Assembly: GCF_947495735.1 (NCBI RefSeq)
Contig: NZ_CANMAA010000007.1
Span: forward strand, 62,001-126,000
Direction: 5' to 3'
DNA from: an uncultured Pseudokineococcus sp.
GTDB taxonomy: Bacteria; Actinomycetota; Actinomycetes; Actinomycetales; Quadrisphaeraceae
Length of the DNA: 64,000 nt
Under the pieces are notes generated by a model. It ran no database searches, was not told the origin of the DNA, and worked only from the letters and a program-made list of their open reading frames with translations. The position numbers and the translations under genes are program-made. Numbering within the stretch: position 1 is the stretch's first letter; each line of letters starts with the position of its first letter. This document shows positions 1-64,000 of this stretch, piece after piece.

Positions 1-32
1 GCGGCGGCCTCGCGGGTGACCACGGCCGCGGC

Positions 33-650
33 TCAGCCGCGGTCGGCGCCCGGTCGCCGCCGCAGCGGCTCGGGCGGTCCGGCGTCCGGGCCCAGGACCC
101 GCGCGAGCACCTCCACCGCGGCGGCCACGACCGCGGCGCTGTCGGCGAAGCCTCCCGCGGGGCCGGCCAGCGGGTCGGGCACGTCGTCGTCCTCGGGGCG
201 CCGGGGCGGCGGGGCCCCGGCGCGCAGCCGTGCCGCCGTGCCGGCGGCGGCGCGCACCCGCGCCGACGGGTCGCGGCCGGGCACCCGGGCGCCGTCGAGC
301 ACCCGCGCGAGCTCGCGCAGCGTGAACGTCCACCGCGCCGCCCGCGGTGCGGTGCGGGCCACGTCCGCGGCGTGCACGCGGGTCAGGGCGATGACGAGGT
401 CGGCGCCGAGCAGGGAGCTCGCGTCCACGCGCCGGGAGCGGAAGTCCTCGACGGAGCCGCCGTGCTCGAGGACCTGGCCGACCGCACCCGGTGCCATGGC
501 GGACCCCGGCGCGGCGCGCATGCCCGCGCTGGACACCTGCACCCCCGGGCCGAGGGCGGGCGCCAGCAGCCGCTCCACCATGGGCGAGCGGCAGGTGCCC
601 TCGCCGCAGACGGCGAGGACCCGGGCCGTGCCGGTCAGCGTCGGGCTCAC
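33..650 (-). CDS. low-molecular-weight protein-tyrosine-phosphatase family protein
   Basis: Predicted 205-aa cytoplasmic phosphatase of the low-molecular-weight PTP / arsenate-reductase fold, which hydrolyses phosphotyrosine through a cysteine intermediate. The C-X5-R loop is at residues 15-21 (CGEGTCR, followed by S22). The usual general-acid motif appears late as VPDP, with D159, followed by a typical [10 protein letters not shown] helix. The loop is not canonical: families normally read CxGNxCRS, while here GN is replaced by EG, so activity could be altered. The GTG start overlaps the stop of the upstream membrane-protein gene as GTGA, which suggests translational coupling. The longer open frame upstream is arginine/glycine-rich shadow sequence. 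Family assignment is solid; the substrate is unknown. Bacterial homologues often sit with polysaccharide export genes, which could lie to the left of the window. Confidence 0.85.
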
Positions 651-1435
651 GGGCGCACCACCTGGGCGAGGAGCTGGACGGGGACGGCGGAGAGGCTCAC
701 GGCCACCAGCCCGATGACGCCCGCGAGCCGTCGCGACGTCGACCGCGGGAGCGCCACGAGGAGGCGGTCGACCGAGCCGACGACGACGGCGAGCACGACG
801 CCGAGCACGGCGCCCTCGACCGCGGTGACGGCCTCGACGAGCCCGCCGACCACCGCCGCCGCCGCACCGGCGGCCACGAGCGCGAGCGCCCCGGTGAGCC
901 GCTGCGGCCACGGCAGGGCCGTGACGAGCAGGGCCGCCGCCAGGCCCCCGACGCCGACGAGCACGGCGTCCGGCTGCACGGCCGCGGCCGACACCCAGCC
1001 GGTGGCCACGCCGGCGACGGCGGCGCCCGCCACCGTCGCCGCCACGGACTCGGCCAGCCGCGGGCGACCGTCGCGGCGCAGGATCTGGTGCACGAAGGCG
1101 AGGACGACCGACAGGCCCAGGGCGGCGAGGACGGCCTGGGCGGCCCCCGCGGGCCCGAGGACGTCGGCCACCCCGGCACCACCGGCGTCGCCCGCCCCCG
1201 CAGGACCCGGGGGTCCCGCCACGGCGACGGCGGCCGTGGCGGCGAGGCCGGCCACCACGACGACGGCGGTCGTCCCCGAGGGCGACGGCAGCGCGAGGAG
1301 GCGGGGCCAGCCGAGGGCCACGAGGACGGTGACGACGGCGACCACGGGGGCGACGGCGACGGGCAGCCACAGGACGCCGGCCGCGAGGAGGCCGGCGGAC
1401 GCGATTCCGGCCGCAGCGGGCAGGACGCGGCTCAC
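647..1435 (-). CDS. multi-pass membrane protein of unknown function
   Basis: A 262-aa, almost entirely hydrophobic protein with about eight Ala/Val/Leu-rich transmembrane segments. Short polar loops include [12 protein letters not shown] in the middle and [11 protein letters not shown] near the C-terminus. I do not recognise a named family. The GTG start is preceded by GAGGAG about 9 nt upstream. The gene ends by overlapping the start of the phosphatase gene (GTGA), so the two are probably one transcript. The divergent neighbour is glnR, separated by about 205 bp that must contain both promoters. A transport or envelope role is possible, but nothing visible defines one. Confidence 0.75.
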
Positions 1436-1640
1436 CGCCCGGGTCTCCTCACGCGGGGCATCCTCGCAGACACCTCCCAGGGAGTCCCGCTCCGCGGGAC
1501 CGCAGCGGCGGGAGGCGCCCCTCCCCCTATCCTTCGTCCCGGACGGAGCCCCCGCCGCTCGGCGGCCCGCCGCGGGCGCCGGCCCCGGTGCGCCGCGCCG
1601 GCGCGGGCGCGAGGGGCCGCGAGGTCCGAGGGAGGTCGCC

Positions 1641-2351
1641 GTGGCGCAGCTGCTGATGCTCACCAACGCCCTGGCCCCCTCGGCGGAGGTCCTCCCCGCG
1701 CTCGGCCTGCTGCCCCACCACGTGCGGGTGCTGCCCGCGGAGCCGTCGGTGCTGGTCGACGCGCCCTCCGCCGACGCCGTCCTGGTCGACGGCCGGCGCG
1801 AGCTCGTGGCGGCCCGGTCGCTCACCCGGCTCCTGCGCACCACGGGCGTGTCCTGCCCGCTGCTGCTGGTCCTGACCGAGGGGGGCCTCGCCGCGGTCGC
1901 CGCGGACTGGGGCGCCGACGACGTCCTGCTGGACACGGCGGGGCCCGCCGAGGTCGAGGCCCGCCTGCGGCTCGCGACCGGGCGCGCGCGCCTGGCCGAG
2001 GACGACGCCGAGGTCTCCGACGAGATCCGCGCCGGGGACGTCGTCATCGAGGAGTCCACCTACACCGCCCGCGTCCGCGGCCGGGTGCTCGACCTCACCT
2101 ACAAGGAGTTCGAGCTCCTCAAGCACCTCGCCCAGCACCCGGGCCGCGTGTTCACGCGCGCCCAGCTGCTGCAGGAGGTCTGGGGCTACGACTACTTCGG
2201 CGGCACGCGGACGGTCGACGTCCACGTGCGCCGCCTGCGCGCCAAGCTCGGCGTCGACCACGAGCAGCTCATCGGCACCGTCCGCAACGTCGGCTACCGC
2301 TTCGTGCCGCCCGCGCGCGAGCGCTCGGGCGCGGAGCCCGTCGAGGCCTGA
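1641..2351 (+). CDS. glnR: GlnR, orphan OmpR-type response regulator for nitrogen
   Basis: Predicted 236-aa DNA-binding regulator closely matching the actinobacterial GlnR pattern. GlnR controls ammonium assimilation, nitrate use and transport genes. The N-terminal receiver-like domain (residues 1-120) starts with [20 protein letters not shown]. It keeps D50 in the VLVDGRRE segment, the conserved residue of this atypical family, which lacks the full acidic phosphorylation pocket. The C-terminal winged helix (about 135-225) holds [20 protein letters not shown], the recognition region [18 protein letters not shown] and the wing VGYRF. No histidine kinase is adjacent, as expected for GlnR. The GTG start has GGAGG 5 nt upstream. 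Nearby mshD and pst genes match the synteny seen in Mycobacterium (glnR-mshD-phoT). Confidence 0.93.
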
Positions 2352-2447
2352 CGCACGCCGTCGGCAGCCCGTCGCGCCCCGCTCCGCCCCTCGCCCCGCA
2401 CCCGGACGGCTCCCTCGCGTCGCGGGAATGGTTGCCCGGAGCATAAG

Positions 2448-2466
2448 GTTGCTTCCTGCACGCAAC
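2448..2466. promoter_or_regulatory. candidate MarR operator (inverted repeat)
   Basis: GTTGC at 2448-2452 and GCAAC at 2462-2466 form a 5-bp inverted repeat with a 9-nt spacer. It ends just before the GAGGAGG ribosome site of the MarR gene. A further direct GGTTGC copy lies at about 2430-2435. Position and symmetry suit an autoregulatory MarR operator; this is inference. Confidence 0.45.
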
Positions 2467-2479
2467 GAGGAGGCGACGG

Positions 2480-3058
2480 GTGATCACCACGAGCACGGCC
2501 GAGGCCCTGCTGGAGCAGGCGCGCGGGCTGCACCGCTCCAGCCGGGCGATGCTGCGCGCGTCGGCTCCCGACCGCACGGGCGCCGCCGCCGAGGCCGTGC
2601 TCGGCGTGGTCGCCGAGGCGGGCGAGTCGCGCCCGGGCGCCCTCGCCTGCCGCCTCGGCACCTCGCCGTCCGTGCTGAGCCGCCAGCTGGCCGAGCTGGA
2701 GGACGCCGGCCTCCTCGACCGCCGCGCGGACCCGGCGGACGGCAGGGCGCACCTCGTCCGCGTCTCGACCGAGGGCGCGGCCCTGCTGGCCGAGACGGCC
2801 GCCGCCCGCGCCGAGCGCCTGCGGCGCGCGCTGGACGGCTGGACCGAGGACGAGGCGCGCAGCGCGCTGGAGTCGCTCGCGCGCCTGCGCCGCGACCTCG
2901 AGGCCTCCGGCCCCGGGCGGGTCCTCCCCGCCCCCGACGACCACCGGCTCCCGCCGGCGACCGGCGGACGACGACGTCCTGCGGTGCAGCACCACGACCC
3001 GACGACCGCAGCGACCGGCCCCCGGGCCGCCCGCGCAGAGCAGGAGGTGGGCGCGTGA
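2480..3058 (+). CDS. MarR-family transcriptional regulator
   Basis: A 192-aa winged-helix regulator. The helix-turn-helix covers about residues 52-78, with recognition helix [18 protein letters not shown]. The wing has the family's D-x-R-like pattern in [16 protein letters not shown]. The last 45 residues are Pro/Arg-rich and probably disordered. The GTG start follows GAGGAGG. Its stop overlaps the start of the MFS gene (GTGA), a standard repressor/efflux-pump arrangement. By analogy it would repress its own operon until a toxic ligand binds. An inverted repeat directly upstream is a candidate binding site. The ligand is unknown. Confidence 0.88.
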
Positions 3059-4890
3059 GCGCCCTGTCGACATCCCGGAGCGCCCCGCCGCCCGGTACCA
3101 CGGGGCCGACCGCGGCCTCCGTCCCGCCGGGGGCCGCCGGGCCCGGCGGCAGCCCCGCCGGCCCCACCGGCCAGGCGCCCGGCATGAGCCACCGCCAGGT
3201 GCTCCAGGTCCTCGCGGGCCTGCTCGCGGGCCTGTTCACGGCGCTGCTGTCGACGACGATCGTCGCCACCGCGCTGCCCACGATCATCGGCGACCTCGGC
3301 GGCACGCAGACCGCCTACACGTGGGTCGTCACCGCGGCGCTGCTGGCCAACGCCGTCTCCACCCCGCTGTGGGGCAAGCTCGCCGACCTCTTCAGCAAGA
3401 AGCTCCTCGTCCAGCTCTCCCTCGTCGTCTTCGTCGTCGGGTCGATGGTCGCGGGCCTGTCCCAGGACGTGGGCCAGCTCATCGCCGCCCGCGTCGTGCA
3501 GGGCGTCGGCATGGGCGGCCTGACCGCCCTCGTCGTCGCGATCATCGGCTCGGTCATCCCGCCCCGGCAGCGCGGGCGCTACTCCGGCTACATGGGCGCC
3601 GTCATGGCGGTCGCCATGTCCGGCGGCCCGCTCGTCGGGGGCGCCATCGTCGGCGTCGTCAGCTGGCGCTGGACCTTCTTCGCCTGCGTGCCCCTCGCGG
3701 TCCTCGCCCTCCTCCTCATCCAGCGCACGCTGGTCCTGGTCGAGGAGAAGCGGCGGCCCAGCATCGACTGGCCGGGCGCCGTCCTGCTGACGACGGGCGT
3801 GAGCCTGCTCCTGGTGTGGGTGTCCTTCGTCGGCGACTCCTTCGCCTGGGCCTCCTGGCAGACCGCGGCGATGGTCGGCGGCGGGCTCGCGCTGTGCACC
3901 GCCCTCGTGCTCGTCGAGCAGCGCACCGCCGAGCCGATCATCCCGCTGGCCGTCCTGCGCGAGCGGACGACGGCGCTGGCCGTCGTCGCGAGCGTCGCCG
4001 TCGGCATCGCGCTGTTCGGCTCGAGCGTCTTCCTCGGCCAGTACTTCCAGACCTCGCGCGGCTACAGCGCCTTCGACGCCGGCCTGCTCACGCTCCCCAA
4101 CGTCGCCGGCTCCCTCGTCGGCACCATCGTCTCGGGGCGCCTGATCACCCGCTACGGGCGGTGGAAGAGGTTCCTCGTCGGCGGGGCGCTGCTGATGATC
4201 GCCGGCCTCGGCCTCATGGGCACCGTCGACCACCTGACCCCGCTGTGGCACGTGGGCGTCTTCATCGCCCTCATCGGCCTCGGCACGGGCTGCCTCATGC
4301 AGAACACCGTCCTCGCCGTCCAGAACACCGTGGCCCTCAAGGACATCGGCTCGGCGTCCAGCTCCGTGGCCTTCTTCCGCACGCTCGGCGGCACCATCGG
4401 CGTCTCGGTCCTCGGCTCGGTCCTGGCCTCCCGCGTGGCCGCCCTGACCACGCAGGGCTTCGCCGACGCCGGCGTCGTCACCGGCTCCGACCAGCCCTCC
4501 ACCGGCGGCGGCAGCCTCGACATCGGCGCGCTCCCGGGCCCGGTGCAGGAGGTCGTGCGCGCGGCCTACGGCGACGCCACGGGGCGCATCTTCCTGATCG
4601 CCGCCGCCGTCGCGGTCGTCACGCTCGTGGCGGTCGCCCTCATCCGCGAGGTGCCGCTGCGCACCACCGTCGACGTGGCCGCCCCGCGCGCCGACGCCGC
4701 GTCCACCGCGGCGCCCGTCCCCGCGGGGGCCGGCGCCGCAGCGGCCGTCCCCGCAACCGGCGACGCCGAGCCCGCGCCCGAGCGCCCCCGGGGCCGCCAC
4801 GTCGACCCGACGGCCGACGTCGACGGCGGGCGCACCGCCACCGGGTCCCCCGGGGGCCGGCACGCCGGGAGCCCGCGCAGCGGCGACTGA
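3055..4890 (+). CDS. DHA2/EmrB-type MFS multidrug exporter
   Basis: A 611-aa major facilitator protein of the 14-TM drug:H+ antiporter-2 type. After a Pro/Gly-rich cytosolic N-terminus (about 45 residues), TM1 carries [20 protein letters not shown], the typical EmrB/QacA motif. Motif A follows ([10 protein letters not shown]), then motif C-like [10 protein letters not shown] with SWRWTFF. The tail after the last TM (from about residue 545) is a long Ala/Pro-rich extension. AGGAGG lies 7 nt before the GTG start, which overlaps the marR stop. Probable job: export of amphipathic drugs or toxins under control of the adjacent MarR. The actual substrate cannot be read from sequence. Confidence 0.92.
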
Positions 4891-4987
4891 CCCGCCCGGG
4901 CCCGGCCGGCGACCCGTCGACGCAGGTCGGGACCCCGCCCGGGCCCTCCGGGGCGGCCGTCGCCGGACGCGGGCACCCGCGGCTGCC

Positions 4988-4993
4988 TAGGGT
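4988..4993 (+). promoter_or_regulatory. -10 element, leaderless promoter of mshD
   Basis: TAGGGT fits TANNNT and ends 8 nt before the GTG of mshD. No ribosome-binding site lies between them, so transcription probably starts at or next to the start codon. Confidence 0.5.
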
Positions 4994-5001
4994 GGTCGCC
5001 C

Positions 5002-5979
5002 GTGGCCGAGACCCCCGAGCACCCCGCCCCGACAGCCCCCGAGGGCGCCGACGGCGTGCGCCTCGTCCCGGCGCTCGCGCCGTCCGAGGTCGGCGAGGTG
5101 CTCGCCCTCGTGGCGGAGGCCGAGCGGGCCGACGGCGCGCCCCCGGTCTCCGAGCAGGGCCTGCTGCAGCTGCGGGCCGGGGACGCCCGCCAGCAGCACC
5201 TGCTCGCCCGGGCCGGCGGGCGCGTCGTCGGGTACGGCAGCCTGCTGGCGGAGCCGGACGAGGACGGCGCGCCCGGCGCCCTGGTCGGCGAGCTGGTCGT
5301 GGCCCCGGCCGACCGCGGCCGCGGCACCGGTCGGGCGCTGGTCGAGGCGGCCCTGGCCGCCCGCGGCGAGCGGGCCCTGCGCCTGTGGATGCACGGGGAC
5401 CTCCCCGCCGCCCGGGCCCTCGCGGAGCGCGCCGGCCTCGTGCGCGTGCGCGAGCTGATGACGATGCGCGCGGACCTGTCCGCGCCGCTCCCGCCGCTGC
5501 CGGAGGTCGCGGGCGTGCGGCTGCGCACCTTCGCGGTGGGACGCGACGAGGAGGCCTGGCTCGCCGTCAACGCCCGCGCCTTCGCCGACCACCCCGAGCA
5601 GGGCGCCTGGACGCTCGAGGACGTCCGCGCCCGCGAGGCCGAGCCGTGGTTCGACCCGGCCGGCGTGCTGCTGGCCGAGGACGAGCGCACGGGCGCGCTC
5701 CTGGGCTCGCACTGGACCAAGACGACGACCGGCGAGGACGGGGCGCTGGAGGGGGAGGTCTACGTCGTGGGCGTCGACCCGGCGGCCCAGGGCCGGGGCA
5801 TCGGGCGCCTGGTGACCCTGGCCGGCCTGGCGTCCCTGCGCGAGCGGGGGGTCCGCGTCGTCGAGCTGTACGTGGAGGCCGACAACGCCGCCGCGGTCGC
5901 CGTCTACCGGCGGCTGGGCTTCGAGCGCTCCGGCGCCGACGTCGTCGTCGCGGCGCCCTCCCGGGCCGGGGCCGCGTGA
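5002..5979 (+). CDS. mshD: mycothiol synthase MshD
   Basis: A 325-aa tandem-GNAT acetyltransferase. MshD acetylates the cysteinyl amine of Cys-GlcN-Ins with acetyl-CoA, the last step of mycothiol synthesis. Two GNAT domains are visible. The N-terminal one has a CoA loop around residues 104-112 (ADRGRGTGR). The C-terminal one has [17 protein letters not shown] around 254-270, then [21 protein letters not shown]. Length and domain order fit MshD. The GTG start sits right behind a TAGGGT -10, with no Shine-Dalgarno sequence, suggesting a leaderless mRNA. It lies between the efflux pair and ppk, in the glnR neighbourhood as in mycobacteria. Mycothiol links it to the DsbA-fold protein near 25 kb. 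Confidence 0.92.
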
Positions 5980-6058
5980 GCGCCGGGCGCCGCGAGCGAC
6001 GCCGGCGCCGCTCGCAGCGGGACGCCCGCGGCGGGGCGCCGACCGGGCCCGCCGGTGG

Positions 6059-6064
6059 CAGCAT
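6059..6064 (+). promoter_or_regulatory. -10 element, leaderless promoter of ppk
   Basis: CAGCAT followed by 7 nt and GTG at 6072. The identical hexamer sits 6 nt before the next gene's ATG at 8570. The ATG at 6063 lies inside this element, which argues for the GTG start. Confidence 0.45.
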
Positions 6065-6071
6065 GGCGGGG

Positions 6072-8414
6072 GTGACGACGTCGACCACGCCCGGCTCCAG
6101 CTCCTCCGCGGACTCCGCGCCCGCGGGCGCGTCCCGCGGCGACGGCAGCCCCGCGGCCAGCGGGGAGGGCGTCCTCGCGCAGCCGGACGCCGTCGCCGAG
6201 GTCACCGGTCGGGGGCCCGGCGCCTCGCGCTCGCTCGACATCGAGACGGCGGCGCACCTCGGCGACGCCGCCCCCATGCCGGTGCCCGGGTCGGCCGCCG
6301 GGGACGACGAGCCGCTGCCGGAGGACCGCTTCCTGGACCGCGAGCTCTCGTGGCTGGCCTTCAACGACCGCGTCCTGCAGCTCGCCGAGGACGAGGACCT
6401 GCCGCTGCTCGAGCGCGCCCGCTTCCTCGCGATCTTCGCGTCCAACCTCGACGAGTTCTTCATGGTGCGCGTGGCGGGGCTCAAGCGCCGCATCGCCACC
6501 GGCCTCGCCGTGACGGCCGCGTCGGGGCTGCAGCCCCGCGAGGTCCTGTCCCAGATCTCCCGCCGGGCCCACGAGCTGATGGAGCGCCACGCGGCCGTGC
6601 ACTCCGAGGTGGTGCGGCCGCGGCTCGCCGAGGCCGGCATCCGGCTGGTGCGGTGGGAGGAGCTGGACGAGGAGGAGAGGGCGACCCTCGGGACCTTCTT
6701 CTCCCGCCGGGTCTTCCCCGTGCTCACTCCGCTGGCCGTCGACCCGGCGCACCCCTTCCCCTACATCTCCGGGCTCTCGCTCAACCTCGCCGTGGTCGCC
6801 CGCAACCCCTCCACGGGCACCGAGCACTTCGCGCGGATCAAGGTTCCCCCGCTGCTGCCGCGGCTGGTCCCCGTCGACGACGACGACGACGCCGGGGCCC
6901 GCGGCGCACCCGCCGAGGTGCGGTTCCTCCCCCTCGAGGAGCTCGTCGGGGCGCACCTGGACCAGCTCTTCCCCGGCATGACCGTGGTGGCGAGCTCGGC
7001 CTTCCGCGTCACCCGCAACGAGGACCTCGAGGTGGAGGAGGACGACGCCGAGAACATCCTCCAGGCGCTGGAGAAGGAGCTCCTGCGGCGGCGCTTCGGC
7101 CCCCCGGTGCGCCTGGAGGTGGCCCACGACACCGACGAGCACGTCCGCGAGCTGCTCGTGCGGGAGCTCGGCGTGCGCGGCAGCGAGGTCTACGAGCTGC
7201 CCGCCCCGCTCGACCTGCGCTGCCTCAACGCGGTCGCCGACCTGGACCGGCCGGAGCTGCACTACCCCAAGGCGGTCTCCCGCACCCACCACCTGCTCAC
7301 CGAGGGCCGCGAGACCTCCGCGCCCGGCGACGTGTTCACGGCGATCCGCAAGCACGACATCCTCCTGCACCACCCCTACGACGCCTTCTCCACGAGCGTC
7401 CAGGAGTTCCTGCGGCAGGCGGCCGCCGACCCCGACGTCCTGGCGATCAAGCAGACGCTGTACCGCACGAGCGGGGACTCGCCCATCGTCGACGCCCTCA
7501 TCGACGCGGCGGACGCGGGCAAGCAGGTCGTGGCCCTGGTGGAGATCAAGGCCCGCTTCGACGAGCAGGCCAACATCTCCTGGGCGCGCAAGCTCGAGCA
7601 GGCCGGCGTCCACGTCGTCTACGGGATCGTCGGGCTCAAGACGCACGCCAAGCTGTGCCTCGTCGTCCGCCAGGAGCGCGACGGCCTGCGCCGCTACTGC
7701 CACATCGGCACCGGCAACTACAACCCCAAGACGGCGCGCCTCTACGAGGACATGGGCCTGCTTACGGCCGACGAGGTCGTCGGCGAGGACGTCACCAAGC
7801 TGTTCAACCAGCTCTCCGGCTACGCGCCGCGGACGACGTTCTCGCGCCTGCTCGTCGCCCCCCGCTCGCTGCGGGCGGGGCTCGTCGAGCGCATCGAGCG
7901 GGAGGTCGAGCACCACCGCGCCGGCCGGCCCGCCAGCGTCGGCGTCAAGATGAACTCCATCGTCGACGAGACGGTCATCGACGCCCTCTACCGCGCGTCG
8001 CGCGCCGGCGTCCCCGTCACGATCGTCGTCCGCGGCATCTGCTCCCTGCGCCCCGGCATCCCCGGCCTGTCCGAGACCGTGCGCGTGCGCTCGGTGCTCG
8101 GGCGCTACCTGGAGCACAGCCGGATCTTCGCCTTCGCGGCCGGCGGCACGCCGGAGGTGTGGATCGGCAGCGCCGACATGATGCACCGCAACCTCGACCG
8201 CCGCGTCGAGGCGCTCGTCAAGATCGACGACGGCGCCGAGGTGGCCGAGCTGCTCGAGTACCTCGAGCTGCAGGCCGACGACGGCACGGCCTCGTGGCAC
8301 CTGGGCCCGGACGGCACCTGGACCCGGCACAGCCACGACGCCGACGGCCGGCGCCTGCTGGACGTCCAGCAGCACCTGCTGGAGCGGCGGCACACCTCCG
8401 CCGCGCGGTCCTGA
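6072..8414 (+). CDS. ppk1: polyphosphate kinase 1 (RNA degradosome polyphosphate kinase)
   Basis: Reversibly transfers the ATP gamma-phosphate to polyphosphate. The 780-aa protein has a Ser/Ala-rich N-terminal extension of about 85 residues. The PPK N-domain follows ([17 protein letters not shown]), then the middle domain and two phospholipase-D-like C-domains. Catalytic-type histidines are seen at H525 in [11 protein letters not shown] and H544 in [19 protein letters not shown]. The second C-domain has [18 protein letters not shown] and ends with [18 protein letters not shown] prefer GTG at 6072 over ATG at 6063, because a CAGCAT -10 box precedes it at the spacing seen for neighbouring leaderless genes. 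It sits with the Pst system, matching phosphate storage. Confidence 0.93.
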
Positions 8415-8456
8415 GCCCGCAGGGGGCGCCCGAGCCGCGGGCTCCCCGTCCCGGAC

Positions 8457-8479
8457 CGCCGCCCGGCCGCCGGGCGGCG
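8457..8479 (+). terminator. hairpin terminator after ppk1
   Basis: CGCCGCCCGG (8457-8466) pairs perfectly with CCGGGCGGCG (8470-8479) around a CCG loop, 43 nt after the ppk1 stop. A second stem, GAGCCCGC/GCGGGCTC (8413-8420/8437-8444), overlaps the stop codon. No U-tract is present, which is common in actinobacteria. Confidence 0.5.
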
Positions 8480-8557
8480 CCCCTCCCCCTGCCCGAGAGG
8501 GCGTCCGGCTCGCCCCGCCCGCCGTCCGCGCCGGACGGGGTCGGCCCCGCGAGGTGG

Positions 8558-8563
8558 CAGCAT
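8558..8563 (+). promoter_or_regulatory. -10 element, leaderless promoter of mutT1-like gene
   Basis: CAGCAT followed by 6 nt and the ATG at 8570, without a Shine-Dalgarno sequence between. Same hexamer as upstream of ppk1. Confidence 0.45.
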
Positions 8564-8569
8564 CGGCGG

Positions 8570-9754
8570 ATGGACCCCGCGCCCCGACCCCGCCCGGGCC
8601 CCGACCCCTCGACGCGGCGCCTCGCGGCGGCGCCCTCGCCCGCCGTGGCGCAGCGGCCCGCCGAGCCGTCGGCGGCGACGTCGGCACCCGTTGCGCTGCA
8701 GCCCGTCCCGCGCTCGTCCGCGCCCTCGGGCCGGCAGGCCCGCGGGGGCGGCCCGAGCGCGGCCGAGGAGCCCGACGCCGCCCGCGAGGCCGGGGACGAC
8801 GGCCCCGGCCGCGCCGACCCCGTCCGCGCGGCCGGCGCGCTCGTCTGGCGGCTGCGCGGTGACCGGCTCCAGGTCGTCCTCGTGCACCGCCCGCGCTACG
8901 ACGACTGGTCGTTCCCCAAGGGCAAGCTCGAGAAGGGCGAGACGGCCGTCGCCGCGGCCGTCCGGGAGGTGGCCGAGGAGACCGGGCTGCGCATCGCGCT
9001 GGGCCAGCCCCTGCCCGCGGCCCGGTACGTGCTCGGGGCCGGGACGGGCGACCGCGTCGTCAAGCACGTGGCCTACTGGACCGCTCCCGCCCCGGCCGGC
9101 GACCTGCCGCGGCCCCCGCGCCCGGACGAGGTCGACCGCACGGAGTGGGTCGACGTCGACGAGGCGTTCCGGCGCCTGACGCGCCGCGGCGACCAGGTGC
9201 AGCTGCGCGCGCTGGCCGCCCTGCACGCCGACAGCTGCCTGGACACCTGGCCGCTCGTCGTCGTGCGCCACGGCCACGCGCGGCCCACGACGGTCTGGGC
9301 CCACGACGAGGCCGACCGGCCGCTCGTCGCCTCCGGTCGGCGCGAGGCCGCCCAGCTCGTGCCGGTGCTGGCCGCCCGGGCCCCGGCGCGCGTCGTCTCC
9401 AGCCCGTGGGACCGCTGCGTGCAGACGGTGCGGCCCTTCGTCGAGGCCTCGGGCACCAGGCTGCGCACCAAGGGGCGTCTCACCGAGTCGGCGCACCGCC
9501 GCGACCCCGACAAGGTGGCCCGCTACGTCGGCCACCTCGTCGACAAGGGGCGACCGGTCGTCGTCTGCACCCACCGGCCGGTGCTGGGCACGCTGCTCGG
9601 CGCGCTCGCCGGCCGGGCGGCGGGCGGCAGCGGGGCCGCGGCGGCCATCCCCGCCACGGACCCGTTCCTGGCCCCGGGGGAGGCGCTCGTCGCGCACGTG
9701 TCGCGGCGCTCGGGGCGGGTCGTCGCGGTGGAGAGGCACCTCCCCCAGCCCTGA
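8570..9754 (+). CDS. mutT1: MutT1-type Nudix hydrolase fused to histidine phosphatase domain
   Basis: A 394-aa protein with a disordered Pro/Ala-rich N-terminus (about 90 residues), a Nudix domain (about 92-215) and a C-terminal histidine-phosphatase (SixA-like) domain. The Nudix box starts near residue 118 (GKLEKGETAV) and continues with REVAEETG. The second domain starts LVVVRHGHA, with the RHG catalytic motif at 233-235, and includes SSPWDRCVQT. This architecture is that of mycobacterial MutT1, which hydrolyses 8-oxo-dGTP/GTP and diadenosine polyphosphates. Location directly after ppk1 is a conserved actinobacterial pair. Domain calls are firm; the precise nucleotide substrate is inferred. 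Confidence 0.88.
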   Translation: MDPAPRPRPGPDPSTRRLAAAPSPAVAQRPAEPSAATSAPVALQPVPRSSAPSGRQARGGGPSAAEEPDAAREAGDDGPGRADPVRAAGALVWRLRGDRLQVVLVHRPRYDDWSFPKGKLEKGETAVAAAVREVAEETGLRIALGQPLPAARYVLGAGTGDRVVKHVAYWTAPAPAGDLPRPPRPDEVDRTEWVDVDEAFRRLTRRGDQVQLRALAALHADSCLDTWPLVVVRHGHARPTTVWAHDEADRPLVASGRREAAQLVPVLAARAPARVVSSPWDRCVQTVRPFVEASGTRLRTKGRLTESAHRRDPDKVARYVGHLVDKGRPVVVCTHRPVLGTLLGALAGRAAGGSGAAAAIPATDPFLAPGEALVAHVSRRSGRVVAVERHLPQP

Positions 9755-9885
9755 CCACCGGGCGTGGCTCCTCGGCGCCGCCCGTGGCGGCGCGGCGCCG
9801 GCTCGGCGAGCGGACGTCAGCGGAGCGTGGCCACGGCGTCGGAGCGTGGCCGGACCGCCCGACCCCGGACCTCCGGACACGCCTC

Positions 9886-9907
9886 GTTCACCCCTGGTTC
9901 ACCGAGC
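9886..9907 (+). promoter_or_regulatory. PHO box (PhoP binding site) of the pst operon
   Basis: GTTCACC occurs at 9886-9892 and again at 9897-9903, exactly 11 bp apart. Each 11-mer starts with GTTCACC, matching the direct-repeat unit of the Streptomyces PhoP box. A TACCGT -10 lies 27 nt downstream (9935-9940), so PhoP would bind across the -35 region and activate under phosphate starvation. Confidence 0.75.
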
Positions 9908-9934
9908 CCCCTGGGTCGCGACACCTCCCCTGCC

Positions 9935-9940
9935 TACCGT
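9935..9940 (+). promoter_or_regulatory. -10 element of pstS promoter
   Basis: TACCGT downstream of the PHO box. Transcription from about 9947 would give a leader of about 68 nt containing the GGAAGG ribosome site at 9999-10004. The rest of 9755-10014 shows only a 12-bp direct repeat (CGGAGCGTGGCC at about 9821 and 9840). Confidence 0.45.
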
Positions 9941-10014
9941 CGGCCCCGCCGGCGGGACTCCCCGCCGCTCGACGGCCGCAACCCGGCCGCCCTACGACGG
10001 AAGGCCTCTCCCTG

Positions 10015-11139
10015 ATGCGCAGCTCCACCACGCGCGCGGCGCGCGCCGCCCTGGCGACGACGTCCGCCGCGGCCCTCGCCCTCACCCTGGCCGCCTGCGG
10101 CGCCTCGAACGAGACCGGCGGCGAGACGCCGGAGGCCGAGCTCCCCAGCGGCGTCTCCTCCGAGGACCTCGCCGGCTCCATCGCCGGTGCGGGCGCCAGC
10201 ACGCAGCAGGCCGCCTTCCAGGCGTGGCAGGTCGCCTTCGGCGAGGCCGCCGGCACCACCGTCAACTACGACCCGGTCGGCTCCGGCTCGGGCCGCGAGC
10301 AGTTCCTCTCCGGCGGCGTGGACTTCGCCGGCTCGGACGCCTACCTGGACGAGGAGGAGCTGGCGACGGCCGACGAGCGCTGCACGGACGGCGCCATCGA
10401 CCTGCCCGTCTACGTCTCCCCCATCGCGGTGGCCTTCAACCTCGAGGGCGTGGACGAGCTCCAGCTCACCCCCGCGGCGCTCGCCGGGATCATGTCCCAG
10501 CAGATCACCACCTGGAACGACCCGGCCATCGCCGAGTCCAACCCCGACGTCGAGCTCCCCGACACGACCATCACGCCGGTCAACCGCTCGGACGACTCCG
10601 GCACCACGGAGAACTTCACCGAGTACCTGGACGCCACGGCGCCCGAGGCGTGGACCTACGGCCCCGTCGAGACGTGGCCGATCCCCGGCGGCGAGGCGGC
10701 CCAGGGCACCTCCGGGGTCGTCCAGGCCATCACGAACGGCAACGGCACCATCGGCTACGCCGACGCCAGCCAGCTGGGCGACCTGCCCGCCGCGACCGTC
10801 CAGGTCGGCGAGGAGTACGTCGGGCCCACGCCCGAGGCGGCGGCCGCCATCCTCGACAACTCCACCCGCGTCGAGGGCCGCCCCGAGGGCGACATCGCCA
10901 TCGACCTGGACCGCCAGACCGAGGCGGCGGGCACCTACCCGATCGTGCTCGTCAGCTACCAGGTCGTCTGCAAGGGCTACGAGGACCCGGCGATCGGCGA
11001 GACCGTCGCCGCGTTCGTCGAGTACGTCGCCTCGGAGGAGGGCCAGCAGGCCGCCGCCGACCAGGCCGGCAGCGCGCCGATCTCCGAGGACCTGCGCTCG
11101 GACATCATGACCTCGCTCGAGCTCGTCACCGGCAGCTGA
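10015..11139 (+). CDS. pstS: phosphate ABC transporter substrate-binding lipoprotein PstS
   Basis: A 374-aa high-affinity phosphate-binding lipoprotein. The signal peptide ends in a LAAC lipobox with C28 as the lipidated cysteine, so it is anchored outside the membrane. PstS hallmarks are SIAGAGASTQQAAFQAW, DPVGSGSGREQFLSGGVDFAGSD (S and D phosphate contacts) and NRSDDSGTTENFTEYL. The ATG is preceded by GGAAGG. It is the first gene of pstSCAB, directly under the PHO box. Length and order are standard. Confidence 0.96.
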   Translation: MRSSTTRAARAALATTSAAALALTLAACGASNETGGETPEAELPSGVSSEDLAGSIAGAGASTQQAAFQAWQVAFGEAAGTTVNYDPVGSGSGREQFLSGGVDFAGSDAYLDEEELATADERCTDGAIDLPVYVSPIAVAFNLEGVDELQLTPAALAGIMSQQITTWNDPAIAESNPDVELPDTTITPVNRSDDSGTTENFTEYLDATAPEAWTYGPVETWPIPGGEAAQGTSGVVQAITNGNGTIGYADASQLGDLPAATVQVGEEYVGPTPEAAAAILDNSTRVEGRPEGDIAIDLDRQTEAAGTYPIVLVSYQVVCKGYEDPAIGETVAAFVEYVASEEGQQAAADQAGSAPISEDLRSDIMTSLELVTGS

Positions 11140-11153
11140 GGAGCACCTCCCAG

Positions 11154-12086
11154 GTGACCACCACCACGCCCGCCCTCACGGGCAGCCGCCGCCGTCCCGG
11201 GGACAAGATCTTCTCCGGGACGGCGGCGGCGAGCGCCGTCCTCATCCTGCTGATCCTCGCCGGCGTCGGCCTCTTCCTCCTGGCCGAGGCCTACCCGGCC
11301 CTCGTCGCCCCGTCGGAGGACATCGAGGGCGGGCGTGGCCTGGTCCTGTACCTGTGGCCGATCCTGTTCGGCACGCTCATCACGTCGATCATCGCGATGG
11401 TCGTGGCCGTGCCGGTGGCCGTGGGCATCGCCCTGTTCATCTCGCACTACGCCCCGCGCCGGCTGTCCCAGGGGCTCGGCTACACGATCGACCTCCTGGC
11501 CGCCGTCCCGAGCATCGTCTACGGCTTCTGGGGCGTGCAGGTCTTCGCCCTCGCCCTCGTGCCGCTGTACCAGTGGCTGGAGGAGAACCTCGGCTGGATC
11601 CCGCTCTTCGCGGGACCGGCGTCGACGACGGGCAAGACCATCCTCACGGCCTCGCTCGTGCTCGCGGTGATGATCCTGCCGATCATCTCGGCGCTGTCCC
11701 GCGAGGTCTTCCTGCAGACGCCGCGCCTGCACGAGGAGGCGGCCATGGCCCTCGGGGCGACCCGCTGGGAGATGATCAAGTACGCCGTCATCCCCTACGG
11801 ACGCTCCGGCGTGGTGAGCGCCTCGATGCTCGGCCTCGGCCGCGCCCTCGGCGAGACGATGGCCGTGACGCTGGTGCTCTCGGCCTCCGGCGGGGTGAGC
11901 TTCAACCTCATCAACAGCGGGAACCCGCCGACGCTGGCCGCCGAGATCGCCCTGAACTTCCCCGAGGCGACCGGGCTGCGCCTGTCCGAGCTCATCACCG
12001 CCGGGCTGCTGCTCTTCCTGCTCACCTTCGCCGTGAACTTCGCGGCGCGGGCGCTCGTCACCCGTCAGAAGGGCGGCTCCACCTGA
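11154..12086 (+). CDS. pstC: phosphate ABC transporter permease PstC
   Basis: A 310-aa inner-membrane permease with about six TM helices that forms the phosphate channel together with PstA. The family pattern [14 protein letters not shown] is present near residue 120. The cytoplasmic EAA-type loop [21 protein letters not shown] contacts PstB, and [16 protein letters not shown] follows. The GTG start is 12 nt after the pstS stop, with GAGGAG overlapping that stop. Its own stop TGA shares one base with the pstA ATG, implying coupled translation. Confidence 0.95.
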
Positions 12087-13216
12087 TGTCCACCCCCAGC
12101 ACGCGCGAGCCCGCGCAGCGGGACGAGGAGCACCAGCACGGCCCCGGGGACGCCGGCGCGCTGTCGAAGCACCAGCCGCCGTCCCTCGCGGACTCGATGC
12201 ACGGCTCGCTCCCCCGCTGGGCGGGTGCGGCCGCTGCCGGCCTCGCGGTCCTCGTCGCGGCGGCGCTGCTGGCCGTGACGGGGCTGCACGTCGCCCTCGC
12301 GGTCATCGTCGGCGTCGTCGTCGGGGTCGCGGCGTTCGTCATCGCCTCCCGGGCCGTCGAGGGCGAGCGCGCGGCGACCGACCGCTTCGTCACCGCCCTG
12401 GTGACGGTCGCCTTCGTCGTCGCCCTGCTGCCGCTGCTCTCCGTGGTCTGGACGACGGTGTCGCGCGGCGCCGCCCGCTTCGACGTCGCCTTCTTCACCC
12501 AGTCGATGTCGGGGATCGTCGGCGAGGGCGGCGGCGCTTACCACGCCATCATGGGCACGCTGATCATCACGGGGCTGGCCACGCTGATCTCCGTGCCGAT
12601 CGGCACGATGACGGCGATCTACCTCGTCGAGTACGGCGGCGACAACAAGCTCTCCAAGGTCGTCACCTTCCTCGTGGACGTCATGACGGGCATCCCGTCG
12701 ATCGTGGCCGGGCTGTTCTCGCTGGCCCTGTTCACGCTCATCTTCGGCCCGGGCCTGCGCCTGGGGATCATGGGGGCGATCGCCCTGTCCGTGCTGATGA
12801 TCCCGATCGTCGTGCGGGCCGTGGAGGAGATGCTCCGGATCGTGCCGGCCCGCCTGCGGGAGTCGGCCTACGCCCTCGGGGTGCCCAAGTGGCGCACGAT
12901 CGTCAAGGTCGTCCTCCCGACGGCGGCCTCCGGCATCGCGAGCGGCATCGTGATCGCCATCGCCCGCGTGATGGGCGAGACGGCGCCCCTGCTCGTCACC
13001 GTGGGCCTGACCAGCGCGACGAACTTCAACCCGTTCGACGGGCGCATGCCGGTCCTGCCGGTCTTCGCCTACTACCAGATCATCACGCCCGGCATCCCGC
13101 CGCAGGCGTTCATCGACCGGGCCTGGACGAGCGCCCTCGTGCTCATCCTCTTCGTCATGGTCCTCAACGTCGCCGCGCGGGTCCTGGCCAAGGCCCTGGC
13201 GCCCAAGACCCGCTGA
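12086..13216 (+). CDS. pstA: phosphate ABC transporter permease PstA
   Basis: A 376-aa partner permease of PstC. It has a longer than usual polar N-terminus (about 50 residues, His/Gln/Glu-rich) and two extra N-terminal TM segments before the six core helices. Family motifs include [18 protein letters not shown], the ATPase-contact loop [20 protein letters not shown] and [13 protein letters not shown]. It overlaps pstC by one base. Function in phosphate import is clear. The additional N-terminal hydrophobic pair (residues about 45-85) is common in actinobacterial PstA. Confidence 0.95.
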
Positions 13217-13311
13217 GAGGCAGCATGAGCATCCTCACGCGCTCCCCCCGCCGCGAGGCGCAGTCCGGCGACCGCCGGGACGAGCGCCCTCCCCGATCCG
13301 CAGGAGCAGTC

Positions 13312-14091
<780 letters not shown>

Positions 14092-14120
14092 GCCGCCCCT
14101 GCAGGCCGGCAGCGATCGCA

Positions 14121-14149
14121 GGGCCCGACGGGACGCTCCCGTCGGGCCC
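14121..14149 (+). terminator. terminator of the pstSCAB operon
   Basis: Perfect 13-bp stem GGGCCCGACGGGA / TCCCGTCGGGCCC around a CGC loop, 30 nt after the pstB stop. No U-run follows. Confidence 0.75.
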
Positions 14150-14215
14150 TCCGCCGTCCCGGACCGTCCGCCCTCTCGCCCCCAGCACTGCGGTGCCGAG
14201 GGGCGCCGACCAGGC

Positions 14216-14427
14216 CCCCTCCCCGGCACCCCGGCACAGTGCCGACACAGTGCGCCAGAACAGCCCCCTCCCCGGCACAGTGCCGACGCAGTGCGCCGAC
14301 CAAGCCCCCTCCCCGGCACACTGCCGACACAGTGCGCCGACCAAGCCCCCTCCCCGGCACAGTGCCGACGAAGTGCGCCAGAACAGGCCCCTTCCCGGCA
14401 CGGTGGCGACGAAGTGCGCTGGGCGGG
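14216..14427 (+). repeat. 41-bp tandem repeat, about 5 units
   Basis: Head-to-tail units of 41 bp occupy 14264-14304, 14305-14345 and 14346-14386. They are flanked by a 48-bp unit (14216-14263) with an internal 7-bp duplication and a decayed unit (14387-14427). A weaker trace starts near 14180. Each unit has CCCCCTCCCCGGCACAGTGC, then CGACACAGTGCGCC and a 7-nt end that alternates between AGAACAG and GACCAAG. The core resembles repeats at 42931-43037. There are no spacers, so this is not CRISPR. The gap 14092-14480 holds only this array and the pst terminator. Confidence 0.85.
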
Positions 14428-14480
14428 TGCTGCCCGCCCCCCGCCCGGAGGCGACGGGCGCGCAGGAGGTGGGGCGGGCC

Positions 14481-15494
14481 TCAGGACCCGACGGGCACCA
14501 GCGACACGAGGACGTGCGCGAGGGCGGCGAGCAGCCCCGCGGCGGGGACGGTCGCGAGCCAGGCGAGCGCCACGCGACCGACGACGCGCCAGCGCACGCG
14601 GTGCAGCGAGGGCACCGCGGCGGCGCCGACCACCGCGGAGGAGACCGTCAGCGACGTCGAGACGGGCGTCCGCAGGAGCACCGCGGACGCGTGCAGCACC
14701 AGCGTGGCCGTCGCCTGCGCCACGAAGGCCGTCGACGGCGCCAGCGGGGCGAGCCGCTCGCCGACCGTGCGCACGATGCGCCAGCCCCCGGTGAGGACGC
14801 CGGCCGCCAGGGCGACCGCGACGACGACGACCGTCCAGGCCGGGCGTCCGCCCGGGGCGTCCGCGACGAGGGTCACGCCCGAGGCGGCCAGGCCGTAGAC
14901 GACGACGGCGGCGGTGCGCTGGGCGTCGAGGACGCCGAGGCCGACGGCCGTCGCGGCGGCGGCCACGACCTGCGCGGTGCGCAGCCGCCGGTTCGCGCGG
15001 GAGGGCATCACCCCGCGCAGGAGCCAGAGGAGGGCCACGACGCCCAGGCTCGAGAGCAGGGCCGCGACGACCACGACCGCGAGCCCCGGGACGACGACGC
15101 CCACGAGCAGCACGTCCCAGCGCACGGAGGCCGCGGGCGCGGCGAGCGCCGCCCCCGCGAGCCCGCCGAACAGCGCGTGCGTCGTGGAGGTGGGCATCCC
15201 CCACCGCCACGTCAGGAGGTTCCAGGTGATCGCGCCGAGCAGGGCCGCCACGAGCAGCCGCAGGCCCGGGGCGCCCAGGGGCACGACGGCCGCGTCGGGC
15301 ACCCCGACGACGACGAACCAGCTCCCGAGCAGGCCGCCGAGCAGCGCGAAGCCGGCGGCCATGACGACGGCGACGCGCGGCACGAGCGCCCGCGTGGCCA
15401 CGGACGTGGCCACGGCGCCGGCCGCGCCGTGCAGGCCGTTGGTGACCGCGAACGCGAGCGCCAGCACGACGACCGCGCCGAGGAGGACGCCCAC
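14481..15494 (-). CDS. PiT-family inorganic phosphate transporter-like protein
   Basis: A 337-aa membrane protein of the PiT family, which imports phosphate with H+ or Na+. The duplicated PiT signature is recognisable at residues 18-37 (NGLHGAAGAVAT then ATRAL) and again in PVSTSLTVSSAVVGAA. The segment GMPTSTTHALFGGLAGA is also typical. The usual NGxHDxANAVAT is here NGLHGAAGAVAT, so the conserved Asp and Asn are both Gly, and the second repeat has SL where TH is normal. Transport of a different ion, or loss of activity, is possible. GTG start, 4 nt after the stop of the DUF47 gene, in one operon with it. Confidence 0.8.
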   Translation of the reverse strand: MGVLLGAVVVLALAFAVTNGLHGAAGAVATSVATRALVPRVAVVMAAGFALLGGLLGSWFVVVGVPDAAVVPLGAPGLRLLVAALLGAITWNLLTWRWGMPTSTTHALFGGLAGAALAAPAASVRWDVLLVGVVVPGLAVVVVAALLSSLGVVALLWLLRGVMPSRANRRLRTAQVVAAAATAVGLGVLDAQRTAAVVVYGLAASGVTLVADAPGGRPAWTVVVVAVALAAGVLTGGWRIVRTVGERLAPLAPSTAFVAQATATLVLHASAVLLRTPVSTSLTVSSAVVGAAAVPSLHRVRWRVVGRVALAWLATVPAAGLLAALAHVLVSLVPVGS

Positions 15495-15498
15495 CCGC

Positions 15499-16116
15499 TC
15501 AGGGCTCCACGAGGGCGATGACCTCGACGACGTGGGCGAGGCGCTCGAAGGCGCCGACGGAGCGGTGCAGGCCGTCGGCCACGTCGCGCAGGCGCAGCGC
15601 CCGGCGCAGGTCCGGGTCGTCGAGCAGGTCGGCGCGCAGCTGCAGGAGCAGGGCGTCGGCGCGGTTGTCGAGCCGGTTGACCTCGACCCAGTACTCGGCG
15701 AGGCGGTCGGCGGCGTCGACGCCGGCCATCGCCCGGTGCGTCAGCTCCGCGAGGCGCACCAGCACGGGCGCGACGTCGAGGAAGGCGGGGGGCAGGGCCC
15801 CGAGCCGGTGGACGCGCACGACCTGCGCGGTCGCCGTCATCTCGTCGAGGCAGGAGTCCAGGGCCTGGGCCAGCGCGTGCACGTCGCGGCGCGCGAACGG
15901 GGGCGAGAACGTCGACGTGAGCCGCCGGGAGACGAGGTGCACGCGGTCGTCGGCGGCCCGCTCGACCTCCTGGAGGGCCTGCACGACGGCCTCGCGCTCC
16001 TCGGGCGCCGAGGCGAGCACCTCGGCCAGGAGCAGCGCGCCCCGGTGGACCTGGTCGGCGACGTCGACGAACAGGGCCGCGAACGAGGGCTCGCGCGGTG
16101 TCAGGCGCAGGCGCAC
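15499..16116 (-). CDS. DUF47 / PhoU-like protein
   Basis: A 205-aa helical PhoU-like (DUF47, Pit accessory) protein. DUF47 genes are habitually paired with PiT transporters and may modulate them. The sequence is rich in Leu/Ala/Glu/Arg helices. Typical segments are AADDRVHLVSRRLTSTFSPP, FARRDVHALAQALDSCLDE and LLDDPDLRRALRLRDVADGL. GTG start with GAAGGA about 9 nt upstream. It is the first gene of a two-gene operon with the PiT-like gene. No true PhoU is present beside pstB in this window, so this is the only PhoU-fold protein here. Confidence 0.85.
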   Translation of the reverse strand: MRLRLTPREPSFAALFVDVADQVHRGALLLAEVLASAPEEREAVVQALQEVERAADDRVHLVSRRLTSTFSPPFARRDVHALAQALDSCLDEMTATAQVVRVHRLGALPPAFLDVAPVLVRLAELTHRAMAGVDAADRLAEYWVEVNRLDNRADALLLQLRADLLDDPDLRRALRLRDVADGLHRSVGAFERLAHVVEVIALVEP

Positions 16117-16222
16117 GACCGTCCTTCCTCGAGAACCCCCCAGCCGCGCCCGGCGTGATCGTCGAGCGGCGGACAGGCTAGGGCACGACGACGGCGCGCT
16201 GACGCCCGCGCGGGGCCGGCGG

Positions 16223-16453
16223 CTACCAGCCGGGGCCGCTCGCCCGTCCGGCGCGGTCGGCCGGCATCCCGAGCGCCTCGTCGATCTCGGCGGCCGTGAG
16301 GCAGCCGTCCTTCTCGGAGGCGGCCACGACCACGGCGCCGTAGAGCTCGATCTCGTCGGCGAGGGCGTCGTCGCCCAGCGACGTCGCCCGCAGCCGTCGC
16401 GCCGGACCGCCTGCCGGCTGCGCCGGGGCCGCCGGTGCCGGGTGCTCCTCCAC
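16223..16453 (-). CDS. small conserved actinobacterial hypothetical protein
   Basis: A predicted 76-aa acidic protein. The N-terminal third is Pro/Ala-rich. The C-terminal part (LADEIELYGAVVVAASEKDG, then CLTAAEIDEALGM) resembles a short conserved segment seen in many actinobacterial small proteins, and looks like a two-helix module. No function is known to me. GTG at 16453 has GAGAGGAC just upstream; a GTG at 16480 would add nine residues. Divergent from the PHP gene. Confidence 0.55.
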   Translation of the reverse strand: MEEHPAPAAPAQPAGGPARRLRATSLGDDALADEIELYGAVVVAASEKDGCLTAAEIDEALGMPADRAGRASGPGW

Positions 16454-16493
16454 GTCCTCTCCCGCTCTCCCCCGTGCCACCTCGGTCTGCTGC

Positions 16494-16528
16494 GGGTGGT
16501 CGAGAGGCCCTCCGGCCCTCGACCACCC
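16494..16528. other. strong hairpin in a divergent promoter region
   Basis: GGGTGGTCGAG (16494-16504) pairs perfectly with CTCGACCACCC (16518-16528). The 13-nt loop contains a further GGCC/GGCC pairing. It lies between divergent genes, so it is not an ordinary terminator for either. It could be an operator, an attenuator or the end of a small transcript. Confidence 0.5.
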
Positions 16529-16665
16529 CGAGGACGGCGGGTCCCCGCACCCGCCGGACGCCGTGCTCCGACAGCCGCGGGGGCCTGGCGGGGGTGGGCG
16601 CTGGGCGGCACCGTACGCCGCCGCCGGCCTCCCCGTGGCCGACTCGCACAGGTCGCCCGCGGGCC

Positions 16666-16671
16666 TACCGT
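16666..16671 (+). promoter_or_regulatory. -10 element, leaderless promoter of the PHP gene
   Basis: TACCGT, then 7 nt, then GTG at 16679. No Shine-Dalgarno sequence intervenes. Confidence 0.45.
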
Positions 16672-16678
16672 CGTGGAC

Positions 16679-17785
16679 GTGAGCAGCAGCGGAGGGACCG
16701 GCGCCCCGGACGAGGACGACCTGCACGCGCGGGTGCTGGCGGCCCTGCGCCGGACGGCGTTCCTGCTGGAGCGGGAGCTGGCCAGCACGCACCGCGTCAA
16801 GGCGTTCCGCGCGGCCGCCACCACCGTGACGCGAACGCCCCCCGCGGAGCTGGCGCGGCGGGTCGCCGAGGGCTCCGTCGAGGAGCTGCCGGGCGTCGGG
16901 CGCACCACCGCGGCCCTGGTGGCCGACGTCGCGGCCGGTCGCCGACCCGCCTACCTCGTCGAGCTCGAGGAGCGGGTCGCGCCGCTGGTCGACCCCGGTG
17001 ACGAGGGCGCCGAGGGCGGCGCCGCGCTGCGGGCGGCGCTGCGGGGCGACCTGCACCTGCACTCGGACTGGAGCGACGGCGGCAGCCCCGTGGAGGACAT
17101 GGCCGTCACCGCCGTCGAGCTCGGCCACTCCTACGCCGCCCTGACCGACCACTCGCCCCGCCTCAAGGTCGCCCGCGGCCTCAGCCCGGCCCGGCTGCGC
17201 CGCCAGCTCGCGCTGCTGGAGGAGCTCGCCGCGCCGCTCGCCCCGTTCCGCCTGCTGTCCGGGATCGAGGTGGACGTCCTGTCCGACGGCTCCCTGGACC
17301 AGGAGGAGGGGGTCCTCGAGCAGCTGGACGTCGTCGTCGCGTCCGTCCACTCCGAGCTGCGGATGGAGCGGCGCGCCATGACGCGCCGCATGGTCCGCGC
17401 GGTGCGCGACCCCCGCACCGACGTCCTCGGGCACTGCACGGGGCGGTACGTGCAGCCGCGCGAGGGCGTCGGGAAGGCGCGCCCGGAGAGCGAGTTCGAC
17501 GCCGAGGAAATCTTCGCGGCGTGCGCCGAGGCCGGCGTCGCGGTCGAGGTCAACAGCCGTCCCGAGCGCCTGGACCCGCCGCTGCGGCTGCTGCGGCTGG
17601 CCGTCGAGGCGGGGTGCCTGTTCAGCATCGACACCGACGCCCACGCCCCGGGGCAGCTGGACTGGCAGGAGCGGGGCTGCGCCCGGGCCGCGCGCTGCGG
17701 CGTCCCGCCGGAGCGGGTGGTGAACACCTGGCCGGTGGAGGACCTGCTCGCCTGGACCGCCGACCACGCCCACCGGCCGGGCTGA
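16679..17785 (+). CDS. HhH plus PHP-domain metal-dependent hydrolase
   Basis: A 368-aa protein with an N-terminal helix-hairpin-helix region (about residues 10-95) and a C-terminal PHP domain (about 115-360). The hairpin segment is SVEELPGVGRTTAALVADV. The PHP domain shows the metal-ligand motifs DLHLHSDWSDGG, LTDHSPR, IEVDVL, ASVHS, GHCTGR and DTDAHAP. This pairing resembles the C-terminal half of bacterial PolX, without the polymerase. A phosphoesterase or nuclease role in DNA repair is plausible, but the substrate is unknown. GTG 16679 is chosen from the -10 spacing; GTG 16673 is an in-frame alternative. Confidence 0.85.
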   Translation: MSSSGGTGAPDEDDLHARVLAALRRTAFLLERELASTHRVKAFRAAATTVTRTPPAELARRVAEGSVEELPGVGRTTAALVADVAAGRRPAYLVELEERVAPLVDPGDEGAEGGAALRAALRGDLHLHSDWSDGGSPVEDMAVTAVELGHSYAALTDHSPRLKVARGLSPARLRRQLALLEELAAPLAPFRLLSGIEVDVLSDGSLDQEEGVLEQLDVVVASVHSELRMERRAMTRRMVRAVRDPRTDVLGHCTGRYVQPREGVGKARPESEFDAEEIFAACAEAGVAVEVNSRPERLDPPLRLLRLAVEAGCLFSIDTDAHAPGQLDWQERGCARAARCGVPPERVVNTWPVEDLLAWTADHAHRPG

Positions 17786-17799
17786 GCGCCCGGCCGGTG
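17771..17799. terminator. bidirectional terminator
   Basis: Perfect 12-bp stem CACCGGCCGGGC / GCCCGGCCGGTG with loop TGAGC. It overlaps the stop of the PHP gene and lies 10 nt from the convergent binding-protein stop. Confidence 0.65.
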
Positions 17800-17808
17800 A
17801 GCGCCGCG

Positions 17809-19191
17809 TCACTGCGGGTCCGCGGTCCCGAAGAGCCTGTTGACCCGCTCGTTCGCCTCCACGAGGGACTCGACCGGCGCGGTGGAGCCGACGACGCGGT
17901 CCATGGCGGGCCCCATGATCGCGTTGACCTCCGCGCCGTTCTCGGTGATGGGCACCGGGATCGTCGTGCCCTCCTCCACGTGCACGGTGAAGGCCTTGAT
18001 GTCGACGCCCGTGGCGGCCAGGGTCTGCTCGGCCTCCGCCACCACCTCGGTGCGGGCCGGCAGCACCACGCCGCCGCGGGCGACCACGGACTGGCACTCG
18101 ACCGTGCCGAGGTGCTTGACCCACGCCCAGGCCGCGCCCTTGCGCGGGGAGGAGGTGGAGATCGAGTCGGCGAGCGAGTTGAACATGGCGGCGCGCTCGC
18201 CGGAGGGCCCGACGGGCGTCGGGAACGTGCCCAGCTCGATGCCCTGCAGGCGTGTGAGGTTGTTGATGTTCCAGGACCCCTGGGTGGCCATGGCGTACCG
18301 GTCGGCCTGCAGCTGCTGGTCCACCGACCCGCCGACCGTCTGGGCCAGCGGGGGCATGTAGCCCTTGTCCACCAGGCCGCGCCACCAGGCGATGGTGGCC
18401 TGGAAGCGGGGGTCGTCGTACTGGTACTCGGTCCCCCACAGCGGCTGGTCGGTGTGGGTCCAGCCCGTGGCGCCCGTGTACATCGACCACTCGGTCTGGC
18501 CGAAGCCCTCGCCGGCCCCCTCGAGGGCGAGCCCGTAGGTGGCCACCGAGGTCTTGTCGAAGCCCGGCTCGTCGCCCCGCACGCCGTTCCGGTCCACCGT
18601 CAGGCGGGCGATGAGCTCCTCGTAGGAGCCGCCGTCCTCGGGGTTCCAGTCCAGCTCCCAGAGGTCCTCCGGCGCGTACCCCGCGTCGGCCATCATCTCC
18701 GCGTTGTAGAAGACGCCGACCGTGTCGAAGTCCTTGGGCAGCCCGTAGCGGCTCCCGTCGGGCCCCACCCACAGGTCCGTCGTCCCCTCGACGTAGACGG
18801 ACAGGTCGACGCCGTCCCGCTCCACGAGGTCGTCGAGGGGCTGGAGGAGCCCGCGGGTGGCGTAGTCGGCGTAGCGGGACGTGTGGTCGACGAAGACGTC
18901 GGGCGCCGAGTTCGAGACGAACGCCGTGAACAGCTTGTCCCAGTAGTCGTCCCAGCCGAACTGCTCGATCACGACGTCGACGTCGGGGTTGTCCGCCTCG
19001 AACTGCTCGGCGCACTGCTGGTAGGCGGGCAGCTGCGCCGAGTCCCACATCCAGTACGTCAGCGTCCCGGTCTCCTCCCAGCCCCCCTCGCCGACCTCGC
19101 TCGTCGTGCCGCAACCGGCCACGAGCAGGCCGAGCGCGGTGCCGGCGGCTGCGGCGCGCGCGGCGCGGCCTGGGGTGCGTCGCCTCGTCAT
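17809..19191 (-). CDS. sugar ABC transporter substrate-binding lipoprotein
   Basis: A 460-aa family-1 extracellular solute-binding lipoprotein. The signal peptide ends in LVAGC with C27 lipidated. The mature start GTLTYWMWDSAQLPAYQQCA and the later WRGLVDKGYMPP and GSWNINNL are typical of carbohydrate binders. ATG with GGAGGG upstream. It is the last gene after the GH36 enzyme and two permeases, transcribed the same way, so its ligand is probably an alpha-galactoside such as melibiose or raffinose. Having the binding protein last is unusual, because it is normally first and most abundant. Confidence 0.9.
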   Translation of the reverse strand: MTRRRTPGRAARAAAAGTALGLLVAGCGTTSEVGEGGWEETGTLTYWMWDSAQLPAYQQCAEQFEADNPDVDVVIEQFGWDDYWDKLFTAFVSNSAPDVFVDHTSRYADYATRGLLQPLDDLVERDGVDLSVYVEGTTDLWVGPDGSRYGLPKDFDTVGVFYNAEMMADAGYAPEDLWELDWNPEDGGSYEELIARLTVDRNGVRGDEPGFDKTSVATYGLALEGAGEGFGQTEWSMYTGATGWTHTDQPLWGTEYQYDDPRFQATIAWWRGLVDKGYMPPLAQTVGGSVDQQLQADRYAMATQGSWNINNLTRLQGIELGTFPTPVGPSGERAAMFNSLADSISTSSPRKGAAWAWVKHLGTVECQSVVARGGVVLPARTEVVAEAEQTLAATGVDIKAFTVHVEEGTTIPVPITENGAEVNAIMGPAMDRVVGSTAPVESLVEANERVNRLFGTADPQ

Positions 19192-19220
19192 CGAGGTCCC
19201 TCCGAGGGGGTCGTGGTGGC

Positions 19221-20204
19221 TCACTTGATGCCCGAGAAGCCGATGGAGTTGACGATCTTCCTGCTGGTGACGGCGAACAGGAGCAGGACCGGCAGCGCCG
19301 CGACGAGGGTCGCCGCCATGAGGCCCGCCCAGTCGGGCGTCCCCTGCGGCGTCTGGCTGCGGAAGATGCCGAGCGCGACGGTGAGCACGCGCACGTCCTG
19401 GGCGCTGCCGACGAGCAGGGGCCAGAAGTACTCGTTCCAGGCCAGCACGTACTGCAGGAGCGCCAGCGTCGTGATGGGTCCCCAGCTCATCGGCACGATG
19501 ATCCGCACGAAGGTGCCGACGTGCCCGGAGCCGTCCAGCCGCGCCGCCTCCTCCACCTCGGAGGAGATGCCGAGGAAGAACTGCCGCAGGAAGAAGATGG
19601 CGAAGGGCGTCATGAAGAAGAACGGCAGGATGATCGCCGGGTAGGTGTTCAGCAGCCCCAGGTCGCGCATGAGCAGGAAGTTCGGGAGCTGCGTGAAGAT
19701 CGGCGGCACCATGAGCGCGGTCAGGAAGAGGAAGAACACCGCGTCCCGCCCGGGCCAGCGCATCCGCGCGAAGGCGTAGGCCGCCATGGCGCCGAAGACG
19801 ACCTGGCCCGCCGTGATGACCGTCGCGACGAGGACGGAGTTGAGCAGGTACCGCCAGAAGCTGATCGCCGCGCCCGAGCCGCCCTGGGCCTGGGCCTCCT
19901 CCGTGGTGGCCAGGCCGAAGACGCGCTCGAAGGCGCCCGTCGTCGGCTCGACCGGCAGGAGCGACGAGGGCTGCGTGGCCAGGACGGAGCCGTCGGACAG
20001 GGCCGTCCGGAGCATCCAGTAGAAGGGGAAGAGGGTGATGGCCATGATGCCGACGAGCGCGGTCCAGGCCAGCACCCGGCCCGCGGTCGGGCGGGGCCGC
20101 CGGCGCGGGCGCACCCGCCCGCCCGGGTCCGCGCCGCCGCCGCCGGCGGTGCCGGTCGGGGTGTCGTCCGCCGCCGGTCGCGACGGCTCTGTCGTGACTG
20201 CCAC
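19221..20204 (-). CDS. carbohydrate ABC transporter permease (MalG type)
   Basis: A 327-aa inner-membrane permease with a polar N-terminus (about 45 residues) and six TM helices. The EAA loop EEAARLDGSGHVGTFVRIIV is the ATPase contact. TM1 has ALVGIMAITLFPFYWMLRTA and the C-terminus ends VNSIGFSGIK, both standard for MalG-type proteins. GTG start with AGGAGG upstream, 9 nt after the stop of the partner permease. No ATPase gene is present in the operon, so a shared MsiK-like ATPase elsewhere is expected. Confidence 0.92.
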   Translation of the reverse strand: MAVTTEPSRPAADDTPTGTAGGGGADPGGRVRPRRRPRPTAGRVLAWTALVGIMAITLFPFYWMLRTALSDGSVLATQPSSLLPVEPTTGAFERVFGLATTEEAQAQGGSGAAISFWRYLLNSVLVATVITAGQVVFGAMAAYAFARMRWPGRDAVFFLFLTALMVPPIFTQLPNFLLMRDLGLLNTYPAIILPFFFMTPFAIFFLRQFFLGISSEVEEAARLDGSGHVGTFVRIIVPMSWGPITTLALLQYVLAWNEYFWPLLVGSAQDVRVLTVALGIFRSQTPQGTPDWAGLMAATLVAALPVLLLFAVTSRKIVNSIGFSGIK

Positions 20205-20213
20205 AGGAGCCTC

Positions 20214-21212
20214 CTAGCCCAGGTCCGACTCGTTCGCGCGCGTCAGCCGGAGCTGGACGACGGCGACGGCCATGAGGATGAGGAGCAGGACGACCGAGAC
20301 CGCCGAGGCGTAGCCGTAGTCGAGCCGCTGGAACGCCAGGTCGAAGATGTAGTACTGCAGGACGCGGGAGGCGTCCGCCGGCCCGCCCGCCGCGGTGACG
20401 GCGACGGTGTCGAAGACCTGGAACGAGCCGATCATCGTGATGACGAGGACGACGGCGAGCACGGGGCGCAGCAGCGGCAGGGTGATGGACCAGAACATCC
20501 GCCACTCCGAGGCGCCGTCGGTGCGGGCCGCCTCGTAGAGGTGCCCGGGGATCATCTGCAGGCCCGCGAAGAGCAGCAGCGCGGTGTACCCCATGTGCCG
20601 CCACACGTTGACGAGGGCGATGGTGGGGATGACCCACGCCTCGTCGCCGAAGAAGGCGACCGGGTCGAGCCCGACGCCGGCCAGCGCCTGGTTCACGATG
20701 CCGATCTGGGCGTCGAGCATCCAGAAGAAGACCAGCGCCACGACGACGTTCGCCACCAGGTACGGCATGACGACGACGGAGCGGACGAACGTCGACTGCG
20801 TGAGCCGGTGCATGAGCACCGCGATGGCGAGGGCGAGCACCGTCTGGACGCCGATGTTGATCGCCACGTACAGCAGCGTGACGCGCATGGCGTTCCAGAA
20901 CGTCGGGTCCTCGAGCAGCCGCTGGTAGTTGGCGAGCCCGACGAAGGCGGGCGCCGAGAAGAAGTCGAAGTCCGTGAGGCTGAAGTACAGCCCGCGCAGG
21001 GTGGGCCAGAAGTAGAAGACGCCGAAGCCCAGCAGCGACGGGGCGATGAAGCCCGCGGCGACCAGGTTCTCGCGCCGCTGGCGGGCGCGGGCGCCGTCGC
21101 TCTGCGCACCCCTGCCCCCGCCCCGGCCCGGGGGCCTGGCGGGGACCGGCACCGGCCCGTCCCCCGCGGGTGACTGCGGCAGCGCCGGGCCGCTCGGGGC
21201 CGTGGAGCTCAT
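20214..21212 (-). CDS. carbohydrate ABC transporter permease (MalF type)
   Basis: A 332-aa permease and heterodimer partner of the downstream MalG-type protein. It has a cytosolic Pro/Gly/Arg-rich N-terminus of about 48 residues. TM1 begins LVAAGFIAPSLLGFGVFYFW. The EAA loop is YEAARTDGASEWRMFWSITLP. Its ATG overlaps the stop of the alpha-galactosidase gene (ATGA), so enzyme and permease are translationally coupled. The predicted role is uptake of the galactoside cleaved by that enzyme. Confidence 0.92.
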   Translation of the reverse strand: MSSTAPSGPALPQSPAGDGPVPVPARPPGRGGGRGAQSDGARARQRRENLVAAGFIAPSLLGFGVFYFWPTLRGLYFSLTDFDFFSAPAFVGLANYQRLLEDPTFWNAMRVTLLYVAINIGVQTVLALAIAVLMHRLTQSTFVRSVVVMPYLVANVVVALVFFWMLDAQIGIVNQALAGVGLDPVAFFGDEAWVIPTIALVNVWRHMGYTALLLFAGLQMIPGHLYEAARTDGASEWRMFWSITLPLLRPVLAVVLVITMIGSFQVFDTVAVTAAGGPADASRVLQYYIFDLAFQRLDYGYASAVSVVLLLILMAVAVVQLRLTRANESDLG

Positions 21213-23446
21213 CGCGCTCCGCCCCGGGCCGCCGGCGAGGGCACCTCGGTCACGCGCAGGAGCAGCAGCTGCTCGGGGTCCAGCGCGGGCGCCCGGAGGC
21301 CCGCGGAGGCCAGCACGGAGCCCGGCAGCACGACGCCGTCGTCCTCCGCGAGCCAGGGCGTGAGCCGCTGGCGGCGCACGCGCGGGAGGTCGCCCGGCGC
21401 CTGGGCGACCACGCGGTAGGTCGCCTCCGGGCGCAGGCCGGGCAGCCGGACGCTGCCGGGCACCGACGTCAGGGCGGTCGTCAGCTGCACGAGCGCGAAC
21501 AGGGCGTCGGAGCCGTCCGGGGCCACGACGCCGTGCAGGGCGACGGCCGGGTCCCACTGGTCGGCCCGGACGACCGTGCCGGTGTGGAGCAGGCCGCGGA
21601 CCTCCTGGTACAGCGACACCCAGCCCGCCAGCTCCTGGCGCTCCTCCGCGCTCGCCGAGGAGATGTCCCACTCGATGCCGAAGGAGCAGAACAGCGCGGT
21701 GCCGGCCCGGAAGGACAGGTCGTGCGTGCGCCCCGTGGTGTGCGAGTGCGGGCTGCCGACGTGGCTGCCGACCAGCTCGGGCGGCACGAGCTGGGTCGTC
21801 CAGCGCTGGATCTGCTGGCGCTCCAGCGGGTCGATGCAGTCGCTGCCCCACACGCGGTCGGTGCGCTCGAGGATGCCCAGGTCCACCCGCAGACCGCCGG
21901 AGCTGCAGGACTCGATCTCGACCTCGGGGTGCCGGCGCCGCAGCTCGTCGAGCAGGCCGTAGACGGCGAGGGTCTGCGCGTGCACGCCGGCCGCGCGCAC
22001 CGGCCCGGAGCCCGCGTCGAGGAGGTCGCGGTTGTGGTCCCACTTGACGTAGCTGATGTCGTACTCGGTCAGGAGGCTGTCCAGCCGCTCCAGGATGTGC
22101 GCGCGGGCGTCCGGGTTGCCGAGGTCGAGCACCTGCTGGCGCCGGGAGAGCAGCGGCTCCCGCCCGCCCGTCCTCAGGATCCAGTCGGGGTGCGCCCGGG
22201 CGAGGTCGGAGTCGGGGTTGACCATCTCGGGCTCGAACCAGAGGCCGAACTCCATGCCGTGCGCGCGCACGGCGTCGACCAGGGGCGCGAGCCCCTGCGG
22301 CCACACGTCCTCGTCGACGTACCAGTCGCCGAGGCCCGCCGAGTCGTCCCGTCGGTGGCGGAACCAGCCGTCGTCGAGCACGAAGCGCTCGGCGCCGACC
22401 TCCGCGCCCAGGCGCGCGAGGTCGACGAGCCGGTCGAGGTCGTGGTCGAAGTAGACCGCCTCCCAGACGTTCATCACGACCGGGCGCGGCGAGCCGGGGT
22501 GCTGCTCCCGCGCGCGCAGGTCGGTGTGGAAGCGCGCGGCGACGCCGTCGAGGCCGTCCGCCGCGTGCGCGCCGTACAGCCACGGGCCGACGTACTCCTC
22601 GCCCTCGGCCAGGCGCACCTCCCCCGGCAGCAGCAGCTCACCGCCGGACAGGAGGCGCCCGCCCTCGGCGACCCGCTCGGCGCACGTCACGTGGTTGCCG
22701 CTCCACGCCGTGTGGACGGCCCACACCTCCCCGGTGCGGAAGCCGAACCCCTCCGCGCCCGCGGCGAGGACCAGGGGGGCGTCCGGGCCGGTGCGGCCCC
22801 GCCGGTTCTCCCGGCTGTGCGCTCCGACGGCGAAGGGCACCCGCTGCGGGGCGCGCTCGCGACCCCAGCGACCGGCGAGGTCGAGCAGCTCGGTCGCCGT
22901 CTCGGGCACCGGCAGCGCCGGCACGAGCCCGTCGACGACGTAGGCCTCGGCGAGGAGGTTGCGCACCGCCGCGCGGGTGCGGACCAGCCCGGAGGGGCGC
23001 AGCTCGAGCTCCAGCCGCACGGCGAGGCCGGCGTCCGCGTCCTCCCCCTCGAAGACCGCGCTCCCGCCCTGCCCCGGCCCGGAGGGCCGGACGTCCCACC
23101 GGACGAGGCGGGCCGACGGCGACCAGCCGGCGCCGTCGCGGTGGCCGCTCAGCCCGGGCCGCCCGCGCCACCCGGTCGCCATCTCCGGGAGGAGGCCGAC
23201 GGGCACGTGCACGTCGAGGTCGTTGTTCACGACCTGCGGCACGGTGGCCGCCCGCAGGACCGCCAGGTCGTGCTCGGAGACCTCGCCGAGGTCCGGCCCC
23301 CAGTGCAGGACGGAGGGCAGGCGGCCGTCCTGCACGGACAGCACGACGCTGACCCCCGCGGCCCGCAGGTGCGCGAAGCCGTCGCCGCTGGTGCGCGAGG
23401 GAGGAGCCTCCGCGGGCGCGGGGTCGATCGGTGCGGTGCTCGTCAC
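21209..23446 (-). CDS. alpha-galactosidase, GH36
   Basis: A 745-aa glycoside hydrolase of family GH36 that cleaves terminal alpha-1,6-galactose from melibiose or raffinose-type sugars. It has an N-terminal beta-sandwich and a TIM barrel with FVLDDGWFRHRRDD and GLWFEPEMVNPDSD. The nucleophile D470 is in YVKWDHNRD, the substrate loop is CSSGGLRVD, and the acid/base D536 is in WGSDCIDPLERQ. There is no signal peptide, so it acts in the cytoplasm after import. It leads the four-gene operon and is divergent from a ROK regulator. GTG start. Confidence 0.93.
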   Translation of the reverse strand: MTSTAPIDPAPAEAPPSRTSGDGFAHLRAAGVSVVLSVQDGRLPSVLHWGPDLGEVSEHDLAVLRAATVPQVVNNDLDVHVPVGLLPEMATGWRGRPGLSGHRDGAGWSPSARLVRWDVRPSGPGQGGSAVFEGEDADAGLAVRLELELRPSGLVRTRAAVRNLLAEAYVVDGLVPALPVPETATELLDLAGRWGRERAPQRVPFAVGAHSRENRRGRTGPDAPLVLAAGAEGFGFRTGEVWAVHTAWSGNHVTCAERVAEGGRLLSGGELLLPGEVRLAEGEEYVGPWLYGAHAADGLDGVAARFHTDLRAREQHPGSPRPVVMNVWEAVYFDHDLDRLVDLARLGAEVGAERFVLDDGWFRHRRDDSAGLGDWYVDEDVWPQGLAPLVDAVRAHGMEFGLWFEPEMVNPDSDLARAHPDWILRTGGREPLLSRRQQVLDLGNPDARAHILERLDSLLTEYDISYVKWDHNRDLLDAGSGPVRAAGVHAQTLAVYGLLDELRRRHPEVEIESCSSGGLRVDLGILERTDRVWGSDCIDPLERQQIQRWTTQLVPPELVGSHVGSPHSHTTGRTHDLSFRAGTALFCSFGIEWDISSASAEERQELAGWVSLYQEVRGLLHTGTVVRADQWDPAVALHGVVAPDGSDALFALVQLTTALTSVPGSVRLPGLRPEATYRVVAQAPGDLPRVRRQRLTPWLAEDDGVVLPGSVLASAGLRAPALDPEQLLLLRVTEVPSPAARGGAR

Positions 23447-23773
23447 GGGGGCCTCCGGGGCGGATGTCGGGGCGGGGGGCTGGCGACCGCTGGGCGGGCC
23501 CCGGGAGGACCGGGGAGCGCGGTGGAGAGCGCAGCGGCGGACGCCGCCGGCGTCGGTGCCGGGCGGGTGTCACGGGTCTCTCGTCGTCGAGCAGGACGCT
23601 GCGAGTTCTACGTCGGAACACGAGCGCGCGTCAAGGCCCCTCCCCGCACAGGTCCGGCCATTGGCATCTGGGGTGGCGTTTCGCGGCGGAACCATCGGTG
23701 GGGCTGGTGCAGAATCGTCGGACGCACGGCGGGCGCCCGCGCCGCCACCGGACCGAGCACCGTGGGAGCCGCT
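23447..23773. promoter_or_regulatory. divergent promoter region, alpha-galactosidase operon / ROK regulator
   Basis: This 327-bp gap separates the divergent galactosidase and ROK genes. It is less GC-rich than its surroundings from about 23600 to 23720. One weak dyad, GTTC-N7-GAAC (23605-23619), could be an operator. I see no coding sequence and no clear -35/-10 pair. Confidence 0.35.
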
Positions 23774-24919
23774 GTGAGAGCGCCGCAGTGGAGCCCGCTG
23801 GAGGGCTCCTCCCTCAGCGTGGCCCTGGAGGTGCTGCGCCGGGGGCCCCTGTCCCGCAGCGAGCTGGCGCGCCGGCTCGGCCTCTCCCGCGGGAGCCTCA
23901 CGCGCCTGGCGCGCCCGCTCCTGGAGAGCGGGCTGCTCGTCGAGTCCGGCGGTCCGGAGGCGTCGGGCTCGCGTCCCCTCGACGTCGCGGTCGACCAGCA
24001 CCGCTTCGTCGGGGTCAAGGTGACGGCCGACGCCGTCCACGCCGTGGCGACGGACCTGCGGGCCCGGACGCTCTCCGGCGCCGAGGTGCCGCTCGCCGGC
24101 ACGTCCCCGCGGGAGGTCGTCGACGCCGTCGGGGACCTGGTGGACCTCCTCCGCGCCGACGCGGCCGGGGCGCCCGTCGCCGCCGTCGGCGTCGGCGTCG
24201 GCGGCCTGGTCGAGGGCCTCGGCCGCGTCCGCAGCGCGCGGTACCTGCGGTGGGAGGACGTCGACCTCGGCTCGCTCCTGGGCGAGCGGACCGGGCTGCC
24301 CGTCGTCGTGGACAACGACGTGCTCTCCCTCGCCCGCGCCGAGCAGTGGTTCGGCGCGGCGCGCGGCTGCGACTCCTTCGCCGTCCTCACGATCGGGGAG
24401 GGCATCGGCTACGCGCTGGTCGTCCACGACCGGGTCGTCGCGGGCCCGGACGCCGGCATCGGGCTGCTCGGGCACGTGCCGCTGGCGGCGTCCGGGCCGA
24501 CGTGCCCCCTCGGCCACGTCGGCTGCGCCGACGCGCTGCTGACCGTCGACGCCGTCGAGGCCCGGGCGTCCGTCGCGCTGCGCCGCCCCGTCCCCTACGC
24601 CGAGGTGCTCCGCCTCGCCTCGGCGGGAGACCCCGCGGCGGGTCGCGTCGTCGAGGACTCCGCTCGCGCGCTCGGCCGCCTCGTGGCCCTGGTCGCCAAC
24701 ACGACCATGCCGGAGAAGGTCGTGCTCTCGGGCGACGGCGTCGCCCTCGCCGAGGTCGGTCGCCCGGCGCTCGACGCCGCCGTGGCCGCGGACCGCGACC
24801 CCCGCGCCCGGGCGGTCGACGTGGACGTCCAGGCGGTCGGCTTCGCCGAGTGGGCGCGCGGCGCCGCCGTGACGGCGATCCAGACCTTCGTCCTCGGGCC
24901 CGGGATGCACCACTCCTGA
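23774..24919 (+). CDS. ROK-family transcriptional repressor
   Basis: A 381-aa NagC/XylR-type regulator. The winged helix (residues about 10-65) has LSRSELARRLGLSRGSLTRL. A sugar-kinase-like ROK domain follows, with VVVDNDVLSLARAEQWFGAA and the cysteine region GPTCPLGHVGCADA. ROK proteins normally show a C-x-C-G-x-x-G-C zinc site; here the second Cys is Leu, and the N-terminal ATP-binding signature is degraded, as in pure repressors. GTG 23774 has GGAG upstream; GTG 23762 is in frame too. It is divergent from the alpha-galactosidase operon, so it very likely controls it in response to a galactoside or product. Confidence 0.9.
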   Translation: MRAPQWSPLEGSSLSVALEVLRRGPLSRSELARRLGLSRGSLTRLARPLLESGLLVESGGPEASGSRPLDVAVDQHRFVGVKVTADAVHAVATDLRARTLSGAEVPLAGTSPREVVDAVGDLVDLLRADAAGAPVAAVGVGVGGLVEGLGRVRSARYLRWEDVDLGSLLGERTGLPVVVDNDVLSLARAEQWFGAARGCDSFAVLTIGEGIGYALVVHDRVVAGPDAGIGLLGHVPLAASGPTCPLGHVGCADALLTVDAVEARASVALRRPVPYAEVLRLASAGDPAAGRVVEDSARALGRLVALVANTTMPEKVVLSGDGVALAEVGRPALDAAVAADRDPRARAVDVDVQAVGFAEWARGAAVTAIQTFVLGPGMHHS

Positions 24920-25024
24920 GACCGGGTCAGAGCCCGGCGCCCCTCCCCGGCGGTCTCTGCGCGCGCGGGCGCGGGCGCCGGGCGCGTGGCAGCGTGCGCA
25001 GCCACCGGCACCGAGGAGGACACC

Positions 25025-25798
25025 GTGGGCGCACCCCGCGACGACGACCAGCCCGGCACGGCAGCGCAGGAGCACGCCGACCTCGACTTCTACTTCGACC
25101 CCGTCTGCCCCTTCGCCTGGATGACGAGCACGTGGGTGCGCGAGGTGGCGCGCCAGCGCGACTACCGCGTGGCCTGGCGCCCGGTCTCGCTGCGCCTGCT
25201 CAACGCCGCCGTGGACTACGACGCCCAGTTCCCGCCGGAGTACGAGGCGGGCCACACCGCGGGGCTGCGGCTGCTGCGCGTGGTGGAGCGGGTGCGCGCG
25301 GAGCACGGCGAGGACGCGGTGGCCCGCCTGCACGAGGCCCTGGGCGCCCGCGTGTTCGAGTCCGCCCCGCTGCCCTCCCCCGCGCCGGGGGAGCCCGACG
25401 TCCGCGGGACGGCGGGCTTCCTCGCCCCCGTCCTGGAGGAGCTGGGCCTGCCCGCCGCCCTGGCGGGGGCGCTCGAGGACGACCGCTGGGACGAGGTGGT
25501 GCGGGCTGGGACGGAGGAGGCCCTCTCCCTCGCGGGGCGCGACGTCGGCACGCCCGTCCTGCACGTGGACCCGCCGTCGGGGCTGGCCTTCTTCGGCCCC
25601 GTCATCAGCCGGCGCCCGACCCCCGAGGAGGCCGTCGAGCTCTGGGACCACGTGCTCGGCCTCGCGCGCTTCCCCGGCTTCGCCGAGCTCAAGCGCAGCC
25701 TGCGCGAGCTGCCCCGGCTGCCCGGCCTGGGCGTCGCCGAGGACGAGACCGGCCCCGTCGAGGACTGGCACGGCGGCAGCCGGCGCCAGCACCGCTGA
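25025..25798 (+). CDS. DsbA-fold mycothiol-dependent oxidoreductase-like protein (Rv2466c type)
   Basis: A 257-aa thioredoxin-fold protein with an inserted helical domain. It matches the pattern of mycobacterial Rv2466c, a mycothiol-dependent reductase: DFYFDPVCPFAWMTSTWVRE, then GEDVGTP-like GRDVGTPVLHV and AFFGPVISRRP, and FAELKRSLRE. The active-site motif is CPFA, not CPWC, so only the first cysteine remains. It could then work as a monothiol transferase with mycothiol. GTG 25025 is chosen for its GAGGAGGA site; an upstream GTG at 24986 lacks one. The following gene is convergent. Confidence 0.85.
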   Translation: MGAPRDDDQPGTAAQEHADLDFYFDPVCPFAWMTSTWVREVARQRDYRVAWRPVSLRLLNAAVDYDAQFPPEYEAGHTAGLRLLRVVERVRAEHGEDAVARLHEALGARVFESAPLPSPAPGEPDVRGTAGFLAPVLEELGLPAALAGALEDDRWDEVVRAGTEEALSLAGRDVGTPVLHVDPPSGLAFFGPVISRRPTPEEAVELWDHVLGLARFPGFAELKRSLRELPRLPGLGVAEDETGPVEDWHGGSRRQHR

Positions 25799-25806
25799 GC
25801 GCACCC

Positions 25807-25832
25807 GTCGCCCGGAGGGGCTCCCGGGCGAC
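25807..25832. terminator. bidirectional terminator
   Basis: GTCGCCCGG (25807-25815) pairs with CCGGGCGAC (25824-25832) across an 8-nt loop, between convergent stops at 25798 and 25841. Confidence 0.6.
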
Positions 25833-25840
25833 CTGCGCGG

Positions 25841-27232
25841 CTACCGGTCGGAGGGCAGCTGGTCGCGCCAGCCGGGCGGCTCCGGCTCGGCGTCCGCGAC
25901 CGCGGGCGTCTGCCCCGTGTCGTCCCGCCCGCGGGCCTCGTCGGCCCGGCGGCGGTCCTCCATCTCCTCCTCGCTCGGGCCGGAGAAGTTCTGGGCCCGG
26001 GCGAGCGCCTCGACGCTGCCGGTGAAGAGCCCGGTGTCGTACTGCCGCGCGGGCCGCTCCGGCGGCGCCCCGGCGCGCTCCGCGGCGGGCGAGGACCCGC
26101 CCCGGGGCGCCGGACGGGACGGCGAAGCCCCCTCGGCGGAGGTGACGACGCGCGTGCGCGGCAGCGCGTCGGGGGCGTTGCGCTGCAGCCAGACGACGAG
26201 CGCCTCGCGCAGGCCGGTGCGCAGGTCCCAGAGCGTGGCGCCGTCCTTGGCGCTGACGAGCGCGCGCAGGCTGATGGTGCCGCCGACCGCCTCCACGACC
26301 GTGAGGCCGGCGACGCGCCCGTCCCAGTTCTCGGTCGACTCGACGTAGCAGTGCATCTCCTCGCGCAGGCCGTCGAGGGGCACGTCCCAGTCGACGTCGA
26401 GCATGACCGAGCCGAGCACCTCGGAGTCCTTGCGCGTCCAGTTCTCGATCGGCGTGGTCGTGAAGTACGTCGAGGGCACCACGAGGCGCCGGTCGTCCCA
26501 GATGTGCACGACGACGTAGGTGAGCGTGATCTCCTCGATCCGCCCGAACTCGCCCTCGACGACCACCACGTCGTCGACGCGGATGGCGTCGGTGAAGGTG
26601 ATCTGGAGCCCGGCGAACACGTTGGCCAGCGAGGTCTGCGCGGCGAGGCCGGCGACCAGGCCGACGACGCCCGCGGAGGCGAAGACCGTGGCGCCCCACT
26701 CCCGCGCGGCGGGGATGGTCAGCAGCATGGCACCGAGGGCGAAGACGACGACCACGGCGACCGTGAGGCGGCGCAGCAGCGACACCTGGGTCCGCACCCG
26801 TCGGGCGCGGCGGTTGTCCGGCCCGTCCAGCCGGTACCGGTCGAGGGTCACGTCCTCGAGGACGAACGCGACCGCGACGACCATCCACGCGACCATCGCG
26901 ATGATCGCGATGTTGACCACGTGGGCGAGCGGCTCGGCCCACGACGACTGCAGGGTCGCCGCCTCGAGCACGACGCGGGCGACGACGAGGACCAGCACGA
27001 CGCGGAAGGGTCGGCGCGCCCGGACCTCGACGTCGCGGACGACGCTCGAGCGCCGGCCGACCCGGCGCAGGACGGCGGTGACGACGAGGCCGACGAGGAA
27101 CGCCGCGGCGACGCCGACGGCCAGGTAGCCGAGCACCGTGGTGGCCGAGGCGTCGACGATGTCCTGGGGCAGGGCGTCGCGGGTGACGGAGCTCTCCTCG
27201 GCCTCCGAGGCGAGCAGGGACGGGCGGATCAC
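25841..27232 (-). CDS. MscS-family mechanosensitive channel
   Basis: A 463-aa membrane protein with four to five TM segments and a cytosolic MscS beta/vestibule domain. The pore-lining helix is visible as FASAGVVGLVAGLAAQTSLA, followed by NVFAGLQITF. The beta domain starts DAIRVDDVVVVEGEFGRIEEI and continues VPSTYFTTTPIENWTRK. The tail from about residue 365 is Pro/Arg/Glu-rich and likely disordered. GTG start with AGGAGG upstream. The role would be pressure release on osmotic downshock, or ion conductance. It is divergent from the glycosyltransferase gene and not in an operon. Confidence 0.9.
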   Translation of the reverse strand: MIRPSLLASEAEESSVTRDALPQDIVDASATTVLGYLAVGVAAAFLVGLVVTAVLRRVGRRSSVVRDVEVRARRPFRVVLVLVVARVVLEAATLQSSWAEPLAHVVNIAIIAMVAWMVVAVAFVLEDVTLDRYRLDGPDNRRARRVRTQVSLLRRLTVAVVVVFALGAMLLTIPAAREWGATVFASAGVVGLVAGLAAQTSLANVFAGLQITFTDAIRVDDVVVVEGEFGRIEEITLTYVVVHIWDDRRLVVPSTYFTTTPIENWTRKDSEVLGSVMLDVDWDVPLDGLREEMHCYVESTENWDGRVAGLTVVEAVGGTISLRALVSAKDGATLWDLRTGLREALVVWLQRNAPDALPRTRVVTSAEGASPSRPAPRGGSSPAAERAGAPPERPARQYDTGLFTGSVEALARAQNFSGPSEEEMEDRRRADEARGRDDTGQTPAVADAEPEPPGWRDQLPSDR

Positions 27233-27417
27233 GCGGGGCCTCCTGGTGGGTTCGCGGGCGGGCTCGCGGCGACGTCAGCGGCGCCCGACCAGCGCTCTAC
27301 GGTGGCCGGTCGTCCGGGGGACGTGCAAGCCCCCGGCGGCCCGCGCGCCTGGGAGGGTGCTGGCAGTCCCCGGGCGAGCGGCCGCGAGCCCCCTGGGCCC
27401 GGAGCTCCCGGGTCGCC

Positions 27418-27423
27418 TAGGGT
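27418..27423 (+). promoter_or_regulatory. -10 element, leaderless promoter of the glycosyltransferase gene
   Basis: TAGGGT followed by 8 nt and GTG 27432. Same hexamer and spacing as mshD. Confidence 0.5.
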
Positions 27424-27431
27424 CGCGGCTC

Positions 27432-28376
27432 GTGCCCCTGCCGACCGCCCAGCGCCCCCGGCCGTCGGCCGACCCGCGGCTCGCCGTCGTCGTCATCACC
27501 CACCGGCGCCGAGCCGAGGTGCTGGCGGCGCTGGAGCGGCTGCGCGACCTCCCCGAGCGCCCCGCCGTCGCCGTCGTGGACAACGGCTCGGACGACGGGA
27601 GCGCGCAGGCGGTCGCCGAGCAGCACCCGTGGGCGCTGCTCGTGGCGAGCCCGGAGAACCTCGGCGCCCTGGGCCGCGACGTCGGCGTCGCCGCGCTCGA
27701 GCGGGCCCTGGACCCGCCGCCCGAGCTGATCGCGTTCTGCGACGACGACACGTGGTGGGAGCCCGGGTCCCTGGCCCGTGCGGCGGACGTGCTCGAGGCG
27801 CACCCGGCGCTCGCCTGCGTGACGGCGCAGATCCTCGTCGAGCCGGGCGGCCGGCAGGACGCCATCAACGTCGAGCTGCGCGACTCCCCCGTCGAGGGGC
27901 CGGCCTGGCTGCCGGGCCCGGCGCTGGGGTCCTTCCTCGCCGGCGCCTCCGTGGTCCGCCGCAGCGCCTTCCGCGAGGTGGGCGGCTTCTCGAGGCGCCT
28001 GTGGCTGGGCGGCGAGGAGGAGCTCATGGCCTCCGACCTGGCCGCAGCGGGCTGGGAGCTCTGCTACCTGCCCGAGCTGGTGGTCCACCACCAGCCCTCG
28101 CCCGCGCGCGAGCGGCTGCGCCGGCGCCGCGACGGCGTCCGCAACACCCTGTGGTTCACGTGGCTGCGCCGGCCGCTCCCGGCCGCGGCCCGGCGCACCG
28201 CCCACCTGCTGGCCACGATCCCGCGCGACCGCACGAGCGCCGCCGGCGTGGGCCTGGCGCTGGCCGGCCTCCCGTGGGTCGTGCGCGAGCGCCGCACCCT
28301 GCCCCCGTGCGCCGAGGCCCGGTTCACGGCGCTGGAGGACAGCCAGCGCCGCTCGAGCGCCCGCCACTACGGCTGA
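27432..28376 (+). CDS. family-2 glycosyltransferase
   Basis: A 314-aa GT-A fold glycosyltransferase. The N-terminal nucleotide-sugar domain begins LAVVVITHRRRAEVLAALER and contains VVDNGSDDGS and the metal-binding FCDDDTWWEPGS. The acceptor side has GASVVRRSAFREVGGF with LGGEEELMASDLAAAGW. The C-terminus (RRRRDGVRNTLWFTWLRRPL and beyond) resembles GT2 proteins that add sugars to cell-surface or lipid-linked acceptors. No membrane anchor is obvious. The acceptor is unknown, and no partner genes adjoin. Confidence 0.87.
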   Translation: MPLPTAQRPRPSADPRLAVVVITHRRRAEVLAALERLRDLPERPAVAVVDNGSDDGSAQAVAEQHPWALLVASPENLGALGRDVGVAALERALDPPPELIAFCDDDTWWEPGSLARAADVLEAHPALACVTAQILVEPGGRQDAINVELRDSPVEGPAWLPGPALGSFLAGASVVRRSAFREVGGFSRRLWLGGEEELMASDLAAAGWELCYLPELVVHHQPSPARERLRRRRDGVRNTLWFTWLRRPLPAAARRTAHLLATIPRDRTSAAGVGLALAGLPWVVRERRTLPPCAEARFTALEDSQRRSSARHYG

Positions 28377-28388
28377 GCGGGCCCCGGC

Positions 28389-30069
28389 TCAGCCGCGGCC
28401 GTCGCCGCCCACGGCCCGCGCGAGGTCGTCGGGCGTGACGACCGGCCCCGCCTCGGCCGGCCGCGGCCGGTCGTGCGGGTGCACCCGCACGGCGAGCAGG
28501 GCGACGTCGTCCTCGACGTCCGTGCCGACGTCCGCCAGGAGGCCGTCCAGCAGCTCCGCGAGCGTCGCGCCCTCGCGAGCGCGCCGCTCGACGCTCTCGC
28601 GCAGCCACGCGAGGCCCTCGCTGAGGTGCGACCGGCGCCGCTCGACCAGCCCGTCGGTGACCAGGAGGAAGACGCTCCCGGACGGCAGCGGCACGGTGTG
28701 GTCGTGGCGCGCACCGCCCGTGGACAGCCCCAGCAGGAGGTCGCTGCGCCGCTGGAGGAGCTCGGTGCGGCCGTCGGGGTGCACCAGGAGCGGCGGCAGG
28801 TGGCCGGCGCTCGACCAGCGCACCAGGTAGCCGCCGTCCTCGTCCTCCTCGAGCCGGGCGAGCACGGCCGTGGCCAGCGACCCCACGGCGAGGTCGCGCA
28901 TCGCCCGGTCGAGCTCGGAGAGGACCGCTGCGGGCGGCTCGCCCAGGGCGTGCCCGATGCCGCGCAGGACGTTGCGCACCTGCGCCATGGCGATCGCGGC
29001 GCCGGCGTCGTGGCCGCTGACGTCGCCGACGACGAAGGAGGTGCCGCCGTCCGCGGTGGTGAAGGCGTCGTACCAGTCGCCGCCCACGGCCATCTCGGAG
29101 GCGGCCGGCTGGTAGCGCGCGGCCAGCTCGACGTGGTCGGGCTGCGGCAGCGGGGTGAGCAGGTCGCGCTGGAGCGCCTCCGACATCGAGCGCGCCAGCT
29201 GGCCGGAGGCGCGCTCGTCCGCCCGGGCGTGCGCCCGCTCGAGCGCCGTGCCCAGCACGCCGGCCACGAGCACGAGCCACTCCAGCAGGACCTGGTCGGC
29301 GACGACCTCGGGCACGACCTCCGCGACGAGCACCGGCCGCCGGCCGCTCGGGCGGACCCCGGGCAGCCTCAGGAGGACGCGCCGCCGCAGGTGCGGGCCC
29401 TCCCCCAGCTCCTCGACGACGACGTCGCGGTCGTCGGGGGCCAGCGGGTCGTCCGGGGGGAGCAGCGCGGGGTCGAGCAGGTCGTGCCGGGCGCTGCGGA
29501 GCACGGGCAGCGCGGCGGCGGCCAGCCCCTCGGGGTCCTCGAGGTCGGTGAGGCGGTCGGTCAGGCGCGCCAGCAGGGCCAGCCGGCGGCGGTCGACGAC
29601 CTGGCGCGTCGTCTCCGCGGTGATGTCCAGGACCCCGGCCACGTCGCCGTCCGGGGTCGTCACGGGCGAGTAGGAGTAGGTGAAGTAGCACTCCTGCGAG
29701 CGCCCTCCGCGGCGCACGAGGGGCATCAGCACGTCCTCGGTCCAGGTGGGCCCGCCACCCGCCATGACGTCGGCCAGCATGGGTCCGATCACCGGCCACG
29801 CCTCCGGGAAGACCTCCTCGCACGGCCGGCCCAGCGCCGCCGGGTGCTTGTCCTCGACGAGCCCGGCGTAGGCCTCGTTGTAGAGGAGCACGTGGTCGGC
29901 CCCCCCACAGGAGCGTGACCGGGAAGCGCGTGGTGAGGGCCAGCCCGAGGGCCCCCCGGAGCGTGGCGTCCCACGTCTCCGGAGCGCCGAGCGAGGTCGA
30001 CGCCCAGTCCACGGCCTCGTACAGGGGCAGCAGCGGCCCGGCCGCCGCGTAGGGGGCGCTCAGCGCCAC
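28389..30069 (-). CDS. PP2C/SpoIIE-type phosphatase with PAS-like sensor, frameshifted in this sequence
   Basis: About 560 aa in two frames. Residues 1-56 (GTG 30069) read VDWASTSLGAPETWDATLRG then RFPVTLLWG. The sequence then jumps +1 into a frame continuing ADHVLLYNEAYAGLVEDKHP, which is how homologues read without a break. The break is at a run of seven C's on the plus strand (29900-29906); six would keep the frame. After the PAS-like domain comes a GAF-like region, then the PP2C/RsbU domain: GGDWYDAF, VVGDVSGHDAGAA, WSSAGHLPP and LLVTDGLVERR. It probably dephosphorylates anti-sigma-antagonist proteins. It follows nhaA by 4 nt. A sequencing error is as likely as a true mutation. Confidence 0.8.
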
Positions 30070-30073
30070 GTCG

Positions 30074-31432
30074 TCACGAGTCCGCCCGCGGGCCGCTCGG
30101 GGTCGAGTCGCCCAGGCGGCGCTTCTGCAGCGTCAGGACGACCGAGGCGGCGAGCGCCGAGACGAGCGAGCCCACGAGCACCGCGACCTTGGCGCCGTCC
30201 TGGGTGTCGCCGACCTCGAAGGCCAGCTCCGTGATGAGCAGGGAGACGGTGAAGCCGATGCCGGCGAGGAAGGCGACGCCCAGCAGGTCCAGGGTCTTCA
30301 GGCCCTCCGGGAGCGAGAGCGGCGTCGCCCTCATGATGATCGCGGTCAGGCCCAGGATGCCGAGGACCTTGCCGAGCACGAGGCCGAGGACGACCGCGAC
30401 GGCGACCGGCTGGGCGAGCACCGAGCCCAGGCCGCCCGCGTCGACCACGGAGACGCCGGCGGCGAAGAAGGCGAAGACGGGCAGGGCGAAGGCCGCGGAG
30501 AAGGGGCGCACCGCGTGCTCGAACCGCTCGGCGACCGAGACGTCCTCGCCGCGGCGGGCGAGGGCGGGCACGGTGAAGCCGAGCACGACGCCGGCGACGG
30601 TGGCGTGGACGCCCGACTCGTGCACCATCGTCCAGGCGACCGCCGCGGCGACCAGCATCCCCGCGAGGAGCAGGACGCGGAGCCCCGTGCCGCCGGGACG
30701 GACGCGGGAGAGCAGGGCGAAGACGACGACCGCGGGCAGCGCGGCGAGGAGCCAGAGCACCGCCAGGTCGGCCGTGTAGAAGACCGCGATGATCGTGATG
30801 GCGAGCAGGTCGTCGACGACCGCGAGCGTCAGCAGGAAGGTGCGCAGCCCCACGGGCAGTCCCTTGCCGACGACCGCGAGGACGGCGACGGCGAAGGCGA
30901 TGTCGGTGGCCGTGGGGACGGCCCAGCCCTGCAGGCCCTCCGCGCCGAAGAGGAGCAGGACGACGACGTAGACGAGCGCCGGCAGCGCCATGCCGCCGAC
31001 GGCCGCGATGGCCGGGACCGCCGCCGTCCGCGGGTCGCGCAGGCTCCCGGCGACGATCTCGCGCTTGAGCTCGAGGCCGACGACGAAGAAGAAGATGGCG
31101 AGCAGGCCGTCCGCGGCCCACGTCGCCAGGGACAGGTCGAGGTGGACCGCCGACGGGCCGACGACCGTCCCGGCCAGGTCGGCGTAGGCCTCGCGCCACG
31201 GCGAGTTCGCCCAGACGAGCGCTACCGCGGCCCCGAGCAGCAGGAGCACGCCGCCGAGGCGCTCGCCGGAGAGCAGGTCCCCGAGGCCCTTGCGCCCCGA
31301 CGGCAGGGGGTGGGTGCCCAGGTCGGTGGGGCTCTGCGGCGTGTGGTCCGCGCGCTGCTGGTCCGCGGACCGCGGGTCCACGTGCTGGTCGTAGCGGCCC
31401 TCCGGGCCGGCTCCGGGGTGGGACGGGGTCAT
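30074..31432 (-). CDS. nhaA: Na+/H+ antiporter NhaA
   Basis: A 452-aa, 12-TM sodium/proton antiporter. The ion-binding aspartate pair is visible in LAVVDDLLAITIIAVFY. Other NhaA marks are GLLAIFFFVVGLELKREIV, PTATDIAFAVAVLA, PVFAFFAAGV and FLAGIGFTVSLLI. The N-terminal 50 residues are polar (His/Gln/Arg), longer than in E. coli. ATG 31432 has GGAG 7 nt upstream; the longer frame upstream is not conserved. The phosphatase gene downstream starts 4 nt after its stop, so the two are co-transcribed. Confidence 0.93.
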   Translation of the reverse strand: MTPSHPGAGPEGRYDQHVDPRSADQQRADHTPQSPTDLGTHPLPSGRKGLGDLLSGERLGGVLLLLGAAVALVWANSPWREAYADLAGTVVGPSAVHLDLSLATWAADGLLAIFFFVVGLELKREIVAGSLRDPRTAAVPAIAAVGGMALPALVYVVVLLLFGAEGLQGWAVPTATDIAFAVAVLAVVGKGLPVGLRTFLLTLAVVDDLLAITIIAVFYTADLAVLWLLAALPAVVVFALLSRVRPGGTGLRVLLLAGMLVAAAVAWTMVHESGVHATVAGVVLGFTVPALARRGEDVSVAERFEHAVRPFSAAFALPVFAFFAAGVSVVDAGGLGSVLAQPVAVAVVLGLVLGKVLGILGLTAIIMRATPLSLPEGLKTLDLLGVAFLAGIGFTVSLLITELAFEVGDTQDGAKVAVLVGSLVSALAASVVLTLQKRRLGDSTPSGPRADS

Positions 31433-31592
31433 GGGCTCTCCTGGGGTCGACGAGGACGGTGCCGACCAGACTTCCCGGCTCACCACCCGCGCCACGGCAC
31501 GGGGACTCCCGAGGGTAGAGGTCGGAGCGGGCGGCCGTCTCGCTCGCCCGGCCTGCGGGACGCCCGGCGCGGCGGGCAGGAGCCCGAGCCGG

Positions 31593-33302
31593 TCAGTGCA
31601 CGAGCACGTCCCGGCCGCCCCAGGCCTCGCGCTGGGCCCCCTCGGGGTCGTCCACCACGCGGTCCTCGACGTCGAGGACGAGCGTGGCGCGCCGGTCGGC
31701 GTCGTAGCGGGGCCAGGGCCCCACGGCCGGGTCGGGCCGGCCGTGGGTGACGAAGTGCAGCCAGTGGCGCTGCACGCGGTCGGTGAGGTCGGCCACGCGC
31801 CCGTCGCGGTCGAGGCGCTGCAGCACCCGTCGCATGGGCGCGTACGGCCACAGCAGGTACAGCTCGACGCCGTGCGTGGCGCCGAGCCCGAAGGCGCTGG
31901 GGCCCCAGTCGACCCGGTAGCGCCAGGTCGGGCTCCTGCGGGAGTGCGCCTCGCTGTGGTGGATGCTCGGCATGGTGAAGACGAGGTGGGACCCCAGGTC
32001 GGTGAGGCCGCGCTCGTCGCGGGGGTAGGCGGCCAGGATCCGGTCGACCTCGTCGGGCTCCGCCGCGTCGTCCAGCGCCTGCGCCAGCCGCGCCCGGGTC
32101 TCGGGCAGGACGTCGCGCGCGAACGTCCGGAAGAGCGTGTGCTCGTCGCGGTTGCTCCCCGCCAGCAGGGGGATCGGCGGCGTGCTCGTCGCGTGCGCGG
32201 CCGACAGCGAGCCCGGGAGCAGGTCGTCGTCGAACCACGGCCGGGTCACCAGGCCCTGCGGCCGCGTGGCGGACACGGCGCTGACGGCCTGCAGCAGGTC
32301 CCGGGTGGACGCGCGCCACAGCCCCTCGGGCTCCTCGCGGCTCACGCCGAGCTGCGCGCAGAGCTCGCGGCCCAGCCGCGTGGCGTCCTCGCGGTCGGTG
32401 GCGATGGACAGCGCCCCGCTCTGGCAGATGGCGCCGGAGAACAGCCCCCGGGCGGCCGAGCTGGTCATGAGCAGCGCCACCGACGCCGAGCCGGCCGACT
32501 CCCCGGCGAGCGTGACGCGCGCCGGGTCGCCGCCGAAGGCCTCGACCTGGTCGCGCACCCACTCCAGGGCGAGCACCTGGTCGCGCAGGCCGAGGTTGCT
32601 CGGCACCCGCTCGGGGTCGACGCCGCCGCCCCCGGGCCGGGTGCGGGCGACGACGTCCGCCAGGTCGACGAAGCCGAAGGCGCCCAGGCGGTAGTTCACG
32701 CAGACGACGACCACGTCCCCGCGGGCGGCCAGCACCGAGCCGTCGTACTCCCCCGAGCTGCCGCTGCCGAAGGCCCCGCCGTGCACCCACACGAGCACGG
32801 GACGCCGGCGCCCGTCCTCGGCCGCGCCGGCCGGCGCGTGCACGTCGACGGTCAGGCAGTCCTCGGTGCGGCGCCCGCTCGTGCCGAGGACGAGGCCCAG
32901 CGGCCCCGGCAGGACGGGCACGACCTGCGCGCACGCGGGACCGGGCCCGGTGGCCTCGCGCACGCCCGTCCACGGCTCGTGCGGCACGGCCGCCGCGAAG
33001 CGGTGCTCACCGACCGGGGGCCGGGCGTAGGGGACGCCGCGCCAGGAGTCCGCCTCGCCGTGCGGCGTGCTGCGCCGCACGCCCCGCACCGACCCGGTGG
33101 GCGGGTGCGCCACGACGTCGGGACCCCCTCGGCGCCCCCCGGCCAGGGGCAGGCCCGGGAGGCCGGGCAGCCCCGACCGGCGGGGCGCGGTCCCGCCCTG
33201 CTCGGGACCGGTCGCCTCGGGCGCGGCCTCGGCGGGACGCGGGTGGTCGGGCGCGCCCTCGGGCGACTCGTCCGAGCGGGCGGAGGAGGGGCCGGTGATC
33301 AC
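31593..33302 (-). CDS. type-B carboxylesterase
   Basis: A 569-aa alpha/beta-hydrolase of the carboxylesterase/cholinesterase family. The catalytic serine lies in VTLAGESAGSASVALLM, the oxyanion motif is VWVHGGAFGSGSS, the EDCLTVDVHAP element follows the Cys loop, and the histidine is in GATHGVELYLLWPY. The first 65 residues are Pro/Gly-rich without a clear signal peptide, so it is probably cytoplasmic. GTG 33302 is chosen because GACCCT lies 6 nt upstream, as at other leaderless genes here; a later start near residue 70 is possible. Substrates such as esters or carbamates cannot be predicted. Confidence 0.88.
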   Translation of the reverse strand: MITGPSSARSDESPEGAPDHPRPAEAAPEATGPEQGGTAPRRSGLPGLPGLPLAGGRRGGPDVVAHPPTGSVRGVRRSTPHGEADSWRGVPYARPPVGEHRFAAAVPHEPWTGVREATGPGPACAQVVPVLPGPLGLVLGTSGRRTEDCLTVDVHAPAGAAEDGRRRPVLVWVHGGAFGSGSSGEYDGSVLAARGDVVVVCVNYRLGAFGFVDLADVVARTRPGGGGVDPERVPSNLGLRDQVLALEWVRDQVEAFGGDPARVTLAGESAGSASVALLMTSSAARGLFSGAICQSGALSIATDREDATRLGRELCAQLGVSREEPEGLWRASTRDLLQAVSAVSATRPQGLVTRPWFDDDLLPGSLSAAHATSTPPIPLLAGSNRDEHTLFRTFARDVLPETRARLAQALDDAAEPDEVDRILAAYPRDERGLTDLGSHLVFTMPSIHHSEAHSRRSPTWRYRVDWGPSAFGLGATHGVELYLLWPYAPMRRVLQRLDRDGRVADLTDRVQRHWLHFVTHGRPDPAVGPWPRYDADRRATLVLDVEDRVVDDPEGAQREAWGGRDVLVH

Positions 33303-33308
33303 CCGCCC

Positions 33309-33314
33309 AGGGTC
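33309..33314 (-). promoter_or_regulatory. -10-like element of the carboxylesterase gene
   Basis: GACCCT on the minus strand, 6 nt before GTG 33302. It fits the leaderless pattern, with G rather than T at the first position. Confidence 0.3.
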
Positions 33315-33393
33315 GCGGCACCCCGCGGCGCGCACCACCCGGACGGGGCGACCGCCGCACGGGGCTCCCAGCCGGCGCCCAGGTGGCTCCTGG

Positions 33394-33399
33394 GACCCT
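33394..33399 (+). promoter_or_regulatory. -10-like element of the DUF3817 gene
   Basis: GACCCT followed by 5 nt and ATG 33405, with no Shine-Dalgarno sequence. Confidence 0.3.
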
Positions 33400-33404
33400 G
33401 GGGC

Positions 33405-33782
33405 ATGCCCGCGATCCCCGCGCCGCCGTCGTCCCCCCGCTCGCGAGCCCGCATCCGCACCGCCTTCCGCGTCCTCGCGGTCGTCGAGGCGCTGACGTGG
33501 GCGGGGCTGCTGGCCTCGATGGGGTGGCACTACCTCCTGGACGGCAGCCGCCACGGCATCGAGGTCTTCGGCAGCCTCCACGGCGGCGCGTTCCTGCTCT
33601 ACGGCGCGGTGGCGCTGCTCACGTGGGCGGTGCAGCGCTGGTCGTCCGGCGTCGGGCTGCTCGCCCTGCTCGCGGCCCTCCCGCCCGGCGGCACCGTCGT
33701 CTTCGAGGTGTGGGCGCAGCGCCGGGGTCTCCTCGACGACCGCCCCGGCCCCTCCTCGGCCAGCGCCCGCACCCGCCCCTGA
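33405..33782 (+). CDS. DUF3817 small membrane protein
   Basis: A 125-aa protein with three TM helices of the DUF3817 type, common in actinobacteria. The family pattern is visible as FRVLAVVEALTWAGLLASM, then GSLHGGAFLLYGAVALL and LLALLAALPPGGTVVFEVW. No enzymatic motif is present; the function is unknown. It is divergent from the carboxylesterase gene (102 bp between starts) and convergent with the FNT channel gene. Confidence 0.8.
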   Translation: MPAIPAPPSSPRSRARIRTAFRVLAVVEALTWAGLLASMGWHYLLDGSRHGIEVFGSLHGGAFLLYGAVALLTWAVQRWSSGVGLLALLAALPPGGTVVFEVWAQRRGLLDDRPGPSSASARTRP

Positions 33783-33818
33783 GGGTCGGCCGGTCCGACG
33801 GGTGCACCGCGCCCCCGG

Positions 33819-33842
33819 GGCGCCCCGCCGGGCGGGGGCGCC
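33819..33842. terminator. imperfect GC hairpin between convergent genes
   Basis: GGCGCCCCGCC pairs with GGCGGGGGCGCC with one bulged base. It lies between the DUF3817 stop and the FNT gene stop. Confidence 0.4.
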
Positions 33843-33846
33843 GCCG

Positions 33847-34722
33847 TCAGTGGTCGCCGGTGCCGGGCGCGGCGGCGGGGGCGTCGGCCCCGCCGTCGGG
33901 CGTCGTCGGCGCCGGCGCGCCCCGCAGGTGCAGGAACCAGTACGCCAGCGCGACGAAGAGGACGCCGCCGACGGCGTTGCCCATCGCCGCGAACACCCAG
34001 TTGCCGAGGATGTCCCCCCACCCGATGCCCGGGGTCCCCGCCCACCGCGCCGCCGGCAGGAAGAACATGTTGGCCACGACGTGGTCGAAGCCGAGGGCCA
34101 CGAACGCCGTGATGGGGAAGAAGATGGCCAGGACCTTGCCGCCGATGTCCTCGGCGGACAGGGACATCCACACCGCCAGGCAGACCAGCCAGTTGCAGCC
34201 GATCGCGCGCAGGAACACGGCGGCGTCGCTCTCCTCCACCGCCTTCCCGGTGGCGATGGCGGACAGCCGCTCGAACGACGCGGCGGCCGCGCCGCCCTCG
34301 ACCGCGTCCGGTCCGCCGATGACGCCGCTCTGCACGGCCAGGAAGTAGGCCACGAACAGGGCGCCGAGGAGGTTGCCGACCAGCACGACGGACCAGTTGC
34401 GCCCCAGGCGCAGCAGGGTGGCGCGCCGGGTCAGCACCGCCAGCGGCAGCAGCGCCATGTTGCCCGTCAGCAGGTCGGCGCCGGCGACCAGCACGAGCAC
34501 CAGCCCGAGGGTGAACACGACACCGGTCATGAGGGTGGCCATGCCGCCCCAGATCTCCCGGTCCATCCCGGCGCTGACGTCGACGGCCAGCAGCCCGGCG
34601 AAGGCGATGTACGCCCCCGCCAGGAACCCGCTGACGAGCATCTTGGGGACGCTCATCCGCGCCTTCTTCGCCCCGGTCTCGGCGGCGAGGACGGCGATCT
34701 GGTCAGGTGTCTTGAACGCCAC
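33847..34722 (-). CDS. formate/nitrite transporter family channel
   Basis: A 291-aa FNT-family pentameric channel with six TM helices. Family motifs are FLAGAYIAFAGLL, the ADLLTGNMALLPLAVL loop, and the second pore region RAIGCNWLVCLAVWMSLSA, then GFDHVVANMFFLPAA. The last 25 residues are a Pro/Ala/Gly tail. GTG start with GAGG upstream, 9 nt after the NrfD-type gene stop, so it ends the formate dehydrogenase operon. That context favours formate (FocA-like) over nitrite as substrate. Confidence 0.9.
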   Translation of the reverse strand: MAFKTPDQIAVLAAETGAKKARMSVPKMLVSGFLAGAYIAFAGLLAVDVSAGMDREIWGGMATLMTGVVFTLGLVLVLVAGADLLTGNMALLPLAVLTRRATLLRLGRNWSVVLVGNLLGALFVAYFLAVQSGVIGGPDAVEGGAAAASFERLSAIATGKAVEESDAAVFLRAIGCNWLVCLAVWMSLSAEDIGGKVLAIFFPITAFVALGFDHVVANMFFLPAARWAGTPGIGWGDILGNWVFAAMGNAVGGVLFVALAYWFLHLRGAPAPTTPDGGADAPAAAPGTGDH

Positions 34723-34731
34723 GCCCGGTCC

Positions 34732-35868
34732 TCACTCCCCGGCGGTCTCGCGGGCGGCGATGCGCTCCCGCTGCGGGCGCACGACGTACTTGGGGTCCAG
34801 CGTGGACGCGACACCGGCCTCGAAGACGGCCATCCGCGTCAGGAACGACCCGGTGAGCAGGCCGGCCCCGGCCAGCGCCGACACCAGGCGCGAGCGCCGG
34901 CCGACGACCGCCCCGACCGCGCCCGCGACGGTCAGCGCCCGCGCGGCCCGCAGCATCTTCCCCGGACGGCCCTCGTGGAAGGGCTCGCTGACGACCCCGT
35001 GCGCGCTCTCCATCCGGTGGGCGGCGACGAGCTCGGCCGCGGCGCCGATGACCGCCACGCGCGCGGCCGGCCCCGACTGCGCCACCGGCGACAGCACGAG
35101 GCCCGCCCCGGCCCCGGCGGCCAGGGCGCTGCCGCCGAAGACGAAGGGCAGCTCCCGGAACGGCTCGTGCCAGGAGGGGACGGCGGTGTCGGCGAGCAGC
35201 ACCGCCGTGTACGTGGCCAGGAGCGGACCGGTCACGGCGGCCCCGGCCCCCGCGGCGGAGGCCAGCGGCGGCGCCACCCGGCGGGCGAGCCCCGGCAGGC
35301 CGCGCTCCGGCAGCAGCGCGGCGGCCTCGAGCACGGCCGCCGCCCCGCTCAGCGGGCCGAAGGCCGTGAGGATCCACGTCCCGACCGACATCGGGGAGGT
35401 GATCTTGGCGACGCGGAGCATGTTGTAGAAGCGCTCGGGGCGGCCCAGGTCGGCGATGAGGAAGTAGGCGCTGGCCCCGACCGCCGCCAGCGAGGTCACC
35501 CGCAGGCCCCGGCGGGCCTCGACGTCGCCGCGGGCGTCGGCGACGACCGCCAGCATCGACGTCCCCGCCGCCACCCCGCCGCAGAACAGGTAGTAGGCGA
35601 TCTCGTGCGTCCACACCGGCGGCTTGAGGACGGCGCGGCCGTAGTAGGAGGAGAACTCGGCCTCGGGCACCACCGCGTTCGCGTCGCCCTTGCGGCCCCT
35701 CCCCTTCCCCTTGCCGCCGCCCTTCTCGCGCCGGCCCATCCCCGCGTCCCACATGCGCGCGGCCTGGCCGCCGACGGGGTCGGTGCCGGGGACGTGCTGC
35801 CCCGGCTGGTCGGGCTGGCCCGGCTGGCGCGGGGTCGCCTGCGCCGGGGCGTCGTTCCCCGGGCTCAT
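34732..35868 (-). CDS. NrfD/PsrC-type membrane subunit of formate dehydrogenase
   Basis: A 378-aa polytopic membrane protein, NrfD/PsrC type, that would anchor the dehydrogenase and pass electrons to quinone. The first 85 residues are polar, with a Lys/Gly/Arg stretch (GGGKGKGRGRKG). The membrane part begins PPVWTHEIAYYLFCGGVAAG and has YFLIADLGRPERFYNMLR and SPMSVGTWILTAFG, which are NrfD motifs. It replaces the b-type cytochrome FdnI of E. coli. ATG overlaps the iron-sulfur gene stop (ATGA). Confidence 0.88.
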   Translation of the reverse strand: MSPGNDAPAQATPRQPGQPDQPGQHVPGTDPVGGQAARMWDAGMGRREKGGGKGKGRGRKGDANAVVPEAEFSSYYGRAVLKPPVWTHEIAYYLFCGGVAAGTSMLAVVADARGDVEARRGLRVTSLAAVGASAYFLIADLGRPERFYNMLRVAKITSPMSVGTWILTAFGPLSGAAAVLEAAALLPERGLPGLARRVAPPLASAAGAGAAVTGPLLATYTAVLLADTAVPSWHEPFRELPFVFGGSALAAGAGAGLVLSPVAQSGPAARVAVIGAAAELVAAHRMESAHGVVSEPFHEGRPGKMLRAARALTVAGAVGAVVGRRSRLVSALAGAGLLTGSFLTRMAVFEAGVASTLDPKYVVRPQRERIAARETAGE

Positions 35869-37097
35869 CGCCGGCCCGCCGCAGCCGCCGCGGCCGCCGC
35901 GACGCCTACGACCATGAAGCCGGCCGCGGCGAGCATGTGCCGGTACATGGAGGGCAGCTCGCGCGTGGTGACGACCGGGTCCGGCGGCAGGCCGTAGACC
36001 TCGGGCTCGTCGAGCAGCAGGAAGAACGCGCCGTCGCCGCCGACCCCGTCGTCGGGGTCCTCGCCGTACAGGCGGGCCTCGGTGACGCCCACGTCGTGCA
36101 GCTGCTGGCGGCGGCGCTCGGCGCGCTCGCGCAGCTCGTCGAGGTCGCCGAACTGGATGGACTCCGTCGGGCAGGCCTGGGCGCAGGCGGGCGTCTGCCC
36201 CTCCCCCAGCCGGTCGTAGCACAGGGTGCACTTCCAGGCCCGGCCGTCCGACTCGCGCTTGTCGATGACGCCGTAGGGGCACGCCGAGACGCAGTAGCCG
36301 CACCCGTTGCAGATGTCCTCCTGCACGACCACCGTCCCGAACTCCGTGCGGAACAGGGAGCCGGTGGGGCAGACGTCCAGGCAGGCGGCGTGCGTGCAGT
36401 GCTTGCAGACGTTGGACATCATCAGCCAGCGCAGGTCCTGGCGGCCCTCGCCGTCCGGCACCGCGGCGGGCGCCAGCATCCCGGGCATGCCCAGGAACGC
36501 CCCCTCCTGGACGGCCGTGGCGGCCGGGGCGGACGAGCCGCACCCGCCGCTGGGCTTCGGGCCGGCCTTCGCGCCGGAACCGCACCCGCCGCCGCCACCG
36601 CCGGAGCCGCAGCCGCCCCCCCGGGTGGTCTGGGCCGCGGCCACGTCGGCCAGGGGCTGGCCCCCGGGCACCTCGGTGCCCAGCCGGGCCGCCGCCTCGA
36701 ACACGTCGGTCGCCGCGGCGACGACGTCCTGCTGCATCGCGTCCGACGACGCCCCGGTGGCGGCGCCGGCGAAGGGCGAGCCCTGGTTCCCCACGGGACG
36801 GGCCTGCTCGATGAACGCGACCGCCCGCCAGGAGTCCGCCCCGAGGCCGCCGGTGTTGTCGTAGGACATGCCCAGGAGGTCCAGGCCGTCCTCCGGCACC
36901 ATGTTCCACTCCTTGCACGCCACCTCGCAGGCCTTGCAGCCGATGCAGACCGAGGTGTCGGTGAAGAAGCCCTTGCGCGGGGGCGGGTCCGCGTACCCGG
37001 CGTCGCGCGCCGGGTCCAGGAGCCGGCCGGAGAAGCTGTTGGCGTGGATCGTCAGGCCGCCGACCTCCCGGTCGCCGGTGATCACGTCGCGAGCCAT
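35865..37097 (-). CDS. fdnH: formate dehydrogenase iron-sulfur (beta) subunit
   Basis: A 410-aa ferredoxin-like subunit relaying electrons from the Mo/W site to the membrane subunit. Four cysteine clusters are visible: CIGCKACEVAC (51-61), CKHCTHAACLDVC (231-243), CNGCGYCVSAC (263-273), and CTLC (290-293) with CAQAC (305-309). Residues 159-188 are an unusual Gly/Cys-rich insert with C163, C172 and C186. The C-terminus has one TM helix (about 388-408, Ala-rich), as in FdnH. Start ATG shares one base with the alpha-subunit stop (TGATG). Confidence 0.93.
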   Translation of the reverse strand: MARDVITGDREVGGLTIHANSFSGRLLDPARDAGYADPPPRKGFFTDTSVCIGCKACEVACKEWNMVPEDGLDLLGMSYDNTGGLGADSWRAVAFIEQARPVGNQGSPFAGAATGASSDAMQQDVVAAATDVFEAAARLGTEVPGGQPLADVAAAQTTRGGGCGSGGGGGGCGSGAKAGPKPSGGCGSSAPAATAVQEGAFLGMPGMLAPAAVPDGEGRQDLRWLMMSNVCKHCTHAACLDVCPTGSLFRTEFGTVVVQEDICNGCGYCVSACPYGVIDKRESDGRAWKCTLCYDRLGEGQTPACAQACPTESIQFGDLDELRERAERRRQQLHDVGVTEARLYGEDPDDGVGGDGAFFLLLDEPEVYGLPPDPVVTTRELPSMYRHMLAAAGFMVVGVAAAAAAAAGRR

Positions 37098-40000
37098 CAG
37101 CTCTCCTCCAGGGTGGTGTCGGGGTGCGCGTCCAGGACGGCGGCCTCGACGCCGTTCTGCTGGGCCTGCCCCGGTCGGGACCGCACGTCGTGCCGCACGG
37201 ACAGCACCTGCTCCATCTGGTCGGCGCGGTGCCCGGTGCCGGACGGCGTCGTGCCGGCCGACGCCTGCTCGGCGCGGTCCTTGCCCTGCGGGTCGAGGAG
37301 CTCGGCCGTCACCGCGACGGCTCCGGAGGCCATCGTCACCCCGCCGCGGACGCGGTAGGAGTCGATGAGCTCCAGCGACGCGGCGCCTCGCGGCCGCCGT
37401 CCCGGCTGCACGTCGCACGTCCCGGCCTTGAACTCCTGGATGTGCACGTTGGGGTCCAGGGTCAGGTGCGCGAGGTCGTTGACCACGTCGCCGGTCGTCA
37501 GCCCGCCCTGGCCCCAGTGGTAGGGCAGCCAGACCTGGTGGACGACGTCGTTCTGGATCCGCAGCGGCGCGAGCCGGTCGGTCACCAGCACCCGCGCCTC
37601 GACGACGGCGCGCGCGGTGATGACGTGCGCCCAGCCCAGGTGCTCCAGGCCGCGCCCGGCGGCCAGCTCCGGGGACACCTCCATGAACAGCGCGGGCTGC
37701 AGCTCGGACAGGTACGGCAGGAAGCGGCTCATGCCGCCCGCCGTGTGGTGCTCGGTGAGCCGGGAGGTCATCCACACGAACGGGAAGACGCTGCTCCCGC
37801 GCTCGGGCGGCGAGGGGTGCACCTGGTTGAGGTGGTTGGTGTAGATCGCCCGCGCCGGGTTCGCCTGCTGGGTGTACAGGCTGTTGCGGAACGGGGACTC
37901 CGCCGGCTCGTAGTGCGTCGGCAGGGGGCCGTCCACGACCCCCTTGGGCGCGTAGAGCCAGCCCTTGCCGTCGCTCTGCATGATGAACGGGTCGTCGCCG
38001 GCGATCGCCTCGACGCCGGTCGCGCCCTTCCGGGGGCGGTACGACGGGGCCTTCGTCAGCTCGAAGTCGGGGACGTCGTCACCGGTCCACCGCCCGGCCT
38101 CCTCGTCCCACCACACCAGCGCCTTGCGCTCGCTCCACGGCTTGCCGTCGGGGTCGGCCGAGGCGCGGTTGTAGAGCATGCGCCGGTTCATCGGCCAGGC
38201 CCAGCCCCACTCGGGCGCGTGCAGGGACTGCTCGCGCCCGGGCTTGCGCCGCGCCGCCTGGTTGACGCCGTCGGCGTACACCCCGGAGTAGATCCAGCAG
38301 CCGCTGGAGGTCGACCCGTCGGCCTCGAGCGCGGTGTACCCCGGCAGCAGCTCGCCGCTGGCGACGTCGCGACCGTTGATCTCCTGGAGCACCGCCTCGG
38401 CGCTCGGCTCCTGGTCCTCCCCGTGGACGGGGTACTCCCAGGTCACGTCGAGCAGCAGCCGGTCGCGGGGGTCGGTCGAGCCCGCGAGCTTCTCCCGCAT
38501 GCGCCGGCCCAGGTGGTAGAAGAACCACAGGTCGCTCGTGCAGTCGCCGCGGGGGTCGACGGCCTTCTCGCGCCACTGCAGCAGGCGCTGGGTCTGGGTG
38601 AAGGTGCCCTCCTTCTCCACGTGCGCGGCGGCGGGCATGAAGAAGACCTCGGTGCGGCACTCCTCCGTGACGATCTCGCCCGTCTCGACCTCGGGGGCGT
38701 CCTTCCAGAACGTGGCGCTCTCGATCATCACGAGGTCGCGGACCACGAGCCAGTCCAGGTTCGCCATCCCCAGGCGCTGGGCCCGGCCGTTGGCCGACCC
38801 GACCGCCGGGTTCTGGCCCAGGAGGAAGTACCCGAAGATCTTCCCGCCCTCGATCATGTCCATGACCTGGGAGTAGGTCCCGTGGTCGCCGTTGATCTTG
38901 GGCATGGACTCGAACAGGTAGTCGTTCTCGGCCGTCGCGGCGTCGCCGAAGTAGGCCTTCAGCAGGCTGACCATGTAGGCGTCCGCGTTGCCCCAGTAGC
39001 CCTTCTGGTTGCGGCCCTTGATGTCGTCGACGTACTCCGCGAGGGTGCGGTGCTTCTCCGCGTTCGGCATCTGCAGGTACCCGGGCAGCAGGTTGTAGAG
39101 CGTGGGGATGTCCGTGGAGCCCTGGATGCTGGCGTGGCCGCGCAGCGCCATGATCCCGCCGCCGGGACGGCCCATGTTCCCCAGCAGCAGCTGGAGGATG
39201 GCGCCGGTCCGGATGTACTGGACGCCCGTCCCGCGCTGGGTCCAGCCCACGGAGTAGACGAGGGCTCCCGTCTTGTCGCGGCCGGAGTTGGAGATCCACG
39301 CCTCGGCGACCTCGTCGAAGAGGTCCGTCGGGATGCCGCAGACCTCCTGCACCATCTCGGGGGTGTAGCGGGCGAAGTGGCGCTTCATGACCTGCCACAC
39401 CGTCTGCGGGTGCTGCAGCGTCGGGTCGCGCCGGATGCTCTGGTGGTCGACGGGGGCGCCGCCGGAGCCCATGGACTGCCCGGCCTCGGTCTCGCTGTCC
39501 TCGTCCGTGGAGTCCTTGTCGTCGCCCTGCTCCTGCTGGCCGCCGGCGTACTGCCAGGACGCGGTGTCGTAGGTGCGGGTCTCGGAGTCGAAGCCGGAGA
39601 AGAGCCCGTCGAGGTCCTCGGTGTCCTGGAAGTCCTCGCTGATCAGCCAGGAGGCGTTCGTGTACGCCAGGACGTACTCGCGGAAGTCCCGCTCCTGCGT
39701 CAGGACGCGGTTGATGATCGCGCCGAGCAGCACGATGTCCGTGCCCGTGCGGATGGGGACGTAGGTGTCCGCCAGCGCGCTGGTGCGGGTGAAGCGGGGG
39801 TCGATGTGGATGACCTTCGTGCCCCGCGCCTTGGCCTCCATGACCCACTGGAAGCCCACGGGGTGGCACTCGGCCATGTTGGAGCCCTGGATGACGATGA
39901 CGTCGGCGTTGCTCAGGTCCTGCAGGTCACCGGTCGCTCCGCCGCGACCGAACGAGGCGCCCAGACCGGGCACCGTGGCGGAGTGTCATATGCGCGCCTG

Positions 40001-40555
40001 GTTCTCCACCTGGATCGCGCCCATGGCGGTGAACAGCTTCTTGATGAGGTAGTTCTCCTCGTTGTCCAGCGCCGCACCGCCGAGGCTGGCGATCCCCATC
40101 GTGCGGTTGAGCCGGTTGCCCTGGCTGTCGAGGTCCTGCCACCCGCGCCGGCGCGCGTCGATCACCCGGTCGGTGATCATGTCCATGGCCGTGTCGCGGT
40201 CGAGCTCGGTCCACTCCGTGGCGTACGGGGCCCGGTACTTGATGCTCGTCATCCGGCTGTCGCCGTTGACGAGCTGCTCGCTGGCCGCGCCCTTGGGGCA
40301 CAGCCGGCCGCGCGAGTGCGGGCTGTCGGGGTCGCCCTCGATCTGGGTGACGCGGCCGTCCTTGACGAAGACCCGCTGGCCGCAGCCGACGGCGCAGTAC
40401 GGGCAGACCGACTTCGCGACGGAGTCGGCCTCGACCGTGCGCGGGGTGAGGGCCAGCGACCGCTTGGACTGGGTCGCGGCGCCGCGCCCCAGCGGGTCGT
40501 CGCCGGTGAGCTGGCGGTAGACCGGCCACCCCTCGATGAAGGTCTTGAGCCCCAT
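37097..40555 (-). CDS. fdnG: selenocysteine-containing formate dehydrogenase alpha subunit
   Basis: A 1152-aa molybdopterin oxidoreductase oxidising formate to CO2. The N-terminal [4Fe-4S] motif is CPYCAVGCGQ (C51, C54, C58) with C86 in RLCPKG. UGA at 39988-39986 is in frame and encodes Sec190: the reading runs VENQARI-Sec-HSATVPGLGASFGRGG, exactly where formate dehydrogenases carry Sec or Cys. A SECIS-like hairpin follows. The bis-MGD domains include GSNMAECHPVGF, and an acidic linker lies near 340-370. There is no Tat signal (it starts MGLKTFIEGWPVYRQ), so the catalytic side is probably cytoplasmic. ATG with GGGAG upstream. Read as two genes it would be wrong. Confidence 0.94.
39957..39988 (-). 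other. UGA-Sec codon and SECIS-like stem-loop
   Basis: After UGA (39988-39986) come 12 nt, then GTGCCC-GGTCT-GGGCGC (39973-39957). This is a 6-bp stem (one G-T wobble) with loop GGUCU. GGU-CUG falls at nucleotides 22-27 counted from the U of UGA, the same place as in E. coli fdhF, whose SelB-binding loop is also GGUCU. Confidence 0.85.
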
Positions 40556-40608
40556 TGCGGTCTCCCTGTCGTGTGACGTGCCGAGCCCCCGGTGGGTGCA
40601 GGCGGTGC

Positions 40609-40614
40609 AGCGTA
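40609..40614 (-). promoter_or_regulatory. possible -10 element of the fdn operon
   Basis: TACGCT on the minus strand, about 54 nt before the ATG at 40555. The remaining sequence up to the helicase terminator shows no further recognisable site. Confidence 0.25.
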
Positions 40615-40702
40615 CGTCGTGCTCCGCCGTCAGCGCGTCGTGCGTGCGGCGCGGCGGTCTCCGGGACGGCGACCGGCCCCGGGCGGGGGCGCCCCGGACG
40701 CA

Positions 40703-40737
40703 CGAGGGCCCCGCCGACGTCGTCGGCGGGGCCCTCG
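40703..40737 (-). terminator. terminator of the DEAD-box helicase gene
   Basis: Perfect 17-bp stem CGAGGGCCCCGCCGACG / CGTCGGCGGGGCCCTCG around a single T, starting 16 nt after the helicase stop. Confidence 0.75.
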
Positions 40738-40753
40738 TCGTGCGGGGCGGCGA

Positions 40754-42637
40754 TCAGCTGGCGGGCTCGTCGCGGTCGCGGCGGACCATGGCCTTGCGGC
40801 CCTTGATGGTGCTGCCGCGCAGGGCGGCCACGACGTCGTCGGCGGCGCTCTCGGGCACCTCGACGAGCGAGAAGCGCTCGGTGATCTCGATGGCGCCGAT
40901 GTCGCGGCCGCTCACCGGCGACTCGTTGGCGATGGCGCCCACGAGGTCGCCCGGGCGGACGCCGGCCCTGCGGCCGACGCCGACGAAGAGCTTCGCGTTC
41001 CCGGCGGCCGGGCCGGTGCGCGCGCCCGGACGTCCGCCGCGGGAGGCCGGGCCCCGGCTGTCACGGCTGTCGCGGCCGCGAGGACCGCTGTCGCGGCCGA
41101 CGCCCGCGCGGGGGCGCGTGTCGGCGGCCGGGATCTCCTGGTCGTCCACCGCGCCCTGGGCCCGGTGGGCGAGGCGCAGCGCCGCGAGGGCGACCTCCTC
41201 GGCGCCGTGCTCGGCGAGCAGCGCGTCCAGGACGCCGCGGACCTCGTCGAGCTCGGCGCGGTCCCCGTCGAGCGCGCCGGCGACGGCGGCCCGGGTCTCC
41301 TGCAGGCGGTGGGCCCGCAGGTCGGCGACGGTGGGCAGCGGCGCGACGGCGATGGGCGCGCCGGCGACCCGCTCGATGACCGAGAGCTGGCGGCGCTCGC
41401 GCGGCTCGGCGAGCGTGAGGGCGACGCCCTCGCGCCCGGCGCGACCGACGCGGCCGATGCGGTGCACGTAGGACTCCGGAGCCGCCGGGACGTCGAAGTT
41501 CACGACGTGGGAGAGCTGCTCGACGTCGAGCCCGCGGGCGGCGACGTCGGTCGCGATCAGCAGCTGAGCAGCCCCGGCGCGCAGGCGGGAGACCACCTTG
41601 TCGCGCTGCTCCTGGCCCATGCCGCCGTGCAGCGCCTCGGCGCGGTAGCCGCGGGCGCCCAGGCGCTCGGTGATCGTGTCGACCTCCTCGCGCGTGCGGC
41701 AGAAGACGATCGCCGCGGTCGGCTGCTCGAGGTCGAGGATCCGGCCCAGGGCGGCGACCTTGTGCTGGCGGCCGACGACGTAGGCCGTCTGGCGCACCTG
41801 CGGCGCCTCGCCCTCGGCGGTGCGCTTCTTCGCGATGCTGATGCGCACCGGCTGGTTCAGGTGCTTGCGGGCGATCCGGTCGATGCGCGGCGGCATCGTG
41901 GCGGAGAAGAGGACCGTCTGCCGCTCCTGCGGGGCCGCGGACAGGATCTCCTCGATGTCCTCGGCGAAGCCCATGTCGAGCATCTCGTCGGCCTCGTCGA
42001 GCACGACGGTCTGCACGGCGGCCAGGGGCAGCGTGCCGCGGCCGATGTGGTCGATGGCGCGGCCCGGCGTGGCCACGACGATGTCGACGCCGCGCTCGAG
42101 CTCGCGCAGCTGGCGACCGATCGGGGTGCCGCCGTAGACGGCGAGGACGCGGGCGCCCAGCTGCTTGCCGTAGGTGGTGATCGCCTCGGAGACCTGCAGC
42201 GCGAGCTCGCGGGTCGGGACCAGCACCAGGCCCACGGGACGACGACCGCCGCCGGCCGGGATCTTCTCGAGCAGCGGCAGCGCGAAGGCCGCCGTCTTGC
42301 CGGTGCCGGTGGCGGCCTGGCCGAGGAGGTCGTGGCCGGCCAGGAGCGGGCGGATGGACTCCGCCTGGATCGGGGTGGGCTCCTCGTAGCCGAGGGCGCT
42401 CAGCGCGCGCAGCACCTCGGGGCGCAGCCCGAGGTCGGCGAAGGTGGGACCGCTCTCCTCGTCCGCGGCGGGCGCGGGGGCGTCGTCGCGGCGGCCCTGC
42501 GCCGGCACGCCCGGGGCGGCGTCGTCGGTCGCGGCGTCCGGCGAGGTGGTCTCGTCGGCGGGGGTCTCGACGTCCTGGACGCCCTCGGCGGGGGTCTCGA
42601 CGTCGGCGGGGTCGCGGTCCAGAGCGGGTGCGGTCAA
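40754..42637 (-). CDS. deaD: DEAD-box ATP-dependent RNA helicase (DeaD/CsdA type)
   Basis: A 627-aa RNA helicase that unwinds structured RNA in ribosome assembly, mRNA decay or cold response. The first 60 residues are acidic and Pro/Ala-rich. Core motifs are F-x(n)-PTPIQ, ATGTGKT, PTRELALQV, VLDEADEML, SAT, FCRTREEVD, and HRIGRVGRAG. The C-terminus has an Arg/Gly-rich linker (RDSGPRGRDSRDSRG) and a DbpA-type RNA-binding domain (AKLFVGVGRRAGVRPGDLVG). The start is probably TTG at 42637: GAGGAG is 9 nt upstream, and no usable ATG or GTG lies before the conserved core. A long leader is likely. Confidence 0.92.
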   Translation of the reverse strand: MTAPALDRDPADVETPAEGVQDVETPADETTSPDAATDDAAPGVPAQGRRDDAPAPAADEESGPTFADLGLRPEVLRALSALGYEEPTPIQAESIRPLLAGHDLLGQAATGTGKTAAFALPLLEKIPAGGGRRPVGLVLVPTRELALQVSEAITTYGKQLGARVLAVYGGTPIGRQLRELERGVDIVVATPGRAIDHIGRGTLPLAAVQTVVLDEADEMLDMGFAEDIEEILSAAPQERQTVLFSATMPPRIDRIARKHLNQPVRISIAKKRTAEGEAPQVRQTAYVVGRQHKVAALGRILDLEQPTAAIVFCRTREEVDTITERLGARGYRAEALHGGMGQEQRDKVVSRLRAGAAQLLIATDVAARGLDVEQLSHVVNFDVPAAPESYVHRIGRVGRAGREGVALTLAEPRERRQLSVIERVAGAPIAVAPLPTVADLRAHRLQETRAAVAGALDGDRAELDEVRGVLDALLAEHGAEEVALAALRLAHRAQGAVDDQEIPAADTRPRAGVGRDSGPRGRDSRDSRGPASRGGRPGARTGPAAGNAKLFVGVGRRAGVRPGDLVGAIANESPVSGRDIGAIEITERFSLVEVPESAADDVVAALRGSTIKGRKAMVRRDRDEPAS

Positions 42638-43096
42638 GGCAGGAGTCTCCTCGGATGGGTCGGCCGTCGTCGGCCTGTCGGCAGGTCGCAGCCGGACTGG
42701 TGGCTGCTGCGGAGGGGACCTGTCGGCCGTGGACCCTGTGGAGATCGCTGCCCTGATGTCGCGTTCACGTGCCCGCTGCGCGGGCTCACCTGGCTGCTCG
42801 ACCTGCGTCGGCCCCGTCCGAGCGCCCAGGGCGCTCGCTCCTCCGTCAGGCACAAGTGTGACGCACGCGCGGGCATTCCCCGACCACGCCCGCGCCCGAC
42901 CGGCGCCGGTCGCCCGAACGCCGGACCAGAGCCGCACTCTGTCGGCACCACGCCGCGGACAGCTCCCCGGAGCCGCACCCTGTCGGCACATCGCCGTGGA
43001 GTGGCCCCGTCCTCGGCGATGTGCCGACAGAGTGCGGAGGGGTGGGAGGTGTGGGGGGGGGCGGGGGACGACGGGGCCCCGGCCGAGCGGCGCCGC
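42638..43096. other. 459-bp intergenic region, deaD leader and repeat-derived hairpin
   Basis: No gene seen. 42638 to about 42860 would be the 5' leader/promoter of deaD. From 42931 to 43037 lie three copies of a dispersed repeat core. From 43045 to 43072 comes a G-rich tract with nine consecutive G's. The acyl-CoA ligase stop is at 43097. Confidence 0.5.
42931..43037. repeat. dispersed 41-bp-period repeat, two direct copies plus one inverted
   Basis: GCCGCACTCTGTCGGCAC starts at 42931 and GCCGCACCCTGTCGGCAC starts 41 bp later at 42972. An inverted copy, CGGCGATGTGCCGACAGAGT, starts at 43014. The last two pair over about 24 bp with a 17-nt loop (42972-43037). The core matches the array at 14.2 kb in 19 of 25 positions by eye. 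It could act as a terminator for the acyl-CoA ligase gene. Confidence 0.75.
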
Positions 43097-44689
43097 TCAG
43101 GTGACGGGGTCGGCCCCGCGCGTGGGGCCCGGGCCGGCCGGGGCCCCGAAGCGAGCCACGAGCTCGCGCTTGAGGACCTTCCCGCTCGGCCCGAGGGGCA
43201 GCTCGTCGACGACCTCGATGCGCCGCGGGTACTTGTACGCCGCGATCTGGTCGGCGGCGTGCCGGCGCAGGTCCTCGGCCGTCGTCGTCGACCCCTCGAC
43301 GAGCACCACCGCGGCGGCGACCTCCTCGCCGTGCCGCTCGTCGGCGACGCCGAAGACGGCCACGCGGGCGACGTCGGGGTGGGCGGCCAGCACCTCCTCG
43401 ACCTCGCGCGGGTACACGTTGTAGCCGTTGCGCAGGATCATGTCCTTGGTGCGGTCGACGATCGTGACGTAGTCGTCCTCGTCCTTCGTCCCGAGGTCAC
43501 CGGTGCGGAACCAGCCGTCGACGACGGCGGCCGCGGTGTCCTCCGGGCGCCCGAGGTAGCCCTTCATGAGGTTGTGCCCGCGCACGACGACCTCGCCCAG
43601 CTCCCCCCGGGGCAGCAGCTCGACGCGCTCGAGGACGTCGTGGCGGGCCACCTCCACCTCGACGCCCCAGATCGGGATCCCGACCGTGCCCGGCCGCGGC
43701 GCGCGTCCCACCGGGTTGAACGTCGCGACGGGCGAGGTCTCGGTGAGGCCGTAGCCCTCGTGGATCGGCGCGCCGAAGACGTGCTCGAAGCGCTCGATGA
43801 CGGCGAGCGGGATCGCCGCGCCGCCCGAGACGCCGTACTGCAGCGGCGGCCGTCGCTCGTCCTGCGCCGCCGCCTCCAGGAAGGCCATGTACATGGTCGG
43901 CACCCCCATGACGACCGTGCAGCCGTGCTCGACCATCAGCGACAGCGCCGTCGCGCCGTCGAACTTCGGCACGAGCACGAGGGTGGCCCCGGCGCGGAAG
44001 GCGGTGTTCATCGCGCAGGTCTGCCCGAAGGTGTGGAAGAGCGGCAGGCACCCGAGGACGACGTCGTCGGGTCCGAGGCGGAAGGTGTCCAGCAGCGAGG
44101 TCTCCACCTGCGACACGAGCGAGAGGTGGCAGCCCTCGGCGCCCTTGGGGCGCCCCGTCGTCCCGCTCGTGTAGAGGATCGTCGCGGTGTCGTCGGGCTG
44201 CCGGGGCTCGACCGCGGCGATCGGGGTCGCGGCGGCGGCGAGCTCCTCCAGCCGCGCCAGCCCGTGCTCCTCGGCGAGCTCGGCGGGCGCCAGCACGGTC
44301 ACCACGTCCACCCCCGCGGCGCGGGCGCCGCGCAGCCCCTGGGCCAGCAGCGGCGCCGCGCAGACCAGCAGGGACGCCTCGCTGTCGCGCAGGACGTACT
44401 CGACCTCCGGCCCCTGCAGCAGGGCGTGCACGGGCACGACGACACCGCCCAGCGCCAGCACCGCGTAGTACGCCCGCGGGAAGTCGGCGACGTTGGGCAG
44501 CAGGAGCGCCACCCGCGTGCCGGGACCGACGCCCCGCTCGCGCAGGGCGCCGGCGACGGCGCGCGTCTGGTCCCAGAGCTCGCGGTAGGTGATCCGCGCG
44601 TCCCCCACCACCACGGCGGTGCGGTCGGCGTGCCGGACGGCCGACTCGGCGAGGATCGTGGCGACGGACAGCGTGGCGAAGCCCTGCAT
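43097..44689 (-). CDS. acyl-CoA synthetase / AMP-dependent ligase
   Basis: A 530-aa ANL-superfamily enzyme that activates a carboxylate to an acyl-AMP and then acyl-CoA. Motifs: the P-loop ILYTSGTTGRPKGAEG, the A4 region GVPTMYMAFL, A5 YGLTETSPVATFNP, A7 GWFRTGDLG, A8 VDRTKDMILRNGYNVYPREV and the catalytic lysine in GPSGKVLKREL. No signal peptide. It resembles the long-chain fatty-acid CoA ligase (FadD13-like) group; the chain length is unknown. ATG with AGGAG upstream. Monocistronic by appearance. Confidence 0.92.
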   Translation of the reverse strand: MQGFATLSVATILAESAVRHADRTAVVVGDARITYRELWDQTRAVAGALRERGVGPGTRVALLLPNVADFPRAYYAVLALGGVVVPVHALLQGPEVEYVLRDSEASLLVCAAPLLAQGLRGARAAGVDVVTVLAPAELAEEHGLARLEELAAAATPIAAVEPRQPDDTATILYTSGTTGRPKGAEGCHLSLVSQVETSLLDTFRLGPDDVVLGCLPLFHTFGQTCAMNTAFRAGATLVLVPKFDGATALSLMVEHGCTVVMGVPTMYMAFLEAAAQDERRPPLQYGVSGGAAIPLAVIERFEHVFGAPIHEGYGLTETSPVATFNPVGRAPRPGTVGIPIWGVEVEVARHDVLERVELLPRGELGEVVVRGHNLMKGYLGRPEDTAAAVVDGWFRTGDLGTKDEDDYVTIVDRTKDMILRNGYNVYPREVEEVLAAHPDVARVAVFGVADERHGEEVAAAVVLVEGSTTTAEDLRRHAADQIAAYKYPRRIEVVDELPLGPSGKVLKRELVARFGAPAGPGPTRGADPVT

Positions 44690-44817
44690 GGCGCGCTCCT
44701 GAGCCCGGGGCCGCACCGTCGCGGCCCGCGTGGCGGCAGGGTAGGCGCCGACCGCGGGGGCGGCCAGGCTCCCCGGCCCCACCGTCGCGGGCGGCTCCTC
44801 CGGCGGCGTCGGCTCGA

Positions 44818-44860
44818 GCGGGCGCCGGCTCAGGCGGGCGCCGGCTCAGGCGGGCGCTGG
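44818..44860. repeat. 16-bp tandem repeat, 2.7 copies
   Basis: GCGGGCGCCGGCTCAG occurs at 44818-44833 and 44834-44849, with a partial third copy. The second copy contains the stop of the small membrane-protein gene. Confidence 0.6.
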
Positions 44861-45109
44861 CGCGGGCGGCTGCCGGCTCCGGGAGGCCGCGACGATCCCG
44901 GCCCGGGCCAGCCTGCGGACCAGCACGACGAGCACGACGGCGCCCAGGGCCGTCCACGACGTCCCGGAGGTCAGGCGCAGGAGCCCGGCGACGAGCAGCA
45001 GGTCCAGCAGCACCGCCGACGGCCGGCGGGTGGCGGCGAGCACGAGGGCGGACAGCACCAGCGCGGCGACCGCCGCCGCTGTGGCCGCCGCCGCGACCAG
45101 CTCGCTCAC
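44846..45109 (-). CDS. small two-TM membrane protein
   Basis: An 87-aa protein with an N-terminal helix VSELVAAAATAAAVAALVLS, a second hydrophobic stretch LLDLLLVAGLLRL and a third, WTALGAVVLVVLV. It ends in a basic/Pro tail. GTG overlaps the stop of the DUF1622 gene (GTGA). Proteins of this size often accompany DUF1622. Its stop codon lies in a 16-bp repeat. Function unknown; the overlap is the best evidence that it is real. Confidence 0.65.
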   Translation of the reverse strand: MSELVAAAATAAAVAALVLSALVLAATRRPSAVLLDLLLVAGLLRLTSGTSWTALGAVVLVVLVRRLARAGIVAASRSRQPPAPAPA

Positions 45110-45573
45110 GCCGGGCTCGAGCCCCGGGGGCCGGGCGACGCGGCGCCGCCCGCGCTCCCGCTGCCCCCGGTCTCCTCCCTCTCCGCCTTCTCGTCGAGGA
45201 TCCGTCGCTCCTCGGCGATCTCCCGGGCGAGGAAGAAGTTGAGGGCCGTGCGGATGGCGGCGACGGCCGCGAGCTTGCCGAGCTCCTCGTAGCTCGGGGC
45301 GACCGCGGTGCGCAGGACGTCCGAGGCCAGCTGGAACTCCAGGCCGAGCGCCAGGAAGCGCCCGAGCGACAGGCGCACGGGCACGAAGGCGTCGGGGTCG
45401 CGCTGCGGGAGTGCGCGCGCGAACCCCACGACGGCGACGAGGGCGCCCACGAAGATGATGACCGCGCCCGCCGCCTCGACGACCTGGACGAAGGCGTCGA
45501 CGACGGTGTGCAGGAGGTCCTCGGTGGTGGTGCCGGCGGTGCTCTCCCCCGCCGTGGCCCAGGTGCCTGTCAC
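45106..45573 (-). CDS. DUF1622 membrane protein
   Basis: A 155-aa protein of the DUF1622 family, with three hydrophobic segments. Family features are VVEAAGAVIIFVGALVAVVG, then VRLSLGRFLALGLEFQLASD and AVAAIRTALNFFLAREIAEE. The C-terminal 30 residues are Gly/Ser-rich. The function is not established; family members look like small ion-channel-like membrane proteins. GTG lies 6 nt after a TACCGT -10 (minus strand). Co-transcribed with the downstream 87-aa protein. Confidence 0.85.
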   Translation of the reverse strand: MTGTWATAGESTAGTTTEDLLHTVVDAFVQVVEAAGAVIIFVGALVAVVGFARALPQRDPDAFVPVRLSLGRFLALGLEFQLASDVLRTAVAPSYEELGKLAAVAAIRTALNFFLAREIAEERRILDEKAEREETGGSGSAGGAASPGPRGSSPA

Positions 45574-45579
45574 GGGCCG

Positions 45580-45585
45580 ACGGTA
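45580..45585 (-). promoter_or_regulatory. -10 element, leaderless promoter of the DUF1622 gene
   Basis: TACCGT on the minus strand followed by 6 nt and GTG 45573. Confidence 0.45.
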
Positions 45586-45665
45586 GGCGGGAGCGCGCTG
45601 GCGCGCCGGTCGGGGACGCCGGGCCCCGAGCGGCCCGCCGTCCCGGCTCGTGGTGGGCTGCTCCC

Positions 45666-45896
45666 GTGGCGCGAGCGGACGGCGGCGGAAGACGGAGGGC
45701 CCCGGGGCCGCGGGGCCCGGTCGGCCGCCTCGCCCTCGCCGCGGGCGCGCTGGCCGCCGGGCTGCTGGCCCTGCTCGTCGTCGCCGCGTCCTCGGGCCGG
45801 GTGTCGGTGGCGGGGGTCGCCCTCGTCGGCGTCGGCCTCGTCACGGGGGCCACCGCGCTGCGGGACCGGCGCCGCGAGGACCGCGCGGGCCGCTGA
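45666..45896 (+). CDS. small membrane protein, hypothetical
   Basis: A 76-aa protein with a basic, Arg/Gly/Pro N-terminus and two hydrophobic helices (LALAAGALAAGLLALLVVAA and VAGVALVGVGLVTGATAL), ending in RRREDRAGR. No family recognised. GTG start without an evident ribosome site or a clear -10 at the usual distance, so both the start and the reality of the gene are moderately uncertain. Confidence 0.5.
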   Translation: MARADGGGRRRAPGPRGPVGRLALAAGALAAGLLALLVVAASSGRVSVAGVALVGVGLVTGATALRDRRREDRAGR

Positions 45897-45904
45897 CGCC
45901 GAGC

Positions 45905-46027
45905 GACCTGCGGATGTCCCGGTGGCACCGCGTCACCGCAGGTCAGCGGCCCGTGCCTGGCACGACGCGCGACCTCTGCAGGTCGCCGCGCCCCTCAGGC
46001 CCTCACGCACCAGGGCCCTCACGCACC
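45905..46027. repeat. palindromes and a 16-bp-period direct repeat upstream of the dienelactone hydrolase gene
   Basis: GACCTGCGG (45905-45913) pairs with CCGCAGGTC (45936-45944). A related GACCTCTGCAGGTC lies at 45971-45984. GGCCCTCACGCACC occurs at 45998-46011 and again at 46014-46027. The -10 of the downstream gene is at 46070, so these could be regulator sites. Confidence 0.55.
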
Positions 46028-46069
46028 GGGAGCCGCGCCCCGCGCCCGGCGACGACGTCGCGGGCGACC

Positions 46070-46075
46070 TACCGT
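46070..46075 (+). promoter_or_regulatory. -10 element, leaderless promoter of the dienelactone hydrolase gene
   Basis: TACCGT followed by 7 nt and ATG 46083. Confidence 0.5.
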
Positions 46076-46082
46076 GCGGGGC

Positions 46083-46778
46083 ATGAGCGACCCCGGCGCC
46101 GCCCCGCAGAACACCACCTTCCCCCGCCCCGGCGGCGAGGAGGGCCACGGCTACCTCGAGCTGCCGCCGTCCGGTCGCGGGCCGGGGCTCGTGGTCGTGC
46201 AGGAGTGGTGGGGGCTCACCGAGCACATCGCCGACCTCGTGCGCCGCTTCGCCGCCGAGGGCTTCGTCGCGCTGGCCCCCGACCTCTACGGCGGCCGCAC
46301 CACGCACGACGGCGAGGAGGCGATGCAGCTGATGCGGGAGCTGCCCGTCGAGCGTGCAGCGCGCGACCTGGCCGGCGCCGTCGACCTCCTCCTCGGCCAC
46401 GAGGCGGTCACCAGCAGCACCGTCGGCGTCGCGGGCTTCTGCATGGGCGGCTCCTTCGCGCTCACCCTCGCCAGCCAGCAGGGGGAGCGCGTCGGCGCGG
46501 TCACGCCCTTCTACGGCCTACCCGACCCGGAGACGACGGACTGGTCGGGCGTGCGCGCCGCCGTCCAGGGCCACTACGCGCGGGAGGACCGCATCGACCT
46601 CGACGTGGTGCGCGGCGTCTTCGACGACCTGCGCGGGCGGCTCGAGGTCCCCGTGGAGCTGCACGTCTACGACGCCCAGCACGCCTTCGTCAACGACACG
46701 GGCCCCGCCCACGACGAGGCCGCGGCCTCCCTCGCGTGGGGCCGCGCGACGCAGTTCCTGCGCGAGCACGTGCGCTGA
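46083..46778 (+). CDS. dienelactone hydrolase family protein
   Basis: A 231-aa alpha/beta-hydrolase of the dienelactone hydrolase family. The cysteine nucleophile lies in VGVAGFCMGGSFALTLA. The family glutamate is in VVQEWWGLTEHI, the aspartate comes after GHYAREDRID, and the histidine is in YDAQHAFVNDTGP. True ClcD-type enzymes hydrolyse dienelactones in chloroaromatic breakdown, but most actinobacterial relatives have unknown ester substrates, and no aromatic pathway genes adjoin. Leaderless start behind TACCGT. Confidence 0.9.
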   Translation: MSDPGAAPQNTTFPRPGGEEGHGYLELPPSGRGPGLVVVQEWWGLTEHIADLVRRFAAEGFVALAPDLYGGRTTHDGEEAMQLMRELPVERAARDLAGAVDLLLGHEAVTSSTVGVAGFCMGGSFALTLASQQGERVGAVTPFYGLPDPETTDWSGVRAAVQGHYAREDRIDLDVVRGVFDDLRGRLEVPVELHVYDAQHAFVNDTGPAHDEAAASLAWGRATQFLREHVR

Positions 46779-46845
46779 GCCGCGCGGGCGGCCCGACGCG
46801 ACGGGGTCGACGGCGGGGCGGTGCGGGATCTCGGCGCGGACGAGG

Positions 46846-46851
46846 CACCCT
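46846..46851 (+). promoter_or_regulatory. -10-like element of the exonuclease gene
   Basis: CACCCT followed by 6 nt and GTG 46858, without a Shine-Dalgarno sequence. Confidence 0.35.
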
Positions 46852-46857
46852 GGTGCC

Positions 46858-48162
46858 GTGAGCGCCCCCTCCCTCGCCCGCGCCGAGGTCGACCCGGCCC
46901 TCGCGGCGCTGCGGGCCGCCGGCCTGGTGGGCGACGAGGCGGGCGAGGACCTCGTCGCCGCGGGCGGCGCCCCGACCGACGAGGTCGCGCCCGACGCCCC
47001 GCTCCTGCTGGCCGTCGACGGCAACAGCCTCCTGCACCGCGCCCACCACGCCCACGCCGCGGGCCAGCACCGCGACGCGGCCGGGCGCCCGGTGTGGGCG
47101 CTGCGCGGCGTCGTCAGCCTCATCGCGAGCGCCGCCGCGCGGCTGACGCCCGACGCGCTCGTCGTCGGCTTCGACTGCACGGACGCGTCGGTGCGCCGGG
47201 CGGAGCACCCCGCCTACAAGGCGCACCGGCCGGACAAGCACCCCGACCTGCGCGCGCAGCTCGACGACGCCCCGGCGCTGCTCGCCGAGGCGGGCCTGCC
47301 CGTCGTCGTCGCCGAGGGCTTCGAGGCCGACGACGTCCTGTGCTCGGCCGCCGCGCTCGCCCGCCGCAGCGGCTGGCGCTGCACGGCCGTGACGAGCGAC
47401 CGCGACTCCTTCGCGCTCGTCGACGGCTCGACGTCGGTGCTGCGCGTGCTCAACGGCGGCATCGGCGGCTCACCCGTGCTCACCCCGCGCACCCTCCCGC
47501 TGGTCACCGGGGTGCGCGCGGGGCAGTACCGCTGCCTGGCGGCGCTGCGCGGGGACGCCTCGGACAACCTCCCGGGCGCGGCGGGCATCGGCCCGAAGAC
47601 GGCCGCCCGGCTGCTCGCCGTCTTCGACAGCGTCGACGACGTCTACGCCGCCCTGGACGGCGGCCGCGAGGACGAGGTGCTGGCGGCCGTGGGGGCCGGC
47701 GCGGTGGCGCGCCTGCGCACGCCGGAGGCCCGTGAGAACGTCGCCCGCAACCAGCGGCTCATGGCGATGCGCGACGACCTGGCACTGCCCCCGGTCGACG
47801 ACCTGCGCCTGCCGCTGGACCTCGTGCGACTGCAGGCGGCGCTCGGCGCCCGGGACGTCCGCCTCGGCCCGTCCCTGTGGGCCCTCGTCGGCGGCGCCCC
47901 GGCCGCCGACCGCTGGGGCGGCCTGCCGGCGTGGGCCGCCGACGCGCCCCTGCCCGACGGCCCGCCGACCGACGACGGGGCGGCCCCGCCCGACCTCGCG
48001 GCGCCGGCCGCGACGGCCTGGGGAGCTCTCCCGGGCCCGACCGTGACCGCTCCGGCGGAACCGGCCCCGGAGCCCGCTCCCGCCCCGGCGCCCCTGGGCG
48101 CCCGCGGCCTCGCCAGGGCCCGCAAGGACCCGGGCGAGGACCAGCTCGACCTCTTCGGCTGA
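46858..48162 (+). CDS. 5'-3' exonuclease (FEN/PolA 5'-nuclease type) with C-terminal clamp motif
   Basis: A 434-aa nuclease homologous to the 5'-nuclease domain of DNA polymerase I. The N-terminal about 50 residues are an added Ala/Glu-rich segment. The core starts LLLAVDGNSLLHRAHHAH; metal ligands include the aspartates in VVGFDC and EGFEADDVLCSAA, then AVTSDRDSFALVD and RGDASDNLPGAAGIGPKTAA (the helix-hairpin-helix DNA clamp). After about residue 345 comes a long Pro/Ala linker ending EDQLDLFG at the very C-terminus. QLDLF matches the bacterial sliding-clamp-binding consensus. It probably processes flaps or primers. Confidence 0.88.
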   Translation: MSAPSLARAEVDPALAALRAAGLVGDEAGEDLVAAGGAPTDEVAPDAPLLLAVDGNSLLHRAHHAHAAGQHRDAAGRPVWALRGVVSLIASAAARLTPDALVVGFDCTDASVRRAEHPAYKAHRPDKHPDLRAQLDDAPALLAEAGLPVVVAEGFEADDVLCSAAALARRSGWRCTAVTSDRDSFALVDGSTSVLRVLNGGIGGSPVLTPRTLPLVTGVRAGQYRCLAALRGDASDNLPGAAGIGPKTAARLLAVFDSVDDVYAALDGGREDEVLAAVGAGAVARLRTPEARENVARNQRLMAMRDDLALPPVDDLRLPLDLVRLQAALGARDVRLGPSLWALVGGAPAADRWGGLPAWAADAPLPDGPPTDDGAAPPDLAAPAATAWGALPGPTVTAPAEPAPEPAPAPAPLGARGLARARKDPGEDQLDLFG

Positions 48163-48190
48163 GCCCTCGGGCATGCGCAGGCCCGCCCGC

Positions 48191-48228
48191 GACGAGGCCC
48201 GGACCCCGCCGCGGGCCCGGGCCCCGTC
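48191..48228. terminator. bidirectional terminator
   Basis: GACGAGGCCCGG pairs with CCGGGCCCCGTC with one mismatch. It lies between the exonuclease stop (48162) and the convergent dehydrogenase stop (48254). Confidence 0.5.
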
Positions 48229-48253
48229 GGCCCCCGTCGACGGGAGCCGCCGG

Positions 48254-49276
48254 TCAGAAGGTGAGCAGCACCTTGCTGCTGCCGGTGCTGCGGTCGCCGG
48301 CCACCTGCAGCGCGCGCTCGACGTCGGCGACGTCGAACTCGTGCGTCACCACCGCGCTGACGTCGGTGCCCGCGGCCATCGCGGCCAGGGCGTCGTCGAT
48401 CTCGTCCACGAAGCGGTAGGAGCCCACCCACGTGATCTCCCGGGTGACGAGCGCGGCCAGCAGAGCCGGCGCCGCCTCCCCCGGCAGGTTGCCGACCTGC
48501 ACCAGCAGGCCGCCGCGCGCGACGGCGCCGAGCACGCCTCCGAGGGCCGCGGGGTGGCCGGACGCCTCCAGCGCCACCTCGACGTCGGCGGGCAGCGCGT
48601 CCCCGGCGGACAGGTCGCGGACGTCGTCGGCGCCGAGCGCCCGCGCCACCTCGAGCGAGGAGCGCTGCAGGTCGGCGGCGACCACCTCGCCCGCGCCGCG
48701 GGCCTTCAGCGCCGCCACGACGAGCGCGCCGATGGGGCCGACGCCGTTGACGAGGACCCGCTTGCCGCGGACGTCGCCCGCGCGCGCCACGGCGTGCAGC
48801 GCCACCCCGAAGGGCTCGGCGAGCGCACCCTGGCGCGTGGTGACGCCCCCCGGGAGCGGCCGGACCTGGTCCGCCCGCACCACGACCCGCTCGGCGAACC
48901 CGCCGTCGGTGTGGGGGTCGAGGGCCGCCGACCCCAGGTAGCTCGTCCGCGCGTGGAGGTTCGTCCGGCCGGCGAGGCGCTCGGGCAGCGCCTCGTCCCC
49001 GAGCACGCTGGCGGGGTGCACGGTGGCGGGCAGGCCGACCTCCAGGCCGGTGACCCCCTCGCCGAGCGCCGCGACCCGACCGGCGACCTCGTGGCCGAGG
49101 ACCAGCGGGTGCTTGAGCACCGCCGTGCCCGAGCCGCCGTGGCGCCAGTAGGACAGGTCGGACCCGCAGATCCCGCCGTGCTCGACGGCGAGCACCACCT
49201 CGCCCGGGCCGGCCTGCGGCTCGGCGCGCTCCTCGACCCGCACGTCCCCCGGGCCGTGGGCGACGACCGCCCTCAC
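48254..49276 (-). CDS. zinc-dependent alcohol/polyol dehydrogenase (L-idonate 5-dehydrogenase-like)
   Basis: A 340-aa medium-chain dehydrogenase. Catalytic zinc ligands are C37 in GGICGSDLSYW and H62-E63 in LVLGHEVAGRVAALG. The NAD(P) fold has VLVNGVGPIGALVVAALKARG. The structural four-cysteine zinc loop is missing: the region reads VHPASVLGDEALPERLAGR, as in some idonate dehydrogenases. Its GTG overlaps the stop of the MHS transporter gene (GTGA). By context it may oxidise an aldonate or hexonate taken up by that transporter. The substrate assignment is inferential. Confidence 0.88.
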   Translation of the reverse strand: MRAVVAHGPGDVRVEERAEPQAGPGEVVLAVEHGGICGSDLSYWRHGGSGTAVLKHPLVLGHEVAGRVAALGEGVTGLEVGLPATVHPASVLGDEALPERLAGRTNLHARTSYLGSAALDPHTDGGFAERVVVRADQVRPLPGGVTTRQGALAEPFGVALHAVARAGDVRGKRVLVNGVGPIGALVVAALKARGAGEVVAADLQRSSLEVARALGADDVRDLSAGDALPADVEVALEASGHPAALGGVLGAVARGGLLVQVGNLPGEAAPALLAALVTREITWVGSYRFVDEIDDALAAMAAGTDVSAVVTHEFDVADVERALQVAGDRSTGSSKVLLTF

Positions 49277-50670
49277 GCCGCGTCCTGCAGCTGCACGAGG
49301 TCGCGGCCGCGGGTCTCCGGCGCGAGGCGCGCGGCGACGAGCGCGCAGGCCGAGTAGGCGACGATCATCACGGCGATCGGCCAGCCCGAGCCGGTGGCCA
49401 CCGTCAGCGCGGCGGCGAGCACGGGGCCGATGGCCGTGGCGAGCACGCCACCGATCTCCTTCGCGAGCGCCAGCTGGGTGAAGCGCGAGCGGCCCCCGAA
49501 CAGCTCGGCCATCGTGACGCTCTCCATGGAGAACAGGCCGAGGACGCCGAGGTTCAGCGCGACGACGATGGCGATGCTCACGAGCAGCGGGTCCCGGGTG
49601 TCCAGCATCGCCACCATCGGGAAGGCGTAGGCCATGGTGAAGATCGTCAGCACGGTGTAGACCGGCCGCCGCCCGAAGCGGTCGCCCGCCATCCCGGCCA
49701 GCGGCACCGTGAGGAACCCGATGGCCGAGCCGATGAGGATCGCCGTCGTGCCGACGGTGCCCTCCAGGAGGAGCTCGGTCGCGAGGTAGCCGAGCAGGAA
49801 CGTCTGGATGATCCCCGAGTTGCCGGCCTGGCCGAAGCGGAGGCCGAAGGCGAGGAAGAACGCCCGGCCCTTGCGCTGCTCCAGACCGCTCTCGATGACG
49901 CCCCGGTCGGCGGCGGACTCCTGCGCCGCGATCTCGGCGCGGGTGAGGGCGACGCCGTCCTGCACGTCGGCCCGCTGCTCGAAGACCGGGCTCTCCTTGA
50001 GGTGACGGCGGATGTAGACGGTCATCAGGAGCAGCACGATGCTCAGCAGGAACGGCAGTCGCCAGCCCCAGGAGAGCAGCTGGTCCTGGGTGAGGACCTG
50101 CAGCAGGATCGCCCAGATGCCCGACGCCAGCAGGGTGCCGGTGTTGGTGCCCAGCGCGACGAGCGAGGCGATGAGGCCGCGGCGGCGGACCGGCGCGTAC
50201 TCGACGAGCATCACCGTGGCGCCGGCGATCTCGGCGCCCGCGCCGAAGCCCTGCACCAGCCGCAGCGCCACGAGCAGCGCGGGGGCCAGGAGGCCCACCT
50301 GCTCGTACGTGGGCAGGACGCCGATGAGGGTCGTCGACCCGCCCATCAGGGCGATCGTGATGACGAGGACCCTCTTGCGCCCGAGCCGGTCGCCCATCCG
50401 GCCGAAGTAGACGGCGCCGGCGAGCCGGGCCACGTACCCGACGCCGTAGACGCCCATGGCGGCGATGAGGGCCACGCCCGGCTCGTCCGACGGGAAGAAC
50501 AGGAAGGCGAAGACCAGCGCCGTGGCGAGGGAGTACAGCTGGTAGTCCATGAACTCCAGCGCGGTGCCCAGCCAGCCGGAGACGGCGGCCCGGGCGAGGT
50601 CCTTGGTGCTGCGCTCGCCCTCCGCGGGCGGGGCGCCCCCGGACGCCGTCGGTGTCCTGGGTGTGCTCAT
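49273..50670 (-). CDS. MHS-family MFS metabolite:H+ symporter
   Basis: A 465-aa, 12-TM transporter of the metabolite:H+ symporter group (ShiA/KgtP/ProP-like). Family marks are AAVSGWLGTALEFMDYQLYS at TM1, GYVARLAGAVYFGRMGDRLG with RKRVLV (motif A), RLVQGFGAGAEIAGATVMLVEY, and RRGLIASLVALG. A long central loop (ESPVFEQRADVQDG) is typical. ATG with GGAGGAG upstream. It is divergent from the GntR gene, and a CATAC-AA-GTATG palindrome lies between them. It likely imports a sugar acid for the neighbouring mannonate/KDG pathway. Confidence 0.9.
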   Translation of the reverse strand: MSTPRTPTASGGAPPAEGERSTKDLARAAVSGWLGTALEFMDYQLYSLATALVFAFLFFPSDEPGVALIAAMGVYGVGYVARLAGAVYFGRMGDRLGRKRVLVITIALMGGSTTLIGVLPTYEQVGLLAPALLVALRLVQGFGAGAEIAGATVMLVEYAPVRRRGLIASLVALGTNTGTLLASGIWAILLQVLTQDQLLSWGWRLPFLLSIVLLLMTVYIRRHLKESPVFEQRADVQDGVALTRAEIAAQESAADRGVIESGLEQRKGRAFFLAFGLRFGQAGNSGIIQTFLLGYLATELLLEGTVGTTAILIGSAIGFLTVPLAGMAGDRFGRRPVYTVLTIFTMAYAFPMVAMLDTRDPLLVSIAIVVALNLGVLGLFSMESVTMAELFGGRSRFTQLALAKEIGGVLATAIGPVLAAALTVATGSGWPIAVMIVAYSACALVAARLAPETRGRDLVQLQDAA

Positions 50671-50720
50671 GTCCGCTCCTCCATCGCAGCGACAGCCTGA
50701 CGGCCGCGTCAGTCGGCTAC

Positions 50721-50732
50721 CATACAAGTATG
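50721..50732. promoter_or_regulatory. GntR operator candidate 1
   Basis: Perfect palindrome CATAC-AA-GTATG between the divergent transporter and gntR genes, overlapping a TACCAT -10 candidate (50718-50723). Its reverse complement shares CTTGTATG with the site upstream of manD. Confidence 0.6.
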
Positions 50733-50758
50733 TCCCGGCACTCTGGCACACTCCGCAG

Positions 50759-51463
50759 GTGACAGTCCACGACGCCGCCCGACGCGCCCCCCGGGGCCGG
50801 GTGGTGATGCCCCGGGGCGCGCGCGCCCACGTGCTCGAGCTGCTGCGCCACCGCATCATCACGCTGCAGATCCCTCCGGGCGCCCCGCTGTCGGAGAACG
50901 AGCTCGCCGCCCAGCTCGGGGTCAGCCGGACCCCCGTGCGCGAGAGCGTCATCCTCCTGGCCGAGCAGGGGCTCGTCAGCGTCGTCCCGCAGGTGGGGAC
51001 CTACGTGGCCCCCCTGCGCCTCAGCGACATCGCCAGCGCCCAGTTCGTGCGCGAGGCCCTCGAGGTCGCCTCCCTCGCAGAGGCTCTCGACAAGGTGGGC
51101 GACCAGGACGTCGCCGACCTGCGCGCCCTCGTCGCGGCGCAGCGGAACGCCGCCCCCGACGCGTTCTTCCCCCTCGACGAGGAGTTCCACCTGCGCCTGC
51201 TGAGCATCAGCGGGCACGCCTCGGCGTGGCGGGCCGTCAGCCACGCGAAGGCCCACCTGGACCGGGCGCGCCACCTCAGCCTGCCCCTGCCCCGCCAGGT
51301 CGACGTGCTCGTCGACCAGCACGAGGCCGTCGTCGACGCCCTGGCGCAGGGGCGCGCCGAGGAGGCGACCGACGCGCTGCGCACCCACCTGCGCAAGGTC
51401 TTCGACGACGTCGCGGTCGTCCGCCAGCAGCACCCCGACTACTTCGTCGACGACCCCGCCTGA
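50759..51463 (+). CDS. GntR-family (FadR-type) transcriptional regulator
   Basis: A 234-aa regulator. The winged helix (about residues 22-88) shows HRIITLQIPPGAPLSENELA, the recognition part GVSRTPVRESVILLAEQGLV, and wing VPQVGTYVAPL. The C-terminal FCD-type helical ligand domain (about 95-225) carries REALEVASL, DEEFHLRLLSISGH and DQHEAVVDALAQGRAEEA, which hold the metal/ligand histidines. GTG start; an internal ATG at residue 17 is possible. It sits between two sugar-acid operons and most likely represses both. Confidence 0.9.
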   Translation: MTVHDAARRAPRGRVVMPRGARAHVLELLRHRIITLQIPPGAPLSENELAAQLGVSRTPVRESVILLAEQGLVSVVPQVGTYVAPLRLSDIASAQFVREALEVASLAEALDKVGDQDVADLRALVAAQRNAAPDAFFPLDEEFHLRLLSISGHASAWRAVSHAKAHLDRARHLSLPLPRQVDVLVDQHEAVVDALAQGRAEEATDALRTHLRKVFDDVAVVRQQHPDYFVDDPA

Positions 51464-51494
51464 GCGACGACGCGACGCCCTGCCGTCGCGCTCA
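51461..51494. terminator. convergent-gene hairpin
   Basis: TGAGCGACG pairs with CGTCGCGCTCA with a two-base bulge. It includes the stop codons of both gntR and eda. Confidence 0.35.
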
Positions 51495-52157
51495 GGCGGC
51501 GGACGCGCCCCGGTGCGGGCCGAGCGCCTCGACCGCCTCCCGGGCCAGCCGCTCGACCTCGCCGAAGCGGCCCTCGGCCACGACCGACGCGGGGGTGAGC
51601 CAGCTCCCCCCGACGCAGGGCACGTTCGAGAGGCCGAGGTAGTCCGGCGCGCTCGCCTGGCTGATCCCGCCCGTGGGGCAGAACCGCAGCTGCGGCAGCG
51701 GGGAGCGCAGCGCGCCGAGGAACGGCGCCCCGCCCGCCTGCTCGGCGGGGAAGAACTTCAGGTCGCGGACGCCGAGCTCGAGGGCCGCGAGGGCCTCGGA
51801 GACCGTCGAGACCCCGGGCAGGACCGCGACGCCCGACTCCTGCGCCGCCCGGATGATCGCCGGGGTGCTGCCGGGGCTGACGACGAACCGGGCACCCGCC
51901 TCGACGGACCGCTCGACGTCGGCCGCGCTGACGCACGTCCCGACGCCGAGGACGACCTCGGGCACCTCCGCGGCGATGCGCCGCGCGCTCTCCAGGGCGG
52001 TGGGCGTGCGCAGCGTCAGCTCCACGACGCCGACTCCGCCGGCGTGCAGGGCGCGGGCGAGGGGCACCGCGGCCTCGGGGTCGTCGAGCACGACGACGGG
52101 GATCACGGGCGAGAGCCCCATCACCTCGGCGGCGGTGGGGCGGTCAGGCGTCGTCAC
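51492..52157 (-). CDS. eda: 2-keto-3-deoxy-6-phosphogluconate aldolase
   Basis: A 221-aa class I aldolase that cleaves KDPG to pyruvate and glyceraldehyde-3-phosphate. The catalytic E46 is in VVELTLRTP and the Schiff-base K134 is in RDLKFFPAEQAGG. Other family features are SPVIPVVVLDDPE, GVGTCVSAADVE, FVVSPGSTP and CPTGGISQ. GTG start lies 14 nt inside the end of the preceding dehydrogenase gene. It is the last gene of manD-kdgK-uxuB-eda and completes the pathway. Confidence 0.94.
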   Translation of the reverse strand: MTTPDRPTAAEVMGLSPVIPVVVLDDPEAAVPLARALHAGGVGVVELTLRTPTALESARRIAAEVPEVVLGVGTCVSAADVERSVEAGARFVVSPGSTPAIIRAAQESGVAVLPGVSTVSEALAALELGVRDLKFFPAEQAGGAPFLGALRSPLPQLRFCPTGGISQASAPDYLGLSNVPCVGGSWLTPASVVAEGRFGEVERLAREAVEALGPHRGASAA

Positions 52158-53619
52158 GGTGCAGCTCCTCCTCGAGGCCCGCGGTCCCGGAGGAGGCGAG
52201 CAGGGCGTACCAGCGGGTCACGGCGTCGGCGAAGCCCCGCGAGGCGCCCACCTCCTCGGTGAACACCTCCCGGGACCCGAGCAGGGCGGGCACGACGTCC
52301 TCGGTCCGCCGGCTGCCGCCGAGGCGGCCGGTGAGGAGGTCCGCCAGGGGGTCGGCCAGCTCGGCGGCCGGGGTGCGCGCCACGTGCAGCATCCACGCCG
52401 CGGCGAGCAGGGCGTGCCAGCGCGGCACCGCGCCGGCGCGCAGCCGCTCCGCCGCGGGGGCGACGACGCGGGGCACCAGCTTCTGCGAGCCGTCGGAGCC
52501 GACCTGCGCGCTCGTGTGCGCGAGCGCCGGGTTGGCGAAGCGCCCCAGGACCGTGCGGCCGTACTCCGCGACGTCGAGGTCGCGGGGCACGTGCAGGGTC
52601 GGGACGACGTCCTCGGCGACGAACCGCTGCGCCACCGCCAGCAGGGTCGGCCGCGAGACCGCCTCGGCGATGGTGCGCGCCCCGTCCACCTCGCCGAGGT
52701 GGGCGAGCAGCGAGTGGGAGGCGTTGAGCACGCGCAGCTTGCACGTCTCCCACGGCTCGACGTCGTCGGTGAGGACGGCCCCGGCGAGCTCCCACGCGGG
52801 GCGCTCCCCCGCGAAGTCGTCCTGGACCACCCACTGCCGGAAGGGCTCGGCGACGACGGCCGCCTCGTCGCGCAGGCCCAGCTCCTCGGCGACGGCCGCG
52901 AGGTCCGCCTCGGTGGTGGCCGGCGTGATCCGGTCGACCATGGTGGAGGGGAACGTGGTGCGGGACAGCTGCTCCCGCAGCGGGCGCGCCCGCTGCGCGG
53001 GCAGGGCGTCGGCGAAGCCCTCGACCAGGCGCCGCAGCACCGCGCCGTTGGAGGGCAGGTTGTCGCAGGAGACGACGCTGAGCGGCCCGCCGCCCCGCTC
53101 CCCGCGCAGGGCGAGGCCCCGCGCCAGCAGGCCCACCGGGGTGGTGGGCCGCTCGGGCGCGGCGAGGTCGGCCGCGACGGCGGGGTCGCCCGCGGCCAGG
53201 CCGCCGGTGGCGGGGTCGACCCGGTAGCCCTTCTCCGTGATCGTCAGGGTCACGACGGCCGTCTCCGGGGCGGCGATGTGGGCGGCCACCTCGTGCGGCT
53301 GGGTGGGCGCGGTCAGCACCTCGCGCACCGCGCTGACGAGCCGCAGCGGCGCCGCGCCCTCCCCGCGCTCGCTGACCGTGTAGAGGCAGTCCTGCGGCGC
53401 CAGCTGCCGGGCCACGGCGTCGCTGCGCAGCGTGGCCGCGCTGAGGCCCCAGCGCGTCTCGCCCGTGGCCCGCATCGCCTCCTGCGTGTAGACGGCGGTG
53501 TGCGCGCGGGCGAAGGCCCCGATCCCGAGGTGGACGACGCCGGTGCGCAGGCTCTCCGGCGACGGCGCCGGCTCGGGGTGGCCGGCGCTCGCGAGGGCGC
53601 TGCGCGACAGGCGGGTCAC
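52144..53619 (-). CDS. uxuB: mannitol dehydrogenase family, probable fructuronate reductase
   Basis: A 491-aa long-chain polyol dehydrogenase. The NAD-binding start is VVHLGIGAFARAHTAVYTQE. Further motifs are VVSCDNLPSNGAVLRRLVEG, TFPSTMVDRITP, and the active-site segment KLRVLNASHSLLAHLG with the conserved Lys and Asn. Family members reduce fructuronate to mannonate (UxuB) or oxidise mannitol. Placement between KDG kinase and KDPG aldolase, in an operon with mannonate dehydratase, favours UxuB. GTG overlaps the kinase stop (GTGA). Confidence 0.9.
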   Translation of the reverse strand: MTRLSRSALASAGHPEPAPSPESLRTGVVHLGIGAFARAHTAVYTQEAMRATGETRWGLSAATLRSDAVARQLAPQDCLYTVSERGEGAAPLRLVSAVREVLTAPTQPHEVAAHIAAPETAVVTLTITEKGYRVDPATGGLAAGDPAVAADLAAPERPTTPVGLLARGLALRGERGGGPLSVVSCDNLPSNGAVLRRLVEGFADALPAQRARPLREQLSRTTFPSTMVDRITPATTEADLAAVAEELGLRDEAAVVAEPFRQWVVQDDFAGERPAWELAGAVLTDDVEPWETCKLRVLNASHSLLAHLGEVDGARTIAEAVSRPTLLAVAQRFVAEDVVPTLHVPRDLDVAEYGRTVLGRFANPALAHTSAQVGSDGSQKLVPRVVAPAAERLRAGAVPRWHALLAAAWMLHVARTPAAELADPLADLLTGRLGGSRRTEDVVPALLGSREVFTEEVGASRGFADAVTRWYALLASSGTAGLEEELHRDDA

Positions 53620-54572
53620 CGGCCGGCCCGGCGGGCGGCGAGGTGGGCGCGCACCTGCTCGGCGGAGGGCACGAGGCCCGTCCCGCCGCGCCCGCCGACG
53701 ACGAGCGAGGCCGCGGCCACGCCCTGCAGGACGGCGTCGGGCAGGTCCGCCCCCAGGGCCAGGTGCGCGGCCGTCGTCCCGACGAAGGAGTCCCCCGCTC
53801 CGGTCTGGTCCACCACGTGCGGCGCCGGCACGGCGTCCACCCAGGTGCCGCCGTCGGGCAGCCCGTCGGCCTCGACGTGGACGCCGCGGGCGCCGCACGT
53901 CACGGCGACGCCGCGGGCGCCCCGGCCGCGCAGGTCGCGCGCGGCCTCCTGCGGCGTCGACGCGCCGAGCAGGCGGGTCTCGGCCGGGTACGAGGGCGTC
54001 ACCAGCGCGCAGCGCGGCGCCAGCGCGAGCAGGTCGGCCAGCGCCTCCTCCGACGAGCGCAGGCGAGGCCGGTGGTTGGGGTCGTACACGAAGCGCGAGG
54101 CCGCCTCGGCGGCCGCCATGACGGCCGCCCGCGCCGACGCGGAGATCGCACAGGTGATGCCGCCGGCGAGGACCGCGCCCGCCGCGGCGAGCACGCCCGC
54201 GTCCAGGTGCTCCGGGCCCAGCGTCGAGCCGACGCTGCCCCGGCGGACGTAGGTGAACTCGCGCTCGCCGTCCGGGTCGGCGTGGGTGAGGTAGAGGCCC
54301 TGCTGGCCCTCGCCGGTCACGAGCAGGTCGGTGCTGACGCCGAGCTCGGCCACCCGCGCCCGCACGGCCCGCCCGGCCTCGTCGTCCGCGACGACGCTGA
54401 CCAGGCCGGTGCGCGCACCGGCGGCCGCGGCGGCCGCGGCGGCGTTGAGCGCGTCGCCCGAGATGCCGAGGCGGGCGGGCACGCCGTCGCCCAGCGGGGC
54501 GTCCGTCGAGACCTCCAGCAGCACCTCGCCGAGGACGACCACGTCGAAGGGGCGGCGCGCGTCGGCGCTCAC
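53616..54572 (-). CDS. kdgK: PfkB-family sugar kinase, probable 2-keto-3-deoxygluconate kinase
   Basis: A 318-aa ribokinase-fold kinase. It begins [17 protein letters not shown] and has [20 protein letters not shown] (substrate side) and [20 protein letters not shown], with the catalytic Asp in GAGD. The tyrosine/arginine region [17 protein letters not shown] resembles KdgK. It would phosphorylate KDG made by the upstream mannonate dehydratase, supplying KDPG to eda. GTG overlaps the manD stop (GTGA). Confidence 0.9.
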
Positions 54573-55777
54573 CAGTCGTGCACCGCGCCGTCGAGGCGGC
54601 GGTTGACCGGCAGGTAGCGCCGGTCGTAGGGGAAGCGGGCCGCCGCCTCCTCGTCGAGCTCCACGCCCAGGCCGGGCGCGTCGCCGGGGTGCATGTAGCC
54701 GTCGTCGAAGGTGTAGCTCCAGCGGAACACCTCGCCGGCGGGGTCGAGGTGCCCCATGTTCTCCTGCACGCCGAAGTTGGAGGTCGCCAGGTCCAGGTGC
54801 AGCGCCGCGGCGTGGGCGACCGGCGAGAGGTCGCCGGCGCCGTGGGCGCCCGAGCGGACGCCGTAGAGCTCGGCGAGGGCGTAGATCTTGCGCAGGTGCG
54901 AGATGCCGCCGGTGTGGGCCACCGAGCAGCGCACGTAGTCGATGAGGCGCTCGGTGATGAGCGTCTCCACGTCCCAGATCGAGCTGAGCACCTCGCCGAC
55001 GGCGATCGGCGTCGTCGTGTGCTGGCGGATGAGCCGGTACGCCTCCTGGCTCTCGGCCGGCGTCGGGTCCTCGATCCAGAAGGGGCGGTACGGCTCGAGC
55101 GACTTGCCGAGCCGCGCCGCCTCGACGGGCGTCAGCCGGTGGTGCACGTCGTGCAGGAGGTGCACGCCGTAGCCGAACTCCTCGCGCACGGCGCGGAAGA
55201 CCTCGGGCACGTGGTCCAGGTAGAGGGTCGTCTCCCACGAGTCCTGCTGCGGCAGCGAGCCCTTCGCGGGCTCGTAGACGCCCGCGCCGCCGGACATGCC
55301 GTAGGTCTTGGCCAGACCCGGCACGGCCGACTGGATGCGGACCGCCTTGTAGCCGCGGTCCAGGTAGCCCTGGAACCGCTCGAGCAGCTCGGGCACGTCC
55401 TGGCCGTCGGCGTGCCCGTAGACGAGGACGCCGTCCCGGGCCGCGCCGCCGAGCAGCTGGTAGACGGGCAGGCCGGCCACCTTGCCCTTGATGTCCCACA
55501 GCGCGACGTCGACCGCGGCGATCGCCGTCATCGTGACGGGGCCGCGCCGCCAGTACGCGCCCTTGTAGAGGTACTGCCAGGTGTCCTCGATGCGCGAGGC
55601 GTCCCGCCCGACGAGCAGCGGGCAGAGGTGCTCCTGCAGGTAGGCCGCGACGGCCAGCTCGCGGCCGTTGAGGGTCGCGTCCCCCACGCCGACGACGCCG
55701 TCCTCGGTCTCGACGACGAGGGTGACGTAGTTGCGCCCCGGGGAGGACACCACGACCCGGGCATCGGTGATCTTCAT
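54569..55777 (-). CDS. manD: D-mannonate dehydratase, ManD/RspA type (enolase superfamily)
   Basis: A 402-aa enolase-superfamily dehydratase that converts D-mannonate to 2-keto-3-deoxygluconate. It starts [20 protein letters not shown] and has [19 protein letters not shown] and [20 protein letters not shown], nearly diagnostic of ManD. Metal-ligand segments are [19 protein letters not shown] and [13 protein letters not shown]; the acid/base region includes [15 protein letters not shown] with CAGGAG upstream. It is first in the operon, behind a CTTG-TATG-CAAG operator candidate. Some family members have low activity, so the substrate is inferred from neighbours. Confidence 0.92.
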
Positions 55778-55798
55778 CGAGCACTCCTGTGCGGTCGG

Positions 55799-55810
55799 CT
55801 TGTATGCAAG
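55799..55810. promoter_or_regulatory. GntR operator candidate 2 (manD promoter)
   Basis: CTTG-TATG-CAAG, inverted arms of 4 bp, 22 nt upstream of manD. It shares CTTGTATG with the palindrome upstream of gntR. A CTGGCAC motif follows both sites at similar distance (50743 and 55825). A TACCGT and a GGTACC palindrome lie beside it. Confidence 0.55.
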
Positions 55811-55966
55811 TACGGTACCGCACCCTGGCACTCCGCGGTCAGCGCCCGCGACCACCGTGCCACCTCCCCGGCCGCGGCGGGAGGGACGCACCTCTTGCCA
55901 CTGCAGACGACTCTGCGCTACAAAGCGCACACCTGCTCTGCGGTGCAGACCACTTTGGAGGCCGTG

Positions 55967-56623
55967 ATGAACGCCAGCGCACCCCGCTCGCCCCGGGCGA
56001 CGGACGACGACGCCCCGCTCGACCCCCGCGAGGCGCTCGCCGTGCTGGAGTCCGAGCGGAGCCGCACCCAGCGCCAGCTCGAGCCCGACGTGCGGCTCAT
56101 CTACGGAGTCTGGGGCGCGACCTGGCTCGTCGGCTTCCTGGTGCTGTGGGCGTCGTCCACCGGGCGCGGCCCGCTCGTCCTGCCGCCTCCCGCGGCGGGC
56201 TCGACCTTCGCCGCGCTGATGGCGGTCGCCGTGGTCGTCACCGGCGTCCACAGCACGCGCCGCATGGCGGGGCTGCGCGGCACCTCGAGCACCCAGGGCG
56301 CCATGTACGGCTGGGCGTGGCTGCTCGGGTTCGGCTGCGTCGCCGCGCTCTTCACCTCCGCCGCCGGGGCGGGCGCGTCCGCGGAGGTGATGGGCGTCCT
56401 GGCGCCGGCCCTGTCCGGCCTCGTCGTCGGGCTGCTCTACCTGGCCGGGGGGGCGATGTGGCAGGACCGCGCCCAGTACGCGCTCGGCGCCTGGATCCTC
56501 GTGACGAGCGCGGCGGGGGCGATCGCCGGCTACCCCGCCAACCACCTCGTGATGGGCCTGCTCGGCGGAGGAGGCTTCCTCGTCGCCGCCGTCGTCGTCG
56601 CGGTGCGGGGGCGGTCCGCGTGA
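55967..56623 (+). CDS. multi-pass membrane protein of unknown function
   Basis: A 218-aa protein. The first 45 residues are charged ([19 protein letters not shown]). About five to six TM helices follow, beginning [19 protein letters not shown] and with [20 protein letters not shown]. No named family recognised. ATG 55967 has GGAGG 5 nt upstream; GTG 55964 is too close to it. It starts a four-gene operon (membrane protein, wHTH, ATPase, permease), each overlapping the next. It may be part of an ABC exporter or sense its substrate. Confidence 0.75.
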
Positions 56624-57000
56624 GCGCGGAGGAGGTGGCGCTGCCGGACCTGGACCCGGTCATCCACGCGCCGGCGCGCCTGCGGCTCATGGCGGGCCTC
56701 GCGGTGCTCGGCGACGACGACCGCCTCGCCTTCCCCCGCCTCCAGGAGCTGCAGGGCCTCACCGCGGGGAACCTCGGCGCCCACCTGCGCAAGCTCGAGG
56801 ACGCCGGCTACGTCGCCGTCGAGAAGACCCACCGCGGGCGCACCCCGGCCACCTACGTGTCCCTCACCCGCCGCGGGCGCCGGGCGCTGGAGGACCACAC
56901 CGCGGCGCTGCGCGCGCTCCTCGAGCCCGTCACCGCCCGCACCCCGTCCGGCGACGCCTCCCGCGGCGCCTCCGCCGACAGCCCTGGAGGGCTCGCATGA
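56620..57000 (+). CDS. winged-helix transcriptional regulator
   Basis: A 126-aa wHTH protein of the short type found beside ABC exporters. The DNA-binding region is [20 protein letters not shown], then [20 protein letters not shown], recognition helix and [12 protein letters not shown], with wing [22 protein letters not shown] overlaps the upstream stop and its own stop overlaps the ATPase ATG. It probably regulates this operon. The C-terminal 25 residues are Ser/Ala-rich. Confidence 0.87.
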
Positions 57001-57959
57001 CCGCCTCGACCGCGCCGTCCGCCGACGGCGCTCGCACCGACGTCGCGCCCCTGGCCCGGCTCGTCGGCGCCACGCGCCGGTACGGCGACGTCGTCGCGCT
57101 GGACGACGTCACCCTCGACGTCCCGCCCGGGCAGCTGCTCGGGCTCCTCGGCCCCAACGGCGCCGGGAAGTCGACGCTGCTGCAGCTGCTCTGCGGCCTG
57201 CGCCGGCCGACGTCCGGCTCCGTCGAGCTCTTCGGCCGGGCGCCGTGGGACCCCGCGGCGCGCGTGCACCTCGGCCTCACGCCGCAGGAGACCGGGCTGC
57301 CGCCGACCCTGCGGGTGGGCGAGGTCGTCGACGTCGTCGCCGGCCACTTCCCCGACCCCGTGCCGACGCCCGAGCTGCTGGAGCGGTTCGGCCTCGTCGA
57401 GCTGCGACGCCGCCAGACCGGCGGTCTCTCGGGCGGCCAGAAGCGGCGCCTGGCCGTCGCCCTGGCGTTCGTCGGCCGCCCGCGGCTCGTCCTGCTCGAC
57501 GAGCCGACCACCGGGCTGGACGTCGACGCCCGGCACGACCTGTGGGACGCGGTCCGCGAGTACCACCGCGGCGGCGGGACGGTCGTCCTCACCAGCCACT
57601 ACCTCGAGGAGGTGGAGGCGCTGGCCGAGCGCGTCGTCGTCGTCGACCGCGGGCGCGTCCTCGTCGACGGGACGCTGGAGGAGGTCCGCTCGGCGGTCCC
57701 CGCGCGGCGCGTGCGGCTGCGCGCGGCGTCGCTGCCCGAGCTGGGCGCCGAGCGCGTCGTGGTCGAGGGCGACCGGCACGAGATGTGGACCGCCGACGCC
57801 GACGCGCTCGTCCGCCGGCTGGTGGCCAGCGGCGCCGACTTCTCCGCCCTCGAGGTCGCCTCCCCCTCCCTCGAGGAGGCCTTCCTGGCCGTCACGGCTG
57901 CCGGTGGCGACGCCGACGGAGCCCCGCACCCGACCCGCACCCCGGAGGTGGCCCGATGA
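56997..57959 (+). CDS. ABC transporter ATP-binding protein (exporter type)
   Basis: A 320-aa ATPase of the CcmA/DrrA-like export group. Walker A is GPNGAGKSTLL (about residues 51-61), the Q-loop is TPQETGLPPTL, the signature is LSGGQKRRLAVALAF, Walker B is VLLDEPTTGLD, and the H-loop is SHYLEEVEALAERV. A C-terminal extension follows the ATPase domain. GGAGG precedes ATG, which overlaps the regulator stop (ATGA). It pairs with the permease directly downstream; the substrate is unknown, possibly a drug or lipid. Confidence 0.92.
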   Translation: MTASTAPSADGARTDVAPLARLVGATRRYGDVVALDDVTLDVPPGQLLGLLGPNGAGKSTLLQLLCGLRRPTSGSVELFGRAPWDPAARVHLGLTPQETGLPPTLRVGEVVDVVAGHFPDPVPTPELLERFGLVELRRRQTGGLSGGQKRRLAVALAFVGRPRLVLLDEPTTGLDVDARHDLWDAVREYHRGGGTVVLTSHYLEEVEALAERVVVVDRGRVLVDGTLEEVRSAVPARRVRLRAASLPELGAERVVVEGDRHEMWTADADALVRRLVASGADFSALEVASPSLEEAFLAVTAAGGDADGAPHPTRTPEVAR

Positions 57960-58783
57960 GCGCACCCGGCCCGACCAGGACCAGCAGCTCCAGCACCGGC
58001 ACTGCGACCAGCACCGACCTGGGGCGCCGGGGGCCCGGCGCGCTGCGCCTGACCGCCCTGCACACCCGGTCCCAGCTGCTGGAGACGGTGCGGGTGCCCA
58101 TCGCCGTCGTCGGGACGGTCGTCTTCCCGACGCTGACGATGCTGTTCTTCGTCGTGCCGCAGCCCTTCGCCGGCGACCCGGTGCAGGCGACGGGGGCGAC
58201 GGCGCAGATCTCGCTGTTCGCCGTCATGAGCGTGTGCCTGTTCACCTACGGGGTCGGCGTCGCGGAGGACAGGGCGCTGCCGTGGGACTCCTACCTGCGC
58301 ACGCTGCCCGTCGGGGCGGGCCCGCGGCTGGCCGGGCGCCTGCTCAACGGGCTGGCCTTCGCCCTCGTGAGCCTCGTCCCGCTCGTGCTGGTGGCCTGGC
58401 TGCTCACGGCGGCGACGCTGCCGCTGGACCGGCTGCTCCTGACGGCCGGCGCGCTCGCCGCGGCGGCCCTGCCGATGCTCGGGCTCGGCCTCTGGATCGG
58501 CTACCGGATGACGACGAAGGCCGCCCTGGCCGTCGCCCAGGTGCTGCTGCTGCCCCTGGCCTTCGGGGGCGGGCTCTTCCTGCCGCCGCAGCTGTTCCCC
58601 GCCTGGCTCGACGCCGTCTCGACCTGGCTGCCGACCCGCGCGGGGCGCGACCTCGTGGTCAGCGCCACGACCGGCGCCGACCTGCCCGCGACGACGTGGC
58701 CGGTGCTGGCCGCCTGGACCGTCCTCACGGGGGTCCTCGCCGTCCGCGCGTACCGCCGCGACGAGGGCCGCCGCTTCCGCTGA
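57956..58783 (+). CDS. ABC-2 type transporter permease
   Basis: A 275-aa, six-TM ABC-2 permease with a Ser/Thr-rich N-terminus (about 25 residues). Segments such as VPIAVVGTVVFPTLTMLFFV, FTYGVGVAEDRALPWDSYLR and QVLLLPLAFGGGLFLPPQLF are typical of DrrB/NodJ-like exporters. ATGA overlap with the ATPase gene. It is the last gene of the operon. Confidence 0.9.
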   Translation: MSAPGPTRTSSSSTGTATSTDLGRRGPGALRLTALHTRSQLLETVRVPIAVVGTVVFPTLTMLFFVVPQPFAGDPVQATGATAQISLFAVMSVCLFTYGVGVAEDRALPWDSYLRTLPVGAGPRLAGRLLNGLAFALVSLVPLVLVAWLLTAATLPLDRLLLTAGALAAAALPMLGLGLWIGYRMTTKAALAVAQVLLLPLAFGGGLFLPPQLFPAWLDAVSTWLPTRAGRDLVVSATTGADLPATTWPVLAAWTVLTGVLAVRAYRRDEGRRFR

Positions 58784-58908
58784 GCCGGACCCGGCGCACG
58801 GCCCCGACAGCGCCGCGCCGAGGGCCCCGCCGTCGCCCTTGTGGCGCTGCGGGCTCCCGCCTAGCGTCGGCGCTCTCACCCGGACGGGTGATGCCGAGGA
58901 GGAGCCCC

Positions 58909-60774
58909 GTGGACGACCGCCAGCCAGCCCCCGCCCCGCGACGTCGCCGACGCTCCGCCGCTGCCGTCGGCCTCGCCGGTGCGCTGACCGCGGGCCTGCT
59001 CGCGGGGGCGCCCGCCGCGAGCGCCGACCGGCCCGGCGGGCGGGGCGGCGACCCCGTGCCCGCCCCGGAGAGGTCGCCCGTCGCCGTGGGCACCGGGGGC
59101 GCGGTGAGCACCGTCGACCCCTACGCCACGCAGATCGGGCTGGACGTCCTCGCCGACGGCGGCACGGCGGTCGACGCCGCCATCGCCGCGGCCGCGGCGC
59201 TCGGCGTCACCGAGCCGTACTCAGCCGGCATCGGCGGCGGGGGCTTCCTGCTCCACCACGACGCCGAGACGGGTGAGACCCGCTCCTACGACAGCCGGGA
59301 GACCGCGCCGGCGACCTTCACCGAGAAGACCTTCCTCGGTGAGGACGGCGAGCCGCTGCCCTTCGGCGAGGTCGTCAGCTCCGGGCTGTCGGTCGGCGTG
59401 CCGGGCACCCCGGCCCTGTGGGAGCGGCTGGCGGCGACCGAGGGCACGCGCCCGCTCGGCGAGCTGCTGGCCCCGGCCCGCGACCTGGCCCGGCGCGGCT
59501 TCGTCGTCGACGAGACCTTCTCCGCCCAGACCGCGGCCAACGCCGAGCGGTTCCGGCGCTTCCCCGCCACCGAGCGGGTCTACCTGCCCGGGGGCGAGGT
59601 GCCGCAGCCGGGCGACGTCTTCCGCAACCCCGGGATGGCGCGCGCCTACGACGAGCTCATCCGCCGCGGGACGCAGACGCTCTACGAGGGGCCGATGGCC
59701 CGCGCCGTCGTGCGCGCCGCCCGCTACCCGCGCACGGCGCCCGGCGTCGAGGTCCTCGCCGGGCAGATCACCGCGGCGGACCTGGCCGCGTACGAGGTGC
59801 TCGAGCCCGAGCCGGTGCGCTCGGACTACCGGGGCCTGGAGGTCGTCGGGATGCCGGTGCCCTCCTCGGGCGGCATCGCCGTCGCGGAGAGCCTCAACCT
59901 CCTGGAGGCCTACGACGAGCTCACCGGGGAGCCGCTCCCCGACGTCGCCGAGGACGCCTACCTGCACCGCTTCGCCGAGGCGAGCGCCACGGCCTTCGCC
60001 GACCGCAACCGCTACGTCGGGGACGTGCCGGGCGTGCCGACGGCCGAGCTGGTCTCCCAGGGCTTCGCCGACGAGCGCGCGTGCGAGTTGTTCGACGCCG
60101 ACGCGGCAGCGGCGCGACCGATCCCCTTCGGCACGCCGGACGGGCAGTACGAGGACTGCGCCTCCGCGGCCGGGACGCAGGAGCCGCCCCGCGACGACCA
60201 CGGCACGACGCACCTGACCGTCGCGGACGCCAGCGGCGACGTCGTCTCGTACACGCTGACGATCGAGCAGACCGGCGGATCCGGCATCACGGTGCCCGGC
60301 TACGGGTTCCTGCTCAACAACGAGCTGACGGACTTCAGCTTCGTGCCGGTGACGGCGGGGGTGCCGGACCCGAACCTGCCCGGGCCGGGCAAGCGGCCGC
60401 GCTCGTCGATGGCGCCGACGGTCGTCCTCCAGGACGGCGTGGCGGTCGGCGGCCTCGGCTCGCCGGGCGGCGCGACGATCATCACGACGACGGCGCAGGT
60501 GCTCGTCGGCGCCGTCGACCGCGGGCTCCCGCTGGTCGACGCCGTCGCGGCGCCGCGGGTCTCCTCCCGCAACGGCGCCACCACGACGGTGGAGCCCGCC
60601 ATCGCCGACGGACCGCTCGGCGCCGCCCTGCGCGAGCGCGGCCACGAGCTCTCGACGTCGGCCGAGATCGGTGCGGCCACCGCCGTACGGGTGCTGCCGG
60701 ACGGGCGCTTCGAGGCCGCCGCGGAGACCTCGCGCCGCGGGGGCGGCTCAGCCGGCGTCGTCGACCCCGGCTGA
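58909..60774 (+). CDS. ggt: gamma-glutamyltranspeptidase
   Basis: A 621-aa secreted or periplasmic N-terminal-nucleophile hydrolase that removes the gamma-glutamyl group from glutathione-like compounds. A signal peptide follows RRRRRS and likely ends at ASA-D (about residue 40). Family motifs are GGTAVDAAIAAAAALGVTEP, SAGIGGGGFLLHH, and the autoprocessing site HGTTHLTVAD with nucleophile T433. SITV-like GSGITVPGYGFLLNNE and GKRPRSSMAPTVVL follow. GTG 58909 has GAGGAGGAG upstream. A TAGCGT -10 lies at 58862. Substrates other than glutathione are likely in a mycothiol organism. Confidence 0.93.
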   Translation: MDDRQPAPAPRRRRRSAAAVGLAGALTAGLLAGAPAASADRPGGRGGDPVPAPERSPVAVGTGGAVSTVDPYATQIGLDVLADGGTAVDAAIAAAAALGVTEPYSAGIGGGGFLLHHDAETGETRSYDSRETAPATFTEKTFLGEDGEPLPFGEVVSSGLSVGVPGTPALWERLAATEGTRPLGELLAPARDLARRGFVVDETFSAQTAANAERFRRFPATERVYLPGGEVPQPGDVFRNPGMARAYDELIRRGTQTLYEGPMARAVVRAARYPRTAPGVEVLAGQITAADLAAYEVLEPEPVRSDYRGLEVVGMPVPSSGGIAVAESLNLLEAYDELTGEPLPDVAEDAYLHRFAEASATAFADRNRYVGDVPGVPTAELVSQGFADERACELFDADAAAARPIPFGTPDGQYEDCASAAGTQEPPRDDHGTTHLTVADASGDVVSYTLTIEQTGGSGITVPGYGFLLNNELTDFSFVPVTAGVPDPNLPGPGKRPRSSMAPTVVLQDGVAVGGLGSPGGATIITTTAQVLVGAVDRGLPLVDAVAAPRVSSRNGATTTVEPAIADGPLGAALRERGHELSTSAEIGAATAVRVLPDGRFEAAAETSRRGGGSAGVVDPG

Positions 60775-60799
60775 GGCGAGGACGGGCCCGCGCCCGCCG

Positions 60800-60815
60800 G
60801 GGCGAGCACTCGCCC
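60800..60815. terminator. short hairpin between convergent genes
   Basis: GGGCGAG-CA-CTCGCCC lies between the ggt stop and the zinc-ribbon-like gene stop. Confidence 0.4.
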
Positions 60816-60826
60816 TCGGGGTGGGC

Positions 60827-61036
60827 TCAGACGCCGGCGGGCCGCTGGGCGTAGGCGACCTCGGGGTACTCGATGCCGCAGCCGGTGCAGCGGTACCAGT
60901 CCATGCCGCTGACGACGACGCGCAGGTCGGCGGGGGCGCCGCAGTGCGGCAGGTAGCAGGTGCGCTGCGGGGCGGCCGCGCGCTGCGCGGGGATGCGGGC
61001 GGCGGTGCGGACGACGTGCAGGGTGCTGGCGCTCAT
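60827..61036 (-). CDS. small zinc-ribbon-like protein
   Basis: A 69-aa protein with cysteines in CYLPHCG and, 21 residues after the second, CTGCGIEYPE. This gives a Cx4C...CxxC pattern that could bind zinc. The N-terminal half is basic. No known family recognised. ATG 61036 has AGGA upstream. Convergent with ggt and divergent from the Pr6Pr gene. Confidence 0.6.
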   Translation of the reverse strand: MSASTLHVVRTAARIPAQRAAAPQRTCYLPHCGAPADLRVVVSGMDWYRCTGCGIEYPEVAYAQRPAGV

Positions 61037-61139
61037 GGCTGGGTCCTGTCTGGGTGTGCGAGCCGGCTCCTGTGCGTCCGGCGACTCCCCGGGCTATCGG
61101 TACGTCGGGGACGGTCCTGGAACACCAGGAGTCGTCCCG

Positions 61140-61145
61140 TACCTT
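61140..61145 (+). promoter_or_regulatory. -10 element, leaderless promoter of the Pr6Pr-like gene
   Basis: TACCTT followed by 7 nt and GTG 61153. Confidence 0.45.
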
Positions 61146-61152
61146 CCCGGCG

Positions 61153-61785
61153 GTGGACGACAGGGCGCAGCGGACGTGGTGGGGGCTGACCGGGGCGGTC
61201 GCCGGGGTGCTGGTCGTCCTGCAGGTGGGCCAGGCGCTCACCTCGGGCGAGCCGGAGGTGGGCGCCCGCCTGGTGCGGACCCTCAGCTACTTCACCATCG
61301 ACACGAACGCGCTCGTGGCCGTCCTGGGCGTGCTGGTGGCCCTCCGCCCCGAGCGGAGCGGGCCCTGGTGGCGCGCACTGCGCCTGGGCGCCCCGCTGTG
61401 CATCGCGATCGTCGGCGTCGTCTACCACGTCGAGCTGCGCCGGGTGGGGCTGACGGGCCTGGACCTCGTGCTCGACGTGGGCCTGCACTACGTCGTCCCC
61501 GCGCTGGCGGTCGTCGGCTGGCTCGCCCTCACCCCCCGCGGGCTGGCCGACGCCGGCACCGTGCTGCGCGTCCTGGTCTACCCCCTCGCCTGGTGCGCGT
61601 GGACGTTCGCCCACGGCGCGGTGACCGGCTGGTACCCCTACCCCTTCCTCGACGTCACCCAGGTGGGAGCGGGCGGGGCGGCGCTGGCGGTGCTCGTCGT
61701 GGCGCTCGTGCTGGCCGTCCTGGCGGGCGCGGCCGTCGTCGTCGACCGCGCCGCGGCACGTCGCGCCGTCCGCCCGCGCGGCTGA
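61153..61785 (+). CDS. Pr6Pr-like integral membrane protein
   Basis: A 210-aa, six-TM membrane protein resembling the Pr6Pr family. Typical elements are SYFTIDTNALVAVLGVLVAL, VYHVELRRVGLTGLDLVLDV, LHYVVPALAVVGWLAL, YPLAWCAWTFAHGAVTGWYP and YPFLDV. The function of the family is unknown. GTG 61153 sits 7 nt behind a TACCTT -10, without a ribosome site; the upstream part of the open frame is not conserved. Confidence 0.82.
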   Translation: MDDRAQRTWWGLTGAVAGVLVVLQVGQALTSGEPEVGARLVRTLSYFTIDTNALVAVLGVLVALRPERSGPWWRALRLGAPLCIAIVGVVYHVELRRVGLTGLDLVLDVGLHYVVPALAVVGWLALTPRGLADAGTVLRVLVYPLAWCAWTFAHGAVTGWYPYPFLDVTQVGAGGAALAVLVVALVLAVLAGAAVVVDRAAARRAVRPRG

Positions 61786-61799
61786 CCGGCGCGCCCGTC

Positions 61800-61816
61800 G
61801 AGGGGCGGCGCCCCTC
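61800..61816. terminator. short hairpin between convergent genes
   Basis: GAGGGGC-GGC-GCCCCTC; its right arm includes bases of the permease stop codon. Confidence 0.45.
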
Positions 61817-62705
61817 ACTCGCGGACGGCGCCCTCGAGCATCCCCCGGATGAAGTGGCGCTGGAGGACGAGGTAGACGACCACCACCGGCAGCGCCACGA
61901 GCACCGCGCCGGCGGCCAGCAGCGACGTGCCCTGCGTGTACTGCCCCTGGAAGAGCGCGAGGCCCAGCGGGGCGGTGCGCAGCTGGCCGGCCGGCGCCAT
62001 CACGAGCGGGATGAGGAACTCGTTCCACGTCCACATGAAGACCAGCAGCACGAGCGTCGTGATGGCCGGTCGTCCGATCGGCACGAGCACCGACCACAGG
62101 AGGCGGTGGGGGCCGGCGCCGTCCAGGCGCGCGGCCTCGATGAGCGAGCGGTTGGTCGTGCGGAAGTAGGCGCGCATCCAGTACGTCCCGAAGGCGACGG
62201 ACTGGGCCACCTGCGGCAGCGCGATGCCCCAGACCGTGTTCGTCAGCCCGAGGCTGCGCAGGTCGAAGAACAGGGGCACGACGACGGCCTCGGCCGGGAC
62301 CATGATGCCGAGCAGGAACAGGTAGAAGAGCACCTCGCGACCGCGGAACTCCATGGTGCCGAAGGCGTACCCGCTCATGATCGACAGCAGGACCGCCGCG
62401 ACCACGACGACGACGGCGACGAGCGCGGACGTCGCCATGTACTGCCCGAAGCGGCCCTGCACCCAGGCGTCGGCGAAGTTGGCCACGCGCGGCCCGTCCC
62501 CCGCCGCGGCCGACTCGGGCGACAGCGCCGCCACGAGCACGGTGACGACCGGTCCGAGCGCGAGCAGCGCGAAGACCACGAGCACGACGTAGCTGGCTGC
62601 GCGGTGGGCCGCCGAGCCGCGCGACGGCCCCCGGGCGGGGCCGGCTGCGGCGCCGCGGCCGGCTGCGGCGCCGGGGCGGGCTCCGCCGAGGACGGGCGCG
62701 CTCAC
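61815..62705 (-). CDS. carbohydrate ABC transporter permease (MalG type)
   Basis: A 296-aa permease with a 35-residue Ala/Gly/Arg-rich N-terminus and six TM helices. The EAA loop is IEAARLDGAGPHRLLWSVLV, followed by TWNEFLIPLVM, both standard in MalG-type proteins. GTG overlaps the partner permease stop (GTGA). Part of a second importer on the minus strand: binding protein, MalF type, MalG type. No ATPase gene follows; the next gene is convergent. Confidence 0.92.
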   Translation of the reverse strand: MSAPVLGGARPGAAAGRGAAAGPARGPSRGSAAHRAASYVVLVVFALLALGPVVTVLVAALSPESAAAGDGPRVANFADAWVQGRFGQYMATSALVAVVVVVAAVLLSIMSGYAFGTMEFRGREVLFYLFLLGIMVPAEAVVVPLFFDLRSLGLTNTVWGIALPQVAQSVAFGTYWMRAYFRTTNRSLIEAARLDGAGPHRLLWSVLVPIGRPAITTLVLLVFMWTWNEFLIPLVMAPAGQLRTAPLGLALFQGQYTQGTSLLAAGAVLVALPVVVVYLVLQRHFIRGMLEGAVRE

Positions 62706-63643
62706 CGCTGCCGGTCCGCGACGCGGTTGACGACGAGGTTGATGCCGAAGATCAGCACGGTCAGCACCACGCCCACGGCCGCGGCGGCACCCACCTCGCC
62801 CAGCTCGAAGGCGCGGCGGTACACCTCGTAGCTCGGCACCGTCGTGGAGGTCCCCGGCCCCCCGCCCGTCGTGACGTACACGAGGTCGAAGGTCTTGAGC
62901 GCGGCGATGATCGTCAGGGTGAGCGCCACGGCGATCTCCGGGCGGATGGCCGGCAGCGTGATGGCGCGCAGCTGCCGGGCCGGACCGGCGCCGTCCAGGC
63001 TCGCGGCCTCGTAGAGCTCGGGGGGCACCCGGGCCATGCCCGCCATGAGCAGCACCGTGACGAGACCCGTGGAGTACCAGGTCCCGATGACGCCGACGGC
63101 CGGCAGCGCGGTCGCGTAGTCCCCGAGCCAGGTCCGGGTCAGCCCGTCGAGCCCGACGGCGCGCAGCAGCTGGTTGAGCGTGCCGTCGGGGGCGTAGATC
63201 CGCCGCCACGCGACCGCCACGACGACCATCGCGATCACCTGCGGCAGGAAGACCACCGTGCGGAACAGCGGGAGCCCGCGCACGCGGGAGCGCACGAGCA
63301 GGGCCGCCAGCACCAGGCCGATGAGCAGCGGCAGCAGGGAGAAGAAGCCGATGAGCACCAGCGCGTGGCCGAAGGCGTCCCGCAGGCCCTCGTCGGTCAG
63401 CACCGCGGCGTAGTTGGCCAGGCCGACGGGCGTGCCGACGGTGAGGCCGTCGTAGTCGTAGAAGGAGAACTGCACCGCCCGCGCGAGCGGGTAGAGCAGG
63501 AAGGCGCCGTAGACGGCCAGCGCGGGGGCGAGGAAGAGGTAGGGCGTCAGCCGTCCTCGCGGCGAGCGCCCCCGCACGGGGGCGCTCGCCGCGGCTCCGG
63601 GCCGGGCCGCGGCCTCAGCCGCCGCTGGAGGTGAAGTCGGCAT
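62702..63643 (-). CDS. carbohydrate ABC transporter permease (MalF type)
   Basis: A 313-aa permease. TM1 region is PYLFLAPALAVYGAFLLYPL, and the EAA loop is YEAASLDGAGPARQLRAITLP. ATG 63643 lies inside the end of the binding-protein gene (29-nt overlap), with AGGA upstream. I see no ATG or GTG after the binding-protein stop that fits better. Heterodimer partner of the downstream permease. Confidence 0.9.
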   Translation of the reverse strand: MPTSPPAAAEAAARPGAAASAPVRGRSPRGRLTPYLFLAPALAVYGAFLLYPLARAVQFSFYDYDGLTVGTPVGLANYAAVLTDEGLRDAFGHALVLIGFFSLLPLLIGLVLAALLVRSRVRGLPLFRTVVFLPQVIAMVVVAVAWRRIYAPDGTLNQLLRAVGLDGLTRTWLGDYATALPAVGVIGTWYSTGLVTVLLMAGMARVPPELYEAASLDGAGPARQLRAITLPAIRPEIAVALTLTIIAALKTFDLVYVTTGGGPGTSTTVPSYEVYRRAFELGEVGAAAAVGVVLTVLIFGINLVVNRVADRQR

Positions 63644-64000
63644 AGTCCTGCTCGAGCGCCTCGGCGGCCTGCTCCGGCGTCAGCTCACCGGCCAGGAGCC
63701 CCTGCAGCGTCTGGCCGAGGGTGTCGCCCATGGTCGGCGTCGCGTAGTCGAGGTAGGGCAGCAGTGCGCCCTCGGAGCTGACGTCGTCGAAGGCCGTGTA
63801 GACGTCGGACAGCAGCCCGCTCTCGGGGGCGTAGGAGGCGGTGTCGACGACGGGCAGGTTGCCGGTGTCCGCGAGCACCTGCATCGCGTCGTCGCTGGTG
63901 AGGAAGTCGAGGTAGGCGGCCGCGACGTCGGGCTCCTCGGCGGCGCTGGTGATGGAGAAGGGGATGCCCGTGCCGCCGGTCGTGGCCAGCTGCCCGCCGT
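63615..64000 (-). CDS. sugar ABC transporter substrate-binding protein, C-terminal part
   Basis: The last 128 codons of a family-1 solute-binding protein; the N-terminus lies beyond the window. Visible features are GGTGIPFSITSAAEEPDVAA, then YLDFLTSDDAMQVLADTGNL and the terminal ELTPEQAAEALEQDYADFTS, typical of extracellular sugar binders. It precedes two permeases of the same importer. The sugar cannot be deduced. The gene is truncated only by the window edge. Confidence 0.88.
   Translation of the reverse strand, partial: GGQLATTGGTGIPFSITSAAEEPDVAAAYLDFLTSDDAMQVLADTGNLPVVDTASYAPESGLLSDVYTAFDDVSSEGALLPYLDYATPTMGDTLGQTLQGLLAGELTPEQAAEALEQDYADFTSSGG

Follow-up and report, generated by a model that had tools for sequence, protein, structure and literature searches.

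The window, a 64,000-nucleotide stretch of DNA from an uncultured Pseudokineococcus sp., carries the operon fdhA-fdhB-nrfD-permease of a molybdopterin- and iron-sulfur-dependent formate dehydrogenase (FDH), which is predicted with a probability of about 0.96 to contain selenocysteine (Sec), the in-frame UGA of fdhA being decoded as Sec via a downstream hairpin and SelB. As judged from the sequence, this UGA is very probably read as Sec at the active site of the enzyme. The features are listed in Table 1.

Table 1. Features of the fdhA operon and of the recoding site (positions in the window).
Feature	Position	Strand	Basis
fdhA, formate dehydrogenase alpha subunit, 1152 residues with UGA as Sec190 (predicted)	37097..40555	-	NF041513 and Pfam matches
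UGA codon, catalytic Sec/Cys position	39986..39988	-	Homologous loci and 1h0h/1kqf alignment
AUA codon directly before the UGA	39989..39991	-	Codon count and actinobacterial FDH-wide bias
SECIS apical hairpin, 7-bp stem, loop GGUCU at 39967-39963	39956..39974	-	Fold, Rfam SECIS_3, covariation
fdhB, iron-sulfur electron-transfer subunit, start overlaps fdhA stop	35865..37097	-	Fer4 domains
NrfD-type membrane anchor subunit, frame from ATG 35868	34732..35868	-	PF03916 NrfD, 69 bits
Formate/nitrite family permease	33847..34722	-	PF01226, 250.7 bits

The fdhA frame runs on the minus strand from the ATG at 40555 to the stop at 37097 and is open on both sides of the UGA (39988-39986), which stands at residue 190 in the context ARI-U-HSATV. 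Mechanical ORF calling cut the gene into two pieces (39986-40555 and 37097-39973), as the earlier note had anticipated for automated calling. The read-through product was matched by the NCBIfam family NF041513 (formate_DH_Act) over residues 6-1069 with 1914.6 bits, above the curated cut-off of 1400, compared with 326 and 1549.7 bits for the split halves, which confirms fdhA as one gene that plain ORF calling would split. Apart from 83 C-terminal residues past the matched range, it is the same protein as that of the family, and the Pfam domains Molybdop_Fe4S4, Molybdopterin and Molydop_binding were found in it. Both halves aligned to FdnG of E. coli FDH-N (PDB 1kqf) and to the FDH of PDB 1h0h, with the non-standard residue X of each falling on residue 190; unlike these two, fdhA lacks an Arg-Arg pair ahead of its first iron-sulfur motif. 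The open 1152-residue frame and this alignment bear out the earlier claim that the UGA interrupts a formate dehydrogenase at the catalytic Sec/Cys position, and an in-frame UGA aligned to Sec/Cys of homologues is a mark of a bacterial selenoprotein. We infer from the sequence that Sec is incorporated at residue 190. Both pieces being open frames, the gene could be imagined to make an iron-sulfur protein from its N-terminal 189 aa and, separately, a second polypeptide restarted at GTG 39973, but the latter would lack residue 190 and the neighbouring His, and the family conserves the two halves as a unit, which makes such an arrangement extremely improbable.

The UGA was kept in all 80 best-matching loci (79 by motif and L087 by inspection) and in two further genomes of the genus. 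The homologues retained the catalytic domain past the same UGA; a true stop with no catalytic domain downstream, raised earlier as a possible outcome, was not what they displayed. In the phylum survey, 53 of 296 genomes exceeded the NF041513 family cut-off. The corresponding number for the class was 80 of 296, the UGA being present at the catalytic site in 66 of the 296, and same-family members with Cys were found in 17 class genomes. These Cys members, together with the distance of a single base between UGA and UGC/UGU, would suit a Cys enzyme broken by a nonsense mutation or sequencing error. The conservation of the UGA argues against this, as do the Sec machinery of the genome and the hairpin, which is conserved in UGA members, whereas in the 16 Cys members with codons read, position +6 is Ala, Val or Ser and the -1 codons differ; the chance of a broken Cys gene is considered minute. 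Among four genomes of the genus, three had the UGA enzyme together with a selA match (one of these enzymes ends at a contig end and scored below the cut-off) and one had neither. The operon also occurs in Kineococcus rubinsiae B12, at 87% identity. The fdhA locus is an ordinary member of a kind already known in actinobacteria. A second in-frame stop in some relatives was considered as a sign of two-Sec enzymes and dismissed: among those read, the extra stop lay near codons 1110-1130 and was the normal terminator, shortly before the end of the matched range. The exception was L158, whose reading has a TAG at codon 341. No match was obtained in phage records with a 201-base query or in viral contigs.

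Three stretches were folded, and the minimum-energy structure of each contained the hairpin GGUGCCC-GGUCU-GGGCGCC, with the stem beginning 11 nt and the loop 18 nt after the UGA. The loop spacing, likened earlier to that of E. coli fdhF, appears to agree with the fdhF sequence. The folding energy was no better than that of shuffled sequences (z of -0.93, 0.04 and -0.50 in three stretches). The whole Rfam model SECIS_3 (RF01989) aligned at the fdhA UGA, but several model pairs were broken and the score of 34.7 bits (E 2.3e-6) lay under the curated cut-off of 63, short of the gathering threshold. Covariation was examined in 77 unique rows, identical rows being collapsed. Wobble5-wobble9 (39971-39959) was paired in 76 of the 77 sequences and wobble6-wobble8 (39968-39962) in 75, compared with shuffle maxima of 56 and 69, counts that include shared ancestry. 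Wobble5-wobble9 also had the highest mutual information (0.364, the next pair reaching 0.125). The covarying sites are synonymous codon positions, and at the level of sequence such covariation strongly supports an actinobacterial SECIS, pointing to selection at the RNA level as expected of a selenoprotein gene, again with shared ancestry included in the counts. Judged by the comparative tests rather than by the fold, the hairpin is a real RNA constraint. The SECIS-like stem with loop GGUCU proposed in the earlier note is thereby supported. The bSECIS ranges given in PMC13188914 (loop of 3-9 nt with G in the first two positions, stem of 4-16 bp, UGA-to-loop distance of 16-37 nt, energy <= -7.5) take in this hairpin, with its 5-nt loop GGUCU, 7-bp stem, distance of 18 nt and -16.4 kcal/mol in a 44-nt stretch.

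The earlier note had allowed for the absence of selB and tRNA-Sec from the genome. Both were found, together with selA and selD: tRNA-Sec(UCA) lies at G000:C2:76201, in the same genome on another contig than fdhA, clustered with selD (C2:75119, minus strand), selA (C2:76440) and selB (C2:77787). SelB scored 240 in the genome search and 247 as a called protein, the cut-off being 242, and the called protein contained a SelB-wing_3 domain; with selB above the cut-off in this form, selA, selB, selC and selD are all present, as in a genome encoding selenoproteins. Among the 296 class genomes, selA was detected in 65 of the 66 with a UGA member versus 2 of the 17 whose member has Cys, and of those two selA-bearing Cys genomes one also carries a UGA copy. 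The expectation that the UGA enzyme implies sel genes thus held in 65 of 66 class genomes, as far as selA is concerned, and failed in one, G495, where no selA match was found at E 1e-60 and no selB match above the cut-off, the best being a 417-residue frame with 203 bits. A C directly after UGA makes the stop leaky, and this context and G495, with its UGA but neither selA nor selB match, speak for decoding as a residue other than Sec by suppression or programmed read-through. The accompaniment of UGA members by selA, the Sec/Cys exchange at the site, the alignment to solved enzymes named as selenocysteine-containing and the covarying hairpin with SECIS geometry all speak against such decoding, which is regarded as very unlikely, and favour decoding as Sec.

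Formate dehydrogenase-N type complexes consist of alpha, beta and cytochrome b gamma subunits. In E. coli FDH-N the third gene encodes this cytochrome b; the third gene of the window operon, to which the comparison is confined, is instead of NrfD type. The best NCBIfam match of fdhB was FDH-beta TIGR01582, below the cut-off (170.9 vs 334.7), and the permease likewise scored 213.8 against TIGR00790 (cut-off 232.3). Going by these families, the ribosome at the fdhA UGA would meet the mRNA hairpin, the stem of which starts 11 nt downstream, and SelB with Sec-tRNA-Sec would bind the GGU loop, leading to the insertion of Sec at residue 190. Sec190 would serve as a metal ligand at the site of formate oxidation, electrons would probably leave FdhB for the quinone pool by way of the NrfD-type membrane subunit, and the permease may transport formate.

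A comparable system is described in PMC7176365. In cultures of the actinobacterium Actinomycetospora chiangmaiensis DSM 45062, formate accumulated at a molar ratio of about 0.6 when no selenite was added, and hardly at all when it was. The strain has three Sec FDHs, of which the authors credit FDH1 and FDH3, and the FDH1 cluster lists a Sec alpha subunit, FdhB, FdhC and a permease together. SelA, SelB and SelD were detected at low abundance and the permease was not (PMC7176365). The FDH1 cluster includes selA and selB, whereas the genome of the window has selDCAB on another contig. Formate respiration and formate dehydrogenases are treated in the K. radiotolerans genome paper, where the words 'selenium' and 'selenocysteine' never occur in the main text as accessed (PMC2587704).

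The codon preceding the UGA showed a further bias. Among the Ile codons of fdhA (40 AUC, 1 AUA, 0 AUU), the sole non-AUC codon is the one before the UGA. Of 157 actinobacterial FDH sequences, 147 had a -1 codon ending in A/U, where 17.7 would be expected, as did the class-wide pattern hits (68 of 68); the bias is about as strong as the constraint on the SECIS loop. The preference was absent in Cys members and in eight Pseudomonadota Sec-FDHs. A rule of A/U before every Sec UGA in Actinomycetota was rejected, as 40 selD loci with UGA, all from classes other than that of the window and including one mis-hit by sequence (L257), gave 11 A/U-ending codons versus 10.3 expected. FDH rows were also obtained from four of these selD genomes (G046, G057, G145 and G274), and in them ATA or GTT precedes the UGA. 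No description of a -1 codon rule was found in the literature searched, outside which most subscription papers fell; in the accessible parts of PMC12013277 and PMC13188914 the word 'upstream' occurred once, on another matter, and not at all, respectively. The A/U-ending -1 codon of actinobacterial FDH thus seems undescribed. We tentatively propose, as a possibility rather than the favoured expectation, that the Sec-recoding signal of Actinomycetota FDH mRNAs includes a 5' part requiring the codon before the UGA to end in A/U, with AUU, AUA and GUU preferred over AUC, GUC and GUG. Such a context element would be specific to lineage and gene, since it was seen neither in the Pseudomonadota Sec-FDHs nor in the UGA-bearing selD genes of actinobacteria that were examined. 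It might, for example, set how SelB and release factor 2 are balanced or keep the UGA from GC-rich pairing, and it gives an inexpensive, testable starting point for asking what distinguishes a Sec UGA from a stop codon in bacteria of high GC content. In folding, changing the -1 position to C lowered UGA accessibility by 0.13 on average and left the apical stem unchanged on average, and other wobble changes lowered the accessibility as much or more (0.28 for -3 to T).

Read through its in-frame UGA, fdhA, the gene for the formate dehydrogenase (FDH) alpha subunit, scored 1914.6 bits against NF041513, the NCBIfam actinobacterial formate dehydrogenase family (cut-off 1400), and its halves scored apart gave 326 and 1549.7 bits. 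A domain search identified Fe4S4, molybdopterin oxidoreductase and dinucleotide-binding domains in FdhA. The residue encoded by the UGA was aligned opposite the non-standard residue X, which we take to be selenocysteine (Sec), of the solved formate dehydrogenases 1h0h and 1kqf. The observation in the earlier note of a UGA at the catalytic site of an otherwise open formate dehydrogenase frame was confirmed, and its interpretation as a Sec formate dehydrogenase is supported. Alignments with both structures were interrupted at an acidic low-complexity stretch of FdhA, QQEQGDDKDSTDEDSETEAGQ. The N-terminus of FdhA (MGLKTFIEG...SKRSLALTPR...VCPYC) contains no Arg-Arg pair and hence no obvious Tat signal; the active site may be directed towards the cytoplasm, unlike that of E. 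coli FDH-N.

Features of the fdh region (window coordinates)
Feature	Position	Strand	Remark
fdhA	40555 (ATG) to 37097 (stop)	minus	single 1152-residue frame, sole break = UGA
FdhA N-terminus	40405-40555	minus	
codon -1, directly before the UGA	39989-39991	minus	sole non-AUC Ile codon of the gene (40 AUC, 1 AUA)
UGA codon	39988-39986	minus	residue 190 of fdhA
acidic stretch of FdhA	39476-39538	minus	
fdhB	35865-37097	minus	downstream of fdhA, overlaps fdhA stop
NrfD-type membrane protein gene	34732-35868	minus	downstream of fdhB
formate/nitrite family permease	33847-34722	minus	after NrfD-type gene

The window gene is of an already known kind. PMC5029168 describes FdhA and SelD as the most widespread bacterial selenoproteins and lists cases in which the Sec trait passed from one actinobacterium to another. 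The Sec FDH1 gene of Actinomycetospora chiangmaiensis is of the same kind as the window gene; its cluster, according to PMC7176365, encodes a Sec FdhA, FdhB, FdhC, a permease, SelA and SelB, of which all but the permease were detected as proteins at low abundance, and formate accumulated when no selenite was added. The value of the present case is modest overall and comes mainly from clean RNA-level evidence and the lead offered by codon -1.

The window occupies positions 62001-126000 of contig C7 of its genome. Among the matches listed, the nearest loci belonged to Kineococcus; K. rubinsiae and K. vitellinus reached 87% over their best segment. Among the 80 best-matching loci, 43 were at least 15 kb long; all 43 contained matches to fdhB and the NrfD-type gene, three a permease match and 32 at least one of selA, selB and selD. 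No tRNA gene was found in the 64,000-nt window. The Sec machinery genes expected elsewhere in the genome were searched for, and all four were located on contig C2 in one stretch, in the order selD (minus strand), selC, selA, selB. The selC product is a tRNA-Sec with the anticodon UCA, and profile searches gave 408 bits for selA and 372 bits for selD. SelB, which possesses a winged-helix domain, reached 247.2 bits as a called protein, compared with 240.4 when the genome was searched (cut-off 242.25). In K. rubinsiae (L017), selD and tRNA-Sec lie directly beyond the fdh genes, and sel and fdh genes lie together in two further genomes of the genus (L109, L110); we therefore infer that the window genome once had both clusters side by side and that they were later separated. 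In the SelB encoded in locus L016 (7781-9970), a linker of Pro-Ala repeats (RPGPAAA) precedes the C-terminal winged helix. Arthrobacter sp. YA7-1 has a conjugative plasmid, pYA7-1a (L201, NZ_CP110115.1, 12001-25065), on which a Tn3 transposase adjoins the fdh, iron-sulfur, nrfD, selD, selA and selB genes, the Sec trait and its selenoprotein forming a single mobile package.

TGA was present in all 80 best-matching loci (79 via the motif, L087 by inspection). The wider set of 131 loci yielded 128 rows, with the motif-less L156, L159 and L160 left out, and contained 126 TGA, one TGC and one TGT. Three of four genomes of the window's genus combined the UGA enzyme with a match to selA (in one of them a match interrupted at a contig end and under the cut-off), and the fourth had neither. 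Two FDH genes whose frame is otherwise uninterrupted in the UGA region contained an in-frame TAG, reflecting either error or decay: L049 (Micromonospora andamanensis) at codon -8 relative to the UGA, and L158 at codon 341 of the reading.

Of 296 genomes surveyed in the window's class, 15 had a family member lacking an in-frame stop, and all 15 carried Cys at the site (14 and L113). G556, listed with one TGA, carries TGC there, and a 17th Cys genome, G360, came from a partial match. The residue at +6 was Ala, Val or Ser in the 16 Cys members other than G360 versus Pro in 106/106 UGA members, and only 3 of the 16 had GGT at +7. A class-wide pattern, in which the residues around the site and the TGA were fixed and the third base of codon -1 was left free, revealed 68 sites in 66 genomes, namely all 61 listed with TGA (G556 excluded) and five with split matches. 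SelA exceeded the cut-off in 65 of these 66 UGA genomes versus 2 of 17 Cys genomes; G404, one of the two, also holds a UGA copy, and G479 has selA alongside a Cys FDH. In G495, the one exception among the UGA genomes, selA gave no match and selB none that passed its cut-off; this is either an orphan selenoprotein gene in a genome that is losing the trait or a gap in the assembly. In 26 of the 296 genomes selA occurred without a listed FDH member; 16 of these belonged to one family (f90), with a SelA match without the model's N-terminal part.

The proposed SECIS-like hairpin downstream of the UGA (loop GGUCU) gained no support from folding energy in itself (z of -0.93, 0.04 and -0.50 relative to shuffles), and its Rfam SECIS_3 match was under threshold. 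What upheld it was covariation of wobble bases. Those of codons +5 and +9, both synonymous, formed a standard pair in all 80 rows, drawn from the window plus 79 best-matching loci (maximum of 68 in 20,000 shuffles), distributed as C-G 51, U-A 17, U-G 7, G-U 3 and G-C 2. Row counts of this kind are inflated by shared ancestry. In the wider set, after identical rows had been collapsed to 77 unique ones, pairing was retained in 76 for +5/+9 (shuffle mean 46.4, maximum 56) and 75 for +6/+8 (shuffle maximum 69), with G-C replacing C-G at +6/+8 in 7/126 rows. In a similarly collapsed set of 158 rows, the corrected mutual information of +5/+9 was 0.364, the top value among the wobble pairs compared in the UGA region (second, 0.125). 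The Gly codon at +7 was GGU in 94/94 Gly rows; elsewhere in the window gene Gly codons are mostly GGC (73/113). The geometry fits the published bSECIS model (PMC13188914). Judged by comparison of sequences, not by folding energy, the hairpin is real.

A scan for unusual codons over 497 conserved columns in 106 sequences (111 loci given) placed codon -1 at the top, ahead of the hairpin loop. Ile at this position was AUU or AUA in 101/104 cases, and AUC accounted for 3814 of 4060 Ile codons of the same genes. The set of 158 unique rows, obtained from 171 loci with other FDH families included and duplicates and motif-less loci dropped, gave an A/U-ending codon in 147 of 157 actinobacterial UGA-FDH rows (the 158th had Met), against an expectation of 17.7 based on codon usage within each gene. 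Val was GUU in 10/11 rows, and the seven Leu rows comprised six UUG and one UUA, their final base thus being mostly G. The class-wide pattern, blind to that base, gave ATT 41, ATA 25 and GTT 2, i.e., 68/68 A/U-ending. By comparison, the codon before Cys was always Val in the 16 Cys members (GUC 8, GUG 8, GUU 0), AUC in L155, which carries Cys but comes from a different FDH family, and GUC in 8/8 Pseudomonadota UGA-FDHs, all plasmid-borne. No bias was detected in 40 actinobacterial selD loci with UGA, all from other classes (11 A/U-ending versus 10.3 expected). The bias therefore goes with Sec, FDH and the phylum; statistically it is a real regularity, and it may be new. A folding explanation was not supported by the folding test. 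Positions -2 and +13 were biased too in the 158-row set, with z of 11.9 and 15.0, respectively.
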